Shown here in pieces: positions 1-64,000 of a DNA stretch of 64,000 bases. Numbering within the stretch: the first letter of the stretch is position 1; every line of letters begins with the position of its first letter. The notes beneath the pieces are model-generated. The model was not told the origin of the DNA. It did not search any database and saw only the letters and a list, made by a program, of their open reading frames with translations. The translations under genes were made by a program, and so were the position numbers. Source of the DNA: an uncultured Kiritimatiellota bacterium (GTDB lineage Bacteria > Verrucomicrobiota > Kiritimatiellia > RFP12 > DVOR01). The stretch is taken from positions 1 through 64,000 of the forward strand of contig CALXMV010000008.1 of the NCBI GenBank assembly GCA_944389565.1, given 5' to 3'.

Positions 1-101
1 CCAACTACCGTATAGCCATCCTCTTCCATTGCGGCGCGCTTCCACACCCGACCCACTAAAAACTCTGAAGAGCCCCCTTTTGCGGCTGGATTTTTTCATG
101 C

Positions 102-130
102 TTGCGGAGATGCGGCGGGTGTGGTATCCT
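102..130 (+). promoter_or_regulatory. Promoter of a short orphan transcript
   Basis: A -35 box TTGCGG (102-107) lies exactly 17 bases before a -10 box TATCCT (125-130), preceded by TGG as an extended -10. The next gene is on the opposite strand, so this promoter serves only the short unit ending at the terminator at 192-224. Confidence 0.6.
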
Positions 131-136
131 TACGGC

Positions 137-224
137 GTTTCATGGATTCTCCATACAGACACAACCCCATCCATAACAAGATATAACACTGGCCCGGCCG
201 GACGATTCGTCGGCCGGGCTTTTT
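137..224 (+). ncRNA. Candidate small RNA (promoter-terminator unit)
   Basis: A transcript started about 7 bases after the -10 at 125-130 would run to the intrinsic terminator ending near 224, giving roughly 88 bases. Its 5' part can fold a small ATGGA/TCCAT hairpin (142-153). A 14-codon reading frame starts at the ATG at 142 and stops at 184-186, so a leader peptide is an alternative, though no ribosome binding site precedes it. I do not recognise the RNA as 6S, SRP, tmRNA or RNase P. The call rests only on the spacing of promoter and terminator. Confidence 0.4.
192..224 (+). terminator. Rho-independent terminator of the small transcript
   Basis: A perfect 9-bp stem (GCCCGGCCG at 192-200 with CGGCCGGGC at 211-219) is followed by TTTTT. 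The T run is on the plus-strand side, so it serves plus-strand transcription; tgt ends at 246 on the other strand. Confidence 0.8.
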
Positions 225-245
225 CGTGGGATGGGGGAGGGGCGG

Positions 246-1394
246 TCAGTAGTTGCCGCGCTTGGGGCGCTCGCGGAGGCGGGCGCGGGCCTCGGCGCGG
301 AAGTCGAGGAAGCAGTCGTTGGCGATGGCCTGGCGCATGAGGCGCATGAAGCGGAGGTAGCAGTGGATGTTGTGGAGGGTGAGGAGGCGGTAGCCGAGCA
401 TCTCGGAGGTGTTGAGGAGGTGGCGGACGTAGCCCCGCGTGTGGCGCGTGCAGCAGGGGCAGTCGCACCCCGGCTCGACGGGCAGATCGCTGGCCTTCCA
501 GGCGCCGGCCTTGACGGGGTAGGGGCCGTCGAGCGTGAAGGCCGAGCCGTTGCGGGCGTTGCGCGTGGGGATCACGCAGTCGAACATGTCGCAGCCCATG
601 CCGACGGCCTCGGTGATCTGCCACAGGTCGCCCAACCCCATGACGTAGCGGGGGCGGCGGCGCGGCATGAAGGGGACGCTGTCGGCGATGCCCTTGAGGA
701 TGAAGGGCTCGGGCTCGCCCACGGAGACCCCGCCGACGGCGAAGCCGTCCAGCCCATCGGCCTCCATGGCGGCGAGCTCGCGGGCGCAATGCTCGCGCAG
801 GTGCGGGTATTCGGAGCCTTGGACGATGCCGAAATAGAGCTGCCCCTCGGCGCGGGGCTGCTCCAGGCACACGCGCGCCCAGCGGAGGGTCTGCTCCACG
901 CTCCGCGCCGCGTAGTCGGGCGTGGAGGGATAGGGGATGCACTCGTCGAACAGCATCGCGATGTCGCTGCCCAGCACGCGCTGCACGGCCATGCTCTCCT
1001 TGGGGCCCATGAAGAGGCGGCGGCCGTCGATGTGCGATTGGAAGGAGACGCCCTCCTCGGTGATTTTGCGCAGGGAGGAGAGGGAGAAGACCTGGAAGCC
1101 GCCGCTGTCGGTGAGGATCGGGCCGCGCCACCCCTGGAAGGCATGGAGCCCGCCGAGCGCCTCCATCACCTCCATGCCGGGCCGGAGCATCAGATGGTAG
1201 GTGTTCCCCAGGATGATCGGCGCGCCGAGCCGCTCCAGATCCTCGGCGCCGAGGGTCTTCACCGTGGCCTGCGTGCCCACCGGCATGAAGACCGGCGTCG
1301 GCACCGGCCCGTGGCGCGTCCAAAGCCGGCCAAGGCGCGCGCCGCTCTTGGCGTCTTCGTGGAGAATCTCGTAGGTTCCGATTTTCGGGGGCAT
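246..1394 (-). CDS. tgt: Queuine tRNA-ribosyltransferase
   Basis: Tgt exchanges guanine at wobble position 34 of GUN-anticodon tRNAs for preQ1 in the queuosine pathway, in the cytoplasm. The 382-residue protein has the normal family length. It shows the substrate-pocket motif TDSGGFQVFSL with the following loop, the GGVSVGEP segment, and a C-terminal zinc site (CDCPCC, then HTRGYVRHL) around residues 305-330. The start at 1394 was chosen over an in-frame one at 1502 because GAGAGGAA lies just upstream, an extended -10 sits further upstream, and the extra 36 residues do not resemble the family. No other queuosine genes are in view, and it appears monocistronic. Confidence 0.96.
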   Translation of the reverse strand: MPPKIGTYEILHEDAKSGARLGRLWTRHGPVPTPVFMPVGTQATVKTLGAEDLERLGAPIILGNTYHLMLRPGMEVMEALGGLHAFQGWRGPILTDSGGFQVFSLSSLRKITEEGVSFQSHIDGRRLFMGPKESMAVQRVLGSDIAMLFDECIPYPSTPDYAARSVEQTLRWARVCLEQPRAEGQLYFGIVQGSEYPHLREHCARELAAMEADGLDGFAVGGVSVGEPEPFILKGIADSVPFMPRRRPRYVMGLGDLWQITEAVGMGCDMFDCVIPTRNARNGSAFTLDGPYPVKAGAWKASDLPVEPGCDCPCCTRHTRGYVRHLLNTSEMLGYRLLTLHNIHCYLRFMRLMRQAIANDCFLDFRAEARARLRERPKRGNY

Positions 1395-1421
1395 GGGCTT
1401 CCTCTCAATGAAATCGCCCAG

Positions 1422-1427
1422 ATTATA
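1422..1427 (-). promoter_or_regulatory. Promoter -10 of tgt
   Basis: On the minus strand the sequence reads TGCTATAAT, an ideal extended -10, about 28 bases before the tgt start. No convincing -35 is seen, as expected for an extended -10 promoter. Confidence 0.6.
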
Positions 1428-1500
1428 GCAGATTCGGCGCCTTGGGGGCTTGCCGAGGCCGCAACCGCCGGCTTCGCCGCTCGGGGCCGATTCGGGGGCC

Positions 1501-1610
1501 ACCCTCCCGGCTTTCGGGCCAGACCCTGGGAGGTTTCGCCTCGGACCCTCCCGACTTTGCCCCCGAACCCTCCCGACTTTCGGGCCAAACCCTCGAGGGT
1601 TTCGTGTTTT
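1501..1610. repeat. Tandem 22-bp repeat array, locus A (5 units)
   Basis: Five direct units of exactly 22 bp begin at 1501, 1523, 1545, 1567 and 1589. Each starts with ACCCT and has the general form ACCCTCCCGACTTTCGGGCC plus two bases. Units 2 and 5 carry the inverted form (GGGAGG or GAGGGT) in the second quarter. The array fills much of the 319-base gap 1395-1713 between the divergent tgt and exported-protein promoters; apart from those promoters I see nothing else in that gap. The period is not a multiple of three, so it is not coding repeats. The same family recurs at 25693-25801 and 50802-50868. Confidence 0.85.
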
Positions 1611-1664
1611 CCCCTCCGTGCCGCCGCCCCCCCCCGCCGGCGGAGCCGGGCCTCATTTTTTTGC

Positions 1665-1693
1665 TTGCGCGCGGTGGTGAAAAAGGTTATTCT
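1665..1693 (+). promoter_or_regulatory. Promoter of the exported protein-dsbD-GH20 operon
   Basis: TTGCGC (1665-1670) and TATTCT (1688-1693) are separated by exactly 17 bases. A ribosome binding site AGGAAAG (1701-1707) follows just before the ATG at 1714. Confidence 0.6.
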
Positions 1694-1713
1694 ATTCAAC
1701 AGGAAAGTGCGAT

Positions 1714-3291
1714 ATGGACATCTTGCGCAACATCTTCGTCTTTTTGGGCGCGCTGGGCCTGGCTTGGCGCGTGGGGGCGGTCGCGCCGGGCAATTGGCTC
1801 TCGGGGGCCTGCACGGCGGGCGATCCCTACACGTTTGAGGATTACGGCGACACGAGCGCCTTCGACCTGCTCGCCTTCAAGGAATGGTCGGTCTTTAATG
1901 CCTCCTCCGAGGCCATCGAGGACTCCGCGCGGTTCGCGGTGCGGCAGGACGCCTCGGGTGCGCGGGGGCTGGACTTCTCGACCGGCCCGGCGGCCCTGGG
2001 TTCGGACACGGACGCGTATGTCGTGCTCGGCATCTCCGCCGACTCGGCCGCCGACCCCGACGCGCGCGTCGGCATCTCCCTGGATCCCACGGATCACACC
2101 AAGCTGCGCGTGGACAATCTGTACGTGAAGGTGCGCTTCACACCCTCCGACGCCACGCCCGAGATGGATTCCCTCAAGGAGATGTACCCCTCCTACGCAG
2201 AGAGCCAGCTCCCGGCGACGGGCGGCTTGGCCGTCTTCACCGCGCCCAAGCTCGGCCTGTGCGTGCTGCAGGACGGCTACTTCTACGTCTCGCGCGTGGT
2301 GAGCGGCTCCGACGGGGAGCCCGGCACCGGCATGGCCGAGGATCTCACCTACGAGTTCTGCAAGTCCGCGCACACCTACGACGAGGTCGGCGCGGGCAAC
2401 GTGGTGGTGCGGATCGAGTTCTGCACCTACGCCGCCGACGACTACGCCGCCGTCTCGCGCGGCTTCCGCATCTGGGTGCGCGACGCCAACGCCGCCGACT
2501 CCGCCGAGATCTGCGTCTCCGAGGGGTTGGGCTATGAGTGGACCACCGACGCCGAGAACGGCTACACCTTCGACTTCTCCTCCCTCGGCAAGGGTTCGTG
2601 GCTCTACTGCATCGACGAGGCGCTCGCCGCCTCCCCCGACGGCCTGCAGATGAGCATCGACTCCCTCGGCTCCGCCAACCAGATCGGCTTCTCCGCCACC
2701 CAGGGCGCCTTCTACGCCGCCTGGCTCAACATGGGCTCCACGCTCGACACCTACGCCAACCTCGACACCTACGACCTCGCCTCCTTCGCCGCCTATGCCG
2801 CCCAAGGCTACGCCAACTCCGAGGGGTTGCTCTACGATTGGGCCTCGCGCTACGGCGTCACCCTCACCGACTACCTCCAGCGCAAGGGCCCCGCGCTCCG
2901 CGCCCTCGCCGCCGAGGCCGGCCTCTCCGGCGAGGCGCTCACCGACTGGGCCTTCAACGCCTTCCTGCTGGACATGGACCCCGCCGACTTCAACGTCTCC
3001 CAGCGCCTCACCGTCACGGCGATCGTCCCCGACGAGGCGTGCGTCACCCTCACCGTCCGCGGCCCCGAGGGGTGCGACCTCCGCGCCGCGCAGGCACGCG
3101 CCGGGCGCATCTGCCTCACCGCCGCCGAGAGCCTCGACGCCCTGCCCAACGCCCCCAAGAAAATGGTGGCCGACTCCGCGCTCGCCTTCGATTCCAACGG
3201 TTACGCCGTCATCACCCTGCCCCGCGGCTCGGTCGAGACGCCCTTCATGCGCGTGACCCTCGAATCCAGCGTCGATGCCGAGAACCTCTGA
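1714..3291 (+). CDS. Exported protein of unknown function, Cys-containing
   Basis: I do not recognise a characterised family. The 525-residue protein begins with a probable signal peptide (hydrophobic stretch about residues 5-23). A beta-rich region (about 50-310) follows, with the alternating pattern of a concanavalin-like jelly roll. A helical stretch (about 345-410) and a C-terminal beta domain ending in a FMRVTLE-type strand complete it; similar ends are common on exported proteins of this type. Nine cysteines lie after the signal peptide. The dsbD stop-start gap is a single base, so the two genes are co-transcribed, and disulfide handling of this protein by DsbD is a reasonable inference. 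AGGAAAG precedes the start. Confidence 0.6.
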   Translation: MDILRNIFVFLGALGLAWRVGAVAPGNWLSGACTAGDPYTFEDYGDTSAFDLLAFKEWSVFNASSEAIEDSARFAVRQDASGARGLDFSTGPAALGSDTDAYVVLGISADSAADPDARVGISLDPTDHTKLRVDNLYVKVRFTPSDATPEMDSLKEMYPSYAESQLPATGGLAVFTAPKLGLCVLQDGYFYVSRVVSGSDGEPGTGMAEDLTYEFCKSAHTYDEVGAGNVVVRIEFCTYAADDYAAVSRGFRIWVRDANAADSAEICVSEGLGYEWTTDAENGYTFDFSSLGKGSWLYCIDEALAASPDGLQMSIDSLGSANQIGFSATQGAFYAAWLNMGSTLDTYANLDTYDLASFAAYAAQGYANSEGLLYDWASRYGVTLTDYLQRKGPALRALAAEAGLSGEALTDWAFNAFLLDMDPADFNVSQRLTVTAIVPDEACVTLTVRGPEGCDLRAAQARAGRICLTAAESLDALPNAPKKMVADSALAFDSNGYAVITLPRGSVETPFMRVTLESSVDAENL

Positions 3292-3292
3292 G

Positions 3293-4807
3293 ATGGCCCG
3301 CACCCGTTTCGCCCCCGGCCTCCGCGCCGTCGCGTTCGCCCTCGCGGCGTGGGCGGGCGCGCTTGCCGCCGCCCCCACGCCCGACGACCCCTTCCGTCCG
3401 GATCTCGCCTACGCCGATGGCCGCGTCACCGTCACCTTCATGATGGCGACGCCCGACCAGCATATCTACGACGACATGCTGGCCTCCTCCCTGGGTGCGC
3501 CGCTCGCCAAGGCCCCGGCCTCCGGCAAGGACGCCGACGGCCGCGTGATCTACGAGGGATTCGCCGAGTTCGCCTGGGCCGCCGCGCCCGGGCAGACCTT
3601 CACGCTCGATTACCAAGGGTGCGACGCCCGGCAGTGCTATATGCCGCAGACCCTCACCTACACCGTCACCCCGGATGGGCGGTTGGTCGAGGGCGCCCCC
3701 GCCGCCGACCCCGCCCCCGCGCAAACGGCCTCCCCCGCCGCCGCCCGTGAGCGCTCCGCCGCGGGCTTCCTGCCGCCGGCGGACTTCGTGGCCTTCCTGC
3801 GCGGTGAGGCGGTGCGCGGGCGGGTCGACGCGCCGACCTTCCTCTCCGATCCGCGCGGCTGGCTCGACGCCTACGGCGTCTGGCTCCTCGTCGCCATCGT
3901 CTTCGTGGGGGGGCTCGCGCTCAATCTCACGCCGTGCGTCCTGCCGATGATCCCCATCAACCTGGCCATCATCGGGGCGGGCGCGATGGGCGGGGGGCGT
4001 CTGCGCGGCGCGTTGCGCGGCGGCGCCTATGGGCTGGGCATCGCCTTGGCCTATGGCGTGCTCGCGCTCATCCCCGCGCTCACCGGCACGGCCTTTGGCG
4101 CCATCCAGTCGGCCTGGTGGTTCAACGCCGCCATCGCGGCGCTCTTCGTGGCGCTGGCCTTGGCGCTCTTCGACGTTTTCATGATCGATCTCACCCGCTT
4201 CGCCGGCCCCGGGGGGGGGCGGAAGGGCGCCCTCGCGGCCTTCGTGGCCGGCGCGGTGAGCGCGGTGCTGGCCGGCGCGTGCGTCGCCCCGGTGCTTCTG
4301 GCCGTGCTCCTGCTCACGGCCGACGGCGTGGCCTCCGGCACGTGGTGGATGCTTTGCCTGCCCTTCGTCCTAGGGCTCGGGATGGCCGCGCCGTGGCCGA
4401 TTGCCGGCGCGGGGCTGGCCTTCCTGCCCAAGCCCGGCGCCTGGATGGTGTGGGTGAAGAAGGGCTTCGGCGTGGTGGTCCTGCTCTTCGCGTTGCATTA
4501 TGGGTGGGTCGCCGTCAAGGCGTTCCTGCCGCATGAGGGGCTCGACGGCGCGGATCTGTCGGCGATCGAGGCCGCCATCGCCGAGGCCCGCGCCGCCGGC
4601 AAGCCGGTCCTCCTGGATTTCTGGGGCACCGCCTGCAAGGCGTGCGACGAGATGGAGCGCGAGACCTTCCCCGACCCCGCGGTCCAGGGCGCGCTCGCGC
4701 GCTTCGCCGTGCTCAAGGTGCGCATGGACTTGGCCGACCGGGCCATCCGCCCCACCCAGGAGCGTTTCGCCATCAAGGGCCTGCCCACCTACATCGTCAT
4801 CGACTGA
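3293..4807 (+). CDS. dsbD: Thiol:disulfide interchange protein DsbD, C-terminally short
   Basis: DsbD carries electrons from cytoplasmic thioredoxin across the inner membrane to periplasmic thiol proteins. All three modules are visible. After a signal peptide there is an N-terminal domain with the cysteine pair in QGCDARQCYMP. The membrane domain carries the conserved cysteines in LTPCVLPMIPI and AGACVAPVLL. A thioredoxin-like C-terminal domain has the active site CKAC. The protein is 504 residues and stops at the cis-proline segment LPTYIVID; family members normally continue about 35 residues to finish the last strands and helix. No continuation is found in another frame. The start at 3293 sits one base after the upstream stop; an in-frame ATG at 3275 would overlap it. 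Confidence 0.9.
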   Translation: MARTRFAPGLRAVAFALAAWAGALAAAPTPDDPFRPDLAYADGRVTVTFMMATPDQHIYDDMLASSLGAPLAKAPASGKDADGRVIYEGFAEFAWAAAPGQTFTLDYQGCDARQCYMPQTLTYTVTPDGRLVEGAPAADPAPAQTASPAAARERSAAGFLPPADFVAFLRGEAVRGRVDAPTFLSDPRGWLDAYGVWLLVAIVFVGGLALNLTPCVLPMIPINLAIIGAGAMGGGRLRGALRGGAYGLGIALAYGVLALIPALTGTAFGAIQSAWWFNAAIAALFVALALALFDVFMIDLTRFAGPGGGRKGALAAFVAGAVSAVLAGACVAPVLLAVLLLTADGVASGTWWMLCLPFVLGLGMAAPWPIAGAGLAFLPKPGAWMVWVKKGFGVVVLLFALHYGWVAVKAFLPHEGLDGADLSAIEAAIAEARAAGKPVLLDFWGTACKACDEMERETFPDPAVQGALARFAVLKVRMDLADRAIRPTQERFAIKGLPTYIVID

Positions 4808-4818
4808 GAGGAGAGACC

Positions 4819-6426
4819 ATGAGAGTCCTTGCCTTGGCCGCGTTGGCGGCTTTCGCGTTTGTGCCGATCCTTCCCGCCGCGACCCCCGACATCGTCCCCA
4901 AGCCCGCCTCGCTCACCGTGCGCGAGGGCAAGCCGTTCGTCCTCAAATGGGGGCAGACGGTCGCCGGCGACGACCGTTTCGCCGCCGAGATCGAGGTGCT
5001 CCGCAAGGCCTTCTTCCCCGCCACGGGCGTCGTGATCAAGAAGGCTTCCGGCGCGGAGGCCGACTTCACCGTGGCGTATGACGCCTCCCTGCCCAAGGAG
5101 GGCTACGCGCTGGAGGTCTCCGAGAAGGGGGTGGCCATCCGCGCCTCCGCCCCCGCCGGCGCCTTCTACGCCATCCAGACGCTCCGCCAGCTCCTGCCGC
5201 CGGAGGCCTCCGGCCCCGCGCCCGTCCGCGGCAAATGGGAGATGCCGGCGGTCTCGATCGTCGACGCGCCGACCTACGCCTGGCGCGGCGTCATGCTCGA
5301 CCCGTGCCGCAGCTGGATGCCCGTCGAGTCCGTGAAGCGTCAGCTGGACGCGATGGCGGCGCACAAGCTCAACGTCCTGCACTGGCATCTGACCGACGAC
5401 CAGGGATGGCGCATCGAGATCAAGCGCTTCCCGCGCCTCACCGAGGTCGGGAGCATCCGCCCCTGCACGCCCCGGCCCTTCGCCCGCACGCAGATGGACG
5501 GCGAGCCTTACGGCCCTTATTTCTACACGCAGGACGAAATCCGCGAGGTGGTGGCCTACGCCGCCGCGCGCCACATCACCGTCGTCCCCGAGATCGAGCT
5601 CCCCGGCCATGCCGTCGCCGCCCTGCGCGCCTATCCCGAGCTCGCCTGCTCCGCCAATCCCGACCTCACCCCGCGCTGGGGCGTGCTCAAGGAGATCTTC
5701 TGCGCCGGCAACCCCAAGACCTACGAGCTCCTCGAGGGCGTGCTTGACGAGGTCGTCGCGCTCTTCCCCGCGCCCTACGTCCACATCGGCGGCGACGAGG
5801 CGCCCAAGGACCGTTGGAACAAGTGCCCCAAGTGCCAGGCCAAGATGAAGGCCCTCGGCTGCAAGAACATGCATGAGCTCCAGACCAAGATGGCCGAGCA
5901 TTTCGCCGCCTACCTCGCGAAGAAGGGGCGTAACTGCATCGGGTGGGACGAGATCCTGGAGGGCGGCCTGCCCAAGGGCGCCGCGATCATGAGCTGGCGC
6001 GGCGTCAAGGCCGGCGTCCAAGCCGCCAAGGCCGGCGTCCATGTCGTCATGACCCCGAAACCCTTCTGCTACGTGGATTACAACCAGCTCGTCCCCGGCG
6101 ACCCCTACGAGTACATCCCCAACAACACCCCCAACCCCATCTGGAAGACCTACGGCTTCGACCCCGTCGCCGGCCTGCCCGACGAGGCCAAACCCTTCAT
6201 CCTCGGCGTCCAAGGCAACAACTGGTCCGAATACGTCCGCTCCGACCGCGACCGCGATTGGAAGATGTGGCCGCGCACCTGTGCCATCGCCGAGGTCGCC
6301 TGGACGCCCCTCGCCGAGCGCGACTGGGAGGATTTCCATGGCCGCATGGAGCGCTCGGGCCTGCCCCGCCTCAAGGCGATGGGCCTCAACGCCGCCCCGC
6401 TCACCCGGCCGCCGGAGAAGAAATGA
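4819..6426 (+). CDS. GH20 beta-N-acetylhexosaminidase
   Basis: It should release terminal beta-linked GlcNAc or GalNAc from glycans by substrate-assisted catalysis in the periplasm. The 535-residue protein has a signal peptide (about 1-21), a GH20 N-terminal domain (about 25-150), then the TIM barrel beginning near YAWRGVMLDPCRSW. The catalytic Asp-Glu pair is D326-E327 in HIGGDEAP. LHWHLTDDQGWR, a hallmark of the barrel, is also present. The ATG at 4819 is preceded by GAGAGGAGAG, 11 bases after the dsbD stop, so the gene belongs to the same operon. A CxxC pair (CPKC) follows the active site, as in some bacterial homologues. Confidence 0.95.
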   Translation: MRVLALAALAAFAFVPILPAATPDIVPKPASLTVREGKPFVLKWGQTVAGDDRFAAEIEVLRKAFFPATGVVIKKASGAEADFTVAYDASLPKEGYALEVSEKGVAIRASAPAGAFYAIQTLRQLLPPEASGPAPVRGKWEMPAVSIVDAPTYAWRGVMLDPCRSWMPVESVKRQLDAMAAHKLNVLHWHLTDDQGWRIEIKRFPRLTEVGSIRPCTPRPFARTQMDGEPYGPYFYTQDEIREVVAYAAARHITVVPEIELPGHAVAALRAYPELACSANPDLTPRWGVLKEIFCAGNPKTYELLEGVLDEVVALFPAPYVHIGGDEAPKDRWNKCPKCQAKMKALGCKNMHELQTKMAEHFAAYLAKKGRNCIGWDEILEGGLPKGAAIMSWRGVKAGVQAAKAGVHVVMTPKPFCYVDYNQLVPGDPYEYIPNNTPNPIWKTYGFDPVAGLPDEAKPFILGVQGNNWSEYVRSDRDRDWKMWPRTCAIAEVAWTPLAERDWEDFHGRMERSGLPRLKAMGLNAAPLTRPPEKK

Positions 6427-6430
6427 GAAA

Positions 6431-6458
6431 AGCCCCCGCGGGAGCGGGGGCTTTTTTT
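6431..6458 (+). terminator. Terminator after the GH20 gene
   Basis: A 9-bp stem (AGCCCCCGC with GCGGGGGCT) is followed by seven T, starting 4 bases after the stop codon. It ends the operon begun at 1665. Confidence 0.92.
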
Positions 6459-6520
6459 GGGGGGGGGGACGGGCGGGCGCGCCTGGGCCCCGTGCGCCCG
6501 CCCCGTTCGCCGAAATGTGC

Positions 6521-6526
6521 TATACT
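6521..6526 (+). promoter_or_regulatory. Promoter -10 of hisC (leaderless)
   Basis: The extended -10 TGCTATACT ends only 9 bases before the hisC ATG at 6536, so the expected transcript start (6533-6536) leaves no room for a ribosome binding site. Confidence 0.6.
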
Positions 6527-6535
6527 AACCGCATC

Positions 6536-7582
6536 ATGAGCAGGATTTGCAAGCACATCGAGGCATTGGCGGGGTACGTCCCCGGCGAGCAGCCGCACTT
6601 CGCGGGCATGATCAAGCTGAACACCAACGAGAACCCTTACCCGCCGTCGCCGCGGGTGAAGGAGGCGTTGGAGCGGTTCGATTGGCGGACGTTGCGGCTC
6701 TATCCGGATCCCGTCTTCCGGCGGGTGCGCGAGATTGTGGCGCGCAACAACGGGTGCTCGCCCAGCCAGGTCTTCGTGGGGAACGGGTCGGACGAGATCC
6801 TGGCGCTTTTCACCCGCGCCTTCGTCGAGGTCGGCGGCACGATCGGCTATTTCGACCCCACCTATTCGCTCTATTCCGTCCTGGCGGCGATCCGTGACGC
6901 GCGCGGCAAGGCGCTGCCGCTGAACGACGACTTCACGTGCCCGACCCCGCCGAGCGACTTCTCCGACGTCTTCGTCTGGACGAACCCCAACGCGCCGACC
7001 TCCCTGCTCGCCGCGCCCCGGCAGATCGGCGCCTTCGCGCACGACTATCCGGGCGTCCTGCTCGTGGACGAGGCCTACGTGGACTTCGCGCCGGACAACT
7101 GCATGGCCCTGGCCACCGCGCCCGACAACGCCAACGTCATCGTCATGCGCACCCTCTCCAAGAGTTTCTCCCTGGCCGGGATGCGCTTCGGCTACTGCGT
7201 GGGCCCCGAGCCGCTCATCGCCGCGCTCTACAAAATCAAGGACTCCTACAACATGGACGCCCTGGCGCAGGCGGTCGGCGCCGCCGCACTCGAGGACCTC
7301 CCCCATATGCGCGCCAACGTCGCCAAGATCCTCGCCACCCGCGAGCGTCTCGCCCGCGCGCTTCACGGCCGCAATTGGCGCGTCCTCCCCTCCGCCACCA
7401 ACTTCCTCTTCGCCCGGCCCCCGCTCGGCGAGGCGGCGGATCTCTTCGCCGCGCTGCGCGACCATCACATCTATCTCCGCCATTTCCCCGGCCCGCGGAC
7501 CGGCGAATGGCTCCGCATCACCATCGGCTCCGACACCGAGATCGATCGCCTCCTCGCCGCCATCGACAAGTTCGCCCTCTGA
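6536..7582 (+). CDS. hisC: Histidinol-phosphate aminotransferase
   Basis: HisC converts imidazole acetol-phosphate to histidinol-phosphate with PLP. The 348-residue protein is of family length and shows LNTNENPYPPSP near the N-terminus, the segment GNGSDEIL, the cofactor-contact VDEAYVDF, and the PLP lysine K209 in SKSFSLAGMRFGY. The ATG at 6536 was chosen because the -10 box at 6521-6526 rules out the longer in-frame starts. There is no Shine-Dalgarno sequence, so translation of a leaderless mRNA is likely. It heads a hisC-hisB-hisA operon; the other his genes are elsewhere. Confidence 0.96.
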   Translation: MSRICKHIEALAGYVPGEQPHFAGMIKLNTNENPYPPSPRVKEALERFDWRTLRLYPDPVFRRVREIVARNNGCSPSQVFVGNGSDEILALFTRAFVEVGGTIGYFDPTYSLYSVLAAIRDARGKALPLNDDFTCPTPPSDFSDVFVWTNPNAPTSLLAAPRQIGAFAHDYPGVLLVDEAYVDFAPDNCMALATAPDNANVIVMRTLSKSFSLAGMRFGYCVGPEPLIAALYKIKDSYNMDALAQAVGAAALEDLPHMRANVAKILATRERLARALHGRNWRVLPSATNFLFARPPLGEAADLFAALRDHHIYLRHFPGPRTGEWLRITIGSDTEIDRLLAAIDKFAL

Positions 7583-7591
7583 AAGGCCCCC

Positions 7592-8176
7592 ATGCGCACC
7601 GTCACCCTCACCCGCAAGACCCGCGAGACCGACATCGCCCTCACCCTCGACCTCGATGGCACCGGCAAGGCCTCCATCGACACCGGCATCGGCTTCCTCG
7701 ACCATATGCTCGAACTGCTCGCCCGCCACGCGCTCTTCGACCTGGAGGTCCGCTGCGTCGGCGACCTGCGCGTCGATTACCACCACACCGTCGAGGACAT
7801 CGGGCTCGTGCTCGGCTCCGCGCTCGACCAGGCGCTCGGCGACCGCCGCGGCATCCGCCGCTACGGCTTCTTCATGCTGCCGATGGACGAGGCGCGCGCG
7901 GACGTGCTCGTCGATCTCGGCGGACGCCCCTTCCTCGTCTGGAAGATCTCCCACCCCGAGCGCCTCATCCGCGACTTCAACGTCCAGCTCCTCGAGGAGT
8001 TCGCCCGCGCCTTCGCCACCAACGCCCGCATGAACCTCCACGCCGTCCAACCCTACGGCGCCGAGATCCACCACGCCTACGAGGCCGTCTTCAAGGCCCT
8101 CGCCCGCGCCCTCCGCATGGCCGTCGAGCGCGACCCCCGAGACGCCTCCATCCCCTCCAGCAAAGGATGCCTCTGA
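7592..8176 (+). CDS. hisB: Imidazoleglycerol-phosphate dehydratase
   Basis: HisB dehydrates imidazoleglycerol phosphate to imidazole acetol-phosphate, the step before HisC. The 194-residue monofunctional protein has the metal-binding motifs DTGIGFLDHML, DYHHTVEDIG and IHHAYEAVFKA, and ends in the usual IPSSKGCL-type tail. There is no phosphatase domain, so histidinol phosphatase must be a separate gene. It starts 9 bases after hisC and its stop overlaps the hisA start, giving tight translational coupling. Confidence 0.97.
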   Translation: MRTVTLTRKTRETDIALTLDLDGTGKASIDTGIGFLDHMLELLARHALFDLEVRCVGDLRVDYHHTVEDIGLVLGSALDQALGDRRGIRRYGFFMLPMDEARADVLVDLGGRPFLVWKISHPERLIRDFNVQLLEEFARAFATNARMNLHAVQPYGAEIHHAYEAVFKALARALRMAVERDPRDASIPSSKGCL

Positions 8177-8907
8177 TGATCGTCCTGCCCGCGATTGACC
8201 TGATGGACGGCTGCTGCGTGCGCCTGCGCCAAGGGCGCGCCGACCTGCGCACCGTCTATTCCCGGGATCCCGTGGCCCAGGCGCTGGCCTTCCGTCAGGC
8301 CGGCGCCACCCACCTGCACGTCGTCGACCTGGACGGCGCCTTCGCCGGCGCCCCGCGCCACACCGCGCTCATCGCCCGCATCGTCGCCGAGAGCGGCCTC
8401 ACGGTCGAGGTCGGCGGCGGCCTGCGCGACGAGGCCGCCGTCGAGGCCGTTCTCGAGACCGGCGCCGCCCGCGCCATCATCGGAACCCGCGCCTTGGAGG
8501 ACGCCGCCGCGCTCGGCCGCTGGGTCGCGCGGTGGGGCGGGCGCATCGCCGTGGGCATCGACGCGCGCGGCGGGCTCGTCCAGACCAAAGGCTGGGTCGA
8601 GACCTCCGCCGTCCGCGCCACCGACCTCGCCCGCCGCGTGGCGGCCCTCGGCGTGCGCACCATCATCTACACCGACACGGCGACCGACGGGATGCTCGGC
8701 GGCACCAACCTCCCGGCGATGGCCGAGATGGCCGACGCCGTGCCCGAGGTCGACCTCATCGCCTCCGGCGGCGTTTCCGCGCCGGGGCATATCGTCGCGC
8801 TCCGTGCGTTGGGGCGCGCCAACCTGCGCGGCGCGATCGTCGGCAAGGCGCTCTACGAGGGCGCCGTGACGCTCCCCGAGATGCTTGCCGCCGCGCAGGC
8901 CGGCTAA
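8176..8907 (+). CDS. hisA: ProFAR isomerase (HisA)
   Basis: HisA opens the ribose ring of ProFAR to give PRFAR, by an Amadori rearrangement, in a beta/alpha barrel. The 243-residue protein shows the catalytic aspartates in LPAIDLMDG and IIYTDTATDGM, and phosphate-binding loops VGGGLR, IIGTRA and ASGGV. The start at 8176 shares its A with the hisB stop (TGATG); AAAGG at 8162-8166 is correctly spaced. An in-frame ATG at 8167 would have that site directly against it and is less likely. HisF, a close paralogue, is excluded by the LMDG N-terminus. Confidence 0.95.
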   Translation: MIVLPAIDLMDGCCVRLRQGRADLRTVYSRDPVAQALAFRQAGATHLHVVDLDGAFAGAPRHTALIARIVAESGLTVEVGGGLRDEAAVEAVLETGAARAIIGTRALEDAAALGRWVARWGGRIAVGIDARGGLVQTKGWVETSAVRATDLARRVAALGVRTIIYTDTATDGMLGGTNLPAMAEMADAVPEVDLIASGGVSAPGHIVALRALGRANLRGAIVGKALYEGAVTLPEMLAAAQAG

Positions 8908-8909
8908 AA

Positions 8910-8933
8910 CGCTTCCCCGGAGGCGGCTTTTTT
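8910..8933 (+). terminator. Terminator after hisA
   Basis: A 6-bp stem (CGCTTC with GAGGCG, one G-T pair) is followed by GC and six T. The T run overlaps the promoter region of the sulfatase gene. Confidence 0.65.
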
Positions 8934-8935
8934 GA

Positions 8936-8941
8936 TAATCT
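8936..8941 (+). promoter_or_regulatory. Promoter -10 of the sulfatase-CBM9 unit
   Basis: The sequence TTTTTTGATAATCTATGG contains either GATAAT (8934-8939) or the extended TGATAATCT (-10 at 8936-8941). A -35 is not clear. Confidence 0.4.
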
Positions 8942-8986
8942 ATGGATGTCGCCGGGGGATTCGGCGGAAGAACGGAGGATTGTTGG

Positions 8987-10660
8987 ATGCAGACGCGTCG
9001 TGAGTTCATGAAGGCCGCCGGGATCGGTTTGGCGGCGGGTGCGGTTTCGTTCGGCGCGGGGCGCGCCTTCGCGCAGGGGGGCGGGAAGAAACGCCCGAAC
9101 ATCCTCTTCATCATGACCGATGACCACGCCGCCCACGCCATCTCGGCCTATGGCTCGCGGATCAACAGGACGCCCGGCATGGACCGCTTGGCGCAGGAGG
9201 GGATGCTCTTCCAGGACGTCTTCGTGACGAACTCCATCTGCACGCCCTCGCGCGCCTGCATCATGACGGGGATGTACTCCTGCAAGAACGGCGTGCCCGT
9301 CTTCAACGACATCTCCCCGAAAATCAAGACCGTCGGCGGCACCCTTCGCGAGAACGGCTACTACACCGCCCTCCTGGGCAAGTGGCACATGGGCGGCCCC
9401 CAGACCGTCCGCGGCACGGATTGGGATCGCTGGGCCATCTATCAGAACCAGGGGCAATACTTCGACCCCTACTTCTTCACCGACGCCGAGCATTGTCCCC
9501 CCACCGCCAAGGACAAGTTCGCCAACGGGCGCATCACCTTCAAGGGCGAATACGCTACCGACAACCTCACCCGCGTCACCCAAGGCGTGATCGACGAGGC
9601 CCTCGCCCAGGGCAAACCCTTCTTCGTGGCCATGCTCCACAAGGCCCCCCACCGCAACTGGCTCCCCGAGGACAAATACCGCGAGGCCTTCCGCAAGAAG
9701 ACCCTCGACGACATCCCCATCCCCGACACCCTCTTCGACGATTACGACGGCCGTGCCAACCCCATCAAGCACACCGCCATGACCCTCGAACGCCATATGC
9801 GTATCGAGGCCGACCTCAAACTCACCGAGTACTTCTCCCAAGGCGGCCAATTCCCCGGCGTCGACCCCCAGCAGTACAAGGACGGCTCCTCGAAGAACCG
9901 CTGGCCCAAGGAACTCCGCGACGCCCCCGGCCTCGACCCCGCCGAGCGCGAGCGCCGCCGCCGCGAACGCATCAAACTCTCCTACCTCCGCTATATGCAG
10001 GACTACCTCGCCTGCGTCCAATCCGTCGACGACTCCGTCGCCCAGATGCTCGACTACCTCAAGGAAAAGGGCATCGACCGGGACACCATCGTCATCTACA
10101 CCGCCGACCAAGGCTTCTTCCTCGGCGACCATGGCCTCTACGACAAGCGCTTCATGATGGAGGAGACCCTCAAGATGCCCTTCCTCCTCCGCTGGCCCGC
10201 CGCCGTCAAGCCCGGCACCGTCAATACCGACATCATCACCAACGTCGACTTCCCCGCCTTCTTCGTCGACGCCGCCGGCGCCCCCAAGCCCGCCAACTAC
10301 CAAGGCCGCTCCTTCCTGCCCAACATCACCTCCGGCACCCCCGCCGACTGGCGCCGCTCCTTCTACTACCGCTACTACATCGAAGGCGGCGAGCACAACA
10401 CCCCCGCCCACTACGGCGTCCGCACCACCCGCTACAAACTCATCCATTACTACAAGCAGGGCGAGTGGGAGCTCTTCGACCTCAAGACCGACCCCGAGGA
10501 ACTCCGCAACCTCTACGCCGACCCCGCCTACGCCAAGGTCGTCGAAGCCCTCAAGATCGAGCTCTACCGCCTCAAGGCCGCCGTCGGCGACTGCGACCAA
10601 TACTACCACTCCGGCGAGTACGCCCCCGCCGCGCCCGTCAAGGCCGACATCTTCAAGTGA
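8987..10660 (+). CDS. Tat-exported sulfatase (type I, formylglycine)
   Basis: It probably hydrolyses sulfate esters on glycans in the periplasm. The 557-residue protein begins with a twin-arginine signal (TRREFMK, hydrophobic stretch to about residue 29), as expected for an enzyme exported folded. The metal-binding pair is D45-D46 in IMTDDHA. The modification motif is C85-T-P-S-R, whose cysteine becomes formylglycine; no maturase gene is in this window. The C-terminal half has the second metal segment YTADQGFFLGDHG. The start at 8987 was chosen for ACGGAGG upstream and the signal peptide; an ATG at 8942 lies at the promoter. The substrate cannot be told from sequence. Confidence 0.93.
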   Translation: MQTRREFMKAAGIGLAAGAVSFGAGRAFAQGGGKKRPNILFIMTDDHAAHAISAYGSRINRTPGMDRLAQEGMLFQDVFVTNSICTPSRACIMTGMYSCKNGVPVFNDISPKIKTVGGTLRENGYYTALLGKWHMGGPQTVRGTDWDRWAIYQNQGQYFDPYFFTDAEHCPPTAKDKFANGRITFKGEYATDNLTRVTQGVIDEALAQGKPFFVAMLHKAPHRNWLPEDKYREAFRKKTLDDIPIPDTLFDDYDGRANPIKHTAMTLERHMRIEADLKLTEYFSQGGQFPGVDPQQYKDGSSKNRWPKELRDAPGLDPAERERRRRERIKLSYLRYMQDYLACVQSVDDSVAQMLDYLKEKGIDRDTIVIYTADQGFFLGDHGLYDKRFMMEETLKMPFLLRWPAAVKPGTVNTDIITNVDFPAFFVDAAGAPKPANYQGRSFLPNITSGTPADWRRSFYYRYYIEGGEHNTPAHYGVRTTRYKLIHYYKQGEWELFDLKTDPEELRNLYADPAYAKVVEALKIELYRLKAAVGDCDQYYHSGEYAPAAPVKADIFK

Positions 10661-10695
10661 CCCCTCCTCCGAACCCGACCGAAAGGATTCCGCAC

Positions 10696-11370
10696 ATGCT
10701 CACCGAATACACCATCAACAAGGTCGACCGCCTCCCCGACTTCGACCCCGACGACCCCATCTGGCAGAAGGCCGAGCCCGGTGAATACGCCTACTGGCAC
10801 GAAAAATCCTCCGAGCACCACCCCAAAACCGTCCTCCGCGCCCTCCACGACGGCAACGACATCATGCTCCTCTGGCAGGTCGACGACCGTTACGTCCGCA
10901 TCGCCCACACCGCCACCAACTCCATGGTCTGTGAGGACGCCTGCGTCGAAGCCTTCCTCCAGCCCCTCAAGATCGAGAAGGGCTACATCAACATCGAGGT
11001 CAACGCCGGCGGTTGCATCCACTCCTCCCACATCCGCAACTGGACCCGCGCCCCCGGCGGCTTCGCAGACTTCGAGTACATCGCCAAGGACACCATCCGC
11101 AAACTCACCGCCAAGGGCAATCTCCCCCAAGTCATCGACCCCGAGGACCCCAACCCCTGCGCCTGGTGGATGATCCTGCGCGTCCCCCGCGCCTACCTCG
11201 AAAGCGTCTTCGGCCCTCTCGGCGACCTCTCCGGCCAGACCTGGCAGGGCAACTTCTGCAAATGCGCCGACTGCTCCAGCCGCCCCCACTGGGGCACCCT
11301 CCTCCCTCAGAGCCCCGAGCTCAACTTCCACGTCCCCAAATACTTCTCCCCCATCCACTTCGGCGCCTGA
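10696..11370 (+). CDS. CBM9-like carbohydrate-binding protein
   Basis: The 224-residue protein resembles the carbohydrate-binding family 9-like (DOMON-type) fold, with WQKAEPGEY, YVRIAHT and EDACVEAFLQP segments near the start and a final beta region rich in aromatic residues (PHWGTLLP, FHVPKYF). No signal peptide is visible, so it is probably cytoplasmic despite the sugar-binding fold. It starts 35 bases after the sulfatase with AAAGGA upstream and shares its transcript, which suggests a role in the same glycan pathway. Its ligand is unknown and it shows no catalytic motif. Confidence 0.75.
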   Translation: MLTEYTINKVDRLPDFDPDDPIWQKAEPGEYAYWHEKSSEHHPKTVLRALHDGNDIMLLWQVDDRYVRIAHTATNSMVCEDACVEAFLQPLKIEKGYINIEVNAGGCIHSSHIRNWTRAPGGFADFEYIAKDTIRKLTAKGNLPQVIDPEDPNPCAWWMILRVPRAYLESVFGPLGDLSGQTWQGNFCKCADCSSRPHWGTLLPQSPELNFHVPKYFSPIHFGA

Positions 11371-11390
11371 GCCACGCCCCGCGCACGGCA

Positions 11391-11424
11391 AAGAGGCGGC
11401 CGCCCCACCGGGCGGCCGCCTCTT
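11391..11424 (+). terminator. Terminator after the sulfatase-CBM9 unit
   Basis: A long stem (AAGAGGCGGCCGCC with GGCGGCCGCCTCTT) is followed by a short T run. Confidence 0.85.
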
Positions 11425-11442
11425 TCCTCCCTCCCGACAAAC

Positions 11443-11470
11443 GAAAAGGGCCGATCCGAAGACCGACCCT
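11443..11470 (-). terminator. Terminator of tRNA-Ser
   Basis: Read on the minus strand, a 10-bp stem (AGGGTCGGTC with GATCGGCCCT) around a TTCG tetraloop is followed by TTTT, 28 bases after the tRNA CCA. Confidence 0.85.
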
Positions 11471-11495
11471 TCATGAAGACGCCCCATCCCGGGGC

Positions 11496-11589
<94 letters not shown>

Positions 11590-11621
11590 ACAGTCTGCGC
11601 GGAAAACCGCAAAACACGCAT

Positions 11622-11651
11622 ACAATACCAAAACCTCCCCCGCCCTGTCAA
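11622..11651 (-). promoter_or_regulatory. Promoter of tRNA-Ser
   Basis: On the minus strand a perfect -35 TTGACA (11651-11646) is 18 bases from TATTGT (11627-11622), itself preceded by TTGG. The tRNA begins 32 bases downstream. It is divergent from the rplM promoter. Confidence 0.6.
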
Positions 11652-11696
11652 CCCCTCCCCGGCGACTTCCCGTCTCTCGGGCGGTCGAGAAAAGAC

Positions 11697-11726
11697 TTGT
11701 TTTTTGCTGGGCGACTATGATATAGT
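11697..11726 (+). promoter_or_regulatory. Promoter of rplM-rpsI
   Basis: The -10 TATAGT (11721-11726) is preceded by TGA as an extended -10. A weak -35 TTGTTT (11697-11702) lies 18 bases upstream. Confidence 0.6.
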
Positions 11727-11735
11727 ATGTGGACA

Positions 11736-11805
11736 CGTGCATGGAATTGGCGGGACTCGCGCCCGACTCCCTGATAGTCCCGCCCCGGCAGAGTCCATGC
11801 GCACG
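11736..11805 (+). promoter_or_regulatory. Structured mRNA leader of rplM (possible autoregulatory element)
   Basis: The rplM mRNA has a leader of about 140 bases. An outer stem pairs CGTGCATGGA (11736-11745) with TCCAT and GCACG (11794-11798, 11801-11805), interrupted by a 2-base bulge. An inner 8-bp stem pairs GGCGGGAC (11749-11756) with GTCCCGCC (11777-11784). Ribosomal protein operons often carry such leaders, bound by one of their own products, and L13 leaders are known. This fold was found by eye, and its match to any known family is untested. Confidence 0.5.
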
Positions 11806-11874
11806 TGCGCGCCGGCCGCCGGACCGTTGAAGGTGTGCCGTGGCGCGCGCGAACGAGAAAGACAGGGTACAGAC

Positions 11875-12309
11875 ATGACCAAGACGACTCTCCCTGAGTT
11901 GCCCGACAACAACAGCCGCAAGTGGTATATCGTCGACGCGGCCGACAAGCCGCTGGGCCGCCTGGCGGTGAAAGTGGCGAACGCCCTCCGCGGGAAGGAT
12001 CGCGCGGATTACGCCCCCTCCGTGGATACGGGCGCCTTCGTGATCGTGATCAACGCCGAGAAGGTGGCGCTGACCGGCAAGAAGAACGAGCAGAAGCAGT
12101 ACGCCGACTTCACGGGTTGGCGCGGCGGCCTCACGAAGACCCCCGCGGCGGTGATCCGCGAGCGCAACCCCACGCGCCTGATCACCCACGCGGTCTGGGG
12201 GATGCTCCCGAAGAACAACACCGCCGACATCCGCATGACCCGCCTGAAAGTCTATGCCGGCGCCGAGCACCCGCACGCGGCCCAGAAGCCCGAGACCCTT
12301 AGCATCTGA
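11875..12309 (+). CDS. rplM: 50S ribosomal protein L13 (uL13)
   Basis: L13 is an early-assembling protein of the large subunit. The 144-residue product matches family length, with KWYIVDAADKPLGRLA at the N-terminus, the core KVALTGKKN, and AVWGMLPKN, MTRLKVYAGAEHPH at the C-terminus. The ATG at 11875 fits the family start; an AGGG about 10 bases upstream is only a weak ribosome binding site, which would suit control through the leader structure. It is followed by rpsI in the conserved L13-S9 pair. Confidence 0.98.
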   Translation: MTKTTLPELPDNNSRKWYIVDAADKPLGRLAVKVANALRGKDRADYAPSVDTGAFVIVINAEKVALTGKKNEQKQYADFTGWRGGLTKTPAAVIRERNPTRLITHAVWGMLPKNNTADIRMTRLKVYAGAEHPHAAQKPETLSI

Positions 12310-12323
12310 GGAGGACACGTATC

Positions 12324-12716
12324 ATGGCTAACGAACTTTCCTCGGCCACCGGCCGCCGCAAAACCGCCGTCGCGCACGTCCGCCTCGTCCCCGGGACCGG
12401 CAAATGGACGGTCAATGGCGTGGCGATCGAGCGTTACGTCCCCAGCGAGTCGCTCCGCGACTACATCAACCAGCCTTTCGTGATGACGGAGCAGGCCGGC
12501 AAGTACGACGTGCTCGTCTCCGCCAAGGGCGGTGGCATCGCCGGTCAGGCCGGCGCCATGCGCCACGCCCTCTCCCGCGCCCTCTGCGGCCTCGACGCCA
12601 ATCTGCGCGAGGTGCTCAAGAAGGCCGGTTGCCTGACGCGCGACTCGCGCATGAAAGAGCGCAAGAAACCCGGCCAGCGCGGCGCCCGCGCCCGCTTCCA
12701 GTTCTCCAAGCGCTGA
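12324..12716 (+). CDS. rpsI: 30S ribosomal protein S9 (uS9)
   Basis: S9 sits in the head of the small subunit, its C-terminal tail reaching the P-site tRNA. The 130-residue product has the diagnostic ATGRRKTAVAHVRL start, VSAKGGGIAGQAGAMRHALSRAL core, and the basic tail RMKERKKPGQRGARARFQFSKR-type ending in KR. It starts 14 bases after rplM with GAGGA upstream, in one operon. Confidence 0.98.
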   Translation: MANELSSATGRRKTAVAHVRLVPGTGKWTVNGVAIERYVPSESLRDYINQPFVMTEQAGKYDVLVSAKGGGIAGQAGAMRHALSRALCGLDANLREVLKKAGCLTRDSRMKERKKPGQRGARARFQFSKR

Positions 12717-12729
12717 TCGAACCACGCCG

Positions 12730-12801
12730 CCGCGCGGCATCGCGCCGCGCGGCCTTCCGAAGGGGGCGGACGTCTTCGATGGGGACGTTCGCCCCGCCTT
12801 C
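12730..12801 (+). other. Two hairpins in the rpsI-helicase gap
   Basis: A perfect 9-bp GC stem (12730-12738 with 12744-12752) is followed by a longer imperfect hairpin (about 12760-12774 with 12784-12801). The second is followed by GTCTT, not a real T run, so neither is a strong intrinsic terminator. They may attenuate, stabilise or process the transcript between rpsI and the helicase gene. Confidence 0.5.
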
Positions 12802-12873
12802 GTCTTAGACCGGGAGTCTCCGGCGGCCCGTGCCGCCCAAGCCTGGTGAACGTTTTGACAGGAGGACACCGCG

Positions 12874-15018
12874 ATGGGTCTTCTATCCAAGTTGAAGAAC
12901 GCGTTGGGGTTGGCCGGGCAGCCGTCCGCGACCCCGGCGCAGCAGGGCCCCGCCGCGCCGAAGGGCGCCAAGGGGCGCCCGCGCCGCGCCGAGGGCGAGC
13001 GTGGGGAGGGCGGCCGGCCCGAGGATGGGCGCCGCCGTGGCGGCAAGCGTCGGGAAGGGGATGCGGGGCGCGGGCCTTCCGCGCGTTCGCGTTCCGCCAA
13101 GCCGCGCGCCGAGGGCGGCGAGCGGTCGCGCCCGGAGGAGGGCCGCGGGCCCGCGCCCGAGCGCGCGGCTTCTGGGGATGTGCCGGCCGAGGGGCGGCGG
13201 GATCGCCGCGACGGCCGCCGTGGCGGGCATGAGCGCTTCGGACGGGATCGCCGTGACGGGCGCGGGGAGCGTGGGCGGCGCGGCCGCCGCGAGGGGGACG
13301 GCCCGCGCAACACGCCGTCGGGGCGGTCGCGCCCGGGCGGGGCGTTCACGGATGAGCAGATCGCGGCTTTCGCGGCGGCGCACGCCGCGTGGGATCCGGC
13401 GAGTTACGACATCCCGCCGGAGGAAGGGAAGAAACGTTTCACGGACTTCGGTCTGCCCTCCGAGATCCTGCACGCGGTGTCGGATCTGGGCTTCCGGTAT
13501 TGCACGCCGATCCAGGCGCAGTCGCTGGAGTTCTCGCTGGCGGGGAAGAACGTGGCCGGGCGCGCGCAGACGGGCACGGGTAAGACGGCGGCCTTCCTGA
13601 TCGCGGTGCTGACGCGTTATCTGCGCACGCCGGAGCGGCGGAACCCGCCGGGGACGCCGCGGGCGCTGATCCTGGCGCCGACGCGCGAGCTGGTGATCCA
13701 GATCTGCAAGGACGCGGAGGCGTTGGGCAAGTACTGCGGCGGGGTCCGTTCGCTGGCCGTCTATGGCGGGATGGATTACGACCGCCAGCGGCGCGAGCTG
13801 GAGGAGGCGCCGGTGGATCTGCTGGTGGCCACGCCGGGGCGCCTGAAGGATTACATGCGCGGGCGCGTGGTGGACCTGCGGCACGTGGACACGCTGGTGA
13901 TCGACGAGGCCGACCGGATGCTCGACATGGGCTTCATCCCCGACGTCCGCTACATCGTCAACCACCTGCCGGACCGCGACCATCGGTGCACGATGCTCTA
14001 TTCCGCCACGCTCAACGACACGGTGATGAACCTGGCGGCCATGTGGATGCGCGACCCCGTGCGCGTGGAGATCGAGGCCGACAAGCCCGCCACCGCCACC
14101 GTCAGGCAGATCGTCTACATCGCCCGCGCCGAGGAGAAGTTCACCCTGCTCTACAACCATTTGGCGCGTAACCCCGAGGCCCGCACGCTGATCTTCTGCA
14201 ACCGCAAGTTCACCACCGAGCGGCTGGCCGAGAACCTGCGCCGGCGCGGCATCCCCTGCGAGGTCCTCTCCGGCGACGTGAACCAGGCCAAGCGCCTGCG
14301 CATCTTGGAGGACTTCCGCGCCGGCAAGATCCGCAACGTCGTGGCCACGGACGTGGCCGGGCGCGGCATCCATGTGGACGACATCGCCTACGTGGTGAAC
14401 TATGACTTCCCCTACGAGCCGGAGGATTACGTGCACCGCATCGGGCGCACTGGGCGTGCGGGGCACACCGGCACCGCCATCTCCTTCGCCGACGAGGACG
14501 AATCCTTCATCATTCCCGACATCGAGGCTTATATCAACGAGGAGCTGAAGTGCTCGATGCCCGAGGAGTGGATGTTCGCCGAGCCGCCCGCCCCCGCCCC
14601 GCGCGGCCGCCGCCGTGACCGCAGGGAACCCGAGGCGCCCACGCCCGGCGAGCCCACCCCCGCGGCGGCTCCCGCCCCCGCGCCCGCGCCTGAGGCCTCG
14701 GCCCCCGCGCCGACCGGGGCGGGGACCGCCGAGCCGGCGCCCGCCAAGGCCCCCACGGCCGAGCAGACCCGCCCGGAGCGCAAGCCGCGTTTCCGTCCGC
14801 GTGGCGGCGACGAGGCCGACGCGCCGGAGGCGGAGGCGTCGCGCCCCGCCCGTGGCCCGCGCCGCGACAAGCCGATGGCCAAGCGTTGGGCGCGCAATCA
14901 GGGCTCCGGCCCGCGCGATGGCTCCGAGAGCCATCAGGCCGCGCCCGTCGCGCCGCGCCCAATCTACGCGCCGGGGCGCCGCGGCCCGATCACGTCCGAG
15001 TGGTCCCCCGGGGAGTGA
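12874..15018 (+). CDS. DEAD-box RNA helicase with long basic tails
   Basis: An ATP-dependent RNA helicase, probably acting in ribosome assembly or mRNA turnover. The 714-residue protein has a helicase core (about 190-570): Q motif in YCTPIQAQS, Walker A AQTGTGKT (231-238), PTRELV, TPGRL, the DEAD box (344-347), SAT, and the second RecA domain ending in ATDVAGRGI and HRIGRTGRAG. About 150 low-complexity residues rich in Arg, Gly and Asp/Glu precede the core. About 140 residues rich in Ala, Pro and Arg follow it; such tails usually bind RNA. It resembles RhlB/RhlE types. GGAGG precedes the start. Its position after rplM-rpsI supports a ribosome-related role. Confidence 0.93.
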   Translation: MGLLSKLKNALGLAGQPSATPAQQGPAAPKGAKGRPRRAEGERGEGGRPEDGRRRGGKRREGDAGRGPSARSRSAKPRAEGGERSRPEEGRGPAPERAASGDVPAEGRRDRRDGRRGGHERFGRDRRDGRGERGRRGRREGDGPRNTPSGRSRPGGAFTDEQIAAFAAAHAAWDPASYDIPPEEGKKRFTDFGLPSEILHAVSDLGFRYCTPIQAQSLEFSLAGKNVAGRAQTGTGKTAAFLIAVLTRYLRTPERRNPPGTPRALILAPTRELVIQICKDAEALGKYCGGVRSLAVYGGMDYDRQRRELEEAPVDLLVATPGRLKDYMRGRVVDLRHVDTLVIDEADRMLDMGFIPDVRYIVNHLPDRDHRCTMLYSATLNDTVMNLAAMWMRDPVRVEIEADKPATATVRQIVYIARAEEKFTLLYNHLARNPEARTLIFCNRKFTTERLAENLRRRGIPCEVLSGDVNQAKRLRILEDFRAGKIRNVVATDVAGRGIHVDDIAYVVNYDFPYEPEDYVHRIGRTGRAGHTGTAISFADEDESFIIPDIEAYINEELKCSMPEEWMFAEPPAPAPRGRRRDRREPEAPTPGEPTPAAAPAPAPAPEASAPAPTGAGTAEPAPAKAPTAEQTRPERKPRFRPRGGDEADAPEAEASRPARGPRRDKPMAKRWARNQGSGPRDGSESHQAAPVAPRPIYAPGRRGPITSEWSPGE

Positions 15019-15063
15019 GAAAGGAAGGCGGGGCGGGGCCTTCCTCCCCGTCCCGCGGGACGC

Positions 15064-16848
15064 ATGGCGCTGATCACCCTTCATGACGTGACGGTCGGCT
15101 TCGGGAACGCCCCCGTCCTGGAGCATCTCTCGCTGTCGGTGGAGCCTGGGGCGCGCGCGTGCCTGACGGGCCGCAACGGCGAGGGGAAGTCGACGTTGCT
15201 GAAGGTGTTGGCGGGGTTGGTCGAGCCGGATTCCGGGGAGGTGCTCCGCTCGCCATCGACGCGTGTGGCCTATCTGCCGCAGGATGTGCCGGCGGACCGT
15301 CCGGGGACGGTGCGCGAGATTTTGGCCGACGCGCTCCATGACCCGTCGCGCGGGCATGTGGCCGACGCGCTCTGCACGCGGCTGGGGTTGCCACCGGACA
15401 GCCCCTTCAACGCGCTCTCCGGCGGACTTCGCCGCCGTGTGCTCCTCGGGTGCGCCCTCGCGCGGGAGCCGCACCTGCTCCTCTTGGACGAGCCGACGAA
15501 CCATCTCGACATTCCCTCCATCCGGTGGCTGGAGGGGTTTTTGGCGACGGCGCCCTTCGCGTGCCTTTTCGTGACGCACGACCGAGCCTTCCTGCGGGCT
15601 GTGGCCAAGACGGTCTTCGATCTCGACCGCGGCGTGCTTTCGGGATGGGACTGCGATTACCCGACCTTCCTGCGGCGCAAGGCCGACTTGCTGGCCGACG
15701 AGGCGGTCTACTGGGAGCGCAAGGCCAAGCGCCTCTCCGAGGAGGAGGCCTGGCTGCGCCGCGGCGTCAAGGCGCGCACGTGCCGCAACGAGGGGCGCGT
15801 GGCCGCCCTGATGAAGCTGCGCCAGGAGTTCGCGGAGCGCCGCACGCGCGCCGGGACGGCCTCGCTCGCGCTCGGCGCGGAGGGCGGCCGCACGGGCGAC
15901 ATCGTCTACCAATGCCAGGGCGTCACCTTCGGTTATGACCCCGCGAAGCCCATCCTGCGCGACGTCTCGCTCCGCATCCTGCGTGGCGAGCGGATCGGCA
16001 TCCTGGGCGTGAACGGCGCCGGCAAGACGACCCTCCTCAACCTGCTGCTCGGGCGGCTGACGCCGCAGACCGGCACGCAACGCCTCGGCGCGAACGTGCG
16101 CCCGGCCTTCTTCGACCAATTGCGCGGGGCGCTTGACCCTGAGGCGACCGTTGCCGAGAACGTGGCCGAGGGCAAGGAGTTCGTGACCGTGGGCGGCGTG
16201 CGCAAGCATCTTTACGGTTACCTCGGCGATTTCCTTTTCACCCCCCAGCGGGCGCGGACGCCCGTCAAGGCGCTCAGCGGCGGCGAGCGGGCGCGGCTCC
16301 TCTTGGCGCGGCTCTTCCTCAATCCCGGCAATCTCTTGGTGATGGATGAGCCGACGAACGACCTCGACGTCGAGACCTTGGAGTTGCTGGAGGAGGAGCT
16401 GGCGAATTACGACGGCACCCTCCTGCTCGTCTCCCATGACAGGGACTTCATCGACCATGTGGCGACCTCGGTGCTCGTCGTCGAGGAGGGGCGGGTCACG
16501 GCCTATCCCGGCGGTTACAGCGACTGGCAGGCCGCCCGCGCCCGGCAGGAGGCCGCCGCGCCGAGCGCCGCCAGGCCCGATCCCGTCCCTGCCGCCAAGC
16601 CGGCCGCGCCCAGGCGCGACAACGCCGCCACGCGCCTTTCCTACAACGAGAAGCGGGCGTTGGAGACGCTCCCCGGGGAGATCGACGCGCTGGAGCAGGC
16701 CGTCGCGCGGCTGAACGCGCGTCTCGCCGAGCCGGGCGCGGACTACGGCGCGCTCTCCGCCGAGCTGGCCCAGACGCAGGCGCGGCTCGACGCGGCGGTG
16801 GAGCGGTATTTCGAGCTGGAGGCCAAGGCCGAGGCGCTCGCCAGGTGA
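15064..16848 (+). CDS. uup: ABC-F ATPase, Uup type
   Basis: A soluble protein with two ABC ATPase domains and no membrane segments, of the ABC-F group acting on ribosomes; Uup is linked to DNA precise excision and ribosome function. The 594-residue protein shows Walker A GRNGEGKST (36-44) and GVNGAGKTT, signatures LSGGLRRR and LSGGERARL, and Walker B LLLLDEPTNHLD and LLVMDEPTNDLD. An inter-domain linker (about 215-265) is rich in charged residues. The C-terminal arm is Ala/Pro-rich, followed by a coiled coil (about 525-594), which favours Uup over other ABC-F subtypes. It lies 45 bases after the helicase gene. Confidence 0.88.
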   Translation: MALITLHDVTVGFGNAPVLEHLSLSVEPGARACLTGRNGEGKSTLLKVLAGLVEPDSGEVLRSPSTRVAYLPQDVPADRPGTVREILADALHDPSRGHVADALCTRLGLPPDSPFNALSGGLRRRVLLGCALAREPHLLLLDEPTNHLDIPSIRWLEGFLATAPFACLFVTHDRAFLRAVAKTVFDLDRGVLSGWDCDYPTFLRRKADLLADEAVYWERKAKRLSEEEAWLRRGVKARTCRNEGRVAALMKLRQEFAERRTRAGTASLALGAEGGRTGDIVYQCQGVTFGYDPAKPILRDVSLRILRGERIGILGVNGAGKTTLLNLLLGRLTPQTGTQRLGANVRPAFFDQLRGALDPEATVAENVAEGKEFVTVGGVRKHLYGYLGDFLFTPQRARTPVKALSGGERARLLLARLFLNPGNLLVMDEPTNDLDVETLELLEEELANYDGTLLLVSHDRDFIDHVATSVLVVEEGRVTAYPGGYSDWQAARARQEAAAPSAARPDPVPAAKPAAPRRDNAATRLSYNEKRALETLPGEIDALEQAVARLNARLAEPGADYGALSAELAQTQARLDAAVERYFELEAKAEALAR

Positions 16849-16897
16849 GGCGTGCGTCCGCCTGTACGCAACGGCGGCACGCGCCGGGGCGTGCCGT

Positions 16898-16926
16898 TTG
16901 CCGTCGCGGCGCGGATGCGATAGAGT
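16898..16926 (+). promoter_or_regulatory. Promoter of the GH3 gene
   Basis: TTGCCG (16898-16903) and TAGAGT (16921-16926) are exactly 17 bases apart. The -35 overlaps the tail of a GGCACGC/GCGTGCC hairpin that may weakly terminate the upstream uup transcript. Confidence 0.55.
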
Positions 16927-16949
16927 GGGGGGGGCAGAAGGAGCCCCCT

Positions 16950-19565
16950 ATGAAGAAGACTGCATTTTTCGGAAAGACGATCGCCTTGGCGGCGTTGCTG
17001 GGCGCGGCGGCGTGCTCGTCCCCGGACGTCGCCCCGGTGGATGCCGACGCGCGGGATCAGGCGGAGACGATCCTCAGGCGGCTGACGCTGGAGGAGAAGG
17101 TGGCGCTGACGCACGGCGACTCCACGATGGCCGTGGCCGCGAACCCCGAAAAAGGCATCCCCACCCGGTTCGTCATGCACGACGGCCCCCACACCGTGCG
17201 CGCCGACGTGCGGGAGGAATCCTTCGCCTACCTGCGCCCGGCGGATGACTACTCGGACGCGGCGACGGTCTTCCCCGCCGGCTCCGCGCTCGCCGCCACG
17301 TGGGACACGGATTTGGCGCGACGGTTCGGCGAGGCTTTGGGCGAGGAGGCCCGCGCCCGCGGCAAGGACATGCTGCTCGGCCCAGGCGTGAACATCGCGC
17401 GCACGCCCCTCTGCGGCCGAAACTGGGAGTACATGGGCGAGGATCCCTGCCTCGCCGCGCGGATGGTCGTGCCCGTGGTGCGCGGCCTGCAGTCGCGCGA
17501 CGTGGCCGCCTGCGTCAAGCATTTCGCCGTGAACAACCAGGAGCGCGACCGCCTGCGCCTTGACGCGCGCCCCGACGCCCGCACCCTCCGCGAGATTTAC
17601 CTGCCGGCCTTCGAGGCCGCCGTGAAGCAGGGTGGCGCGCTCGCCATCATGAACGCCTACAACAAACTGTATGGCGATTATTGCAGCGACAGCGACCTCC
17701 TCAACAATCGGATCCTCAAGGGCGAGTGGGCCTTCCCCGGCCTGGTCGTCTCCGACTGGGGGAGCATCCGCAACACCGTCGGCGCCGCGAACGGCGGTTC
17801 CGACCTGGAGATGAACGCCGGCCGCGCCATCCGTTACTTCAAGCAGCCGCTGATCGACGCCGTGCGCGAGGGGAAGGTCCCCGAATCGCGCGTGGACGAC
17901 ATGGCCCGCCGCGTCCTCTACGTGCAGGCCAAGCTCCACAAACTTGATGGCAAGCGGCGGGCGGAGGGCTCCATCAACACCCCCGCGCACCAGGCCGTCG
18001 CCCGCGAGATCGCCGCCGACAGCGTCGTGCTGCTGAAGAACGACGCCGAGATCCTCCCCCTCGACGCCAAGGCGCTCAGGGAGATCGTCGTGGTGGGGCG
18101 CCTCGCCGACACGGGGCTTTGCCGCCTCGGCTGGTCCGCCGAGGGCAAACCGCCCTACGAGACAACCCTCGTGGAGGGGCTCCGCGCCGCGCTCCCCAAG
18201 GCCAAGATCGTCTATCGCCCCTTCCCCAAGCATCGCGTGAGCGTCGCCCCCCTGCCCGATGCCTGCCTGGTCACCGAGAACCCTGACACCACCGTGACCG
18301 TCGGCATGGTCGACCGCGGGTGGCATTGGGAACGCTTCGCCAACGATGCCCTGCGCGGCGCCCCCGCCGCCCGCGGCTTCACGCGCGCCCCCGCCCTCTC
18401 CGAGGCCGACGCCAAGGGCACCGACTTCTCCATGCGCTGGCGTACTCGTTTCCGTGCGCCCGAGAGCGGCGAGTATCTCTTCGCCGCCACGTGCGACGAC
18501 GGCGCGCGCGTCCTGCTCGACGGCCGCCCCCTGATCGACGCGTGGGGCGACAGCGAGGCGCACACCGTCACCGGGCGCGCCACCCTCCGGGCCGGCACGG
18601 AGCACGACCTCACCGTCGAATACCGCCAGGCCCAGGGCGAGGCTGTCTTCGCCTTCGGGTGGCGCCGTCCCTCCGAGGCCGGCGCCGATTACGGCGAGCT
18701 GCGCGCGCTCGCCAAGAAGGCCGACGCGGTCATCCTCATGACCGGCAACGGCAAGGGGCATGGCCGCGCCTTGGAGTGCGAGGCCGGGGACCGCCCCGAC
18801 CTTTCCCTCCTGCCGGAGGACGACGCGGGCATCGCCGCGCTCCTGGGCGTCAATCCCCGCACCGTCGTGATCGTCCAGTCCGGCTCGCCCGTCGCCATGC
18901 CGTGGGCCGACCGTGCGCCGACCATCCTGCAGCACAGCTTCCTGGGGCAGGAGAGCGGCTCCGCCGTGGCCGACGTGCTCCTCGGCGTGCGCGAGCCCGG
19001 CGGCCGCCTCATCCACACCTGGCCCGAGCGCCTTGCCGACACCGCGCCCTTCGCGCTCGACGACCATGACCCTCTCGTCGTCCACCACAAGGAGGGCATC
19101 CTCGTGGGCTATCGCTGGTTCGACGCCAAGGACATCGCGCCGCGCTTCCCCTTCGGTTACGGCCTGGGCTACACCTCCTTCATCATCGGCGAGCCCGACG
19201 CGATGGTCGAGGGCGACCGCGTCACCGTCCGCGTGCCGGTCACCAACGCGGGCAGGCGCGCCGGTTCCGTCGTGGTGCAGCTCTACGTCGAGCCGCCCGC
19301 CGACAGCGCGGTCGTGCGCGCGCCGCGCCAGCTCGCCGCCTTCGCCAAGGAGCGCTTGGAGCCGGGCGAGACGCGGAGCGTCTGGCTCTCCCTCGGCCCC
19401 CGCGCCTTCGCGTGGTGGGATGAGGCCCTGCCCGGGTGGCGCCATGAGGCCGGCACCTTCACCCTTGCCGTCGGCCAGAGCTCCCGCGACCTGCCCCATC
19501 GCCTGCCGGTGACGCTCCCCGCCTGGGAGCGGCCGGTCCCGCGCCCCGAGGCGGCGAAACCCTGA
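16950..19565 (+). CDS. GH3 beta-glycosidase with PA14 domain
   Basis: A retaining exo-beta-glycosidase, probably a beta-glucosidase, exported to the periplasm or outer surface. The 871-residue protein starts with a signal peptide ending near ALLGAAAC, a weak lipobox. It has the GH3 barrel with KHFAVNNQE and the nucleophile D269 in VVSDWG, then the second alpha/beta domain. A PA14 domain is inserted at about 480-580 (ATCDDGARVLLDG is typical), as in enzymes where PA14 shapes substrate choice. A C-terminal fibronectin-like domain follows. The ATG at 16950 is preceded by AGAAGGAG. It is monocistronic. Confidence 0.93.
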   Translation: MKKTAFFGKTIALAALLGAAACSSPDVAPVDADARDQAETILRRLTLEEKVALTHGDSTMAVAANPEKGIPTRFVMHDGPHTVRADVREESFAYLRPADDYSDAATVFPAGSALAATWDTDLARRFGEALGEEARARGKDMLLGPGVNIARTPLCGRNWEYMGEDPCLAARMVVPVVRGLQSRDVAACVKHFAVNNQERDRLRLDARPDARTLREIYLPAFEAAVKQGGALAIMNAYNKLYGDYCSDSDLLNNRILKGEWAFPGLVVSDWGSIRNTVGAANGGSDLEMNAGRAIRYFKQPLIDAVREGKVPESRVDDMARRVLYVQAKLHKLDGKRRAEGSINTPAHQAVAREIAADSVVLLKNDAEILPLDAKALREIVVVGRLADTGLCRLGWSAEGKPPYETTLVEGLRAALPKAKIVYRPFPKHRVSVAPLPDACLVTENPDTTVTVGMVDRGWHWERFANDALRGAPAARGFTRAPALSEADAKGTDFSMRWRTRFRAPESGEYLFAATCDDGARVLLDGRPLIDAWGDSEAHTVTGRATLRAGTEHDLTVEYRQAQGEAVFAFGWRRPSEAGADYGELRALAKKADAVILMTGNGKGHGRALECEAGDRPDLSLLPEDDAGIAALLGVNPRTVVIVQSGSPVAMPWADRAPTILQHSFLGQESGSAVADVLLGVREPGGRLIHTWPERLADTAPFALDDHDPLVVHHKEGILVGYRWFDAKDIAPRFPFGYGLGYTSFIIGEPDAMVEGDRVTVRVPVTNAGRRAGSVVVQLYVEPPADSAVVRAPRQLAAFAKERLEPGETRSVWLSLGPRAFAWWDEALPGWRHEAGTFTLAVGQSSRDLPHRLPVTLPAWERPVPRPEAAKP

Positions 19566-19575
19566 GGGCCCGCCC

Positions 19576-19619
19576 CAAAAAGCCCCCGGCGTCCATCTCG
19601 GACGCCGGGGGCTTTTTTT
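19576..19619. terminator. Bidirectional terminator between the GH3 and pyrophosphatase genes
   Basis: A stem of about 13 bp (19581-19594 with 19600-19612) is flanked by AAAA on the left and seven T on the right, so it can stop transcription from both converging genes. Confidence 0.93.
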
Positions 19620-19641
19620 GTGCTGGGCGTCGCCGCCGCGG

Positions 19642-21294
19642 TCAGGCGAGGAGTTCGAGGAGGAGGGGGAGGAGCTGCTTCTTGCGGGACATGATGCCCT
19701 TGCAGAGGAAGGTGTTGTCGCCGGCGTATTTGGGGAAGGGGATTTTGTCGATGAAGCGGGGGTCGCCGGCGATGAGGAGGATGGAGTTGAGGGCGGTGAT
19801 GTCGGTGACCATGAGGGCGGCGAAGAGGAGGCGGCGGGCTTTGGCCTGGGCGCCGAGTGCGGCGAGGAGGTCGGGGAGGCGTTCGCGGAGCTCGTCGGCG
19901 GTGCCGATCTCGATCTGGGCGACGGAGAAGTCGGCGCCCCGCTCGGCGTAGTCCTTGGAGTCCATGGTGAGGATACGGTCGGTGGGGAGGTCGGCGATGC
20001 GGGAGGCGTGGGAGAAGATGTCGTGGGCGAGGTCGGCGACCTCGAGGTTGAGGAGGCCGGCGAGGTATTCGGCCATGTCGCGGTCGACGTCGGTGGTGGT
20101 GGGGGAGCGGAGGGCGAGGGTGTCGGTGATGATGGCGGAGAGGAGGAGTCCGGCGATGGCGGGGGAGAGGGTGGCCTTGCGTTCTTGGTAGAGGCAGGCG
20201 ACGACGGTGGCGGTGGAGCCGACGGTGCGGTTGATGAAGTCGATGGGGTCGTGGGTGGGGAAGTTGCCGAGCTTGTGGTGGTCGATGATCTCGACGACGC
20301 GGAATTGGTCGAGGCCCTCGACGGCGAGGGAGAGCTCGTTGTGGTCGACCATGATGACGTCGAGGTTGGGCTGGCGGTAGAGGTCGCGCTCGTTGATGAC
20401 GCCGACGACGTGCCCCTTGGCGTCGACGACGGGGAGGGAGCGGGCGGGGGAGTGCTGGACGGCGGGGAGGGCGTCGCGCACGAGGTCGTCGGGGAGGACG
20501 GGCTTGACGCTGGCGGCGTTGAGGGCGCCGACGGGCATGGAGTAGAGGGTGAGGTAGACGGTGGAGGCGATGTCGTAGGGGGAGATGAGGACGGAGATTC
20601 GGGCGTCGGCGGCGCGCTGGTAGAAGTCCTTGGAGAGGGGGAGGCCGGAGGTGAGGACGATGGCGCGGACTTTGTGGGAGATGCAGAGCTCGAGGATGGA
20701 GGCGCGGTTCTCGACGAGGGCGATGGCGTTGGTGGGGAGCTCGGTCTTGAGGACCTGCTCGAAGGCGGCGGCGGTGGAGCCGGCGACGAGGAGGCGGCTT
20801 TTGACGACGGTGTCGGCGTCGAAGGTGAGGAGGGGCTGGGCGCGGAGGGTGCGCGCCAGGAGGCTGACGCTGGTGGGGATGATGGCCTTGCGGTGGGGGT
20901 CGGTCTTGTGGACGATGTTCTCGGTGAAGGTGTTGTGGGTGAGGAAGGCCTGGTAGTAGCCGTCCTTGTCGACGACGGGGATGGCCTGGAGGCGGTTTTT
21001 GTCCATCAGCTCGAGGGCGTCCCAGAGCGCGGTGTCGGCGGAGACGGTGATGGGCGCGCCCTCGGCGAGGCAGTGGGTGACCTTGGGGAGGAGGTCGGGG
21101 ACGAGGCGGGGGGCCTCGACGCCGAAGCGGCGGAGGATGTATTCCGTCTGTGGGGTGAGGTGGCCGGCGCGGGCGGGCGCGCAACGGGCCCACCCCTGCT
21201 GGCGCTTGAGCTCGGCGTAGGCGATGGCGGAGACGACGGAGTCGGTGTCGGGGTTGCGGTGGCCGATGACGATGGTGGGGCGATTGTGTTCCAT
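19642..21294 (-). CDS. ppaC: Manganese-dependent inorganic pyrophosphatase (family II) with CBS and DRTGG domains
   Basis: It hydrolyses pyrophosphate to drive biosynthesis. The 550-residue protein is much longer than the basic 310-residue form. The DHH core is split: the N-terminal GHRNPDTDS is followed by an inserted CBS pair (about 70-125 and 245-300) that brackets a DRTGG-like region. The core then resumes with VDHNE, DHHK and a DHHA2 domain ending in SRKKQLLP. In such enzymes adenine nucleotides binding CBS control activity. It begins 4 bases after the fmt stop in the DUF2723-fmt-ppaC operon. The pathway link within the operon is unclear. Confidence 0.93.
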   Translation of the reverse strand: MEHNRPTIVIGHRNPDTDSVVSAIAYAELKRQQGWARCAPARAGHLTPQTEYILRRFGVEAPRLVPDLLPKVTHCLAEGAPITVSADTALWDALELMDKNRLQAIPVVDKDGYYQAFLTHNTFTENIVHKTDPHRKAIIPTSVSLLARTLRAQPLLTFDADTVVKSRLLVAGSTAAAFEQVLKTELPTNAIALVENRASILELCISHKVRAIVLTSGLPLSKDFYQRAADARISVLISPYDIASTVYLTLYSMPVGALNAASVKPVLPDDLVRDALPAVQHSPARSLPVVDAKGHVVGVINERDLYRQPNLDVIMVDHNELSLAVEGLDQFRVVEIIDHHKLGNFPTHDPIDFINRTVGSTATVVACLYQERKATLSPAIAGLLLSAIITDTLALRSPTTTDVDRDMAEYLAGLLNLEVADLAHDIFSHASRIADLPTDRILTMDSKDYAERGADFSVAQIEIGTADELRERLPDLLAALGAQAKARRLLFAALMVTDITALNSILLIAGDPRFIDKIPFPKYAGDNTFLCKGIMSRKKQLLPLLLELLA

Positions 21295-21298
21295 GGGG

Positions 21299-22315
21299 TC
21301 AGCTTTCGCGGGAGAAGGCGACGGGGGGCTTGGCGACGGGCGCGGGCGGGGTGTGGAAGACCTCGCCCGGGGCGAGGGCGCGGCCGCAAAGCCAGGCCGC
21401 GACGTCCATCGGCTTGCCGCCCTCGAGCTGGACGCGCAGGAGGCGGAGCGCCCCGTCGGCGGTTTTGACGACGATGCCGCCCTTGTCGGCGGAGAGGATG
21501 GTGCCGGGGGGGATGTCGGCTTGGTCGATGGGGAGGGGCTCGGCGGTGGCGGCGAGGATCTTGAGCATCCGCCCGGCCTCGCGGGTGCCTTGGGGCATGT
21601 AGGTGAAGCAGGAGGGCCAGGGGGTGTAGGCGCGGAGTTTGCGGAGGTCGAGCGCGGTGGGGTCGGTCCAATGCAGCAGGCCGTCGGCCTTGCGGATCTT
21701 GTAGGCCATCGTGACCTGCGCGGGGTCCTGCGGCGTGGCGCGGATCTTGAAGTAGGCCCAGCGGGGGAGGACGCGGACGAGCAGGTCGGCGCCGAGATCG
21801 GCCAGGCGGTCGTGGAGCGATTCGAGGGTGTCGTCGTCGCGGATGGGGGTCTCGACCGTGTCGAGGATGGGGCCCGAATCCATCCCCTCGTCCATCAGCA
21901 TGGCGGTGGCGCCGGTGACCGCGTCGCCATGGAGGAGCGCGGCATGGATGGGCGAGGCGCCGCGGTAGCGCGGCAGGAGCGAGAGGTGGATGTTGATGCA
22001 GCCCAGGGTGGGGATGTCGAGGAGGCGGCGGCTGAGGAACTGCCCGTAGGCGACCACGACGATGACGTCGGGCAGCCAGGCGGCGATCTGCGCCAGGCTC
22101 TCGGGGGTGTTCACCTTCTCGGGGGTGAGGCAGGGGATGCCCACGGCGTCGACGAACGCCTTGCAGGCGCAGGGCGTGAGGCGCTTGCTCCGCCCCGCGG
22201 GCTTGTCGGGCTGGGTCACGCAGCCGACGACCCGCACGGTGTCGCGCTCACGTGTGAGCCGTTCGAGGATGGTGGCCGAGAGGTCGGCCGAGCCCATGAA
22301 GACCACGCGTATCAT
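21299..22315 (-). CDS. fmt: Methionyl-tRNA formyltransferase
   Basis: Fmt formylates initiator Met-tRNA using 10-formyl-tetrahydrofolate. The 338-residue protein has family length. The N-terminal Rossmann domain begins VVFMGSADLSA, the folate-site motif is INIHLSLLPRYRGASPI, and DEGMDSGPIL follows. An OB-fold C-terminal domain ends around APGEVF. The start ATG at 22315 overlaps the stop of the upstream gene (ATGA), so the two are translationally coupled. No def gene is adjacent, although the fmt-def pairing is common in bacteria. Confidence 0.97.
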   Translation of the reverse strand: MIRVVFMGSADLSATILERLTRERDTVRVVGCVTQPDKPAGRSKRLTPCACKAFVDAVGIPCLTPEKVNTPESLAQIAAWLPDVIVVVAYGQFLSRRLLDIPTLGCINIHLSLLPRYRGASPIHAALLHGDAVTGATAMLMDEGMDSGPILDTVETPIRDDDTLESLHDRLADLGADLLVRVLPRWAYFKIRATPQDPAQVTMAYKIRKADGLLHWTDPTALDLRKLRAYTPWPSCFTYMPQGTREAGRMLKILAATAEPLPIDQADIPPGTILSADKGGIVVKTADGALRLLRVQLEGGKPMDVAAWLCGRALAPGEVFHTPPAPVAKPPVAFSRES

Positions 22316-25300
22316 CGCGGCGCTCCTTTCCGCGGGGTATGCCGCCGCGCCAAACGCAGGAAGATCTCCGCCACGGCGGGATCGCCCCGGATCAGGTCCG
22401 ACGCGCCGAAGCGCACCGCCGAACGCATACATTCGTAGGCGCGCGCCTCGTCGCCCAGACCGTAATAATAGAGGGCCACGCCCAGCCAGACGCGCCCGGA
22501 TTCCGGGTCGCGGGCGAGCGCCGCCTGGAAGAGGCGCAACGCCAGGGCGTTGTCGCCGCACGTCTGCGCCAGGCCGCCGCACGCCACCAGCTCGTCGGCG
22601 GCGAAGGCGCCCCACGCGGCCTCCGGCACGCGGCGCAGGAGCGCGAGGGCCGAGGCGTCGCGGCGGAGGCGCTGGAGCGCGAGGCACCCCCTGAGCGCCT
22701 CGCCGGCGGTGAGGTCGCCCGCCGTGACGACCTGCTCCCAGTAGGCGATCGCCTGCGGCTCCATCCCCAATTCCTCGCAGGCCTCGGCGATGGCGCACAT
22801 ATCGGCGGTGGTGGCGGTCCTGGCGCGGATCCGCGCCAGACGCTCGGTGTAGACGGCGTGGGCCTTGGCGAGCGACCCGATGTGCCCGAGCAGGTAGCGC
22901 GCGCGGTCGTTTGCGGGGTCGGCCCGCAGGTAGCCGCGCAGGAGGCGGAGCGCGTCGTCGAAGCGCGAGGCGGGGATGAGGACGTCTCGGACGGCGCGCA
23001 GGAGCACCTCGGGCGAGAGCGGGTAGAGCGCGGCGGCCTCGCGGTAGGCGCGGGCGGCGGCCTCCTTCATGCCCGCGCGGGCGTAGATCCCGGCGATGCC
23101 GAGGCGGAGCTTGGAGAAGGATTTCCGCGCGGCGAAGTCGCGGCGGTAGGCCCGGCGGGCGAGGAGGCGGCGGCTCATCCAGTCCCAGAAGTCGCCGTCG
23201 CGCGGGGCGAGGGCGTCGAGGCGGGCGGGCTCCCCGTCGCGGCGCAGGCGCATGGCCAGGCCGGCGGGCTCCAGGAGCGGGGACATCCACGGGATGGGGT
23301 AGCTCTCCTCGACGTAGAAGCCCACGCCCGGGTTGTTGTCGAAGATCTGCCGCGCCAGCTCGGCGTTCACGTCCATCACCGCGCCGGAGCCTGAGATCTG
23401 GATGCGGCCGTTGACCTCGGTGATCGCGCCGGAGGTGTCGCGCGCGCCGGAACGCACGGCCTCGACGTAGTCGGCGAAGGCCGTGCGCACGCCGTCGGCG
23501 GTGGGGAGCCAGAGGTCGGCGCCGTAAAGGTCGCGCTCCACGTTCATGTAGGTGGGGTCGGCGAGGGCGTTCTGCGTGAGCACGCGCACGTCGGGGCGGA
23601 AACCCACGGCGTGGACGATGTAGGTGGGGACGAAGCGGCCTGGGTCGGTGCCGCCGAAGAAGACGGCGCGCGCCTCCATGGGCGGCGGCCAGAAGGGGTC
23701 GGGGAGCGGCTCCTCGTCCGGGTCGAGCTCCGCGCGGATCGTCGGCGCGCCGCCGATCATGTACGCGCCGAACTGCCACCCGAAGTCATGCCCCGTCTGC
23801 TCCGCGGCGCCCATCTCGCGGATCAGGCGCGCGCTCAGGGCGTTCTCGGCCACGGGCGCGAGCGGCACGGCGCACGCCACGGCCAGCGCCGCGGCCCGCG
23901 CCCAGCGGCGCCGCGCCGCGAGCGTCAGGAGGAAGATCAGCCCGTAGCCGACCCACAGGGCGAAGACGCCGTGCGAGGAGATGAACTTGACCTTCTGGAT
24001 GAAGCCGTCCTGCAGATCCCCCGAGGGGTTGGCCAGCGCCACCAGAAGCGCCGACATCACCAGGAAGAAGCCCCCCGTGCACGCCAGCCAGGCCACGGCC
24101 GCCCACCGCCGGCGCCGTGCCACGCACCACGCCAGCGCGCCCGTCCCGGCCGCCGCCAAGGCCACCACCGGCCAGGCGAACTGCAGGCGCAGGTCACGCA
24201 CGTACCCGCCCAGCTGCTCCAGGTACCGCGCCGAGAAGAAGGAGGAGGGCGCGATCGCCTCGTACTGCCCGCGCGAGAGCGCGTGCTTGAAGCCCTCCCA
24301 CGTCCGCGCGTACCCCCAGTTCATCGCCGGGTTCGCGTCGGAGGCCAGCGGCATGTAGGCGTAGACCGAGACGCCCGCCGCCGCCGCGAGGGTCGTCAGC
24401 GCCGCGCACCGCCCCTCCGGCAGCAACCGCCACGCCAGGGCCAGCACGGCCAGCGCCCAGACGATCGGCCACCAGAACCACCACAGATTCGGATCCGTTA
24501 GCCCGAGGAGCAGCCCCTGCTGCAGGAGCGCGAGCGCCGCCGCCTGCACGCCCGTCACCGCCGCCGCGAAGCGCCGCGCCGAGGCCTCCCCCCGGCAGAT
24601 CGCCCACAGCACGCCCAACGCCGCCGCGTGCGCCCCCCACGCCCGCCAGAAAGGATACAGCGTCCCCACGAAGTCCGCCGGCGGCCCCGCCGTCTGCGTC
24701 AGCCCCGACCACGCGAGCAACCCCGCCGCGCCGGCCGCCGGGATCGCCGCCCAGCGCCATCGCGCCCCGCCCCCCACGAGGCCGACCCACGCCGCCAGGA
24801 GCGCGCCGAGCGCGACGTAGAGCCACCCGGGGGCGAGCGCGGCGGGGAGCGCCTCCGGGCCCACCGCGCCCGGGCGCGCGATCACCGGCGCGCCGGGCGT
24901 CGAGAAGGCGTCCGCCGAGGGGAGCGCCCCCAGGGAGAGCAGGTAGGCCGTCAGCCCCAGGGGGATCGCCACCGCCACGAAGGCCAGCCCCAGCCGCCAA
25001 CGCCGCAGGAAGACCAGCGCCGCCATCGGCAGCGCCGCCAAAAGCAACACCTGATAGTTCGTCAGCCCCAGCCCGAAGACCAGCCCCAGCCACGCCAAGG
25101 TCGACGTCCGCGGGCGCGCCGCCCACTTGTAGGCCAAGAGCAGCGTCAGCGCCAAGAAGAGCGCCCCCAGCGCGTACACCTCCACGATCGCCGCCTGCGA
25201 CCACATCACCGGCGAGAAGGCGAAGGCCAGCGCCGCCGCCACCCCCGCCACGCAGGCCGCGCACTCCCCCCAAGCCTCCCCGCCGCGGGCCTCGCCCGCC

Positions 25301-25653
25301 GCCGCCACCGCCAGATCCCGCCCCGAGCGCGCCACCAGGAGCGCCGTCACCCCCGCCGCCAACGCCCCCGCCACCGCCGAGAAGAGCGCCACCGCCCACG
25401 CCGGGTTCGGCCATCCCCGCCACGTCACCCAATCGAAAAGCCTGCAGAAGACCCATGCCCCCATCGTCCACAGCGGATACCCCGGCGGGTGCGGCACCCC
25501 CAGCACGTCCGCCGCCGTCGCCAACTCCCCCGCGTCCTCCAGCCCCACCGAAGGCCCCAGCGAGAGCGCGTACACGGCAAAGGCCACCCCGGCCGCCACC
25601 CAGAAGGCCAGCCAATCCTTTTTGCCGAAAAATCGTTCTCCCTGTTCGCGCAT
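22312..25653 (-). CDS. DUF2723 integral membrane protein (GT-C-like), TPR-like tail
   Basis: DUF2723 proteins resemble protein O-mannosyltransferases (GT-C fold), using polyprenyl-linked sugars. The 1113-residue protein has an N-terminal segment with GLEDAGELATAA and the conserved GVPHPPGYPLW, which carries acidic residues on the first outer loop. About a dozen hydrophobic segments reach to about residue 600. A soluble C-terminal half (about 600-1113) ends in helix-turn repeats like TPR units (LARDPESGRVWLGVALYYYG). The start at 25653 was chosen because a strong -10 lies 7 bases upstream, excluding the in-frame start at 25692. No Shine-Dalgarno sequence is present, so the mRNA is probably leaderless. 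It heads the fmt operon. Confidence 0.8.
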   Translation of the reverse strand: MREQGERFFGKKDWLAFWVAAGVAFAVYALSLGPSVGLEDAGELATAADVLGVPHPPGYPLWTMGAWVFCRLFDWVTWRGWPNPAWAVALFSAVAGALAAGVTALLVARSGRDLAVAAAGEARGGEAWGECAACVAGVAAALAFAFSPVMWSQAAIVEVYALGALFLALTLLLAYKWAARPRTSTLAWLGLVFGLGLTNYQVLLLAALPMAALVFLRRWRLGLAFVAVAIPLGLTAYLLSLGALPSADAFSTPGAPVIARPGAVGPEALPAALAPGWLYVALGALLAAWVGLVGGGARWRWAAIPAAGAAGLLAWSGLTQTAGPPADFVGTLYPFWRAWGAHAAALGVLWAICRGEASARRFAAAVTGVQAAALALLQQGLLLGLTDPNLWWFWWPIVWALAVLALAWRLLPEGRCAALTTLAAAAGVSVYAYMPLASDANPAMNWGYARTWEGFKHALSRGQYEAIAPSSFFSARYLEQLGGYVRDLRLQFAWPVVALAAAGTGALAWCVARRRRWAAVAWLACTGGFFLVMSALLVALANPSGDLQDGFIQKVKFISSHGVFALWVGYGLIFLLTLAARRRWARAAALAVACAVPLAPVAENALSARLIREMGAAEQTGHDFGWQFGAYMIGGAPTIRAELDPDEEPLPDPFWPPPMEARAVFFGGTDPGRFVPTYIVHAVGFRPDVRVLTQNALADPTYMNVERDLYGADLWLPTADGVRTAFADYVEAVRSGARDTSGAITEVNGRIQISGSGAVMDVNAELARQIFDNNPGVGFYVEESYPIPWMSPLLEPAGLAMRLRRDGEPARLDALAPRDGDFWDWMSRRLLARRAYRRDFAARKSFSKLRLGIAGIYARAGMKEAAARAYREAAALYPLSPEVLLRAVRDVLIPASRFDDALRLLRGYLRADPANDRARYLLGHIGSLAKAHAVYTERLARIRARTATTADMCAIAEACEELGMEPQAIAYWEQVVTAGDLTAGEALRGCLALQRLRRDASALALLRRVPEAAWGAFAADELVACGGLAQTCGDNALALRLFQAALARDPESGRVWLGVALYYYGLGDEARAYECMRSAVRFGASDLIRGDPAVAEIFLRLARRHTPRKGAPR

Positions 25654-25660
25654 GGCGGCA

Positions 25661-25666
25661 AGTATA
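25661..25666 (-). promoter_or_regulatory. Promoter -10 of the DUF2723-fmt-ppaC operon
   Basis: On the minus strand TTTTTGGTATACT is an extended -10 whose last base is 7 bases before the ATG at 25653. This places the transcript start at or next to the start codon. Confidence 0.6.
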
Positions 25667-25692
25667 CCAAAAACCGCCCCGCGCGTCTCCAA

Positions 25693-25801
25693 ACCCTCCC
25701 GACTCTCGCCCCGAACCCCTTAGGGTTTTGCCTCAGACCCTTTAGGGTTTCGGGTCAGACCCCTTAGGGTTTCGCCCCGAACCCTCCGGTTTTGCCTCAT
25801 G
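25693..25801. repeat. Tandem 22-bp repeat array, locus B (5 units)
   Basis: Units begin at 25693, 25715, 25737, 25759 and 25781; the last is 21 bp. The middle three carry the palindromic core ACCC(C/T)TTAGGGTTT. The ends alternate between CGCCCCGA, GCCTCAG and CGGGTCAG. GGGTCAGACCC, spanning a unit boundary, is a second dyad. The array lies between the divergent DUF2723 and tRNA-Gln promoters, 27 bases from the DUF2723 -10. Confidence 0.87.
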
Positions 25802-25824
25802 CACGACATTTCCGAGAAAAGTGC

Positions 25825-25853
25825 TTGCGTCGGCGGGTGGGGTTTGCTATCAT
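25825..25853 (+). promoter_or_regulatory. Promoter of tRNA-Gln
   Basis: TTGCGT (25825-25830) is 17 bases from TATCAT (25848-25853), which is preceded by TGC as an extended -10. The tRNA starts 20 bases further on. Confidence 0.7.
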
Positions 25854-25873
25854 AGGCGCCGTTTTCACACGAT

Positions 25874-25947
25874 TGCCTCATGGTGTAACGGTAGCACAAC
25901 TGACTCTGGATCAGTTTGTCAAGGTTCGAATCCTTGTGAGGCAACCA
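25874..25947 (+). tRNA. tRNA-Gln (anticodon CUG)
   Basis: The acceptor stem TGCCTCA pairs with TGAGGCA. The anticodon stem ACTGA/TCAGT encloses the loop CTCTGGA with anticodon CTG, reading CAG. GGTTCGAAT forms the T loop, and CCA is encoded at 25945-25947. The D loop is short (71 bases without CCA), which is normal for some glutamine tRNAs. Confidence 0.96.
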
Positions 25948-25958
25948 TATGCGCAAGG

Positions 25959-25990
25959 GATTGTGGGGGTGACCTCGCAATCTTTTTTTT
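25959..25990 (+). terminator. Terminator of tRNA-Gln
   Basis: A 7-bp stem (GATTGTG with CGCAATC, one G-T pair) is followed by eight T. The ribosome binding site of the next gene begins immediately after the T run, so read-through transcripts would serve that gene. Confidence 0.8.
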
Positions 25991-26001
25991 GGAGAGGGCC
26001 G

Positions 26002-26484
26002 ATGGTCGAGAGTCTTTTGGAGATCCTGCGGAACAACGCCAAGGAGTCGCCGGCGAACATGGCGAAGATGCTGGGCGTGGGGGTGGACGAGGTGGAGGCG
26101 ACGATCGCGCGCCTGGAGCAGGAGGGCGTCATCCGCGGCTGGCAGGCGATCGTGAACGAGGATCTGCTGGACGGCCGCCACGTGACGGCCGTGATCGAGG
26201 TGCGGGTGACGCCGGAGCGCGAGGGCGGCTTCAACCGGGTGGCCGAGCAGGTGAGCCGTTTCGACGAGGTGGACGCGGTCTACCTGATGAGCGGCGGCTA
26301 TGACCTCCTGCTCTTCGTGAGCGGGGAGAGCCTGCTGGCGGTGGCGCGCTTCGTGAGCGAGAAGCTGGCGACGATCCATGGGGTGCTCTCGACGGCGACG
26401 CATTTCAAGCTGAAGACCTACAAGCAGAGCGGCGTGCTGATGGCCAAGCCGGGCGCCGACGCGCGATTGGCGGTGACGCCGTGA
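26002..26484 (+). CDS. Lrp/AsnC-family transcriptional regulator
   Basis: The 160-residue protein has an N-terminal winged helix-turn-helix (about 5-55: PANMAKMLGVGVDEVEATIARLE-like) and a C-terminal ligand-binding beta-alpha-beta-beta-alpha-beta (RAM) domain (about 70-145) with the YDLLLFV strand. Such proteins form octamers that sense amino acids. The start at 26002 follows GGAGAGG directly. The stop overlaps the GTG of the aminotransferase, so the regulator probably controls, or answers to, that enzyme's amino-acid substrate. Transcription must come from the tRNA-Gln promoter by read-through or from an unrecognised promoter. Confidence 0.9.
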   Translation: MVESLLEILRNNAKESPANMAKMLGVGVDEVEATIARLEQEGVIRGWQAIVNEDLLDGRHVTAVIEVRVTPEREGGFNRVAEQVSRFDEVDAVYLMSGGYDLLLFVSGESLLAVARFVSEKLATIHGVLSTATHFKLKTYKQSGVLMAKPGADARLAVTP

Positions 26485-27650
26485 CGGGGGGGCATGACCG
26501 GCTGGCCCGCCACATCGTGGATCTGCCCAAAAGCGGCATCCGCGAGTTCTTCGACATCGTGAGCACGCGGCGGGGGGTCATCTCCATGGCCGTGGGCGAG
26601 CCTGACTTCGACACCCCCTGGCACATCCGCGAGGCGGCCATCCATTCCCTGGAGCAGGGCTGCTCCCACTACACGGGGAACGCCGGCCTCATCGAGCTGC
26701 GCCGCGCGATCGCCGATTACGTGCGCGCGCGTTTCGGCGCGGCGTATGACCCCGCGCACGAGGTGTTGGTGACGGTGGGCGCCTCCGAGGGGCTGGACAA
26801 CACGTTGCGGGCGCTGCTGAACCCCGGCGACGAGGTGCTCTACCACGAGCCCTGCTTCGTGAGCTACGGCCCGGAGATCGCCATGGCGCATGGCGTGCCG
26901 GTGGCGGTGGAGACGCACGTGGAGGACAATTTCCGCCTGTCGGTGGAGGCCCTCGAGGCCAAGGTCACCCCGCGCACGAAGGCGCTCCTGGTGAACTTCC
27001 CGAACAACCCGACGGGCGCGGTGCTGGAGGAGGCGGACGTGCGGGCCATCGCCGATTTCGTCCTCCGCCACGACCTCATCCTGATCTCCGACGAGATCTA
27101 CGCGGAGCTGACGTGGGACGGCCGCCGGCACGTCTCCTTCGCCTCGGTGCCGGCGCTCCGCGACCGCCTGGTGCTGCTCCACGGTTACTCGAAGGCCTGG
27201 GCGATGACGGGCTTCCGCATGGCGTACGTCTGCGCCCCGGCGTGGATCATGGAGACGATCCTGAAGATCCACCAATACGGCATCATGTGCGCGAGCACGG
27301 CCTCGCAGTATGCCGCGCTGGAGGCGATGCGCCAGCCGGAGGAGGACATGGCGCCGATGCTCCGGGCCTATGAGATGCGGCGCAACTTCCTGCGCACGTC
27401 GTTCGCGGAGTGCGGCATCCCCATGCACAACCCCGCGGGCGCCTTCTACGCCTTCCCGCAGATCGCGCGCTTCGGTCTCTCCTCGCGCGAGTTCGCCGTG
27501 CGCCTCCTGGAGGCGGAGAACGTGGCCGTCGTGCCGGGGACGGCCTTCGGCCCGTGCGGCGAGGGCTTCGTGCGCTGCTCCTACGCCACGGCCATGGAGC
27601 AGATCAAGGAAGCCGTCACGCGCATCGCGCGTTTCGTCAGGACGCTGTGA
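26481..27650 (+). CDS. PLP-dependent aminotransferase (class I/II, aromatic or alanine type)
   Basis: The 389-residue fold-type I aminotransferase shows AVGEPDFDTP, HYTGNAGLIELR, VNFPNNPTGAV, the cofactor-contact ISDEIYAEL, and the PLP lysine K238 in HGYSKAWAMTGFRMAY. The conserved arginine for the substrate carboxylate lies in FVRCSYATA. The start is GTG at 26481, four bases inside the lrp gene (GTGA overlap). The profile resembles archaeal-type aromatic or alanine aminotransferases (PatA-like); the exact substrate is not determined. Pairing with an Lrp-type regulator is common for this group. Confidence 0.92.
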   Translation: MTGGHDRLARHIVDLPKSGIREFFDIVSTRRGVISMAVGEPDFDTPWHIREAAIHSLEQGCSHYTGNAGLIELRRAIADYVRARFGAAYDPAHEVLVTVGASEGLDNTLRALLNPGDEVLYHEPCFVSYGPEIAMAHGVPVAVETHVEDNFRLSVEALEAKVTPRTKALLVNFPNNPTGAVLEEADVRAIADFVLRHDLILISDEIYAELTWDGRRHVSFASVPALRDRLVLLHGYSKAWAMTGFRMAYVCAPAWIMETILKIHQYGIMCASTASQYAALEAMRQPEEDMAPMLRAYEMRRNFLRTSFAECGIPMHNPAGAFYAFPQIARFGLSSREFAVRLLEAENVAVVPGTAFGPCGEGFVRCSYATAMEQIKEAVTRIARFVRTL

Positions 27651-27666
27651 CGGGGGGAAAAACGCC

Positions 27667-28557
27667 ATGATGAAGCCGACGCCGCCGCCCGCCGCAAGGC
27701 CCAAGATCGCCATCGTCGCCCGCGAGGAGGAGGGACTCTCGCTGCAGGACTTCCTCGCTGCGCGCCTGCGCGTGACCAAACGCGCCGCCAAGGCGATGAT
27801 CGACGCCCGCGTGGTGTGGGTCAACCGCAAACTCGTCTGGATCGCCCGGCACGCCCTCAGGCCCGGCGACAAGGTGGCCTTCGTGGTCCAGGCTGGCACG
27901 GGCGCCAAACAGCCCAAGGCCGCCGACGCCCGCCCCCACATCCGCGTGCTCTGGCAGGATGAGTGGTATCTGGCCGTGGACAAGCCCGCGGGCGTGCTCA
28001 CGCAGGGGCGCGACTCCGCCGAGGAGCTCCTGCGCCGCCAGGAGGGCGACCCCGGGATCGCCGCGGTGCACCGCCTGGACCGCGAGACCTCCGGCGTCCT
28101 CCTCTTCGCCAGGAACGCCGAGGCGTTGGAGGCGGCCATCGCCATGTTCCGCACGCACCGCGTGGTCAAGCACTACGCCGCGATCGTCGCCGGCGACGTG
28201 GAGCGCCAGGCCAGCACCCTCACCGAGACGCTCGACGGCGAGCGCGCCGTGACCCACCTCAAGCGCCTCCGCGCCACCGCGGACGCCTCCTTCCTGGCCA
28301 TCCGCATCGAGACCGGCCGCACGCACCAGATCCGCCGCCACCTCGCCGGCATCCGCCACCCCGTCATCGGCGACCGCCAGTACGGCGTCAAGAAAGCCGA
28401 CGACCCGCGCGTCCTCTCCGTCACCCGCCAGATGCTCCACGCGCAGGAGCTGGAGTTGCCGCACCCCATCGTCCTGGGCCAGCACATCCGCGCCCACGCA
28501 CCGCTCCCCGCGGACTTCCGCGCCGCGCTGAAACTCTTCGGCCTCGGGAAGCGCTGA
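27667..28557 (+). CDS. RluA-family pseudouridine synthase
   Basis: It isomerises uridine to pseudouridine in rRNA or tRNA. The 296-residue protein has an N-terminal S4 RNA-binding domain (about 20-75: LQDFLAARLRVTKRAAKAMI) and the catalytic domain with D138 in HRLDRETSGVLLFA. It also has HYAAIVAGD, ETGRTHQIRRHLA and the C-terminal LHAQELELPHP. It lies 16 bases after the aminotransferase, with a GGGGGGAAA site upstream; a second ATG directly follows the first. Which nucleotide it modifies (RluC/D-like) cannot be said. Confidence 0.93.
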   Translation: MMKPTPPPAARPKIAIVAREEEGLSLQDFLAARLRVTKRAAKAMIDARVVWVNRKLVWIARHALRPGDKVAFVVQAGTGAKQPKAADARPHIRVLWQDEWYLAVDKPAGVLTQGRDSAEELLRRQEGDPGIAAVHRLDRETSGVLLFARNAEALEAAIAMFRTHRVVKHYAAIVAGDVERQASTLTETLDGERAVTHLKRLRATADASFLAIRIETGRTHQIRRHLAGIRHPVIGDRQYGVKKADDPRVLSVTRQMLHAQELELPHPIVLGQHIRAHAPLPADFRAALKLFGLGKR

Positions 28558-28574
28558 AAGGGAGCGGATATGCG

Positions 28575-28614
28575 AAAAAAGGCGCGCCCGCGGGATCGCG
28601 GGCGCGCCTTTTGC
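28575..28614. terminator. Bidirectional terminator between the RluA-type gene and nadK
   Basis: An 11-bp stem (GGCGCGCCCGC with GCGGGCGCGCC) is flanked by six A on the left and TTTT on the right, serving both converging units. Confidence 0.9.
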
Positions 28615-28631
28615 CGTGCCGCCGCCCGGCC

Positions 28632-29522
28632 TCAGCGGGCGAACGGGGTGCCCCAGCCAAGTTTGCGCGAAAGCGGGGCGTAAGGATTGCGCGTGAGCGG
28701 GGTGAGCAGACGCACCGGGCGCGGGGAGCGCGTGGCGCGGAGGATCTTGCCCGGCCTCAGCGGGTGGGCGGCCTGCCCGTCGACGTAGACGGCCGCCGGC
28801 GCCTCGGCCTCGGCGGCCACGCGGATGGCTACGCGGGTGGCCCCGGGGATGACGAGCGGGCGCGCGGTCAGCGCATGGGGGGCGATGACGCTGACGACGA
28901 GCGCGTCGGCGGTGGGGGCGACGACCGGCCCCCCGACGGAGAGGTTGTAGGCCGTGCTGCCGGTGGGCGTGGCCAGGATCAGCCCGTCGCACAGCCAACG
29001 GGCCACGGGATGGTCGTCGAGCGCGAGCTCGATGGCGATGGCGTGCCCGCCCTCCCCCCGCGAGACGACCACGTCGTTGAGCGCGTCGGGGAGCGGGTCT
29101 TGCGCGCCGCCCGGCGCATGGATCGCCGCGGCGAGGGTGGCGCGGGCCTCCTGCGCGTAACGGCCGGCGGCGAGCGCGCGGAGGATGGCGGGGAAGGCCT
29201 CCTCGTTGACGGCGGTGAGATACCCGAGGCGCCCGACGTTGAGCCCGATGAGCGGCAGGTCGGCGCCGGCCTGCGCGAGCGCGTGCGCGGCGGCGAGCAG
29301 CGTGCCGTCCCCGCCGAGCGCGGCGAGCGCCTGCGCCCCCGCCGCGGGCAGGTCGGCGACGGCGCACGCCTGGGCGCCGGGGAGCGCGCGGGCGGTCTCC
29401 GGGTCGGGCAGGAGCGTGACGCCCTGCTCGCGGGCGGCCCGCGCGAGCGCGGCGAGCCCCTCGCCCGCGCGGGGGCGGGTGAGGTTGGCGGAGACGCCGA
29501 GGCGGAGGACGGGGGCGCTCAT
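28632..29522 (-). CDS. nadK: NAD kinase
   Basis: NadK phosphorylates NAD to NADP. The 296-residue protein has the catalytic GGDGT motif (70-74), GLNVGRLGYLT, the NDVVVSRGEGG segment binding NAD, and LATPTGSTAYNLSVGGP. The ATG at 29522 fits the family start, but I see no ribosome binding site in front. It begins 16 bases after the yhcH-like stop, so it probably depends on upstream translation. It is the last gene of the glnN operon. Confidence 0.93.
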   Translation of the reverse strand: MSAPVLRLGVSANLTRPRAGEGLAALARAAREQGVTLLPDPETARALPGAQACAVADLPAAGAQALAALGGDGTLLAAAHALAQAGADLPLIGLNVGRLGYLTAVNEEAFPAILRALAAGRYAQEARATLAAAIHAPGGAQDPLPDALNDVVVSRGEGGHAIAIELALDDHPVARWLCDGLILATPTGSTAYNLSVGGPVVAPTADALVVSVIAPHALTARPLVIPGATRVAIRVAAEAEAPAAVYVDGQAAHPLRPGKILRATRSPRPVRLLTPLTRNPYAPLSRKLGWGTPFAR

Positions 29523-29538
29523 GCGCGGCCGGGCGCGG

Positions 29539-30012
29539 TCAGAGGAGCACCTTGACGATGGCCTTTTTGACGCGGGCGGCCTGCGGGGTGCGCTGGCCGG
29601 GGGCGTGGGCGTCCTGCGGCAGGAGCAGGATGAAGGTGTCGGGCGTGGCGAAGGGGACGAGCGCGACCCCCTCGCCGGCGACGAACCCGATGTCGGCGTC
29701 GTCGGCGTAGGGTTTGGTGACGGGCAGGTCCGGGGTGAGCGGGCGCCAGCCGATGGCCTCATGCCCTTGGAAGAGGAACTGGATGTCGGCGTAGCGGCGG
29801 TGGAACTCGAGGGGGCAGTCCTCGGGGGCGCGCGTGTCGTATTCCTGCACGTTGGCGAAGAGGGTCTCGGTGCCGTCCGGCGCGGTCTCGATGACGTGGT
29901 GTCCCGGGGGGAGCTGGGCGTTGGCGGGGTCGCGCAGCCAGGCGACGGCCTTGGCGAAGCGGGGGCCGAGCGCGGCGAGGGCATCGGCGTGGGCGAGGGT
30001 GTCGACGATCAT
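29539..30012 (-). CDS. YhcH/YjgK/YiaL family protein
   Basis: The 157-residue protein matches the DUF386 family, cupin-like proteins that include anomerases such as NanQ, which act on sialic acid, and TabA. Motifs include the family-typical NVQEYDTR, EFHRRYADIQFLFQG, and the C-terminal PQDAHAPG near the metal site. The histidines and acidic residues of the site are present. Sialic-acid use would fit a host-glycan degrader, but no nan genes are near. It lies between glnN and nadK; the start follows AAAGGAA. Confidence 0.85.
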   Translation of the reverse strand: MIVDTLAHADALAALGPRFAKAVAWLRDPANAQLPPGHHVIETAPDGTETLFANVQEYDTRAPEDCPLEFHRRYADIQFLFQGHEAIGWRPLTPDLPVTKPYADDADIGFVAGEGVALVPFATPDTFILLLPQDAHAPGQRTPQAARVKKAIVKVLL

Positions 30013-30041
30013 GGGTGGGTTCCTTTCCGAAAGGGCGTGGC

Positions 30042-32132
30042 TCAGTGCAGGGCGAGCAGGTCGCGGTACTTGGGGAGCGGCCAGCGCGCGTCGTCGATCG
30101 CGCCTTCGAGCGTGTCGACGGCGGCGCGGAGATTGGCCTGCGCGGCCTGGATGGCGGGCGGCGGGCCGTCGAGCGCGGCGTCGAGCGCGGCGGCGGCGGC
30201 GTGGAGCGCCTCAAGCCGCACGCCGATGGTCTGGGCGCGTTCGCGGAGGGCGGGCGCGCCGGCCTCGAGCCCCACGGCGCGCAGGTCGCCGAGCGCCTTG
30301 GCGAGGGCGCCGAGCTCCCCGGCGGCGGCGGGCTCGACCATGCCCCGGGCGATCTCGAGGGCCACCTTGCCTTCGAGGCGGACGCGGCGGTCGTATTCGG
30401 CGAGGAAGACGTCGTGCCGGGCGTGCATCTCCGTGGGCATCAGGACGCCCCGCTTGGCGAAGAGGTCGAGCGTGGCCGGCTCGATCTGGCAGGCGAGCGC
30501 CTCGGGGACGGAGCGGAGGTTGGGCAGGCCGCGCCGCTTGGCCTCGGCGACCCACTCGGCGGAATAGCCGTCGCCGCTGAAGAGGACGCGCTTGTGGTCC
30601 TTGAGGACGGCGCGGAGGATTTTGCCGAGGCCCTCGTGGAAGCGGCCCTTGGGCAGCTTGCCGATGGCGTCGGCCAGGACGTCGAGGGATTCGGCGACGA
30701 TGGTGTTGAGCACCATGCACACGCCGGAGCAGTTCTGGCTGGAGCCGGGCGCGCGGAACTCGAACTTGTTGCCCGTGAAGGCGAAGGGCGAGGTGCGGTT
30801 GCGGTCGGTCACGTCGCGCGGGAGCGGCGGGAGCGTGTCCACCCCGATGCGCAGCTTCCCGCCCTTGCGGCCGGGGGCGTCCGCGGAGGTCGCGCTCTCG
30901 ATGCGGCGGAGCACCTCGTTGAGCTCGTCGCCCAGGAAGATGGAGATGATGGCGGGCGGGGCCTCGTGCGCGCCGAGGCGGCTTTCGTTGCCCAGCGTGG
31001 CGGTGGAGGCGCGCAGGATGTCGGCGTGCAGGTCGATGGCGCGGATGATGGCCGCGAGCACGGCCAGGAAGACGGCGTTCTCCTGCGGGTTGCCGCCGGG
31101 TTCGAGCAGGTTCTTGCCGTTGTAGGCGACGGACCAATTGTTGTGCTTGCCCGAGCCGTTGACGCCGGCGAAGGGCTTCTCGTGGAGGAGGCAGACGAGC
31201 CCATGGCGGTCGGCGACGTTCCGCAGCGTCTCCATGATCAGCATGTTGTGGTCGACGGCGAGGTTCAGCTCCTCGAACATCGGGGCCATCTCGAACTGCG
31301 CGGGGGCGGTCTCGTTGTGGCGCGTCTTCGCCGGGATGCCCAGGCGCCAGAGCTCCCGCTCCACGTCCTCCATGAAGGCCAGGACCCGCGGCTTGATGGA
31401 GCCGAAATAATGGTCCTCCAGCTGCTGCGTGCGCGCGGGCGAGGCGCCGAAGAGCGTCCTGCCGCACTGCACCAGGTCCGGGCGGCGGGCCCAGAGCGCC
31501 TTGTCCACCAGGAAATACTCCTGCTCGGCGCCGAGCGTGATGGTGACATGCCCATCCGGCTCGCCGAAGCAGGCCATCAGCCGCCGCACCGCGCGGTCGA
31601 GCGTCTGCATCGAGCGCAGCAGCGGCGTCTTCTTGTCGAGTACCTCGCCCGTGTACGAGCAGAAGACGGTGGGGATGCACAGCGTCGCGCCGTTGCTGTG
31701 GCGCTTCACGAAGACCGGGCTCGTCACGTCCCACGCCGTGTACCCCCGCGCCTCAAAGGTCCGCCGCAGACCGCCGCTCGGGAAGCTCGACGCGTCCGGC
31801 TCGCCCATGATCAGGTTCTTCCCCGAGAACCGCGCCAGCGTCTCCGCCATCCCCGCCGGCTCGAAGAAGGCGTCGTGCTTCTCCGCCGTGCTCCCCGTCA
31901 GCGGCTGGAACCAATGCGTGAAATGCGTCGCCCCGCGGTCCATCCCCCACTGCTTGAGCGCGTGCGCCACCTCGTTCGCCAGCGACGGATCCAGCGGCGT
32001 GTGGTCGCGCATCGTATGCAGCAGCGCCTCCGCCGTGTCCTTCGCCAGATACTCACGCATCGCCTTCTCGTTGAAGACGTCCGACCCATACGCGATGTCC
32101 TTCGCGGAACAATCCATGCCACAATCTTTCAT
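30042..32132 (-). CDS. glnN: Glutamine synthetase type III
   Basis: GSIII makes glutamine from glutamate, ammonia and ATP and forms large double-ring oligomers. The 696-residue product has the length typical of this class, known from Bacteroidetes, cyanobacteria and PVC bacteria. Motifs include GAEQEYFLVDK, the glutamate and metal ligands in NETAPAQFEMAP, NGSGKHNNWS, and NRTSPFAFTGNKFEFR. The start at 32132 was chosen because a -10 (TATAAT) ends 7 bases upstream, giving a leaderless mRNA; the ATG at 32141 overlaps that -10. An in-frame ATG at 32117 also lacks a ribosome binding site. It is followed by the yhcH-like gene and nadK. Confidence 0.95.
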   Translation of the reverse strand: MKDCGMDCSAKDIAYGSDVFNEKAMREYLAKDTAEALLHTMRDHTPLDPSLANEVAHALKQWGMDRGATHFTHWFQPLTGSTAEKHDAFFEPAGMAETLARFSGKNLIMGEPDASSFPSGGLRRTFEARGYTAWDVTSPVFVKRHSNGATLCIPTVFCSYTGEVLDKKTPLLRSMQTLDRAVRRLMACFGEPDGHVTITLGAEQEYFLVDKALWARRPDLVQCGRTLFGASPARTQQLEDHYFGSIKPRVLAFMEDVERELWRLGIPAKTRHNETAPAQFEMAPMFEELNLAVDHNMLIMETLRNVADRHGLVCLLHEKPFAGVNGSGKHNNWSVAYNGKNLLEPGGNPQENAVFLAVLAAIIRAIDLHADILRASTATLGNESRLGAHEAPPAIISIFLGDELNEVLRRIESATSADAPGRKGGKLRIGVDTLPPLPRDVTDRNRTSPFAFTGNKFEFRAPGSSQNCSGVCMVLNTIVAESLDVLADAIGKLPKGRFHEGLGKILRAVLKDHKRVLFSGDGYSAEWVAEAKRRGLPNLRSVPEALACQIEPATLDLFAKRGVLMPTEMHARHDVFLAEYDRRVRLEGKVALEIARGMVEPAAAGELGALAKALGDLRAVGLEAGAPALRERAQTIGVRLEALHAAAAALDAALDGPPPAIQAAQANLRAAVDTLEGAIDDARWPLPKYRDLLALH

Positions 32133-32139
32133 GTCCGCC

Positions 32140-32145
32140 ATTATA
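32140..32145 (-). promoter_or_regulatory. Promoter -10 of the glnN operon
   Basis: On the minus strand TTTTGGTATAAT is a perfect extended -10 ending 7 bases before the glnN ATG. It shares the TTTTGGTATA core and the spacing with the DUF2723 promoter. Confidence 0.65.
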
Positions 32146-32226
32146 CCAAAACGCCCTCCCACGCACACCCCGCCTCGCCTCGGCCCATTACAGTGTGCAA
32201 TTTCCCCAACTGCCGCGAGATTTCGC

Positions 32227-32255
32227 TTGTCGAGGAGGAAGGAATGTGGTATCGT
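32227..32255 (+). promoter_or_regulatory. Promoter of the Sel1-like gene
   Basis: TTGTCG (32227-32232) is 17 bases from TATCGT (32250-32255), preceded by TGG. It leaves a leader of about 160 bases before the ATG at 32421, in which I see no clear structure. Confidence 0.6.
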
Positions 32256-32420
32256 GGTGTCGTTTTCCCTCGTGGGAGAGGCGGCCAAGGAAAAGATAGC
32301 GGCCGTGGTAATCCCCCAGTAGCACGGAGGTGCGGCGGTGCCGCAGAAGAACATGGAAGCCTCCAGATAATGCCGCAGGACAAACACATGACCCCGCCGC
32401 GCGCGCCGACGGAGGGGAAC

Positions 32421-33443
32421 ATGTCGGTTTGTATCGGCGCATGGAGAAAACAAATGAGAGATGATAAGAAAGAGATGAAGCCGGTCGAGGGCGGGATGCC
32501 CTGGGAGGACGGATGGTACGGCGTGACGGTGCCGGGGGCTTCCCTCGAGACCGCACGCCCGCTCTACGTGCTCCACCCGGACGGCACGATGTCCACGCTG
32601 CGGCTGACCGCGGCGGCGGAGGCCGCGTTGGAGCAAATCGACCCCTATGAGCGCGACTACACCCCCCTGGCGGATACCGCCGCCGAGGAGGCCGTGGTGG
32701 AGCTCGTGCGGGTGGAGGATGGCCGCGAGGTCGCCCGTGAGTCGCTCTTCGCGGAGCCGGCGGACGCCTTCGCGGGGGCCTTGTCGGAGACCGCCGAGTG
32801 GTGCTGGGCCGCGGCCCGGGCCTTGGACAGGGAGTTGGCGTCCACGATGGAGGCGACCGCGCATTGGCCGCGGGCCTCGCGCGGACGTCGGCTGGCCTTG
32901 CGCGAGGCGCGGATCCGGGCCTTGCTGACCCAAGCGGCGAACCTGGGCGACCTGCCCGCGCAGGAACGTCTGGGCCGCGAGGCCTTCGAGGCGGGGGACG
33001 ATGCGGAGGCCTTGCGTTGGCTCGCCGGGCTGACGGGGCAGAGCGCCCTCGCGCGGAGCGTGCTGGCGGTGATGGGACTGGAGGGACGGCTGCCCGAGGA
33101 GATGCCCGCCCCCGAGGTCTCGCCGGGTTCCCCGTGGCCGTTGGCGCAACCGACGCTGCGGGCCTTCCTGCGGTGCCGTGAGGGCGTGTCCGAGGCCGCC
33201 GCGGCGCAACGGGCGCGGACGGTCGATCTGGCCTTTGGCCGGATGCGGCGGGCCGTGGGGCTCCTCCGCGAGGCCGCCGAGGCGGGCTACGCCTACGCGC
33301 AGTTCCGCCTGGCGCGGCTCCTCGGCGGCGGGCGTGGCGAGGATCGCGTGGCCGCGGACGAGGCGCGGCGTTGGCTCCGTGCGGCGGCGCTGGGCGGGTG
33401 TCGCGCGGCGGCCGAGGCCGTCGGTGCCGACGAGGCCGATTGA
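32421..33443 (+). CDS. Protein with C-terminal Sel1-like repeats
   Basis: The 340-residue protein has no signal peptide. The first 120 residues are of unknown type, rich in acidic residues (a DGWYGVTVPG stretch near residue 33). The middle is helical (about 135-235). The last 90 residues show two Sel1-like helical repeats (AVGLLREAAEAGYAYAQFRL and ARRWLRAAALGGCRAAAEA), a protein-binding scaffold. The ATG at 32421 is preceded by GGAGGGG; a start at 32455 lacks such a site. A second, exported Sel1 protein lies downstream at 33862. Function is unknown. Confidence 0.7.
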   Translation: MSVCIGAWRKQMRDDKKEMKPVEGGMPWEDGWYGVTVPGASLETARPLYVLHPDGTMSTLRLTAAAEAALEQIDPYERDYTPLADTAAEEAVVELVRVEDGREVARESLFAEPADAFAGALSETAEWCWAAARALDRELASTMEATAHWPRASRGRRLALREARIRALLTQAANLGDLPAQERLGREAFEAGDDAEALRWLAGLTGQSALARSVLAVMGLEGRLPEEMPAPEVSPGSPWPLAQPTLRAFLRCREGVSEAAAAQRARTVDLAFGRMRRAVGLLREAAEAGYAYAQFRLARLLGGGRGEDRVAADEARRWLRAAALGGCRAAAEAVGADEAD

Positions 33444-33450
33444 GGCCTCA

Positions 33451-33485
33451 CCTTCGGCGCGCCACACGGCGCGCCGAAGGTTTTT
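33451..33485 (+). terminator. Terminator after the Sel1-like gene
   Basis: A perfect 13-bp stem (CCTTCGGCGCGCC with GGCGCGCCGAAGG) around ACAC is followed by five T. Confidence 0.93.
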
Positions 33486-33556
33486 CGCGTAAGAACGCGA
33501 GGAACGGCTGCAAACAAGAAATGAAGCGTGTGATGCGCGGAAAGGATGTCGCAGAG

Positions 33557-33766
33557 ATGGCGAGGATTTTGATCAGGTTGCCGGCGGTGTGCTGCGGGAC
33601 GTGCCAGCATTGGACCGGCGGACGTGAGATTGTGGAGTTCGGGCGGCGGCTGGCGTGCGAGGATGGCGTGCATCCTTGCCCGTGGCGGAAATCCGGTTCG
33701 CAGGCGCGCCAGCGGCCGCAGTGCATGGGCAACCGGTACAAGCCGTGGTTCGGGTTGCCCTCGTAA
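33557..33766 (+). CDS. Small Cys-rich protein, probable metal binder
   Basis: I do not recognise the family. The 69-residue protein has six cysteines (12, 13, 16, 34, 42, 57), arranged as CCGTCQHW, then LACEDG, HPCPW and QCMG. This pattern suggests a small zinc or iron-sulfur site, like the CxxCxxW proteins often found in phages and mobile elements. The ATG at 33557 is preceded by AAAGGA at suitable spacing; in-frame ATGs at 33521 and 33533 would add 12 or 8 residues but lack a good site. It lies alone after a strong terminator, so its promoter is unknown. Confidence 0.55.
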   Translation: MARILIRLPAVCCGTCQHWTGGREIVEFGRRLACEDGVHPCPWRKSGSQARQRPQCMGNRYKPWFGLPS

Positions 33767-33861
33767 AGGCTTATGGATGCCCGCCAGGGGAGCCTTCCCC
33801 TGGACGGACGTCCCATCGCACACATTGTTTGGGATTGACAGGCGTTTTGACGGAGGTCGGC

Positions 33862-34707
33862 ATGAAAGGAAGTCGTTTGCTTGCGTTGCTCGTCGTTTGT
33901 TTGGGCGGTCTTCTCTTTGGCGGGGGCGTCGAGGCCGCCACGCCGGGTGACGGCGCCGGCGCGGAGGCGGTCGGGCGTTATCGCGCGTCCGCGGAGCAGG
34001 GGGACGCGCAGGCGCAGTTCGCGCTCGGCGTTTGCTATTACGCCGGCCGGGGCGTGGCGCAATCCTACCCGGAGGCGGCGAAGTGGTACCGCAAGGCCGC
34101 GGAGCAGGGGCTTGCCAAGGCCCAGCACAACCTGGGGGTGTGCTATGAGAACGGCCAAGGCGTGGAAAAATCCGATGCGGAGGCGGCCAAATGGTATCGC
34201 AGGGCCGCGGAGCAAGGGATCAGTCAGGCGCAATACAACCTCGGCTTGTTCTATGAGCATGGCCGAGGCGTGAGGCAATCCTATGGGGAGTCCGCGAAAT
34301 TGTATCGCAAAGCCGCGGAGCAGGGGGACGCCCGGGCGCAATGCAACCTTGGGATTTACTATGCCTCCGGCCAAGGCGTGGAGCAGTCCTATGCGGAATC
34401 CGCCAAGTGGCTCCGCAAGGCCGCGGAACAAGGCGTCGCCATCGCGCAATGCAACTTGGGCGGGTATTATCACATGGGCCAAGGCGTGGAGCAGTCCTAC
34501 GAGGAGGCGGCCAAATGGTTCCGCAAGGCCGCCGAGCAGGGGGATGCCCTGGCGCAATTCAACCTCGCCCTGTGCTATGCCTCCGGCCAGGGCGTGGAGC
34601 GATCCCTTGCGAAGGCCAAGTTCTGGATGCGGAAAGCCGCCATGCAGGGGGATCGGGAGGCTGCGCGACTGCTGAGGGCGTGGGAGGCCAGGGAAAAGAA
34701 GGACTGA
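33862..34707 (+). CDS. Exported Sel1-repeat protein
   Basis: The 281-residue protein has a signal peptide (about 1-25, cleaved near VEAA) and six full 36-residue Sel1 repeats (44-259) plus a partial seventh. Each repeat begins AEQG and contains AQ-NLG, a GxGV turn and AAKWYRKA. Such alpha-solenoid proteins bind other proteins, often in the envelope. Repeats 4 and 5 carry a cysteine (AQCNLG) where others have H, Y or F. GGAGG precedes the ATG. TTGACA at 33835 may be part of its promoter, but no -10 is convincing. Confidence 0.88.
   Translation: MKGSRLLALLVVCLGGLLFGGGVEAATPGDGAGAEAVGRYRASAEQGDAQAQFALGVCYYAGRGVAQSYPEAAKWYRKAAEQGLAKAQHNLGVCYENGQGVEKSDAEAAKWYRRAAEQGISQAQYNLGLFYEHGRGVRQSYGESAKLYRKAAEQGDARAQCNLGIYYASGQGVEQSYAESAKWLRKAAEQGVAIAQCNLGGYYHMGQGVEQSYEEAAKWFRKAAEQGDALAQFNLALCYASGQGVERSLAKAKFWMRKAAMQGDREAARLLRAWEAREKKD
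33991..34638 (+). repeat. Six tandem 108-bp coding repeats
   Basis: Units start at 33991, 34099, 34207, 34315, 34423 and 34531, each beginning GCGGAG(C/A)A and encoding one Sel1 repeat. The similarity at DNA level, including synonymous positions, points to recent expansion by duplication or slippage. Confidence 0.85.
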
Positions 34708-34888
34708 AAGCCCGGGGAGTGCCGCCCCGGGGTGCGCGTGGGCGCATCCGCCCCCTCGCCGGTCAAAGGCGGCTGGGGCTTTCCCCCGCGGGCGCCGGTA
34801 AATCGTTTGGGGGCGGCCATGATGGGTGCGGTGCCGATTTCGCTTCGGCGCGAACGACGACAAACCGTCACGGCCGTGTGCTTTACGC

Positions 34889-34917
34889 TTGTGCCTGCGC
34901 CGTGCACGTGTTATAGT
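34889..34917 (+). promoter_or_regulatory. Promoter of the large exported protein
   Basis: TTGTGC (34889-34894) is 17 bases from TATAGT (34912-34917), preceded by TGT as an extended -10. The gap 34708-34888 upstream holds GC-rich inverted repeats but no terminator with a T run. Confidence 0.65.
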
Positions 34918-34970
34918 AATGGCGTCATGCGCCACGTGCGCGCCCCATCGTCAGGAAAGGAGCGTCCTCC

Positions 34971-37900
34971 ATGAAAACGTCTACCCCTCCCCGTACGGCG
35001 CGATGCCTCATCGCCTGTTGCGCGGCCTTTGGCCTCGCCGCGCTCGCCCCCGCCGCCCTCGATGACTCCATCTGGGAGGGCATCTCCTATTACAGCACCT
35101 TCAACCATCCCAATCTGAATCTTGTGACGGAACGCGGTGGCGGGACGTGGAACATATCCACTGCATCGGGATTCGCAACCAACGAGGCAGGGTTCCGTGT
35201 TTTCTCGCCGACGGGTGGGTATACGAGCAATCAGACGGCCGTGCCCTCCTCGTCGGAGGCCTTCACCTTTGCGATTCGCGCGTGCGTCGGTACCACCGAT
35301 AATGGGTTGCTCTTTGCTTTCGGACGTTGGGGTGAAGAGGTGGGAGGGCTCTCCTTCCGTCGCGACACGACGGTTGGGTCGTTGGCGATTTGCACTGGGC
35401 GGAACACGGAGCGTTTCGTCGTCCCCGGGGAGGCCGACGATGCGTTCCGCACCTATATCCTGACCTATGACGCCGCGAATGCCGAAGCCCCTCTGACACT
35501 TTACGTGGATGGAGCGGATGAGCCTTTCGGGAGCGCGGAGCTTGGCGATGATTCGCTGATCTCCTCTTATTTTCAGTGGGCTAGTCGCCATAGCAATCCG
35601 GGTTCTGGGGAAGACAAAGGCGTAGGCTCCGGGTTTGCGATTGACGCCTTGGGGGTGTGGAACCGCGTGCTCAGCGTCGAAGAGATGAAGGCGTTGGCGG
35701 CGGAATGGGAGACGGCTGTCTATCGGGAAGTCTCCGACGTGGCGCAACCGATTTCGTTCACGCAGGTCCCGGCGGGGTGGGGGGAGGCACCGACCTCATC
35801 GTATGTGTGGTACGTCGGGTCTCATTCGTTTGAGAATGAAACGTTGGCGCGGCAGACCTTGGGAGGGCGTGCGGCCAACGTGGCCGAGGTCGTCGGTGGC
35901 CTCAACGCAAATTTGTATGGCATCAGCAGTTCGTCCTACGGCGATAAATCGGCGGTGAACCGTGATGTGTGGCTGAAAATCTCCGGGGGCTCGTTCGACA
36001 CCGTGGTCGGCGGCAAGGACAACGATTGGAAAGGGAGCCACGCGAACGCCATCAACGGCAATCTGCTCACCGAGGTGACGGGGCAGGGGACGCGTGCGCG
36101 CAACGTCCTGGGCGGCATTTATGGGTGCTCTGATGGCAGCCCCGGGGATGAGGCGTTGCCGCTCACGGGGGATACGCTGGTGACCATCGCCAACGGCGCG
36201 AAGGTGACCGGAAACATCGTGGGCGGTTCGTTCTCCATCCATGCCCAAGTGCTGAAACACACGGGCAACGCCATGGTGCGCATCTACGCGCTTCAGGATG
36301 AGACGGACGAGAATCATCCGCTCAAGAATTTTCCGGCCGGGCATGTCACCGGCGCGGGCGCGTTCGGTTCTGCCAACAACGGTGACACCTCCGGCGAGAC
36401 CATCACCGGGACCTCGACCGTGGAGGTCGTGCTGGGCGAGGGCGCCGGCACGTTCGCGAAGGAGATTTACGGCGCGGCCTACACCAGCGGCACGGGTGCG
36501 TTCACGGTGGGGGCCTCCGCCGTCACCATCGACGCCCCTGGCGTCACCTTCCCGCATATCATCTGCGCGGGCGGCCATGGCGACAATGTCTCCGTCACGA
36601 ACGCCGCGACGCTGACCCTTCGGGGCGGCATCTTCACGGGCGAGCTGACCCCGACCGCCGACAATTCCTCGGTGGGTTCCTCCGTGTTGGTCATCGATGG
36701 CGGGGAGGCGGGGATCGACCTGTCGCGGGCGACGGTCGGCGCCTTCGGGGCGGTGACGCTGAAGAGCGATCTGGCCTTGGGCGAGAATCGTCTGGCGAAC
36801 GCCACGATCGCCGTCGATGGCGATACGGCGCGGACGCTCACGCTTACGCTCACAGAGGCGGAGTTGGCCGCCGGGGTGGCCACTTTGGCCAAGGGCGAGG
36901 CCATCCCCGAGGGGCTCACCGTCGTCGCCGCGAACGCGCCGGAAGCGTGGTCGCTGAAGGTGCGCGGGGGAAGCCTGGTGTATGCCGCGGGCGCGTTGGA
37001 GTGGGTCACGCCGGCGGATGGCTCCACCGCGTGGGCCGACGGGCTCGAAGGGTTCGCGGCCAACCGCGATGTCCGCTTCGGCGCGAACGGCGCGCAGGAG
37101 ACCGTCACGACCCCGGCCGAGGGCGTGGTGACGGGCGCGATGACCGTGGAGGGGAATTACCGTCTTGCCGGCTTGGGCGCGGTCGAGGCCGACAGCGTGG
37201 AGGTCGCCGCGGGCGGCACGTTGACGCTCGATCCGACCCCGATCCGGGCGCGGCAGGTCTACCTGATGCCGGAGTCGCGCGTCGCCTCGGGCGATGGGTG
37301 GGCGCTCTCCGAGATCGAGCTGACGCTCGATGGCGAGCCCATCAGCCTGGAGGGGGCGTCCATCGTGGCCACCGTGACGGTGGACAAGGTCGCGACCCCC
37401 GTGGGCGAGCAGCCGGCCAACCTGATCGATGGGCGGTTGGACACCGCCTGGGTCTGGGAGACGTCCGTGACGGCCTCCCAACAGCTGACCATCGCGCTCA
37501 CGGCGCCTGAGGGCACGTTCTTCACCTTCGACGGTTACCGCGTGGCGACGGCGGATCAGCCCGGCCGCAACATCCGGGCGTGGAGACTGGTCGTCAACGG
37601 CGGGGATTACAACGCCCTTGCCTTCGCGGACGACAAGCAGTATTCGGAGGAGGTCGCCTCCGCGTGGACGCCCTCCGCGTGGACGAGCGAGGAGCCGTAT
37701 GCCTTGCGCTACGTCATCGGGACGAAGCAACTCACCGTGCGGAACGGGATGTCCGTCGCCGGGACGCTCTCCGGGCAGGGAATGATCGCCGGAGACATCG
37801 CCTTCGCCGAGGGGAGCACGTTGGCCTACGTGCCCGGCACGCATCTCACGGTCGCCGGGCAGGTCTCCGGCACCGTGACGCTCGACCTCTCCGCCGACGC

Positions 37901-39497
37901 CGACATGGCTTGGCGGACGGCCGGCGCGACGGCCGTGCTCTACGCGCCGGGTATCACCGATCCCGCCGCGCTGACCTTCGCGTTGGATGAGGGGATGGAG
38001 GGCTGGACGGTGCGTTATTCGAGCGTGAACCGTGCCTACTGGCTGGTGCGCGACTACGCGATGCCCTTCAAGGCCGAGATCGCCGAGAGCGTGGCCTGGA
38101 GCGCGCTTGCGTGGCGGGACGCCGAAGGCGCGGAGGTGCCGCTCGCGGCATGGAACGCCTACGGGCTCGGTGAGATCGAGGCGGAGCTGTCCCCGACGCT
38201 CGATTATGCGGTCCTGACCTTCGACCTGCCCTCCGTGACACCCTATCTCAAAAACGTCACGATCGCGAACACGGGGCATATTCTCGCGCTGGGCACGGCC
38301 GATGGCGTCGTCTTCGCGCCCGAACAGGTGGTCGTGGAGGGGCGGCTGAGCACGCTTCTCCCGAAGTTCGCCCCCAAGGCGGTCGTGATCGATGGGTCGC
38401 TCGCCTACTCGCTGACGGGCGACACGCAGACCTTTGACCTGGCCGACCTGCCGCCGGCGACGGGCTCGGGCCGCCTGACGCTTGGCGCGGTGGGCAAGAC
38501 CTTCCAGGTCACGGCGGGCACGTCGCTCGGCGCCACGCTGAACGTCAGCGGCGGCACCTTGGACTTCGTGGCCGAGGATTATTCGCAGGCGACCTTGCCG
38601 ACGGCGATCGGGGTGACGCATGATTACGCGGGGCTCCATGTCGCCGAGGGGGTGACGGTGCCAGCGACCGTGAACGCGACGCTCTCTGCCGGCGCGGTCT
38701 TCTCCGGCGGTGGCACCTTCGCCGGCACCCTCACGGTGGATGGCTCCCCCTCCGAGGCCGGCACGCTCGCCGCGACCATCGATGGCTCGGACGGCGCCCC
38801 GCACGTCGGCGCGATCGTCCTGCGGAACACCGCGCTGGTCAGGCTCTCCGTGCCGGCGGACGCCGCGCCCGGCGCGCCGGTGCTGACGTGGGACACCGCC
38901 CCTGCGGGCCTCGGGACCATCCTGCCCTCGGGCAACGTGCCGCTCGTGCAGCGCGAGGACGGCCTCTACACCATGATCATCCCTGCCGCGGCCGATGGCG
39001 ATGAGTCGGGGACGACCTTCTCGGACAGCGCGCTGATGTGGCTCTCGGCGGCGGCGACGCAGAACGGGCTCTCGGAGATCGTGTCGGTGACGGGACTGGC
39101 GAACGGCAGGCCGATGACGACGGCGGAAATCAACGATGCCCTCGACTGCTTCTACGGCACGGGGCTCATCGTGGCCGACGCGGAGGCGAAGGCGCTCCGG
39201 GTGGTCTATGACTTCACGGTGACGGCCATCGCCCTGGGCGAGGCCGGGGAGGTCTCGGTGACGGCGACGCTCGCGGGCACCGAGACCGACGCGATGAACG
39301 TGGCGATCTTCGGCAACGTGACGGTCGCGTTGGTGCCGGTGACGCTGACGGAGGAGGGGGCGGTCGAGGGCGAACCCGTGGCGACGCGGGAGGTCGCCTA
39401 TCACGACGGCCTCTCCGTCGTGACGCTCACGGCGCCGGCGGGCGAGGCGACGCGTCTCTTCAAGGTGCGCGTCACGCCGGTGCGGAAGGCTCGGTGA
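34971..39497 (+). CDS. Very large exported protein with lectin-like and discoidin-like domains
   Basis: The 1508-residue protein starts with a signal peptide (about 1-29). A LamG/concanavalin-like domain (about 30-260) carries LYVDGADEPFGSAEL and IDALGVWNRVLSVEEMKAL, the usual close of this fold. A long Gly/Thr/Val-rich region (about 290-740) looks like a parallel beta-helix, as in adhesins and autotransporter passengers. A discoidin-like (F5/8 type C) domain follows at about 758-880 (ANLIDGRLDTAWVWE), then more beta repeats. No beta-barrel or LPXTG anchor is seen. It is probably a surface adhesin or glycan-binding protein. GGAAAGGAG precedes the ATG. Confidence 0.7.
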   Translation: MKTSTPPRTARCLIACCAAFGLAALAPAALDDSIWEGISYYSTFNHPNLNLVTERGGGTWNISTASGFATNEAGFRVFSPTGGYTSNQTAVPSSSEAFTFAIRACVGTTDNGLLFAFGRWGEEVGGLSFRRDTTVGSLAICTGRNTERFVVPGEADDAFRTYILTYDAANAEAPLTLYVDGADEPFGSAELGDDSLISSYFQWASRHSNPGSGEDKGVGSGFAIDALGVWNRVLSVEEMKALAAEWETAVYREVSDVAQPISFTQVPAGWGEAPTSSYVWYVGSHSFENETLARQTLGGRAANVAEVVGGLNANLYGISSSSYGDKSAVNRDVWLKISGGSFDTVVGGKDNDWKGSHANAINGNLLTEVTGQGTRARNVLGGIYGCSDGSPGDEALPLTGDTLVTIANGAKVTGNIVGGSFSIHAQVLKHTGNAMVRIYALQDETDENHPLKNFPAGHVTGAGAFGSANNGDTSGETITGTSTVEVVLGEGAGTFAKEIYGAAYTSGTGAFTVGASAVTIDAPGVTFPHIICAGGHGDNVSVTNAATLTLRGGIFTGELTPTADNSSVGSSVLVIDGGEAGIDLSRATVGAFGAVTLKSDLALGENRLANATIAVDGDTARTLTLTLTEAELAAGVATLAKGEAIPEGLTVVAANAPEAWSLKVRGGSLVYAAGALEWVTPADGSTAWADGLEGFAANRDVRFGANGAQETVTTPAEGVVTGAMTVEGNYRLAGLGAVEADSVEVAAGGTLTLDPTPIRARQVYLMPESRVASGDGWALSEIELTLDGEPISLEGASIVATVTVDKVATPVGEQPANLIDGRLDTAWVWETSVTASQQLTIALTAPEGTFFTFDGYRVATADQPGRNIRAWRLVVNGGDYNALAFADDKQYSEEVASAWTPSAWTSEEPYALRYVIGTKQLTVRNGMSVAGTLSGQGMIAGDIAFAEGSTLAYVPGTHLTVAGQVSGTVTLDLSADADMAWRTAGATAVLYAPGITDPAALTFALDEGMEGWTVRYSSVNRAYWLVRDYAMPFKAEIAESVAWSALAWRDAEGAEVPLAAWNAYGLGEIEAELSPTLDYAVLTFDLPSVTPYLKNVTIANTGHILALGTADGVVFAPEQVVVEGRLSTLLPKFAPKAVVIDGSLAYSLTGDTQTFDLADLPPATGSGRLTLGAVGKTFQVTAGTSLGATLNVSGGTLDFVAEDYSQATLPTAIGVTHDYAGLHVAEGVTVPATVNATLSAGAVFSGGGTFAGTLTVDGSPSEAGTLAATIDGSDGAPHVGAIVLRNTALVRLSVPADAAPGAPVLTWDTAPAGLGTILPSGNVPLVQREDGLYTMIIPAAADGDESGTTFSDSALMWLSAAATQNGLSEIVSVTGLANGRPMTTAEINDALDCFYGTGLIVADAEAKALRVVYDFTVTAIALGEAGEVSVTATLAGTETDAMNVAIFGNVTVALVPVTLTEEGAVEGEPVATREVAYHDGLSVVTLTAPAGEATRLFKVRVTPVRKAR

Positions 39498-39521
39498 GCC
39501 CCGCGCGCCAGACGCTCAGGC

Positions 39522-39553
39522 AGGCGCCCCCCCGCGGGGGCGCCTCTTTTTTT
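39522..39553 (+). terminator. Terminator after the large exported protein
   Basis: A 10-bp stem (AGGCGCCCCC with GGGGGCGCCT) is followed by a run of eight or more T interrupted by one C. Confidence 0.9.
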
Positions 39554-39595
39554 GCGTTCCGCGGGAGGCAGGGGCGAAAAAAGCGAAAAAACGGG

Positions 39596-39624
39596 GTGCG
39601 CGGGGCGGGCGAAAATGTTATAGT
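39596..39624 (+). promoter_or_regulatory. Promoter of the second GH20 gene (leaderless)
   Basis: The extended -10 TGTTATAGT ends 6 bases before the ATG at 39631. A weak -35 GTGCGC (39596-39601) is 17 bases upstream of it. No ribosome binding site fits. Confidence 0.6.
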
Positions 39625-39630
39625 GGTGCC

Positions 39631-41517
39631 ATGAAAAAGACATTGCTTGCGACGATTGCGATGACGGCGGCGACCGCGTGGTGCGCGAAGCCCGCCGTGA
39701 TCCCCGAGCTCCAGGAGTGGAGCGACAACGCCGCCGCCGGGGTCTTCACCTTGGCGGAGGGCGCGCGGGTGGTCATCCCCGAGGATGCCTGCCCGGCCTT
39801 GGAGCGTTACGCGAAGACCTTCGCCGAGGAGATCGATCGGCCGCTCGTGCGCGAGGCCTCGGGCTTCTGGCGGACGATCACCTTCACCTCCGAGGCCGCC
39901 GAGCCGGGCGACATCGTGCTGAAGGTCACGCCCGACGCCGCGAAGAACCAGGAGGCCTACACGCTTCAGGCGGGGGCCTCGGGCATCGTGATCGACGCGC
40001 CCACGCCGCTCGGCGCCTTCTGGGGCACGCGGACGGTGCTTCAGGTGTTGGCCGACGGCAAGGGCTTCCCCGGCGGCGAGGCCACCGACTGGCCCGAATA
40101 CGCCCACCGCGGCTTCATGTTCGACTGCGGCCGCAAACCCTTCGCCCTCTCCACCCTGCGGCAGCTGGCCAAGATCTGCGCGTACTACAAGCTGAACGAG
40201 CTGCACCTGCACCTCTCCGACAACTACATCTGGCTCCACCGCTACGGCGAATGGTTCCCGCAGGAGGTGAAGACCGCCGCCGACATCCTCAAGGTCGAGC
40301 CCTCCGCCGGCGGCTTCCGCCTGGAGAACGGCAAATACCCCGAGCTCACCTCCAAGGACATCTTCTACACCAAGGAGCAGTTCAAGGCGCTCACCGCCGA
40401 GGCCGCCGCCCAGGGCGTGACCATCGTCCCCGAGCTGGACGTGCCCGGCCACGCGCTGCAGATGGTGCGCGTCCGCCCCGACCTGATGTACAAGGGATCC
40501 GTCGGCGGCAAGCACGACATGGAGCGCGCCGCCATGCTTGACCTCTCCAACCCCGAGACGCTTCCCTTCGTGGCCTCCATCTTCGACGAGTACATCGACG
40601 AGGGCGTCTTCCCCGGCCAGGTCATCCACATCGGCACCGACGAGTATTACGGCGACAACGAAAGCTACCGCAAGTTCGCCGACGCCTTCTGCAAGCACAT
40701 CCTCTCCAAGGGCAAGACCCCCCGCATGTGGGGCTCCCTCAGCCACAAGCGCGGCAAGACCCCCGTGGACTCCAAGGGCGTGCAGATGAACATCTGGAGC
40801 ATGGGCTGGCAGAACCCCGTCGAGGCCACCAAGGCCGGCTTCGAGATCATGAACACCCTCGACGTCTGGATGTACATCGTCCCCAGCGGCAACGGCTCCG
40901 TCGGCGGCTACGGCGACGACCTCAACACCCAATGGGTCTACGACAACTGGATCCCCGTCCGCTTCCCCAACACCAAGCCCGAGGACCTCGACCGCTCCAA
41001 GGTGCTCGGCGGCTCCTGGGCCATGTGGAACGACAACGCCTTTCTCACCGACCCCGGCCTCTGCGCCGAGGACCTCCTCCCGCGCATCCAGAAAAACTGC
41101 GCCACCGTGGCGCAGAAAACCTGGGCCAAGGCCAACACCCGCCCCTACAAAGACTTCCTCGCGCAGGTGCAGGGCCAGGCCAAGACGCTTGACGCCCAGG
41201 AGCCCCAGCCCTGGACGCTCGCCTTCGAGGTGACCGTCCCCGAGGACAACGCCGCGCCCATCTCCCTGGCATCCAGCGACGAGACCGACCTTTTCGCCGT
41301 CAGCCCCGTCAACGGCAAGGTCGGCTTCCGCCGCGAGGGCGCGCAGTACACCTTCGACTATGCCCTTCCCAAAGGCAAGCCCGTCGTCCTCACCTTCCAC
41401 TCCGAGAAATACAAGACCTGGATCGAGGTCGACGGCAAGCAGGTCGGCGGCACGCCCGTCCGCGAGCACTATCCCAAGACCTGCAAGTTCTATACCTTGG
41501 CCAAGCCGGCCAAGTGA
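39631..41517 (+). CDS. GH20-family beta-N-acetylhexosaminidase
   Basis: The 628-residue protein has a signal peptide (about 1-18), the GH20 N-terminal domain (about 25-160), and the catalytic barrel beginning YAHRGFMFDCGR. The catalytic pair is D337-E338 in HIGTDEYYGD. The barrel's WSMGW motif and a C-terminal beta-sandwich (about 525-620) follow. It is only distantly like the first GH20 enzyme; the HLHLSDNYIWLHR strand and the long barrel resemble lacto-N-biosidase-type members, so linkage preference may differ. It is monocistronic, and its mRNA is probably leaderless. Confidence 0.92.
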   Translation: MKKTLLATIAMTAATAWCAKPAVIPELQEWSDNAAAGVFTLAEGARVVIPEDACPALERYAKTFAEEIDRPLVREASGFWRTITFTSEAAEPGDIVLKVTPDAAKNQEAYTLQAGASGIVIDAPTPLGAFWGTRTVLQVLADGKGFPGGEATDWPEYAHRGFMFDCGRKPFALSTLRQLAKICAYYKLNELHLHLSDNYIWLHRYGEWFPQEVKTAADILKVEPSAGGFRLENGKYPELTSKDIFYTKEQFKALTAEAAAQGVTIVPELDVPGHALQMVRVRPDLMYKGSVGGKHDMERAAMLDLSNPETLPFVASIFDEYIDEGVFPGQVIHIGTDEYYGDNESYRKFADAFCKHILSKGKTPRMWGSLSHKRGKTPVDSKGVQMNIWSMGWQNPVEATKAGFEIMNTLDVWMYIVPSGNGSVGGYGDDLNTQWVYDNWIPVRFPNTKPEDLDRSKVLGGSWAMWNDNAFLTDPGLCAEDLLPRIQKNCATVAQKTWAKANTRPYKDFLAQVQGQAKTLDAQEPQPWTLAFEVTVPEDNAAPISLASSDETDLFAVSPVNGKVGFRREGAQYTFDYALPKGKPVVLTFHSEKYKTWIEVDGKQVGGTPVREHYPKTCKFYTLAKPAK

Positions 41518-41540
41518 GCCCGCCGCGGCGGGGAATCCCG

Positions 41541-41569
41541 AAGGCGGGGCGCCAAGCGCCCCGCCTTTT
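41541..41569 (+). terminator. Terminator after the second GH20 gene
   Basis: A 12-bp stem (41541-41552 with 41556-41567) encloses a 3-base loop and is followed by TTTT. Confidence 0.88.
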
Positions 41570-41597
41570 CTTCGGCCACGAGCCCCGCCCGATCTGC

Positions 41598-41603
41598 TAT
41601 ACT
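41598..41603 (+). promoter_or_regulatory. Promoter -10 of miaB
   Basis: The extended -10 TGCTATACT lies 23 bases before the ATG, with AGAGGAG as ribosome binding site in between. No -35 is evident. Confidence 0.6.
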
Positions 41604-41626
41604 GTGCGGAAAAAAGAGGAGCGCGC

Positions 41627-42964
41627 ATGACCACGTTTGCCATTCACACTTACGGTTGCCAGATGAACGTCCGCGAGAGCGAGGCGGCGGCGAAGGCGTT
41701 GCTCGACGCGGGGCTGACGCCGGCGGCGGACGAGGAGGGGGCGGACGTGGTGATCGTGAACACCTGCTCCGTGCGCGGCAAGGCCGAGGACAAGGCGTTG
41801 GGGAAGCTTGGGCTGCTGTGCGCCACGAAGCGCGAACGGCCGGGGCGTGTGGTGGGGGTGATGGGGTGCATGGCCCAACGGCTGGGCGAATCGCTTTTCC
41901 GCCGGGTGCCGCGCCTGGATTTCGCAATCGGCACGCGGTGCGCGGAGCGCGTGGCGCCGGCGGTGGAGGCGGCCCTGGCGGGGCGGACGACCCTGGCGCT
42001 GAGCGACCTGCACGCGCGGCCGGATGCGCCCTCTGGCCATATGCCGGGCGGTTTCTCGGCCTTCGTGACGATCCTGCTGGGGTGCAACCGCCGGTGCGCC
42101 TACTGCATCGTGCCGGACGTGCGCGGCGACGAGTGGAGCCGCCCCGCGCGGGAGGTGCTGGCGGAAGTGCGCGCCCTGGCGGAGGCGGGCGTGCGCGAGG
42201 TGACGCTCCTCGGCCAATCCATCATGAACTACGGGCTGCGCACGCCGGCCTTCGACGCCGACGACCCGCCCTCGCCCGGCGGTTACGCGAAGCCCTTCCC
42301 GCGTCTCCTGGAGGCTGTGGCGGCGATCCCCGGCATCGCCCGCATCCGTTTCACGAGCGGCCACCCCTCGGGCGTGAACGACGAGCTGATCCGCCTCTTC
42401 CGCACGGAGCCGAAACTCTGCCGCCATCTGCACCTGCCCGTGCAGAGCGGTTCCGACGCCGTGCTCGCCCGGATGCGCCGCGGCTACACCCGCGAGGGTT
42501 ACCTGGATGCCGTGGCGCGTCTGCGCGAGGCCGTGCCGGATCTGGCCCTGACCACCGACGTGATCGTGGGCTTCCCCGGGGAGACGGAGGAGGATTTCCT
42601 GCTGACGCGTTCGCTGATGGAGGAGGCGCGCTTCGACAACGCCTTCATCTTCAAGTACTCCCCCCGCCCGGGCACCCTCTCGGCCACCTGGGAGGATGAC
42701 GTGCCCGATGCCGAGAAGGCGCGGCGCAACCAGATCCTCCTGGGCGACCAGGATCTCCGCGGCGCACGGCTCAACCAGGCGCTCGTCGGCACCCGCCAGC
42801 AGATCCTCGCCGAGGGCCCCAGCCTTCGCAACAAGTCCCGCTGGTCGGGGCGCACCTCGGGCAACAAGATCGTCGTCTTCGCCCCGCCCCCCGGCGTGCG
42901 CCCCGGCGACCTCGTGGATCTCGTCATCGCCCGCGCCGCGCCCCAGACGCTCTACGCCGAGTGA
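41627..42964 (+). CDS. miaB: tRNA 2-methylthio-N6-isopentenyladenosine synthase
   Basis: MiaB, a radical SAM methylthiotransferase, modifies A37 of tRNAs reading U-starting codons. The 445-residue protein has the UPF0004 domain with the three cysteines for the auxiliary cluster (TYGCQMN, NTCSVR, MGCMAQR). The radical SAM triad follows in GCNRRCAYCIVP, and a C-terminal TRAM domain (about 380-445) ends in the VDLVI strand. The substrate-strand HLPVQSGSDAVL is typical of MiaB rather than MtaB or RimO. The start follows AGAGGAG. It appears monocistronic. Confidence 0.95.
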   Translation: MTTFAIHTYGCQMNVRESEAAAKALLDAGLTPAADEEGADVVIVNTCSVRGKAEDKALGKLGLLCATKRERPGRVVGVMGCMAQRLGESLFRRVPRLDFAIGTRCAERVAPAVEAALAGRTTLALSDLHARPDAPSGHMPGGFSAFVTILLGCNRRCAYCIVPDVRGDEWSRPAREVLAEVRALAEAGVREVTLLGQSIMNYGLRTPAFDADDPPSPGGYAKPFPRLLEAVAAIPGIARIRFTSGHPSGVNDELIRLFRTEPKLCRHLHLPVQSGSDAVLARMRRGYTREGYLDAVARLREAVPDLALTTDVIVGFPGETEEDFLLTRSLMEEARFDNAFIFKYSPRPGTLSATWEDDVPDAEKARRNQILLGDQDLRGARLNQALVGTRQQILAEGPSLRNKSRWSGRTSGNKIVVFAPPPGVRPGDLVDLVIARAAPQTLYAE

Positions 42965-42970
42965 CCCGGC

Positions 42971-42999
42971 TTGACCGAGGGCATGGAAAATGGGATAAT
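42971..42999 (+). promoter_or_regulatory. Promoter of the carboxyltransferase-biotinyl gene
   Basis: TTGACC (42971-42976) is 17 bases from GATAAT (42994-42999), preceded by TGG. It begins 7 bases after the miaB stop. Confidence 0.7.
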
Positions 43000-43052
43000 A
43001 AGCGGCGTTACATGGACTGATTTGGTTTTGCCTAATGAAAGGAAAAGCACGC

Positions 43053-44909
43053 ATGGCCACGAAGACCGAGAAGAAGCGCGTCCGTTTTGTGGACACGACG
43101 TTGCGCGACGCCCATCAATCGCTGTGGGCGACGCGGATGCGGACGAAGGACATCCTGGGCATCCTGGAGGCGGTGGACGACGCCGGCTTCTACGCCATCG
43201 AGTGCTGGGGCGGCGCGACGTTCGACGTGTGCATGCGTTTCCTGCGCGAGGACCCGTGGGAGCGTCTGCGCCAGATCAAGGCCGTCTGCAAAAAGACGCC
43301 CCTGCAGATGCTCCTGCGCGGGCAGAACTGCCTGGGTTACAAGCATTACCCCGACGACGTGCTGGAGCGGTGCGTCGCGAAGATGTGCGAGAACGGGATG
43401 GATATCTTCCGTTGCTTCGACGCGCTCAACGACGTGCGCAACCTCGAGGCAGCCATCAAGGCCGTGAAGAAATACGGCGGGCACGCGCAGGGCACCATCT
43501 GCTACACCGTCTCGCCCGTGCACACGGCGGCCAACTTCGTGAAGTTCGCCAAGGAGCAGGTCGATCTGGGCATCGACTCGCTGGCGATCAAGGACATGGC
43601 CGGCATCCTCACCCCCGCGGCGGCGCGCGAGCTGGTGGGCGCGCTCAAAAAGGCGCTTCCCGAGCTGCCCATCGAGGTGCACTCGCACATGACCAGCGGC
43701 ATGGCCCCGGCCATGTACATGGCCGCCGTCGAGGCCGGCGCCGGCGCGATCGATTGCGCCGTGGCCACGCTCTCGGGCTTCTCCTCCCAGCCGGCCCATG
43801 GCACGATGAAGGCCATCCTCGAAGGCCTCGGCTACGAGACCGGCGTGAAGGTCGACCGTATCACCGAGATCGACGAGTACTTCAAGAAGCTCAAGCCCGA
43901 TCGCGCGCTCCAGGCCAACGCCAACGCCGAGGTGGTGGACGTGCAGGTGCTCATCCACCACATCCCCGGCGGCATGATCTCCAACACCCGCAGCCAGCTG
44001 GCCCAGCAGGGCGCGCTCGACAAACTCCCCGCCGTGCTCGAGGAGCTCCCCCGCGTCCGCAAGGACATGGGCTACCCGCCGCTCGTCACCCCCACCTCGC
44101 AGATCATGGGCGTGCAGGCCGTCCTCAACGTCCTCACCGGCGAGCGCTACGGCACCGTGACCAACGAGACGCGCCAGTACGTGGCCGGCTATTACGGCCG
44201 CTCGCCCGCGCCCGTCGACCCCAAGATCGCCAAGCGCATCCTCGGCAAGGAGAAGCCCATCACCTGTCGCCCCGCCGACCTGCTGGAGCCCGGCCTGGCC
44301 AAGGCCGCCAAGGAGCTCGACCCCAAGCTGGTGAAGAGCGAGGAGGATATCCTCTCCTACTGCATGTTCCCCGCCGTGGCGCTGGATTACTTCCAGTGGC
44401 GCGCCAAGCCCGAGGGCGAGCGTGACCCGATCCCCGCCGACGGCGAGCTCACCATCGCCAAGGCGAAGGCCCAGGCCAAGGCCGCCGAGGAGGCCCCCAA
44501 GCCGACGCCGCTCTCGGCGGACGACGCGAAGTTCGCCGTCATCGGCAAGCAGTTCGTCGCGCTCTTCGGCTCGCTCGGCGGCAACCTGAAGGTCGATGCC
44601 TCGGCCCTCGCCGTCGCGCCCGCCGCCGAGGCCGCCCCCGCCGCGGATGCCCCCGCCGCCCCCGCCGCCGCGCCCAAGAAGACCCTGAACGCCACGCTCA
44701 CGGGCACCTTCTATCGCGCCGACGCCCCCGGCAAACCGAACATCGTCGAGGAAGGCGCCGCCGTCAAGGCCGGGCAGCCGGTCTGCGTGCTCGAGGCGAT
44801 GAAACTCTTCAACCCGGTGAAGGCCACGGAGGATTGCACGATCGTGCGCTTCCTGGTGAAGCCGGGCGAGACCGTCCAGAAGGGCGCGCCGATCGCCGAG
44901 ATCGCGTGA
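43053..44909 (+). CDS. Carboxyltransferase-biotinyl subunit (pyruvate carboxylase B / oxaloacetate decarboxylase alpha)
   Basis: It transfers a carboxyl group between biotin and pyruvate/oxaloacetate. The 618-residue protein has the carboxyltransferase barrel from DTTLRDAHQS, with the conserved KDMAGIL and VHSHMTSGMAP (metal and active-site residues) and RQYVAGYYG. The PYC/OADA conserved domain follows to about 470, then an Ala/Pro-rich linker. The biotin domain ends the chain, with lysine K584 in EAMKLFN. That domain (TLTGTFYRADAPG) looks like a BCCP (AccB) domain rather than the usual OadA type. The start at 43053 follows AAAGGA. No partner subunit is nearby, so decarboxylase and carboxylase roles cannot be separated. 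Confidence 0.88.
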   Translation: MATKTEKKRVRFVDTTLRDAHQSLWATRMRTKDILGILEAVDDAGFYAIECWGGATFDVCMRFLREDPWERLRQIKAVCKKTPLQMLLRGQNCLGYKHYPDDVLERCVAKMCENGMDIFRCFDALNDVRNLEAAIKAVKKYGGHAQGTICYTVSPVHTAANFVKFAKEQVDLGIDSLAIKDMAGILTPAAARELVGALKKALPELPIEVHSHMTSGMAPAMYMAAVEAGAGAIDCAVATLSGFSSQPAHGTMKAILEGLGYETGVKVDRITEIDEYFKKLKPDRALQANANAEVVDVQVLIHHIPGGMISNTRSQLAQQGALDKLPAVLEELPRVRKDMGYPPLVTPTSQIMGVQAVLNVLTGERYGTVTNETRQYVAGYYGRSPAPVDPKIAKRILGKEKPITCRPADLLEPGLAKAAKELDPKLVKSEEDILSYCMFPAVALDYFQWRAKPEGERDPIPADGELTIAKAKAQAKAAEEAPKPTPLSADDAKFAVIGKQFVALFGSLGGNLKVDASALAVAPAAEAAPAADAPAAPAAAPKKTLNATLTGTFYRADAPGKPNIVEEGAAVKAGQPVCVLEAMKLFNPVKATEDCTIVRFLVKPGETVQKGAPIAEIA

Positions 44910-44917
44910 CGCCTCCC

Positions 44918-44948
44918 GCGCGGCGCCCCCGACCCCGGGGCGCCGCGC
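44918..44948 (+). other. Strong GC hairpin between the biotinyl gene and the ABC exporter
   Basis: A perfect 12-bp stem (44918-44929 with 44937-44948) has no T run after it, so it is not a standard intrinsic terminator. It may protect the upstream mRNA end or partly stop transcription. Confidence 0.6.
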
Positions 44949-44976
44949 ACCCTTCCATCCCCCAGCGCCCCCGCCC

Positions 44977-46929
44977 ATGCCGCATCGGAAAAAACAAGCC
45001 GTCCCCGCCGCTTCGCCCGCCGGGCGTGAGTGGTTCGACCGGGAGTACGACGCGAAGACCGTCTATCGCCGCCTGTGGGGATATGCGCGGAAGTACAAGG
45101 CCATCATCGTGGCGGGGCTGTTGCTGGGGATGCTGACCGGTGGCGCGTGGACCCCCATCTTCATGATGGTGAAGCCGTTGGCGGAGCAATTGGTGCCTTC
45201 CGCCCCGGCGCCGGTCGTCCAGACCGTCGAGACGGGCGCGGGCGTGGCGAAGGCGGATCGCCTCACGGGGTCGTTGGCCCAGGCGGATGCCTTTCTGGGG
45301 CGTTTCGGCATCTCGCTGACGGATGCCGACGGGTCGCCCAAGGCGCCGGTCTTCGCGCTGATCATGATGCTCTTCGCGGGGGCCGTGGGGCTGAAGATGG
45401 TGACGCAGTACCTGAACCAATACTTCCTGACGAAGGCCGGGATGAAGGTGGTGATGGATCTGCGCAACGTCATGTTCGCCCACCTGCAGGAGCAGTCGCT
45501 GGCCTTCCATGGCCGTAGCGACGTGGGCAAGCTGATGAGCCGCGCGACGGGCGACCCCAGCATCGTGCAGACGATCATCTCCTCGACGATGAGCGACTTG
45601 TGCCGGGCGCCTTTCGAGGTGCTCTCCGCCGTCGTTTTCGTCTGCGTCTACGCCATCCAGGGCGGTCTGCTCGACCTCTTCCTCATCACGGTCCTCGGCT
45701 ATCCGCTGTGCATGGTGCCGGTGGTGTGGCTGGGGCGCAAGATCCGCCGTTGGACGGCGCGGATGCTGGAGCAGAGCGCGGGTGTCGGCTCCGGCTTCCA
45801 TGAGAACCTCACGTGCATCCGCGTGGTCAAGGCCTACCACACCGAGGCGCAGGAGATCGCGAAGTACGAGCAGGCCAACCTGCGGCAGTACAAGATGAAT
45901 ATGCGCGCCGTGCGCCTCGGCATCCTGGTGGGGCCGCTCACGGAACTGGTCGCGATCGTCCTGGCGGGCTTCTTCATCGTCCTCTGCGGCTTGCGGGGGC
46001 TGACCTTCGTGGACGTGATCCCGCTGTTGCCGCCCTTCCTCATCCTCTACAAGCCCATGAAGCAGATCGGGCGCATCCAGGTGGCGTTGGAGAACGGTCG
46101 CGCCGCGCTCCAGCGCATCTTCTCCCTGCTCGACGTCCACGACGAGCTCGTCGAGAAGCCCGACGCGAAGCCCATCGCCGCCTTCCGGGACGCCGTCGTC
46201 TTCGACCATGTGGACTTCCGGTACGCGGGGCGCGACGCCCTCACCATCCATGACGCGGATTTCACCATCAGGCGCGGGCAGATGTATGCCGTCGTCGGCT
46301 CCACGGGCAGCGGCAAGACCACGCTCGCCAACCTCCTCGCCCGGTTCTACGACGTCTCCGGCGGCCGGGTGCTCATCGACGGCACCGACATCCGCGACTA
46401 CAGGATCTCCGACATCCGTGCCATCATCGGCGCCGTCACCCAGGAATCCATCCTCTTCAACGACACCATCGCCGCGAACATCGCCTACGGCACGCCCGGC
46501 GCCACCCGCGAGCAGATCGTCCGGGCCGCGACCCTCGCCAACGCCCATGCCTTCATCGCCGCGCACCCGGAGGGTTACGACCGCGTGGTCGGCGAGAAAG
46601 GGTTCGTGCTCAGCGGCGGCGAGCGCCAGCGCATCGCCATCGCGCGGGCCATCCTGCGCAACCCGCCCATTCTCATCCTTGACGAGGCCACCAGCGCCCT
46701 CGACACCGTCACCGAGCAGCAGGTCCAGGCCGCCATCGACAACCTGATGCAGAATCGCACCACCTTCGCCATCGCCCACCGCCTCTCCACCATCCGCCGC
46801 GCGGATTGCATCCTCGTGATGGAGAAAGGGGAGATCAGGGAGCGTGGCACGCACGACGAGCTTTACGCGCGGGGCGGGCTCTACCGCCGCCTCTGCGACA
46901 TCCAAAATCGACAAAACGAGGAAGCCTGA
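44977..46929 (+). CDS. ABC exporter, MsbA-like (lipid or drug type)
   Basis: A half-size ABC exporter of 650 residues. The membrane domain (about 40-380) has six hydrophobic segments. A roughly 70-residue insert lies between segments 1 and 2 (about 75-130). The ATPase domain (about 400-645) shows Walker A VGSTGSGKTT, Q-loop VTQESILFN, signature LSGGERQRIAIARA, Walker B ILILDEATSALD, and the switch AHRLSTI. It may flip lipid A or another lipid (MsbA-like). No ribosome binding site precedes the ATG, which follows a strong hairpin and a C-rich stretch; the true start may differ. The next gene begins 2 bases after the stop. Confidence 0.85.
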   Translation: MPHRKKQAVPAASPAGREWFDREYDAKTVYRRLWGYARKYKAIIVAGLLLGMLTGGAWTPIFMMVKPLAEQLVPSAPAPVVQTVETGAGVAKADRLTGSLAQADAFLGRFGISLTDADGSPKAPVFALIMMLFAGAVGLKMVTQYLNQYFLTKAGMKVVMDLRNVMFAHLQEQSLAFHGRSDVGKLMSRATGDPSIVQTIISSTMSDLCRAPFEVLSAVVFVCVYAIQGGLLDLFLITVLGYPLCMVPVVWLGRKIRRWTARMLEQSAGVGSGFHENLTCIRVVKAYHTEAQEIAKYEQANLRQYKMNMRAVRLGILVGPLTELVAIVLAGFFIVLCGLRGLTFVDVIPLLPPFLILYKPMKQIGRIQVALENGRAALQRIFSLLDVHDELVEKPDAKPIAAFRDAVVFDHVDFRYAGRDALTIHDADFTIRRGQMYAVVGSTGSGKTTLANLLARFYDVSGGRVLIDGTDIRDYRISDIRAIIGAVTQESILFNDTIAANIAYGTPGATREQIVRAATLANAHAFIAAHPEGYDRVVGEKGFVLSGGERQRIAIARAILRNPPILILDEATSALDTVTEQQVQAAIDNLMQNRTTFAIAHRLSTIRRADCILVMEKGEIRERGTHDELYARGGLYRRLCDIQNRQNEEA

Positions 46930-46931
46930 CC

Positions 46932-49900
46932 ATGCACCCCACCGGCCTTCCCGCACGCCTCGGGGGCGCGTTCCTGGCGTTCGCCGTCCTCCTTTGCTCG
47001 GCCTTCGCCCAGGCGCGGGCCGAGGCGCCCACGCCCGCCTCCTGGCCCTGCCGCCCCGCCCCCGCCGAGCCGCCGAAGGATTTCGACCCCGAGCGGATCT
47101 ACATGGCCTCGCGCCCGTCGATCCTGCCGGAGGGCGACCGTTTCCTCTTCGAATGGTGCGACGCCATCTGGATCGCGCCCGTCTCCGGCGGCATCGCGAA
47201 GGTGCTCCAGCACTCCGCCACGGGGCACGACGCCTGGCCGGTCGTCTCCCGCGACGGCAAGCGCTTTGCCTTCCAGTCCAGCCGCGCCGGCGGGTGGCAT
47301 CTCTTCGTGGCCGACATCGACGAAGGCGCGGAGGCGCGGCAGGTCGGCTTTCATTCCGACGGCGAACGCCCCTACCTGTGGTCGCAGGACGATTCCGAGG
47401 TGCTGTGCTACGTCCTACGCGACGACAACGGCTCCGTCTTCGACCAAGGGCGCCTCGCGTGGCTGCCGGTCAATCGTCGCGCGGCCGAGCGGCGCGTCTT
47501 CGACGCGATGGGCAGCGAGCCCTCCCTCTCCCCCGACGGCCGGCACCTCCTCTTCGTCCAAGAGGGCGAGGGGATCTACCGCAAGGGCTTCACGGGCGAG
47601 AACGCCGCCCGCATCTGGTGTTACGACACGCAGACGCGCACCTTCGCGCTCGCCGTCAAGCATCCCACCGAGAGTCTCACGCCCCTGTGGTGCCCGGATG
47701 GCAAAGGCTTCTACTACGTCTCCGGGCAGGACGGCACCATGAACGTCTGGTGGCACGCCTTCCCCGGCACCGAGGAGCGGCAGATCACGTTCTTCGAGGG
47801 CGACAGCGTCATCGCCCCGACGCTCTCCGCGGACGGCAAGACGATGATCTTCCGGCAGGGGCTATGGTTCTGGTCGATCGATCCCACCGCGCCGAAGGCC
47901 ACGCCCAAGCGCATCGACCTGATCCCGGAGGACACGGGGCTCGCCCGCAACTTCAGCCGCCGCCGCCTCTACGACACCCTGTGGAACAACGACGAGGCCG
48001 GCTCGCTCACCGCCACCAGCGGAGGCCTTGAGTTCGCCTTTACCACCGGCGGCGACCTCTACGTCATGGACACCACCCTCCGTGAGCCTAGACTGGTTTA
48101 CGGCGACTCCCGCACCCATGAGCGCGAGGCCGTCTTCTCCAAGGACGGCGCCCGACTCTTCTTCCTCTCCGACCGCGGCGACGGCGTGGCCCTCTGCGTC
48201 GCCGAGAAGGCCCGCCCCGACCACTTCTGGTGGGAGAACGACGACTTCGTCGTCAATCCCCTGGTCGTCGACAAGACCCGCCGCGCGAACCTTTCCATCT
48301 CCCCCGACGGCCGCCGCCTCGCGTGGATCGAGACGAGCTCGCGCCTGGTCGTCGCCGACACCGAGGGCAAGGTCATCCGCACCTTCCCGCCGGTCAAGCG
48401 CGTCAATGCCTACGACTGGTCGCCCGACGGCCGCTGGCTCGTCGTCGCCCAAGAGGATAACTACGCCAACTGCGACATCTGGCTCCTCCCCATCGACGAC
48501 CTCAAGGCGAAGCCCTACAACCTCTCCCGCTCGTTCACCTGGGATGGCGTCCCCGCCTGGTCGCCTGACGGCCAGCTGATCGTCTGGAACGGCCAGCGCG
48601 TCGGCTCCGGCTCCAACCTCTTCCACGTCTGGCTCCGCCGCCACGACGAGGAGGCCCTCAAGGCCCAGGCCTATCGCGAGGCCATCGAGAACATGGGGCT
48701 CAAGCTGGACGACCGGCCCGAGACCTCCCTCCTCCTCGGCGCGACCGTCAACACCGCGCCCGACCCGAACAGCCCCGACGCCGACGCCGACGCGCTGGCG
48801 ACCGAGCCCCCGCCCGTCCGCATCGACTTCGACGGCCTCGCCGAGCGCGTCCATGCCACGCCCATCACCAGCCTCGGCGCACCCACCTTCGCGCCCGACT
48901 CGCGCCGCATCCTCTTCCCCGCCACCATCGGCGGCGTCGCCGGCACCTACGAGGTCACGATCCCCGAGCGCCTCAAGCCGAAGCTCGTCACGAAGCGTTG
49001 GGGCTACCCCGTCGGCTGGTTCGGCAAGGACAAGGACCCCCTCAAGGCCGACCGCCTCGTCCTGATCACCAACGACCGCAAAATCGGCACCCTCAACGAG
49101 ACCTACCCCTTCCGCGTCTACCAGGAGACCGACATCCAGGACTACCAGGAACTCGGCTTCCTCACCATCTGGGGCACCCTGCGCGACGAGTTTTACGACG
49201 CGGACATGCATGGCGCCGACTGGGAGGCCGTCCGCCGCAAATACCAGCTTCCCGCCCGCTGCGCGCCGACCCGCTCCGTCTTCATGCGCCTCATCTACGC
49301 CATGAACGGCGAGCTCAACGCCTCCCACCTCGGCTATTACGATGACGACGCCTCGCGCCGCGAATGGAACCGCTCCATCTCCACCCACGCCTGGGAGCCC
49401 GTCACCTCCCATCTCGGCATCCAGTTCGACCCCACCTACACCGGGGACGTCGGCTGGATGGTGCGCCGGGTCATCCCAGGGGGCCCCGCCGACTTCGACC
49501 AGGTGGGCCTCAAGCCCGGCGACCTCATCGTCTCCATCGACGGCGAGCCCATCCGCAACGGCATGGATCCCACCCTCCTGCTCAACGCCCCCAAGCCCGG
49601 CAAATACACCCTCGGCGTCAAATCCGGCGACACCGAGCGCAACGTCTACGTCGAGGCCATCACCACCGGCGAGGCCCGGGGCCTCCTCCAGAAAACGCTC
49701 TACGCCGACCGCCGCGACTACGTCCACGCACGCTCCGGCGGCGCCTTCGGCTACATCAACATCGCCAAGATGAACAACGACGAGTACAACCGCTTCGAGC
49801 GCGAGATCTTCGCCGAGGGCTTTGACAAGGCCGGCATGGTCATCGACGTGCGCGACAACACCGGCGGCTTCACCGCCGACAAGGTGCTCAACATCCTCGG

Positions 49901-50363
49901 CGTCCAGCGCCACTCCTGGTCCGTCCCCCGCCACGGCCAGCCGGCCTACCTCGCCGGCTATTGGGGCCGCCCCGTCTTCGACAAGCCCGTCGTCGTGCTC
50001 TGCAACCAGAACACCGTCTCCAACGGCGAGATCTTCTCGCACGCCATCAAACAGCTCGGCCGGGGCAAACTCGTCGGCGTCCAGACCCAGGGCGGCGTCA
50101 TCGCCACCAGCGAGGCCAAGGTGCTCGACCTCGGCGGCTTCCGCAAGGCCCACTACGGCTGGTACACCCTCGACGGCACCGACATGGAGCTCCACGGCGC
50201 CATCCCCGACGTCATCGTCGAGACCACCCCCGCCGACGCCGCCGCGGGCCGCGACCCGCAGCTCGACGCTGCCATCGACACCCTTCGCGCCGAGGTCGAG
50301 ACCTTCGAGAAAAATCACCGGCCCTTCGTCCCGAACACCTACAAATGGGATTGGAAACCATGA
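46932..50363 (+). CDS. Tricorn-like exported S41 protease
   Basis: The 1143-residue protein has a signal peptide (about 1-33). A large beta-propeller region (about 50-620) of PD40/WD40-like repeats is marked by repeated SPDGR, SADGK and SKDGA turns. A tricorn C1-like region, a PDZ domain (about 835-920, VIPGGPADFDQVGLKPGD) and the S41 domain follow. The nucleophile is probably S1030 in NTVSNGEIFSHA, next to VIDVRDNTGG. Tricorn homologues degrade peptides, here presumably in the periplasm. Acidic-Pro linker residues (about 605-625) separate two propellers. It begins 2 bases after the exporter stop, and its stop overlaps panD. Confidence 0.85.
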   Translation: MHPTGLPARLGGAFLAFAVLLCSAFAQARAEAPTPASWPCRPAPAEPPKDFDPERIYMASRPSILPEGDRFLFEWCDAIWIAPVSGGIAKVLQHSATGHDAWPVVSRDGKRFAFQSSRAGGWHLFVADIDEGAEARQVGFHSDGERPYLWSQDDSEVLCYVLRDDNGSVFDQGRLAWLPVNRRAAERRVFDAMGSEPSLSPDGRHLLFVQEGEGIYRKGFTGENAARIWCYDTQTRTFALAVKHPTESLTPLWCPDGKGFYYVSGQDGTMNVWWHAFPGTEERQITFFEGDSVIAPTLSADGKTMIFRQGLWFWSIDPTAPKATPKRIDLIPEDTGLARNFSRRRLYDTLWNNDEAGSLTATSGGLEFAFTTGGDLYVMDTTLREPRLVYGDSRTHEREAVFSKDGARLFFLSDRGDGVALCVAEKARPDHFWWENDDFVVNPLVVDKTRRANLSISPDGRRLAWIETSSRLVVADTEGKVIRTFPPVKRVNAYDWSPDGRWLVVAQEDNYANCDIWLLPIDDLKAKPYNLSRSFTWDGVPAWSPDGQLIVWNGQRVGSGSNLFHVWLRRHDEEALKAQAYREAIENMGLKLDDRPETSLLLGATVNTAPDPNSPDADADALATEPPPVRIDFDGLAERVHATPITSLGAPTFAPDSRRILFPATIGGVAGTYEVTIPERLKPKLVTKRWGYPVGWFGKDKDPLKADRLVLITNDRKIGTLNETYPFRVYQETDIQDYQELGFLTIWGTLRDEFYDADMHGADWEAVRRKYQLPARCAPTRSVFMRLIYAMNGELNASHLGYYDDDASRREWNRSISTHAWEPVTSHLGIQFDPTYTGDVGWMVRRVIPGGPADFDQVGLKPGDLIVSIDGEPIRNGMDPTLLLNAPKPGKYTLGVKSGDTERNVYVEAITTGEARGLLQKTLYADRRDYVHARSGGAFGYINIAKMNNDEYNRFEREIFAEGFDKAGMVIDVRDNTGGFTADKVLNILGVQRHSWSVPRHGQPAYLAGYWGRPVFDKPVVVLCNQNTVSNGEIFSHAIKQLGRGKLVGVQTQGGVIATSEAKVLDLGGFRKAHYGWYTLDGTDMELHGAIPDVIVETTPADAAAGRDPQLDAAIDTLRAEVETFEKNHRPFVPNTYKWDWKP

Positions 50364-50719
50364 CCCTCACCCTCCTTCACGCCAAACTCCACCATCTGCG
50401 CGTCACCCAGGCCGACCGCGACTACCTCGGCTCGCTGACCATCGACGAGGACCTCATGGACGCCGTCGGTCTGCGTGCCTACGAGAAGATCCTCGTCGCC
50501 GACCTGGAGAATGGCAACCGCCTGGAGACCTACGCCATTCCCGGCGTCCGCGGCTCGCGCATCGCCTGCCTCAATGGCGCGGCGGCCTACCTCGGCAAGG
50601 TCGGCGACCGCCTCATCGTCATGGCCTTCGCCCAGGTCCCCGAGGCCGAGGCACCCACGCACCATCCCAAGGTCGTCCGCCTCGACGCGCACAACGAGAT
50701 CGTCGCCCAGGCCTACTGA
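50360..50719 (+). CDS. panD: Aspartate 1-decarboxylase
   Basis: PanD makes beta-alanine for pantothenate and CoA. The 119-residue pro-enzyme has the self-cleavage site G24-S25 in YLGSLTID, giving the pyruvoyl group, plus the usual LHHLRVTQAD start, NLNRLETY-like ENGNRLETY and CLNGAAA segments. Its ATG overlaps the tricorn stop (ATGA), so translation is coupled; this link between a protease and vitamin synthesis is unusual. panB and panC are not in the window. Confidence 0.96.
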   Translation: MTLTLLHAKLHHLRVTQADRDYLGSLTIDEDLMDAVGLRAYEKILVADLENGNRLETYAIPGVRGSRIACLNGAAAYLGKVGDRLIVMAFAQVPEAEAPTHHPKVVRLDAHNEIVAQAY

Positions 50720-50742
50720 CCCCCACGCTCGCGCGCGCCACG

Positions 50743-50775
50743 AAAAAGCCCCTCCTTCCGGGAGGGGCTTTTTTC
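50743..50775. terminator. Bidirectional terminator after panD
   Basis: A stem of GCCCCTCC with GGAGGGGC is flanked by AAAAA and TTTTTT. It ends the exporter-protease-panD transcript and can stop the opposing metallopeptidase operon. Confidence 0.93.
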
Positions 50776-50801
50776 GTGCCCTCCCCATGCGTTCGCCCCC
50801 G

Positions 50802-50868
50802 ACCCTGCGCAGGGGCGGGGGCGAAACCCTAAGGGGTTCGGGTCAGACCCTTAAGGGTTTGGGGTCAG
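50802..50868. repeat. 22-bp repeat array, locus C (about 3 units)
   Basis: A degenerate first unit (50802-50825, 24 bp) precedes one of 21 bp (50826-50846) and one of 22 bp (50847-50868). The last two carry the palindromic cores ACCCTAAGGGGTT and ACCCTTAAGGGTTT. The final unit overlaps the last bases of the minus-strand metallopeptidase gene, and its GGGGTCAG end supplies that gene's stop codon (50865-50867). Confidence 0.82.
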
Positions 50869-51932
50869 GGGAGGGTGACGGGGTGGGTGTAGAGCTCGGT
50901 GGTGGCGTCGTCGTGGACGAGGCGGAGCTGGATTTGGGCGTTCTTGGTCTTGCCGGGGTGGATGTCGGCCATGGGGAGGGTGAAGTCGAAGCGGCCGGCG
51001 GTGTCGAAGGGGATGACGAAGGATTCGGCGTCGTAGTTTTGGTTGACGTGCCCGTAGTCGTCCTTGTCGAAGGCCGCGACGATGCGGCGGACGGTGGCGC
51101 CGGGGGGGATCTGGCCGGCGACGCGGAAGGTGCCGTCCTGCGGGGTGACGGTGAAGGGGAGCGTTTCGCCGACGCGTCGGAGGGGGCGCGGGGTCTGGAC
51201 GCGGCAAGGGGGCGAGCTTTCGAGGAAGGCGCAGTCGCCGGGGGTGAGGAAGGTGGGGGTGAAGCCGAGGGTGCGGTTGCCGGCGCCCATGAGGGCGGTG
51301 CCGAGCTGTTTGGCCTGGGAGCGGGTGGCGTGGGTGTGGGGGAGGCCGAGGCCGTGGCCGAGCTCGTGGGCCATGCCGCCGTACCACGGCTTGAACTTCC
51401 TGCCGGCGGGGGTGTCCTGCCCGCAGTCCTTGTAGTCGAAGTCCTGGTAATCGAGGGCGAAGCAGAACTTGCCGTAGCCGTAGAAGGGGACGTTCATGCG
51501 TTCGCCGGGCTTGGTGGGGATGATGACGAGGGTGCGGTCGGATCGGGTGGGGCGGGGATTGGCTTTGAGGTACGCGCGGACGTCCGGCAGGGCGGTCTCC
51601 CAGCCTTTCTCGTAGGGGTAGCCGGCGAGGGGGTGGGAGCCTTTGACGAGTTCGAGGGCGACGAGGCCGGTGTCGGGGTCGATGGGCATCCGGAGGCGGG
51701 CGGGGGAGCCGTTGCGGGCGAGTTCGCCGTTGTAGAACCGCTGCATCTCGAGGAGGATCTTGCCGAGGCGCTCGCGGTAGCGGGGGAGGGGCTCCATGTC
51801 GTTGGGCAGGAGGTAGAGGATGTTGAGTTCCTGCGCGGGGGGCGTCGTCGGCGGCGCGGGGGCGTCGGCGGCGCGGAGGGTGCCGGGCAGGAGGGTGAGA
51901 GCGGCGAGGAGGAGGGGGAGGCTGCGGGGCAT
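50865..51932 (-). CDS. Exported zinc metallopeptidase (metzincin-type motif)
   Basis: The 355-residue protein has a signal peptide (about 1-22). The zinc motif H189-E-L-G-H-G-L-G-L-P-H199 matches HExxHxxGxxH of metzincins, so it is probably a secreted protease. The preceding YGYGKFCFALDYQDFDYKDC adds cysteines. The C-terminal 110 residues form a beta domain (RVAGQIPPGATVRRIVAAFD-like). The subfamily is not clear, and the substrate is unknown. It starts 4 bases after the efflux gene's stop without its own ribosome binding site, as last gene of its operon. Its stop codon lies inside a 22-bp repeat. Confidence 0.8.
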   Translation of the reverse strand: MPRSLPLLLAALTLLPGTLRAADAPAPPTTPPAQELNILYLLPNDMEPLPRYRERLGKILLEMQRFYNGELARNGSPARLRMPIDPDTGLVALELVKGSHPLAGYPYEKGWETALPDVRAYLKANPRPTRSDRTLVIIPTKPGERMNVPFYGYGKFCFALDYQDFDYKDCGQDTPAGRKFKPWYGGMAHELGHGLGLPHTHATRSQAKQLGTALMGAGNRTLGFTPTFLTPGDCAFLESSPPCRVQTPRPLRRVGETLPFTVTPQDGTFRVAGQIPPGATVRRIVAAFDKDDYGHVNQNYDAESFVIPFDTAGRFDFTLPMADIHPGKTKNAQIQLRLVHDDATTELYTHPVTLP

Positions 51933-51936
51933 GGCG

Positions 51937-53421
51937 TCACTCGGCGGGTTGGTCGGGGGTGGGTGCTTGGGCGACCTGGGCGGTTTGGCCGTCCTCAGGG
52001 GGCGGGGGCTCCTCGGGCACGGGGGCGGCGCTCTCGTCCTCGGGGGGGCGGTCGGACCAGCCGCCGCCGAGGGCGCGGTAGAGGGTGATGGCGTTGGTGA
52101 AGAGGTCGGCGCGGTGGGAGACGATGGACTCCTGGGCGGAGAGGAGGCTCTGTTGGCGGGAGAGGACGTCGTCGACGGTGATCTCGCCGCCCTCGTAGAG
52201 GCGGTTGGCGATGTCGAGGGCGTCGGCGTTGTTGCGCTCGGCGGAGCGGAGGTCGTTGGAGCGCTCGGCCTCGCGATGGCAGGCGACCCAGGCGGTCTCG
52301 GCCTCTTGGTAGGCCTGGAGGACGGTCTGGCGGTATTCGGCGAGGACGGCCTTGAGGGTTTCCTTCTCGGCCTCGACGCGTTTGCGCCAACGGCCGAAGC
52401 CGAAGAGGTTCCAGGAGAGGGAGGGGCCGATGGAGGCGGTCTGCCCGTAGGCGCTCCATGGGGAGAGGTCGGGGGAGGAGAGGCCGATGGAGCCGCCGAG
52501 GGTGAGGCGGGGGTAAAGGTCGGCCTCGGCGACGCCGATGGCGGCGGTCTGGGCGTGGACGCTCTCCTCGGCGACGCGGATGTCGGCGCGGCGGCGGAGG
52601 AGCTCGTTGGGGAGGAGTTTGGGGGAGAGGTCGGGGAGGGCCATGGTGTCCTGCGTCTCGGCGAGGCGGGGCTGGGTGGCGTAGGGTGCCTGACCGGTCA
52701 GGAAGTCGAGCTCGAGCTGGGCGGTGAGGAGGGCTTCGCGGAGGCTGGGGATGGAGGCGCGGGTGGTGTCGGCCTGGGCGAGGGCGGCGACGAGGTCGTA
52801 GCGGGGTAGCTCGCCGATCTCGACGCGCTTGCGGATGACCTCGGCGTTGCGCTCCTGGAGGGCGAGGTTGGCCTCGGCGATGTCGACCTGCGCGGCGTAG
52901 CGGCGGACGTTGACGTAGGCGGTGGCGATGTCGGCGGCGAGGGTGACGCGGACCTCCTGGAGGGTGTAGGCGAGGCCGGCCTCGGTGGCGAGGGCCTGCT
53001 CGACGGAGCGGCGGACGCCGCCGAAGATGTCGAGCTCCCAGCTGGCGTTGACGGAGCCGCCGATGTCGTCGTGCCAATGGCGGTGGTCGGCGCCCCAGCC
53101 GCGGGCCCAGGTGTAGGAGCCGTCGGCGGCGAAGGAGGGCCAGTAGCCGGCCTCGGAGCCTTCGCGGGTGGCGCGTTGGGCGCGGAGACGGGCGATGGCG
53201 GCATCCACGCTCGGGGCGTTGCGCAGGCCGGTCTCGATGAGCTCGGCGAGGAGCGGGTCGTGGAAGTCCCGCCACCAGAGGGCGAGGGAATCGGGCTCGA
53301 CGCCCTCCCCCGCGAAGAGCTCGGCGGAGGCCTCGGGCGCCTCGGGGGGCGCGTAGTCGGGCCCCACGGCGGCGCATCCGGCGAGGAGCAGGGTGAGGGG
53401 AAGGAGGGTGGCGGGCTTCAT
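51937..53421 (-). CDS. Outer-membrane efflux lipoprotein (NodT/TolC type)
   Basis: It forms the outer-membrane channel of a tripartite exporter. The 494-residue protein has a lipobox LLAGC with lipid-modified C16. Two tandem TolC-like repeats (about 60-265 and 275-460) are rich in the long helices of this family, with SWELDIFGGVRRSVE and SWNLFGFGRWRKRVE as matching halves. RRRADIRVAEESVHAQTAAIGVAEADLYP-like text marks the NodT subgroup. A Pro/Glu-rich tail (465-494) is unusual. Its start overlaps the cyclophilin stop (ATGA). No inner-membrane pump or adaptor gene is adjacent. Confidence 0.92.
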   Translation of the reverse strand: MKPATLLPLTLLLAGCAAVGPDYAPPEAPEASAELFAGEGVEPDSLALWWRDFHDPLLAELIETGLRNAPSVDAAIARLRAQRATREGSEAGYWPSFAADGSYTWARGWGADHRHWHDDIGGSVNASWELDIFGGVRRSVEQALATEAGLAYTLQEVRVTLAADIATAYVNVRRYAAQVDIAEANLALQERNAEVIRKRVEIGELPRYDLVAALAQADTTRASIPSLREALLTAQLELDFLTGQAPYATQPRLAETQDTMALPDLSPKLLPNELLRRRADIRVAEESVHAQTAAIGVAEADLYPRLTLGGSIGLSSPDLSPWSAYGQTASIGPSLSWNLFGFGRWRKRVEAEKETLKAVLAEYRQTVLQAYQEAETAWVACHREAERSNDLRSAERNNADALDIANRLYEGGEITVDDVLSRQQSLLSAQESIVSHRADLFTNAITLYRALGGGWSDRPPEDESAAPVPEEPPPPEDGQTAQVAQAPTPDQPAE

Positions 53422-53921
53422 TTGCGGACCCGGGTGGCGGAGTGGATGACGACGGGTGTGTGGGGGACGTCCTGGAAGTAGCCGAAGGTGCCGGTGGGGG
53501 CCTGCTCGATGGCGTCGACGGTGTCGAAGCCTGCGGTGACGCGGCCGAAGACGGCGTAGCCGTAGGCGGAGGGGTTGGGCGCGCGGAAGTCGAGGAAGGC
53601 GTTGTCGGCGGTGTTGATGAAGAACTGCGCGGTGGCGGAGTGGATCTCGGGGGTGCGGGCCATGGCGATGGCGTACTTCTCGTTCTTGAGGCCGTTGGCG
53701 GCTTCGTTCCTGATGGGCTCGTGGGTGTCGCGCTGCTCCATCTCGGGGGTGAAGCCGCCGCCCTGGATCATGAAGCCGGGGATGACGCGGTGGAAGATGA
53801 GGCCGTCGTAGAACCCTTCGTCGACGTAGCGGAGGAAGTTGGCGACGGTGACGGGCGCGGCGGATTCGTCGAGCTCGAGGGTGATGTCGCCTTTGTTGGT
53901 GTTCAGGATGACGGTGGTCAT
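53418..53921 (-). CDS. Cyclophilin-type peptidyl-prolyl isomerase
   Basis: The 167-residue protein catalyses cis-trans isomerisation before proline. It has the cyclophilin core FHRVIPGFMIQGG, FFINTADNAFLDF and AVFGRVTAGFDTVDAI, like cytosolic PpiB; no signal peptide is seen. The ATG at 53921 follows GAGGAG; the longer in-frame start at 54011 would cross the promoter and terminator. It heads an operon with the efflux lipoprotein and metallopeptidase genes, and assisted folding of exported products would be speculative because the enzyme looks cytoplasmic. Confidence 0.95.
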   Translation of the reverse strand: MTTVILNTNKGDITLELDESAAPVTVANFLRYVDEGFYDGLIFHRVIPGFMIQGGGFTPEMEQRDTHEPIRNEAANGLKNEKYAIAMARTPEIHSATAQFFINTADNAFLDFRAPNPSAYGYAVFGRVTAGFDTVDAIEQAPTGTFGYFQDVPHTPVVIHSATRVRK

Positions 53922-53946
53922 GGTGTGTGCTCCTCTTGTTGATGCG

Positions 53947-53952
53947 ATTATC
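53947..53952 (-). promoter_or_regulatory. Promoter -10 of the cyclophilin operon
   Basis: On the minus strand TGTGATAAT is an extended -10, 25 bases before the ATG, immediately after the T run of the upstream terminator. Confidence 0.5.
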
Positions 53953-53956
53953 ACAC

Positions 53957-53990
53957 AAAAAAGGCCCCGCGGGCGGGATGGCCCGGGGGC
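53957..53990 (-). terminator. Terminator of the sulfatase-trmB-amidohydrolase operon
   Basis: On the minus strand a GC stem of about 10 bp with one bulge (53964-53974 with 53981-53990) is followed by TTTTTT. It separates two minus-strand operons. Confidence 0.8.
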
Positions 53991-54026
53991 TTTGGCGCGG
54001 TGCGTACACAAGGAGGCACGGCGCGT

Positions 54027-55646
54027 TCAGGGGGTGGGGGCGTCCGGGCACGCCTCCGCGTCGGTGTGGCCGAGGAGGGTGATGCGGCGCGCGTGGTCGG
54101 AGAAGGGGCGGAAGGCCTTGAGCAGACGGTCGCGGGCCTTGGCGTCGCGGAGTCGGACCCCGGGGATGCGCATGAGGGTGGTGAGGAGCGTCTCGGGGCG
54201 ATGGTTGCCGTGGCGCACGTTGAGGACGAGGTTGTCAAGCAGGTCGTCGAGCGCGGGCATGTCCTGGGTGTCGAGGAGCGCCTCGTCGAGGGCTTGGCGC
54301 GTGGCGGCGAGGGTCTCGGCGTCGTCGTAGTAATGGGGCGCTTGGTTGAAATCGCCGTAACGGAAGAGTTCCTGCGCCGTGGGCGGGAGGTAAAACGACG
54401 CGCTTCGCGCCTGTTCTTCGAGGAGGGGCAGGCCGAGGGTGTCGAGATAGAGGTCGACGAGGTCCGAGCAGACGATGAGGCGATTCTCGATGGGGGTGGC
54501 CTCGGCGTCGTCGTATACGTCGTCCTCCCCCAGGATGCCGAAGGTGATCTCGGCCTCGGGGGCGTGGCGGCGGATGGCGGCGTAGGCCAGGAAGTCCTCG
54601 CGGGAGACGAGGCCGGGGGAGACGCGTTCGATGAGGGCATGGGCCGCCTGAACGGGGAGGATACCGTAGAGGTCGGCGAAGGCGGCGAGGTGGCGCGTGA
54701 GGGCCGTGACGGTCTCGGCGGGGAGGGGGATGGCGGCGTAGAGGGCGTCGGCGCCCCGGCCGGAAAGGGTATCGGGGAGGAGCCCATGGCCGTTTTCGGG
54801 GGCTTGGCGGATGAGCGCGGCGATTTCGGCGTTGTGGCGGTCCTCCTCCGCGCGGAGCAGGGGCTCGCCCTCGGCGAAGGTGCGCCCGCCGAGGCTTTGG
54901 AGCGGGAGCGTGGCGAAGTAGTCGCGGATGAGCGCGTCGAAGTCGGCGTCCAGGCTGGGGCGAAAGCCTTTGAGCAGCGCATGGGCGAGGCTGAGGGCGG
55001 AGTCGGGGGTGCCCCACTGCAGGCGCCGCAGGAAGGCATCAACGGTATCGGCGAGGGCTTCTGGTGTCTTTGCTTCCGGCAAATCCCATCCACGCAGGTG
55101 GGTGACCAAGGCCTCGCGCGCTTTGGCGTGGGCCTCCCGAGCCTCTTTCCGCTCCGGTGCGTTGAGGCGTTCGAGCCCGCCGACCTGCCTGTGGCAAGTC
55201 AGCAGGAAGTCGAAAGCGCCCACGGGGTCTTCGTATTCCAAGACGGTGGCATCGCAGAGGTAGCGCCCTTTGGCGCCGTTGACGGGACGGCCGAAGAGCG
55301 TCTCGTTGTCGAGGATGACGAAGTCCCGTTCGCCGGGGCGGTCGTGCGCGGCGATGCGGGCGAAGGCGAGGAAGGTCTGCTCGTCGAAGTTGGGATCGTC
55401 CACGCGGAGCAGGTCGGCGGCCTCGCGCAGCGTGAGGATGCCATAGCGGTCCGCGAGGCGCGCGAGGAGACCGAGGAACGTGCGCAGGTCGTCGGGCGTG
55501 GAGAGGAGCTTGGCGTATTGCCGCACCAGGCGCGTGGCGTGGTAGGGGGTGGGCAGGGCGATGCCGCCGACGACGTTCGGGGTGGGGTTGGCGCGGCGGC
55601 GGCCGGTCTCGGCGGGGCGTTTCTTGGTCTTTTTCTTGGCGGCCAT
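54027..55646 (-). CDS. Unknown protein with an internal duplication
   Basis: I do not recognise the family. The 539-residue protein has a basic N-terminus (AAKKKTKKR) and no signal peptide or membrane segment. Two related modules are visible at about 58-112 and 317-371. Both read LA-(A/D)-YGIL, then an alpha-helix, then FLA(F/Y)A-I---H and a strand ending in (V/G)IL(D/G). The modules sit at the start of two halves of about 260 residues. This helical pattern recalls modules of SEC-C-type proteins, but no SEC-C zinc motif is present. It starts 3 bases after the amidohydrolase stop, without its own ribosome binding site. Confidence 0.6.
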   Translation of the reverse strand: MAAKKKTKKRPAETGRRRANPTPNVVGGIALPTPYHATRLVRQYAKLLSTPDDLRTFLGLLARLADRYGILTLREAADLLRVDDPNFDEQTFLAFARIAAHDRPGERDFVILDNETLFGRPVNGAKGRYLCDATVLEYEDPVGAFDFLLTCHRQVGGLERLNAPERKEAREAHAKAREALVTHLRGWDLPEAKTPEALADTVDAFLRRLQWGTPDSALSLAHALLKGFRPSLDADFDALIRDYFATLPLQSLGGRTFAEGEPLLRAEEDRHNAEIAALIRQAPENGHGLLPDTLSGRGADALYAAIPLPAETVTALTRHLAAFADLYGILPVQAAHALIERVSPGLVSREDFLAYAAIRRHAPEAEITFGILGEDDVYDDAEATPIENRLIVCSDLVDLYLDTLGLPLLEEQARSASFYLPPTAQELFRYGDFNQAPHYYDDAETLAATRQALDEALLDTQDMPALDDLLDNLVLNVRHGNHRPETLLTTLMRIPGVRLRDAKARDRLLKAFRPFSDHARRITLLGHTDAEACPDAPTP

Positions 55647-55649
55647 GGG

Positions 55650-56477
55650 TCAGAGTTCCAGGAGTTGCTGGGCGTTGCCGCCCAGGATGGCGTCGAGCCG
55701 TTCGGGGGGGAGCCCCCAGGCGGCGATGCGCGTGGCGTGTTCCGCGGGCGAGGCCCAGGGCCAGTCGCTGCCGAAGAGGATGCGGTCTGCCCGGTGCTCG
55801 GCGGCGAAGCGGCGGACGATCGGCTCGACGCCCGTGCCGGGCTGGAAGGCCAGGTCCACGTAGATGTCGCGTCCGAGCAGGAGGTGCGCCGAGGCCTCGT
55901 TCTTCCAGGAGGCGCAATGCGCGCAGATGAGGCGCAGCCCCCGCACGCGGCGGTGGGCGCGGATGATCTGGATCGGCGAGGCGAGGGGGGCGTCGGTGAG
56001 CGCGGAGATGTCGTGCCCGGTGTGGCAGAGCACGGGGAGCCCCGCGGCGGCCACGACCTTCAGCAGGCGGATCATCCGCGGGCTGTCGATGGCCGCACGC
56101 TGGGCGTAGGGGTGCAGTTTGACCAACCGCGCGCCGAGGCGTGCGAGCGTGCGCAGGTGCGCCTCGGCGTCGGCGTCGTCGGGGTGGAGGGAGACGCACG
56201 GGATGACGCGCCGCGCGGCCTCCTCGCCCAAGGCGCCGGAGCGCAGCGCCGCGAGGAAGCGCGTCATGTAGGTGTGTTGCTCGGGGCGCGTGGCCACGGG
56301 GCAGATGGCGAAACGGTCGATTCCCGCCTCGGCCTCGGCGCGCACCAGGTCCGGCACGGTGCCGTCGCCGTGCACGTGGAATCCCGGGCAGTTCCGCGCG
56401 GCGTGGGCGACCAGGGAGTCGATCACCCGCGGGGCGGTGTGGGCGGAGTAGGCGTGGGTGTGGATGTCAATGCGCAT
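55650..56477 (-). CDS. Amidohydrolase (TIM-barrel metal-dependent hydrolase)
   Basis: The 275-residue protein matches the amidohydrolase-2 group. The metal ligands H6 and H8 lie in DIHTHAY, then LVKLHPY, VLCHTGHD and AHCAS, and the late aspartate in FGSDWPW. Such enzymes hydrolyse or decarboxylate varied small molecules; the substrate is unknown. No signal peptide. The start overlaps the end of trmB by 11 bases in an overlapping five-gene operon. Confidence 0.88.
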   Translation of the reverse strand: MRIDIHTHAYSAHTAPRVIDSLVAHAARNCPGFHVHGDGTVPDLVRAEAEAGIDRFAICPVATRPEQHTYMTRFLAALRSGALGEEAARRVIPCVSLHPDDADAEAHLRTLARLGARLVKLHPYAQRAAIDSPRMIRLLKVVAAAGLPVLCHTGHDISALTDAPLASPIQIIRAHRRVRGLRLICAHCASWKNEASAHLLLGRDIYVDLAFQPGTGVEPIVRRFAAEHRADRILFGSDWPWASPAEHATRIAAWGLPPERLDAILGGNAQQLLEL

Positions 56478-57075
56478 CGGGGCCTCGCAGTCTGAACGCG
56501 CAGTCGTGGATGGGGTCGCCCTTGGCGAGGAAGAGCCGCTCGAAGTCGGTCTGCTCGTCCTCGGGGCGGACGAGCGGGGGGATCTCCTCGAAACGCGGGT
56601 CGGCGGAGAGCCAGCGGTAGATCTCCAGGTAGTAATCCTCGTGGTCGGTGGAGAGGAAGAAGCGGCCGCCGGGCGTCAGGATCCGCGCGAGGGTGTCGCA
56701 CATCGGCTGGCGGAAGAACCGGTTCTTGTGGTGCCGGCGTTTCGGCCAGGGGTCGGGGAAGAAAAGATAGAGCGCCTGGCAGCAGGCGTCGGGCAGGAGC
56801 TCGCGCACGAAGCGCCCCGCCTCCACGCGCACGAAGAGCAGGTTGTGCAGCGCACCCTGCCGTGCCTTCCGCGAACACTTGCGCAGACGGTCGATCATCC
56901 GCTCCACGCCGATGAAGCGCACGTCCGGGCGTTTGGCCGCGTTGGCCGCGAGGAACCGGCCGTTCCCGCACCCGATCTCGATCTCCAGCGGTGCGCCTTC
57001 CGGCGCGAAGTCGCGCAACGGGAAGTCTCGGTCCGCCTCTTTCAGTTCCCAGACAGATGGCAGCAGGTCATTCAT
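56467..57075 (-). CDS. trmB: tRNA (guanine-N7-)-methyltransferase
   Basis: TrmB methylates G46 of tRNAs with SAM. The 202-residue protein shows the SAM site EIGCGNGRFL, the conserved VERMIDRLRKC, the substrate loop FFPDPWPKRRHHKNR, and the C-terminal TDFERLFLAKG segment. The start ATG at 57075 shares one base with the sulfatase stop (TGATG), which favours it over the in-frame start at 57150. Linkage to a sulfatase seems to be operon hitch-hiking rather than function. Confidence 0.95.
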   Translation of the reverse strand: MNDLLPSVWELKEADRDFPLRDFAPEGAPLEIEIGCGNGRFLAANAAKRPDVRFIGVERMIDRLRKCSRKARQGALHNLLFVRVEAGRFVRELLPDACCQALYLFFPDPWPKRRHHKNRFFRQPMCDTLARILTPGGRFFLSTDHEDYYLEIYRWLSADPRFEEIPPLVRPEDEQTDFERLFLAKGDPIHDCAFRLRGPDAH

Positions 57076-58559
57076 CACAGTGCGTTCGCGAAGGGATCCC
57101 CCAGCGCCTCCAGGCGGGCCTTGAGCGTCGCGCGGTCGGCGGCCAGCCAATCCGCGCGTGCCTCGGCGAGGTTGCGCGTCTCATGGGGATCCTCGTTCAG
57201 GTCATACATCGCGGCGCCCAGGCGGTTCGCCTTGGGGTCGTGCACGAAAACGGTTTTGCGCGCGGCGGTGCGCAGGCCGCGTTTGCCGGCGGGGGCGTCG
57301 GCGGCGCGCGGCCCCGGCGCCACGGGGTGCGTCGGGAAGTCGTCTGGCGCGGCCGAACGGCCGAGGTGGAGGTAGAGGCGCGGCTCCGAGAGGTCGTGCG
57401 CCCGTTCGCCGAGGAGGTGGGCGGAGAGGTCGCGCCCCACCATGTGCGGCGGGATGGGCTGGCCCAGGAGGCCGAGGAGGGTGGGGGCCAGGTCGAAGGC
57501 GTCCACCAGCCCGGCATCCATCCCCGGCGCGATATGCCCCGGCCAGCGGAAGAGGCAGGGGATGCGCACGCTTTCCTCGAAGGGGTTGTTCTTCGCCGGC
57601 AGACCGTGCGCCCCCAGGCAGCACCCGTGGTCGGAGCAGAAGAGCACCACCGTGTCCTCGCGGTGGCCGGTCGCCTCCAACGCGTCCAGAATCCGCCCGA
57701 ACTGCTCGTCCACCCCCTCCACGGCGGCCAGATAATCGCCGACGCTCGCGCGGAAATGGTCGCCCATCGGCGTGCCGGCGGGCGGGTAGGCGCCGGTGGC
57801 GAGCGTCTCGGGGGAACGCCCGCGGTAACGGCGCCGGTAGCGCTCCGGCACGAGGTCGTAGCCCGTGTGCGGCGGGTTCATCGAGACGACGAGCGCGAAG
57901 GGCGCCCGCGCCTCGCGCAGGAAGGCCTCCGCCTCCCCCGCCTCATGCTCGGGCCCCCACGCGTCCACGAAGCGGAAACCCTCGCGCGGCGCGTCGGTGT
58001 CCCAGTACATCGGGCGCAGATGGTCGTCGTAGGTGCCATAGGCGTGCCAGCGGTTGAAGCCGTGCCGGCGTGCCGGCGGGCACCACTCGTTCCACTTGTT
58101 CGCGCCGCGGTTGTTGCGCGTGGGCACCCAGGGGCGGCGCGGCGCGTCGAGATGCCATTTGCCGATGTAGCAGAGGTCGTAACCCGCCGCCGCCAACACG
58201 TCCGACCAACACGTCAGATCCGCCCGCAATTCGGGCCCCGTGCGCGTCTCGGTCGAGACGCAGTTGCCCGTCACCCCGCTCACCCACGGCAACGCGCCCG
58301 ACATCAGGATCGCGCGGAAGGGACTGCAGACCGGATAGTTGCTCATCGCCTGCGTGAAGACCCTGGCCTCCCGCGCGAAGGCGTCCAGGCGCGGCGTGCG
58401 CACGGCGTCGGCCCCCATGAAGCCCAATGCCTGCGCCCGCATCTGGTCGGGGAAGACGATCACGAGGTTCGGCCGCGTGCCGGCCCGGCCGGCGCCCGCG
58501 CATCCCGCGCAGAGCGCCGACCCGCACGCCGCGAGGAAGGCCCGTCGCGTCAGCGCCAT
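57075..58559 (-). CDS. Exported sulfatase (type I), CSPFR variant
   Basis: The 494-residue enzyme begins with LTRRAFLAACGSAL, a twin-arginine-like signal with a possible lipobox (LCAGC, C20). The sulfatase core has PDQMR with the metal-binding D38, the formylglycine site C78-S-P-F-R, GKWH, and the DHG segment SDHGCCLGAHG. CSPFR fits the general CxPxR rule but differs from the CTPSR of the sulfatase at 8987, so the two probably belong to different subfamilies. ATG at 58559 shares a base with the upstream stop; GTG at 58562 is an alternative. Substrate unknown. Confidence 0.92.
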   Translation of the reverse strand: MALTRRAFLAACGSALCAGCAGAGRAGTRPNLVIVFPDQMRAQALGFMGADAVRTPRLDAFAREARVFTQAMSNYPVCSPFRAILMSGALPWVSGVTGNCVSTETRTGPELRADLTCWSDVLAAAGYDLCYIGKWHLDAPRRPWVPTRNNRGANKWNEWCPPARRHGFNRWHAYGTYDDHLRPMYWDTDAPREGFRFVDAWGPEHEAGEAEAFLREARAPFALVVSMNPPHTGYDLVPERYRRRYRGRSPETLATGAYPPAGTPMGDHFRASVGDYLAAVEGVDEQFGRILDALEATGHREDTVVLFCSDHGCCLGAHGLPAKNNPFEESVRIPCLFRWPGHIAPGMDAGLVDAFDLAPTLLGLLGQPIPPHMVGRDLSAHLLGERAHDLSEPRLYLHLGRSAAPDDFPTHPVAPGPRAADAPAGKRGLRTAARKTVFVHDPKANRLGAAMYDLNEDPHETRNLAEARADWLAADRATLKARLEALGDPFANAL

Positions 58560-59827
58560 CACGGCTCCAGGGATTTCAGGATCTCCCGGGCCTCATCCTC
58601 GCTCATCGGCGGGGTCGTCCCGTCCGAGAGCGCCTTGGCCTCATCATCCTTGGCCTCCTCGGCCTGACGCTGGGCGGCCTCCTGCATGGCTTCCCGCTCG
58701 GCCTGGGCCTTCAGACAGGCGACGATCTCATTGATGACCGCGGCGGTCGTTTGCGCCGAGACGTCCATGGAGACCGTCGTGACGGCCCCCTCGGACGCCA
58801 CGCCGATCCCGGCGATGGCCTTGGCCGTCGCGGAGGCGGGGTTCTGGGTCACCATCGGGATGAACATCTGCGAGAGGAGCGCGCGGTAGCCCATGAGCGC
58901 GTCGCGCAACAGCCCCGCGTTCTCGGGATCGGCCATCTGCGCATCGACCTTGCCCGAGAAGAGGGTCGGGGAGGCGTAATACGAGGTCGTCATCACACGA
59001 CGCACCTTCGTCAGCCACGGCACGGAAAGGGCGATCTTCTGCCGCGCCTCCTCGGAGTCTTCCGTGAAGCGGGTGACGAGCCCGCCCAGGTCGCGCACGG
59101 CGAGGCGGCTCCACTCCCCGTCGGTGGCGGGGGCCTTGAAGATTTCGGCCAGGGGGTCGTCGGCCTTCAGCGTCTCGGCCTTCCCCGCCACCAAGGCCTC
59201 CGCCTTGGCCAGGGTCGGCGTCACCGCGAAGACCAGCCCTTCCGCGTAGGACCGCCACCCTAGGTAGAGCGGCTCGTCCACCTTCGGCTCGCCCTCCACC
59301 TTCAGCGCGGTCCAGGCGCCTTCCGTGACCAGCTCGATCCCCTCGTCTTTGCCCTTGGCTTTTTGGTCGGCGACCCACTCCTTCATGGCCGCGTTGAGCG
59401 CAGGGAGATTCACCTCGCGGTTCTCCACGAAGGCATAAACCGCCACTTGCGTCTTCAGCGTCGTGGCCTCGCTCTGCCGCTCGATGCTCGGATCCCTCAG
59501 GAACGACACCGAGACCGTCATCGCGCGCACCTTGGTGAAATTACCGTCGTCGGAGAGCCCGAAGGCCTCGCGCATGACGATTTTGCCCTGCTCAGGCAGG
59601 AGATCCATGAACGACGGCTGATCGGTCTTCCGGAGCCCATCCAGATCCCCGCCCGCGGCCCGCACCGCGGCCTCAAAGGCCTTCGTGTGCTTCCGGTCGA
59701 GCGGATTGTCGGCCACGAACACGATATCCGCGTTCGCCGGCACGTACTCCGGTCTCGGCGCGCCAAACGCCAACCCCGCGGCCAACGCCACCCCGCAAAA
59801 CCAAACCAGTCGCGACTGCTTCTTCAT
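58559..59827 (-). CDS. Exported protein of unknown function
   Basis: I do not recognise a family. The 422-residue protein has a signal peptide (about 1-22, ending near AFGAP). The mature part starts with VPANADIVFVADNPLD, like the opening of DUF3352-type exported proteins. A mixed alpha/beta body follows, and a highly charged Glu/Ala-rich coiled-coil-like C-terminus (about 365-422). AAAGGA precedes the ATG. It heads the sulfatase-trmB-amidohydrolase operon and overlaps the sulfatase start, so a role in the envelope alongside the sulfatase is possible. Confidence 0.6.
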   Translation of the reverse strand: MKKQSRLVWFCGVALAAGLAFGAPRPEYVPANADIVFVADNPLDRKHTKAFEAAVRAAGGDLDGLRKTDQPSFMDLLPEQGKIVMREAFGLSDDGNFTKVRAMTVSVSFLRDPSIERQSEATTLKTQVAVYAFVENREVNLPALNAAMKEWVADQKAKGKDEGIELVTEGAWTALKVEGEPKVDEPLYLGWRSYAEGLVFAVTPTLAKAEALVAGKAETLKADDPLAEIFKAPATDGEWSRLAVRDLGGLVTRFTEDSEEARQKIALSVPWLTKVRRVMTTSYYASPTLFSGKVDAQMADPENAGLLRDALMGYRALLSQMFIPMVTQNPASATAKAIAGIGVASEGAVTTVSMDVSAQTTAAVINEIVACLKAQAEREAMQEAAQRQAEEAKDDEAKALSDGTTPPMSEDEAREILKSLEP

Positions 59828-59863
59828 GAATCACGTCCTTTCATGCGATTGACAACGCCGGAT

Positions 59864-59892
59864 AGTCTACCAACTCCCACACCCCTTGGCAA
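59864..59892 (-). promoter_or_regulatory. Promoter of the exported protein-sulfatase operon
   Basis: On the minus strand TTGCCA (59892-59887) is 17 bases from TAGACT (59869-59864), preceded by TGG. Confidence 0.65.
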
Positions 59893-59930
59893 CCCGCCGC
59901 CGAGGCATGTGCGGGGGGGGCGCGATTTGC

Positions 59931-59936
59931 TATACT
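59931..59936 (+). promoter_or_regulatory. Promoter -10 of the nuclease-ATPase gene
   Basis: The extended -10 TTTGCTATACT lies about 50 bases before the ATG at 59988, with AAAGGACGGAG as ribosome binding site. It diverges from the exported protein-sulfatase promoter. Confidence 0.6.
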
Positions 59937-59987
59937 GTGGGCGGCCGTCATGGTGGCGGCCTTAGGGAAAGGACGGAGTCGGCGCGG

Positions 59988-61988
59988 ATGGCCGGGGAAA
60001 CGGAGGAGTTGCCGCTTTTCGGCGCGGACGCGGCGCGGGGGGAGACCGCCGGTGCCGGGGGGCTGGACGTGGCGCGGCTGTCGTTCGAGAGGGCGGAGAC
60101 GCTGACGTGGCGGGAGCTTTTCGAGGGGTTCGATTCGTTGCGGGCGATCACCTATTCGTCGGGGGTCGGGTTCGTGTGCGAGCTGGTGGGGATGTTCGAG
60201 GACGCGGAGGTGATTTTCGGCAGCGAGGAGGTGATGTCCTTCTCGTTGCAGGAGGTGATGGCGTACCAATGCAAGTTGCTGGAGCGTCTGCGGGAGGGTG
60301 CGGGCAAGGCGCGGGTGGATCTGGCGGCGCGGGTGGGGGCGGGCACGTTGCGGCTGTTCGTGGCGCGGGGGCGGCTGTCGCACGAGAAGGTCTATCTGCT
60401 CGCGGCGAAGGATGGCCGGCGGCGGGTGGTGATGGGATCGGCCAATCTGTCGTTCGCGGCGTTTGGCGGGCTCCAGCGCGAGAATATCGCGTGCTTGGAC
60501 GGGGAGGCGGCGTACACGTGGTATCTGGCGGGGTATGAACGGTTGCGCGAGGCGAGCACCGACCGGATCGGGCGGGAGGCGCTGGCGTTGGGCGACGCGG
60601 AGGCCAATCTGGAGGCGCTCCCGATCGCCGGCACGGTGAAGGTGCGCAAGGCGCTCGTCGTCGAGACGGTGCCGGAGGCGCGGGAGGAGGTACGCTTCGT
60701 GCTGGACGTGCGCAATCTGGCCGCCAAGCTCGCCCCCGCCGTGCCCAAGCCGGACAAGAAGGGGCGGCTCGTCCTCTCCCCGGAAAAGGTCAAGATCGTC
60801 CGTCGCCAGGTGATGGAGGATCGCGCCAAGGAGCGCGAGGTGCGCAGCGAGTACCCGCAGCTGGAGGTCTTCGTCGACGCGGGGGAGGCGCGGCTGAACG
60901 ACGTGCCGCTCGACCTCGCGCCGCCGGCCGAGGCGGTCGCCCATGACGTCGCCCTCTTCCTGCGGTACATGGATGGCTACGAGAAGTTCCATGGCGACGT
61001 GTCGGGGATGCAACGGCGCTATTTCGAGTTCGCGAACTGGTTTTTCTGCTCGCCCTTCATGGCCGCCATGCGCGACATGGCGACCCGTCACAACCAGAAC
61101 CTCCTGCCGTATCCCGTCTTCGGCCTCGTCTATGGCCAGAGCAAGGCCGGGAAGACCAGCTTCCTGGAGACGCTCCTGAAGATGATGATCGGGCAGAAGA
61201 CGAAGATCTCGGCGCCGGAGTTCACCCGCTCCAGCATCGAGGGCCTCAAGCGCACCGTCAAGGGCGCGCCCATCATCGTCGACGACCTCACGAACACCCG
61301 TTTCAACCAGCACGCCATCGAGACCATCAAGAACGACGACTTCGGCGTCTCCGACCGCCTGCTCCATTACCCCGCCGTCGTCATCAGCGCCAACGAGGAC
61401 GTCAAGGCCGTCGCGCCCGAGGTCATCCGCCGCACCGTCATCTGCCGCGTCCAGGCCGGCCTCACCAACACCGAGGTCATGCGCAGCAGCGTCGTGCGCA
61501 CCGTCCAGCGCGAGGTCGGCACCGCCCTTTACCGCGAGTACCTGCGCCGGATGCTGGAGGTCGCCGCCGACCTGCTTGAGCGCATGAAGGACGACGCCTC
61601 CGAAAGCGCGCCCGACATCCTGGCCGCCTCCTCGCGCGTCTTGGGCGACCTCTTCGCCGCCCACGCCCCGGGGCCGCTCCCGCCCTACATCCGCCCCCTC
61701 ACGCTCGACGACTATTTCAGCGAGAAGGTCACCGGCTCCTACGCCATCAAGACCATCCGCGACGCATGGGCCACCAGCCGCGCCTCTTTCGACGTCTCGC
61801 CCCGCTTCAACCGCCTGCAATACGACGCCGGCGCCACGTGGGAGGCCGACCGCATCCTCAAGGAACTCCCCGAGACCCTGGAGGCGCACAAATCCCGCAA
61901 CTGGGTCGTCATGAACCTCGACGCCGCCCGCGCCTTCTTTGAGATCCCCTTCGGGCGGTCGCTCCTCGACCGCCTGCTCCGCCGCTAG
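59988..61988 (+). CDS. Phospholipase-D-like nuclease fused to a P-loop ATPase
   Basis: The 666-residue protein joins two activities. The N-terminal part (about 35-190) is a PLD-like nuclease domain with one HKD-type motif: H132-E-K134 and G150-S151-A152-N153-L154-S155. A single motif means it must dimerise to be active, as in BfiI-like nucleases. After a linker (about 220-310), the C-terminal part (about 315-560) is an ATPase: Walker A GQSKAGKTS (383-391), Walker B IIVDD (429-433), a sensor VISANED (465-471), and arginines R481-R482. Its style is closer to SF3/VirE-like helicases than to AAA proteases. Nuclease-plus-ATPase fusions are typical of anti-phage or anti-plasmid proteins, but this role is inferred. 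Confidence 0.8.
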   Translation: MAGETEELPLFGADAARGETAGAGGLDVARLSFERAETLTWRELFEGFDSLRAITYSSGVGFVCELVGMFEDAEVIFGSEEVMSFSLQEVMAYQCKLLERLREGAGKARVDLAARVGAGTLRLFVARGRLSHEKVYLLAAKDGRRRVVMGSANLSFAAFGGLQRENIACLDGEAAYTWYLAGYERLREASTDRIGREALALGDAEANLEALPIAGTVKVRKALVVETVPEAREEVRFVLDVRNLAAKLAPAVPKPDKKGRLVLSPEKVKIVRRQVMEDRAKEREVRSEYPQLEVFVDAGEARLNDVPLDLAPPAEAVAHDVALFLRYMDGYEKFHGDVSGMQRRYFEFANWFFCSPFMAAMRDMATRHNQNLLPYPVFGLVYGQSKAGKTSFLETLLKMMIGQKTKISAPEFTRSSIEGLKRTVKGAPIIVDDLTNTRFNQHAIETIKNDDFGVSDRLLHYPAVVISANEDVKAVAPEVIRRTVICRVQAGLTNTEVMRSSVVRTVQREVGTALYREYLRRMLEVAADLLERMKDDASESAPDILAASSRVLGDLFAAHAPGPLPPYIRPLTLDDYFSEKVTGSYAIKTIRDAWATSRASFDVSPRFNRLQYDAGATWEADRILKELPETLEAHKSRNWVVMNLDAARAFFEIPFGRSLLDRLLRR

Positions 61989-62008
61989 GAAAGACAAAGG
62001 ACCCCGCC

Positions 62009-62575
62009 ATGCTCCCTCCCGAAGAGACCGCACGCATCACCCGCCGCCTCGACCTCAACGAGCGCCTCGTCTGGGCCGGCCGCCCCAAACCCACCGCCTT
62101 CGCCGTCACCACCGTCTTCCCCATGCTCTTCGGCGTCGCCTGGTGCTCCTTCGTCTCCCTTTTCATCGTGCAGATCGTCGGGGATTTTTGGGGCAAGGTC
62201 CACGCCGCCGACTTCCAGGGGCTGACGTGGGCGCAGATTTCCCCCCTCCTCTTCATGATCCCCTTCGTCCTCGCCGGCCTCGCCACCCTGGGCGCCCCGC
62301 TCTGGCACTATCTCGCCATGGCCGGCCAACGCTACGCCGTCACCGACAAACGCGCCCTCATCGTCGGCCGCTTCTTCACCCGGAGCCGCCGCCGCGCCGA
62401 GATCACGTGCGTCGACCGCGCCGACCATCGCAACGGCCTCACCGACCTCTTCTTCGCCTCCTCCAACGTCTACGTCAACGGCCAGCCCCAGCCCTTCGGC
62501 TTCCGCAACCTCCCCACCGCCGAGGCCCTCGCCGCCGAACGGGCCCTGCGCGCCCTCACCGACGGGCAGGCCTGA
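62009..62575 (+). CDS. PH-domain membrane protein
   Basis: The 188-residue protein has two hydrophobic helices (about 30-55 and 78-100), then a bacterial pleckstrin-homology-like domain (about 105-160: YAVTDKRALIVGRFF). Such proteins are small inner-membrane proteins of poorly known function. AAAGGA precedes the ATG, 20 bases after the nuclease-ATPase stop, so the two are likely co-transcribed. Its stop shares a base with the HAD gene start. Confidence 0.8.
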   Translation: MLPPEETARITRRLDLNERLVWAGRPKPTAFAVTTVFPMLFGVAWCSFVSLFIVQIVGDFWGKVHAADFQGLTWAQISPLLFMIPFVLAGLATLGAPLWHYLAMAGQRYAVTDKRALIVGRFFTRSRRRAEITCVDRADHRNGLTDLFFASSNVYVNGQPQPFGFRNLPTAEALAAERALRALTDGQA

Positions 62576-63402
62576 TGGACGCCCCCGCCGATATCCGCCT
62601 CGTCGTCACCGACATGGACGGCACCCTGCTCGACGCGGGGCGCCGTCTGCCCCTTGGCTTCCCCGAGGCCGTCCGCACCCTGGCCGATCGCGGCGTCGCC
62701 TGGGCCATCGCCAGCGGCCGCCAGCTCGGGAGCCTCCAGGCGTTCTTCGCCCCGCTCGGCCTCCCCCTCGCCATCATCGCCGAGAACGGCGCCCTCGCCG
62801 TCGAGGCCGGCGCGCGCGAACCCTTCTTCCGGGATCTCACCCCCGCCGCTTTCTTCGGCGACCTGGTCCGCGCCGCGCTCGCCGTCCCCGGCGCCGTGCC
62901 TGTCCTCTGCGGCGCGGGACGCGCGTGGGTCGCCCCCGCCGCCACCCCCGCCGACCTCCGCGAGATCGCCCCCTTCTTCGCCTTCCACGAACCGTGGCGC
63001 GACCTCGGCGACGCCCTCGCGCGGGAGGTCTGCAAGGTGGCCGTCTTCCATCCCCGCGCGGCCGAGGCGCTCTGGCCCCGGCTGGCGCCCTTCGCCCGGC
63101 CCGACCGGCGCGTCATCCTCTCCGGCCCGCAATGGATCGACGTCCAGCCCGCGCGGATCGACAAGGCCCGCGCGCTCGACGCCCTCCTCCGCCGCCGGGG
63201 GCTCCCGCCCGCCGCCGCGATCGTCTTCGGCGATTATCTCAACGACGCCGGCATGATGCGCCTCGGTTGCCGCTCCGTGGCGATGGCCAACGCCCTCCCC
63301 GAGATCCGCGCCCTCGCCGGGGCCGTCGCCCCGCCCAACACCGAGCGGGGCGTCCTCCGCCACCTGGCCGCCATCGGCCTCCTCCCCGCGCTCACGGCGT
63401 GA
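62575..63402 (+). CDS. HAD-superfamily hydrolase, Cof type
   Basis: The 275-residue protein is a sugar-phosphate-type phosphatase. It has motif I DMDGTLLD with the nucleophile aspartate, motif II IASGR, a Cof-type C2 cap domain, and motif IV GDYLNDAGMM. The fold is that of the Cof/YbjI group, whose substrates vary. The ATG at 62575 overlaps the upstream stop (TGATG). Its 3' end overlaps the 3' end of the next, opposing gene by 11 bases. Confidence 0.92.
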   Translation: MDAPADIRLVVTDMDGTLLDAGRRLPLGFPEAVRTLADRGVAWAIASGRQLGSLQAFFAPLGLPLAIIAENGALAVEAGAREPFFRDLTPAAFFGDLVRAALAVPGAVPVLCGAGRAWVAPAATPADLREIAPFFAFHEPWRDLGDALAREVCKVAVFHPRAAEALWPRLAPFARPDRRVILSGPQWIDVQPARIDKARALDALLRRRGLPPAAAIVFGDYLNDAGMMRLGCRSVAMANALPEIRALAGAVAPPNTERGVLRHLAAIGLLPALTA

Positions 63403-64000
63403 GCTCGATGAGGAGCACCTCGAAGGGCGCGAGGGTGAGCGCCTCGGGGAGCGGGAGCGTGCGCCCATGCGAGGAGTAGGGGATCGCGGAGGGTCTGGGG
63501 CAGGGCTCGCCGGCGGGGAGCTCCAACGCGGCGGGGAGGTCGGGCCGCCAGTCGCGCGGCTTGTCCGAGGGGTTGCGGACGACGAGGACGGCCTTCGTGG
63601 GCGACCAGGCGGCGTAGCCGTAGGGTTCGCCCTTGGTGGGGGAGCCGCCGTGCCAGTGGGTGTCGCGCAGGGTGGGGGCGTTGGCGCGGAGCCAACGGAT
63701 CGCCGCCGCCAGGATGTCCCACCACGCCTCGGGCATGAGCTCGGGCGAGACGTAGAGCTCCTGCAGGTCCGTGCCGCCGGCGACGCTCATCCACGCCTCG
63801 TTGGCGAAGGCGCGGGTGGCGGCGGGGTCGTCGCCCACGGCCATGCCGAACTGCTTGGCGACGATGACGCCATGGAGCATCACGGAGTTGAGCGGGTAGA
63901 GGGGGTTGTCGCGGGCGAGGCGGTCGTGCACCACGCCGTCGCGGTAGGTGATCCAACGCTCGCGGCTGGGGCCCGGGCCGGCCTGCCCCCAGTCGCCGCC
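63392..64000 (-). CDS. C-terminal part of a probable exported glycosidase (cut by the window end)
   Basis: The reading frame runs off the right edge; about 202 residues are visible. A segment with ERWITYRDG, NPLYPLNSVMLHG and EAWMSVAGGTDLQELYV resembles the C-terminal barrel half of GH36/GH27-like alpha-galactosidase relatives. The final 100 residues form a beta-sandwich (WSPTKAVLVVRNPSD, TLAPFEVLLIELTP). The start lies beyond the window, so the catalytic residues and signal peptide cannot be judged. Confidence 0.5.
   Translation of the reverse strand, partial: GGDWGQAGPGPSRERWITYRDGVVHDRLARDNPLYPLNSVMLHGVIVAKQFGMAVGDDPAATRAFANEAWMSVAGGTDLQELYVSPELMPEAWWDILAAAIRWLRANAPTLRDTHWHGGSPTKGEPYGYAAWSPTKAVLVVRNPSDKPRDWRPDLPAALELPAGEPCPRPSAIPYSSHGRTLPLPEALTLAPFEVLLIELTP

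Follow-up and report, generated by a model that had tools for sequence, protein, structure and literature searches.

A single-chain PLD nuclease–AAA+ ATPase related to archaeal AgaP, a candidate stand-alone defence enzyme in bacteria

The window, by which we mean the whole stretch of 64,000 nucleotides that was analysed, carries on its forward strand a complete gene for a 666-aa fusion of a PLD nuclease and an AAA+ ATPase (59988–61988, one open reading frame from the ATG at 59988 to the stop codon at 61986–61988), which is the sole copy in its own genome and has relatives at 64 homologous loci. An upstream in-frame TTG at 59886 is the open alternative start, and we favour the ATG because the N-terminus of the homologues is conserved and because a putative ribosome-binding stretch, AGGACGGAG (59970–59978, forward strand), places AGGA/GGAG 10–18 bases 5′ of it. 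The gene and its left neighbour (58559–59827, reverse strand) point away from each other across an intergenic gap of 160 bp (59828–59987), and the two must therefore be transcribed separately. A sequence-only reading of this DNA had also granted the gene a promoter of its own, which the consensus scan does not bear out, as no plus-strand sigma-70-like site was found; the coordinates, frame, and motif positions given in that reading are all exact when checked on the sequence, and its placement of the gene amid housekeeping genes holds as well.

Three other genes of the window encode proteins with no Pfam match. These are the left neighbour itself, which occurs as tandem divergent copies in several congeners (G008–G010 and G013), the gene at 54027–55646, and the gene for a small protein at 62009–62575, which is duplicated in tandem in G005, G006, and G012 and has another copy in the window's own genome.

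Residues of about 26–190 (60063–60557; this and all further features of the gene lie on the forward strand) form the PLD-family nuclease domain. The AlphaFold model of the whole protein (pLDDT 80.6) contains the PLD fold and matches the PLD nuclease R.NgoAVII (4rct; Foldseek E 2.6e-5). The Pfam families RE_NgoFVII and PLDc_2 are found in 52/52 members, both below cut-off for the window protein (PF09565 at E 1.1e-4 and 22 bits, just below the 23.8-bit cut-off, with a best member at E 2.1e-10). The predicted active site comprises an HxK motif, H132-E133-K134 (60381–60389), and a second half, GSAN, at residues 150–153 (60435–60446). H132, K134, and G150–N153 are invariant in the 52 full-length homologues that we aligned; H and K also occur in AgaP and the plasmid relatives described below, and G, S, and N in AgaP. 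These homologues are 53–82% identical to the window protein, so the motifs are not a product of chance. Judged by its catalytic residues and predicted fold, the protein is a member of the PLD nuclease superfamily, of the NgoFVII type.

A mostly helical connector predicted at residues of about 191–310 (60558–60917) leads to a P-loop ATPase domain at about 311–560 (60918–61667), which contains a Walker A motif, GQSKAGKTS, at residues 383–391 (61134–61160), a Walker B motif, IIVDD, at 429–433 (61272–61286), an ISAN motif at 466–469 (61383–61394) that resembles sensor 1 or the SF3 motif C, and a candidate arginine finger at R481-R482 (61428–61433). Both Walker motifs are conserved in the homologues, with G383, S385–T390, D432, and D433 invariant in all 52; ISAN and R481 are likewise invariant in this set, N469 extends to AgaP and the plasmid relatives, and R482 is invariant across the distant set. 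Mean identity to the homologues reaches 89% in the ATPase core (residues 371–500), compared with 58% in the PLD domain and 21% in the first 25 residues. The nuclease with H132, K134, and GSAN and the ATPase with its two Walker motifs were both named in the sequence-only reading, and both stand.

In the whole-chain model, the ATPase half shows a Rossmann-like strand order and resembles AAA+ helicases, namely SCCmec Cch (Foldseek E 3.1e-5), polyomavirus large T (JCV, also at E<=1e-3), the SaPI5 primase-helicase, and poxvirus/ASFV D5 proteins, and, in the viral structure library, phage primase-helicases. Folded alone, the domain has no PDB match below E 1e-3, and p97 and Cch score similarly, with a best TM of 0.44 (Cch). 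Walker A, Walker B, N469, and R481, together with the model, identify the motor half as an AAA+ P-loop ATPase; because the isolated domain matches nothing below E 1e-3, we assign the class and regard the subclass (SF3/D5 type) as uncertain. The chain ends in a helix/strand domain (residues 561–666; 61668–61985) with a basic hydrophobic tail, which, from the secondary structure of the model, is probably winged-helix-like. PDB sequence searches with the protein and with profiles returned zero matches, and no model in NCBIfam, PHROG, or PADLOC fits the protein, its Pfam matches lying below cut-off.

The disordered N-terminal tail contains ELPLF at residues 7–11 (60006–60020), which resembles the sliding-clamp-binding motif QL[SD]LF; the bacterial consensus is given as QL[S/D]LF or QxxLF (PMC12309361). 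The pattern x-[LIMVF]-x-[LIMVF]-F occurs within the first 35 residues of 57/60 homologues, a count that treats proteins of shared ancestry as if they were independent, compared with a mean of 8.3 and a maximum of 18 of the 60 in shuffled tails and with 24/128 and 18/119 unrelated proteins of the same genomes. F11 is kept in 51/52 rows of the alignment within a tail that averages 21% identity. Eight homologues carry the canonical Q at the first position (QISLF, QITLF, QLELF, and others), whereas N, E, or T takes its place in the majority, which weakens the case for clamp binding. Across the homologues L001–L064, the N-termini read as a conserved [ENQ]-[LIM]-[SD]-L-F, like the DnaN clamp-binding motif. 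The sliding clamp possibly recruits the protein through this peptide, and, if the motif is functional, it would offer a nuclease that lacks sequence recognition a route to replicating invader DNA.

A search of plasmid proteins was the source of the distant relatives, with Acetobacter and Komagataeibacter plasmids at 27–29% identity and weaker matches in Arcobacter and Thermus. It also returned haloarchaeal proteins, aligned over the ATPase half only; the gene for one of them directly follows a Piwi gene. The match from Natrinema pellirubrum is AgaP, the effector of the Argonaute-PLD (APAP) system: the 717-aa reading frame that we recovered has H105, K107, G157, S158, and N160, exactly the published numbering (PMC11442185). 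The same reading frame also contains a Walker A motif, GESNGGKG (447–454), the Walker B residues DD (498–499), and FISND, and the key ATPase residues are conserved in an alignment of five further diverse haloarchaeal relatives of AgaP, three of which have Piwi directly upstream and two of which have none. Aligned with hhalign, the window family and AgaP match with a probability of 99.3% and an E of 9.5e-21 over 570 columns (residues 41–664 of the window protein); a narrower AgaP profile gives E 1.4e-11, and the plasmid branch of acetic-acid bacteria matches at E 3.7e-59 over 617 columns. Taken together, the profile alignments indicate that the window protein is a distant full-length relative of AgaP, within the same extended protein family, with the same domain order, PLD residues, and C-terminal ATPase motifs. 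It differs from AgaP in its bacterial origin, in identity (about 22%), in the spacing of HxK to GSxN (16 residues, against about 50 in N. pellirubrum), in the N-terminal clamp-like motif, and in the missing Argonaute partner gene.

The missing partner decides membership in APAP, which we reject, as there is no adjacent long-A Argonaute (PIWI) gene. None of the family members has an Argonaute neighbour at its locus, and PIWI was undetected in 29/30 genomes that carry the family, the window's own and 28 others, and present in one. The experiments on AgaP show that it is toxic without its Argonaute, that this toxicity depends on the PLD residues, that plasmid resistance requires H105/K107, and that AgaP enhances immunity to a halovirus (PMC11442185). 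The Argonaute partner restrains AgaP, and a solo enzyme would have to escape self-toxicity by other means, which counts against reading the window protein as such an enzyme. The published description of AgaP comprises an N-terminal PLD domain only, with the word ATPase absent from the text (PMC11442185). The sequence-only reading had not recognised the one-chain layout as a named system; the layout does have a precedent, since AgaP shares it.

Among the other named systems, the closest likeness in a single chain is SauUSI, a type IV restriction enzyme that also joins an N-terminal PLD nuclease to an ATPase, but its motor is an SF2 helicase and it carries an SRA target-recognition domain (PMC7913695), whereas the window protein has an AAA+ motor and no recognisable target-recognition domain; ResIII, Helicase_C, and SRA matches are absent from the protein, and SauUSI-type and type IV restriction are thereby ruled out. 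CglI and NgoAVII share the PLD fold, which is closest to R.NgoAVII, and the coupling of a nuclease to NTP hydrolysis, but consist of two subunits (R/N) and include a B3 domain, an SF2-type motor, and a methyltransferase (PMC4267653), and neither these nor a second subunit were found at the window locus. SCCmec Cch, SaPI5 Rep, and the SF3/D5 replicative helicases are the nearest folds of the AAA+ half, including the motif C-like ISAN, but serve as helicases in replication and lack a PLD domain, and the similarity is at the level of the fold only. DISARM and Mokosh, the earlier examples of PLD-containing systems, share that domain, and MADS mad8 shows a weak ATPase similarity (E 0.009, one domain only); the genes that accompany these three systems are not present at the window locus. 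The best match in PADLOC-DB 2.0 is ZacB (E 0.0053, one domain only), and, with no significant component profile match in that library, DISARM, Mokosh, MADS, Zac, and its other named systems are rejected.

The scan of GTDB genomes finds carriers in 7/17 genomes of the genus, 17/162 of the order, and 6/199 of the Gemmiger family, weak and broken copies included. The protein tree places the window clade inside a set of 24 rows, 19 of them Bacillota, with 99/92 support, and puts the other Kiritimatiellota copies in a separate clade; some rows are metagenome bins, which makes single placements unsafe. The gene has been horizontally transferred between phyla, and the simplest reading of the tree is at least two entries into the Kiritimatiellota lineage. 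The genes that flank the family gene in the window adjoin it at none of the congeneric loci L001–L003. The left flank (the 58559 gene, a sulfatase, trmB, and an amidohydrolase) is syntenic in G009 and G013, two congeners that lack the gene, whereas the right flank is not, and no clean empty-site comparison was obtained between the two.

Identical or near-identical proteins occur in bins labelled as different families (L007/L008 and L014/L016/L017), pointing to either recent transfer or mis-binned contigs. L062 and G106:C26 are broken copies with a frameshift or stop codon, in keeping with a dispensable gene. On the Thermus oshimai plasmid pTHEOS02 (L074, 9968–13026), a transposase-family gene separates the two parts of the family match, and the gene looks interrupted.

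This distribution bears on the reading of the protein as a DNA-repair or genome-maintenance enzyme, for example a Tdp1-like end-cleaning enzyme with an AAA+ remodeller, recruited to the sliding clamp. Haloarchaeal relatives are annotated as tyrosyl-DNA phosphodiesterases, Tyr-DNA_phospho matches in Pfam exist but are weak, the N-terminal motif is clamp-like, and the window neighbours are housekeeping genes. Against it, the gene is missing from 10/17 congeners and 145/162 genomes of the order, moves between phyla, and decays in some genomes (L062, G106), its homologues adjoin defence genes, and its relative AgaP restricts plasmids (PMC11442185), all of which leaves a repair role unlikely.

Many homologues have defence genes beside them, which argues for defence, though not uniformly. 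Pfam scans of chosen neighbours identify a type III CRISPR Csm6, McrB/McrC, a PLD-ResIII-DUF3427 protein, and a Schlafen-group-3 helicase, as well as DUF6998, NUDIX, and HD-CE proteins; inspection of the sequences added HsdMSR, DUF262, Dcm, and AlbA-like neighbours. When ORFs within 7.5 kb of 13 homologues were compared with arbitrary stretches of the same 13 genomes, using a crude ORF caller, 225 PADLOC models matched at E<=1e-15 in the neighbourhoods (128 ORFs) and 22 in the controls (119 ORFs), a count of redundant models rather than genes that gives a direction only and for which we claim no p-value. No conserved metabolic operon surrounds the homologues. The immediate neighbours are nevertheless housekeeping genes in the window and at L001–L003, L028, and L049, which counts against defence. 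No constant partner gene was found, and neighbour families reach 9 loci each at most, so the gene would act alone or with scattered partners.

A recurring set of genes accompanies the homologues of Gemmiger and Agathobaculum (L006, L012, L015, L018, L024, and L047), comprising a PLD-ResIII-DUF3427 helicase, a NUDIX hydrolase, a small MazG/PRA-PH-like protein, and DUF6998, and may represent a distinct, mosaic defence cluster.

The lack of a shared neighbour also weighs on a toxin-like abortive-infection effector, whose PLD domain would degrade host DNA once the ATPase senses infection. In other systems, effectors are commonly under the control of AAA+ or STAND-type switches, which would suit such a design. 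The toxicity of AgaP alone through its PLD residues (PMC11442185) would suit it as well. However, APAP itself acts without abortive infection (PMC11442185), and the neighbourhoods show no antitoxin or restrainer gene that recurs, the largest shared neighbour family spanning 9 loci, and we consider this reading quite improbable. Least credible, and very unlikely on our estimate, is a replication protein of a selfish element, a Rep-like initiator with PLD in place of an HUH nuclease and an SF3/D5-type replicative helicase as its AAA+ part, which draws on the structural resemblance of the ATPase half to such helicases and on the plasmid location of distant relatives but is opposed by the lack of a relative in 50,697 phage records and in IMG/VR contigs, by the replication initiators that Arcobacter and Komagataeibacter plasmids with a relative carry themselves, by the occurrence of the family as a chromosomal solo gene of gut bacteria with one full copy per genome, and by the action of AgaP's PLD residues against plasmids, not for them (PMC11442185).

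We consider it reasonably likely, from the combined analysis, that the window protein is a defence enzyme which has spread horizontally and acts on its own, in the manner of AgaP but without Argonaute, and that the gene is probably a one-gene defence system missed by current catalogues. The earlier suggestion that the nuclease-ATPase fusion may serve in defence gains good support from the AgaP homology, the neighbours, and the patchy transfer. AAA+ modules usually form rings, and PLD nucleases of the NgoFVII type pair to build one active site; the protein would accordingly oligomerise. The DNA-binding-like C-terminal part would bring it to replicating or foreign DNA, possibly helped by the N-terminal clamp-binding peptide, where ATP binding or hydrolysis would license or drive PLD cleavage of the bound DNA, and this cleavage would clear plasmids or phage genomes. 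The experimental precedent is the PLD-residue-dependent toxicity and plasmid restriction, together with the antiviral enhancement, established for AgaP only (PMC11442185).

A bolder picture, which we hold only tentatively and think somewhat doubtful as a whole, gives gut bacteria a widespread immune enzyme encoded by one gene, with an AAA+ ring that would gate or feed the PLD nuclease and a clamp peptide that would deliver the enzyme to replication forks; with AgaP it would form two branches of a single class, PLD-AAA+ immune motors, for which Argonaute is optional. We found no description of the bacterial solo branch in the open-access literature, and it may be described elsewhere. The AgaP homology connects an archaeal immune effector shown by experiment with a bacterial gene that is unnamed and widely transferred, and defence surveys that use the PADLOC, NCBIfam, or PHROG libraries would miss the family.

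On the archaeal side, the comparison gives the AgaP effector an ATPase half on which its original description is silent, and raises the questions of whether ATP hydrolysis is required by AgaP and what makes Argonaute necessary in some branches but not in others. The C-terminal AAA+ ATPase is present in AgaP and haloarchaeal relatives (L117, 7017–9167, and L151–L155), including two with no adjoining Piwi gene (L154 and L155). On the haloarchaeal plasmids L118, L120, and L121 (and L077), the AgaP relative is embedded in a long common block that contains a UvrD helicase, a PD-(D/E)XK nuclease, a large helicase, two DEAD/DEAH helicases, and an RNase H-like protein, with a ThiF protein in some.
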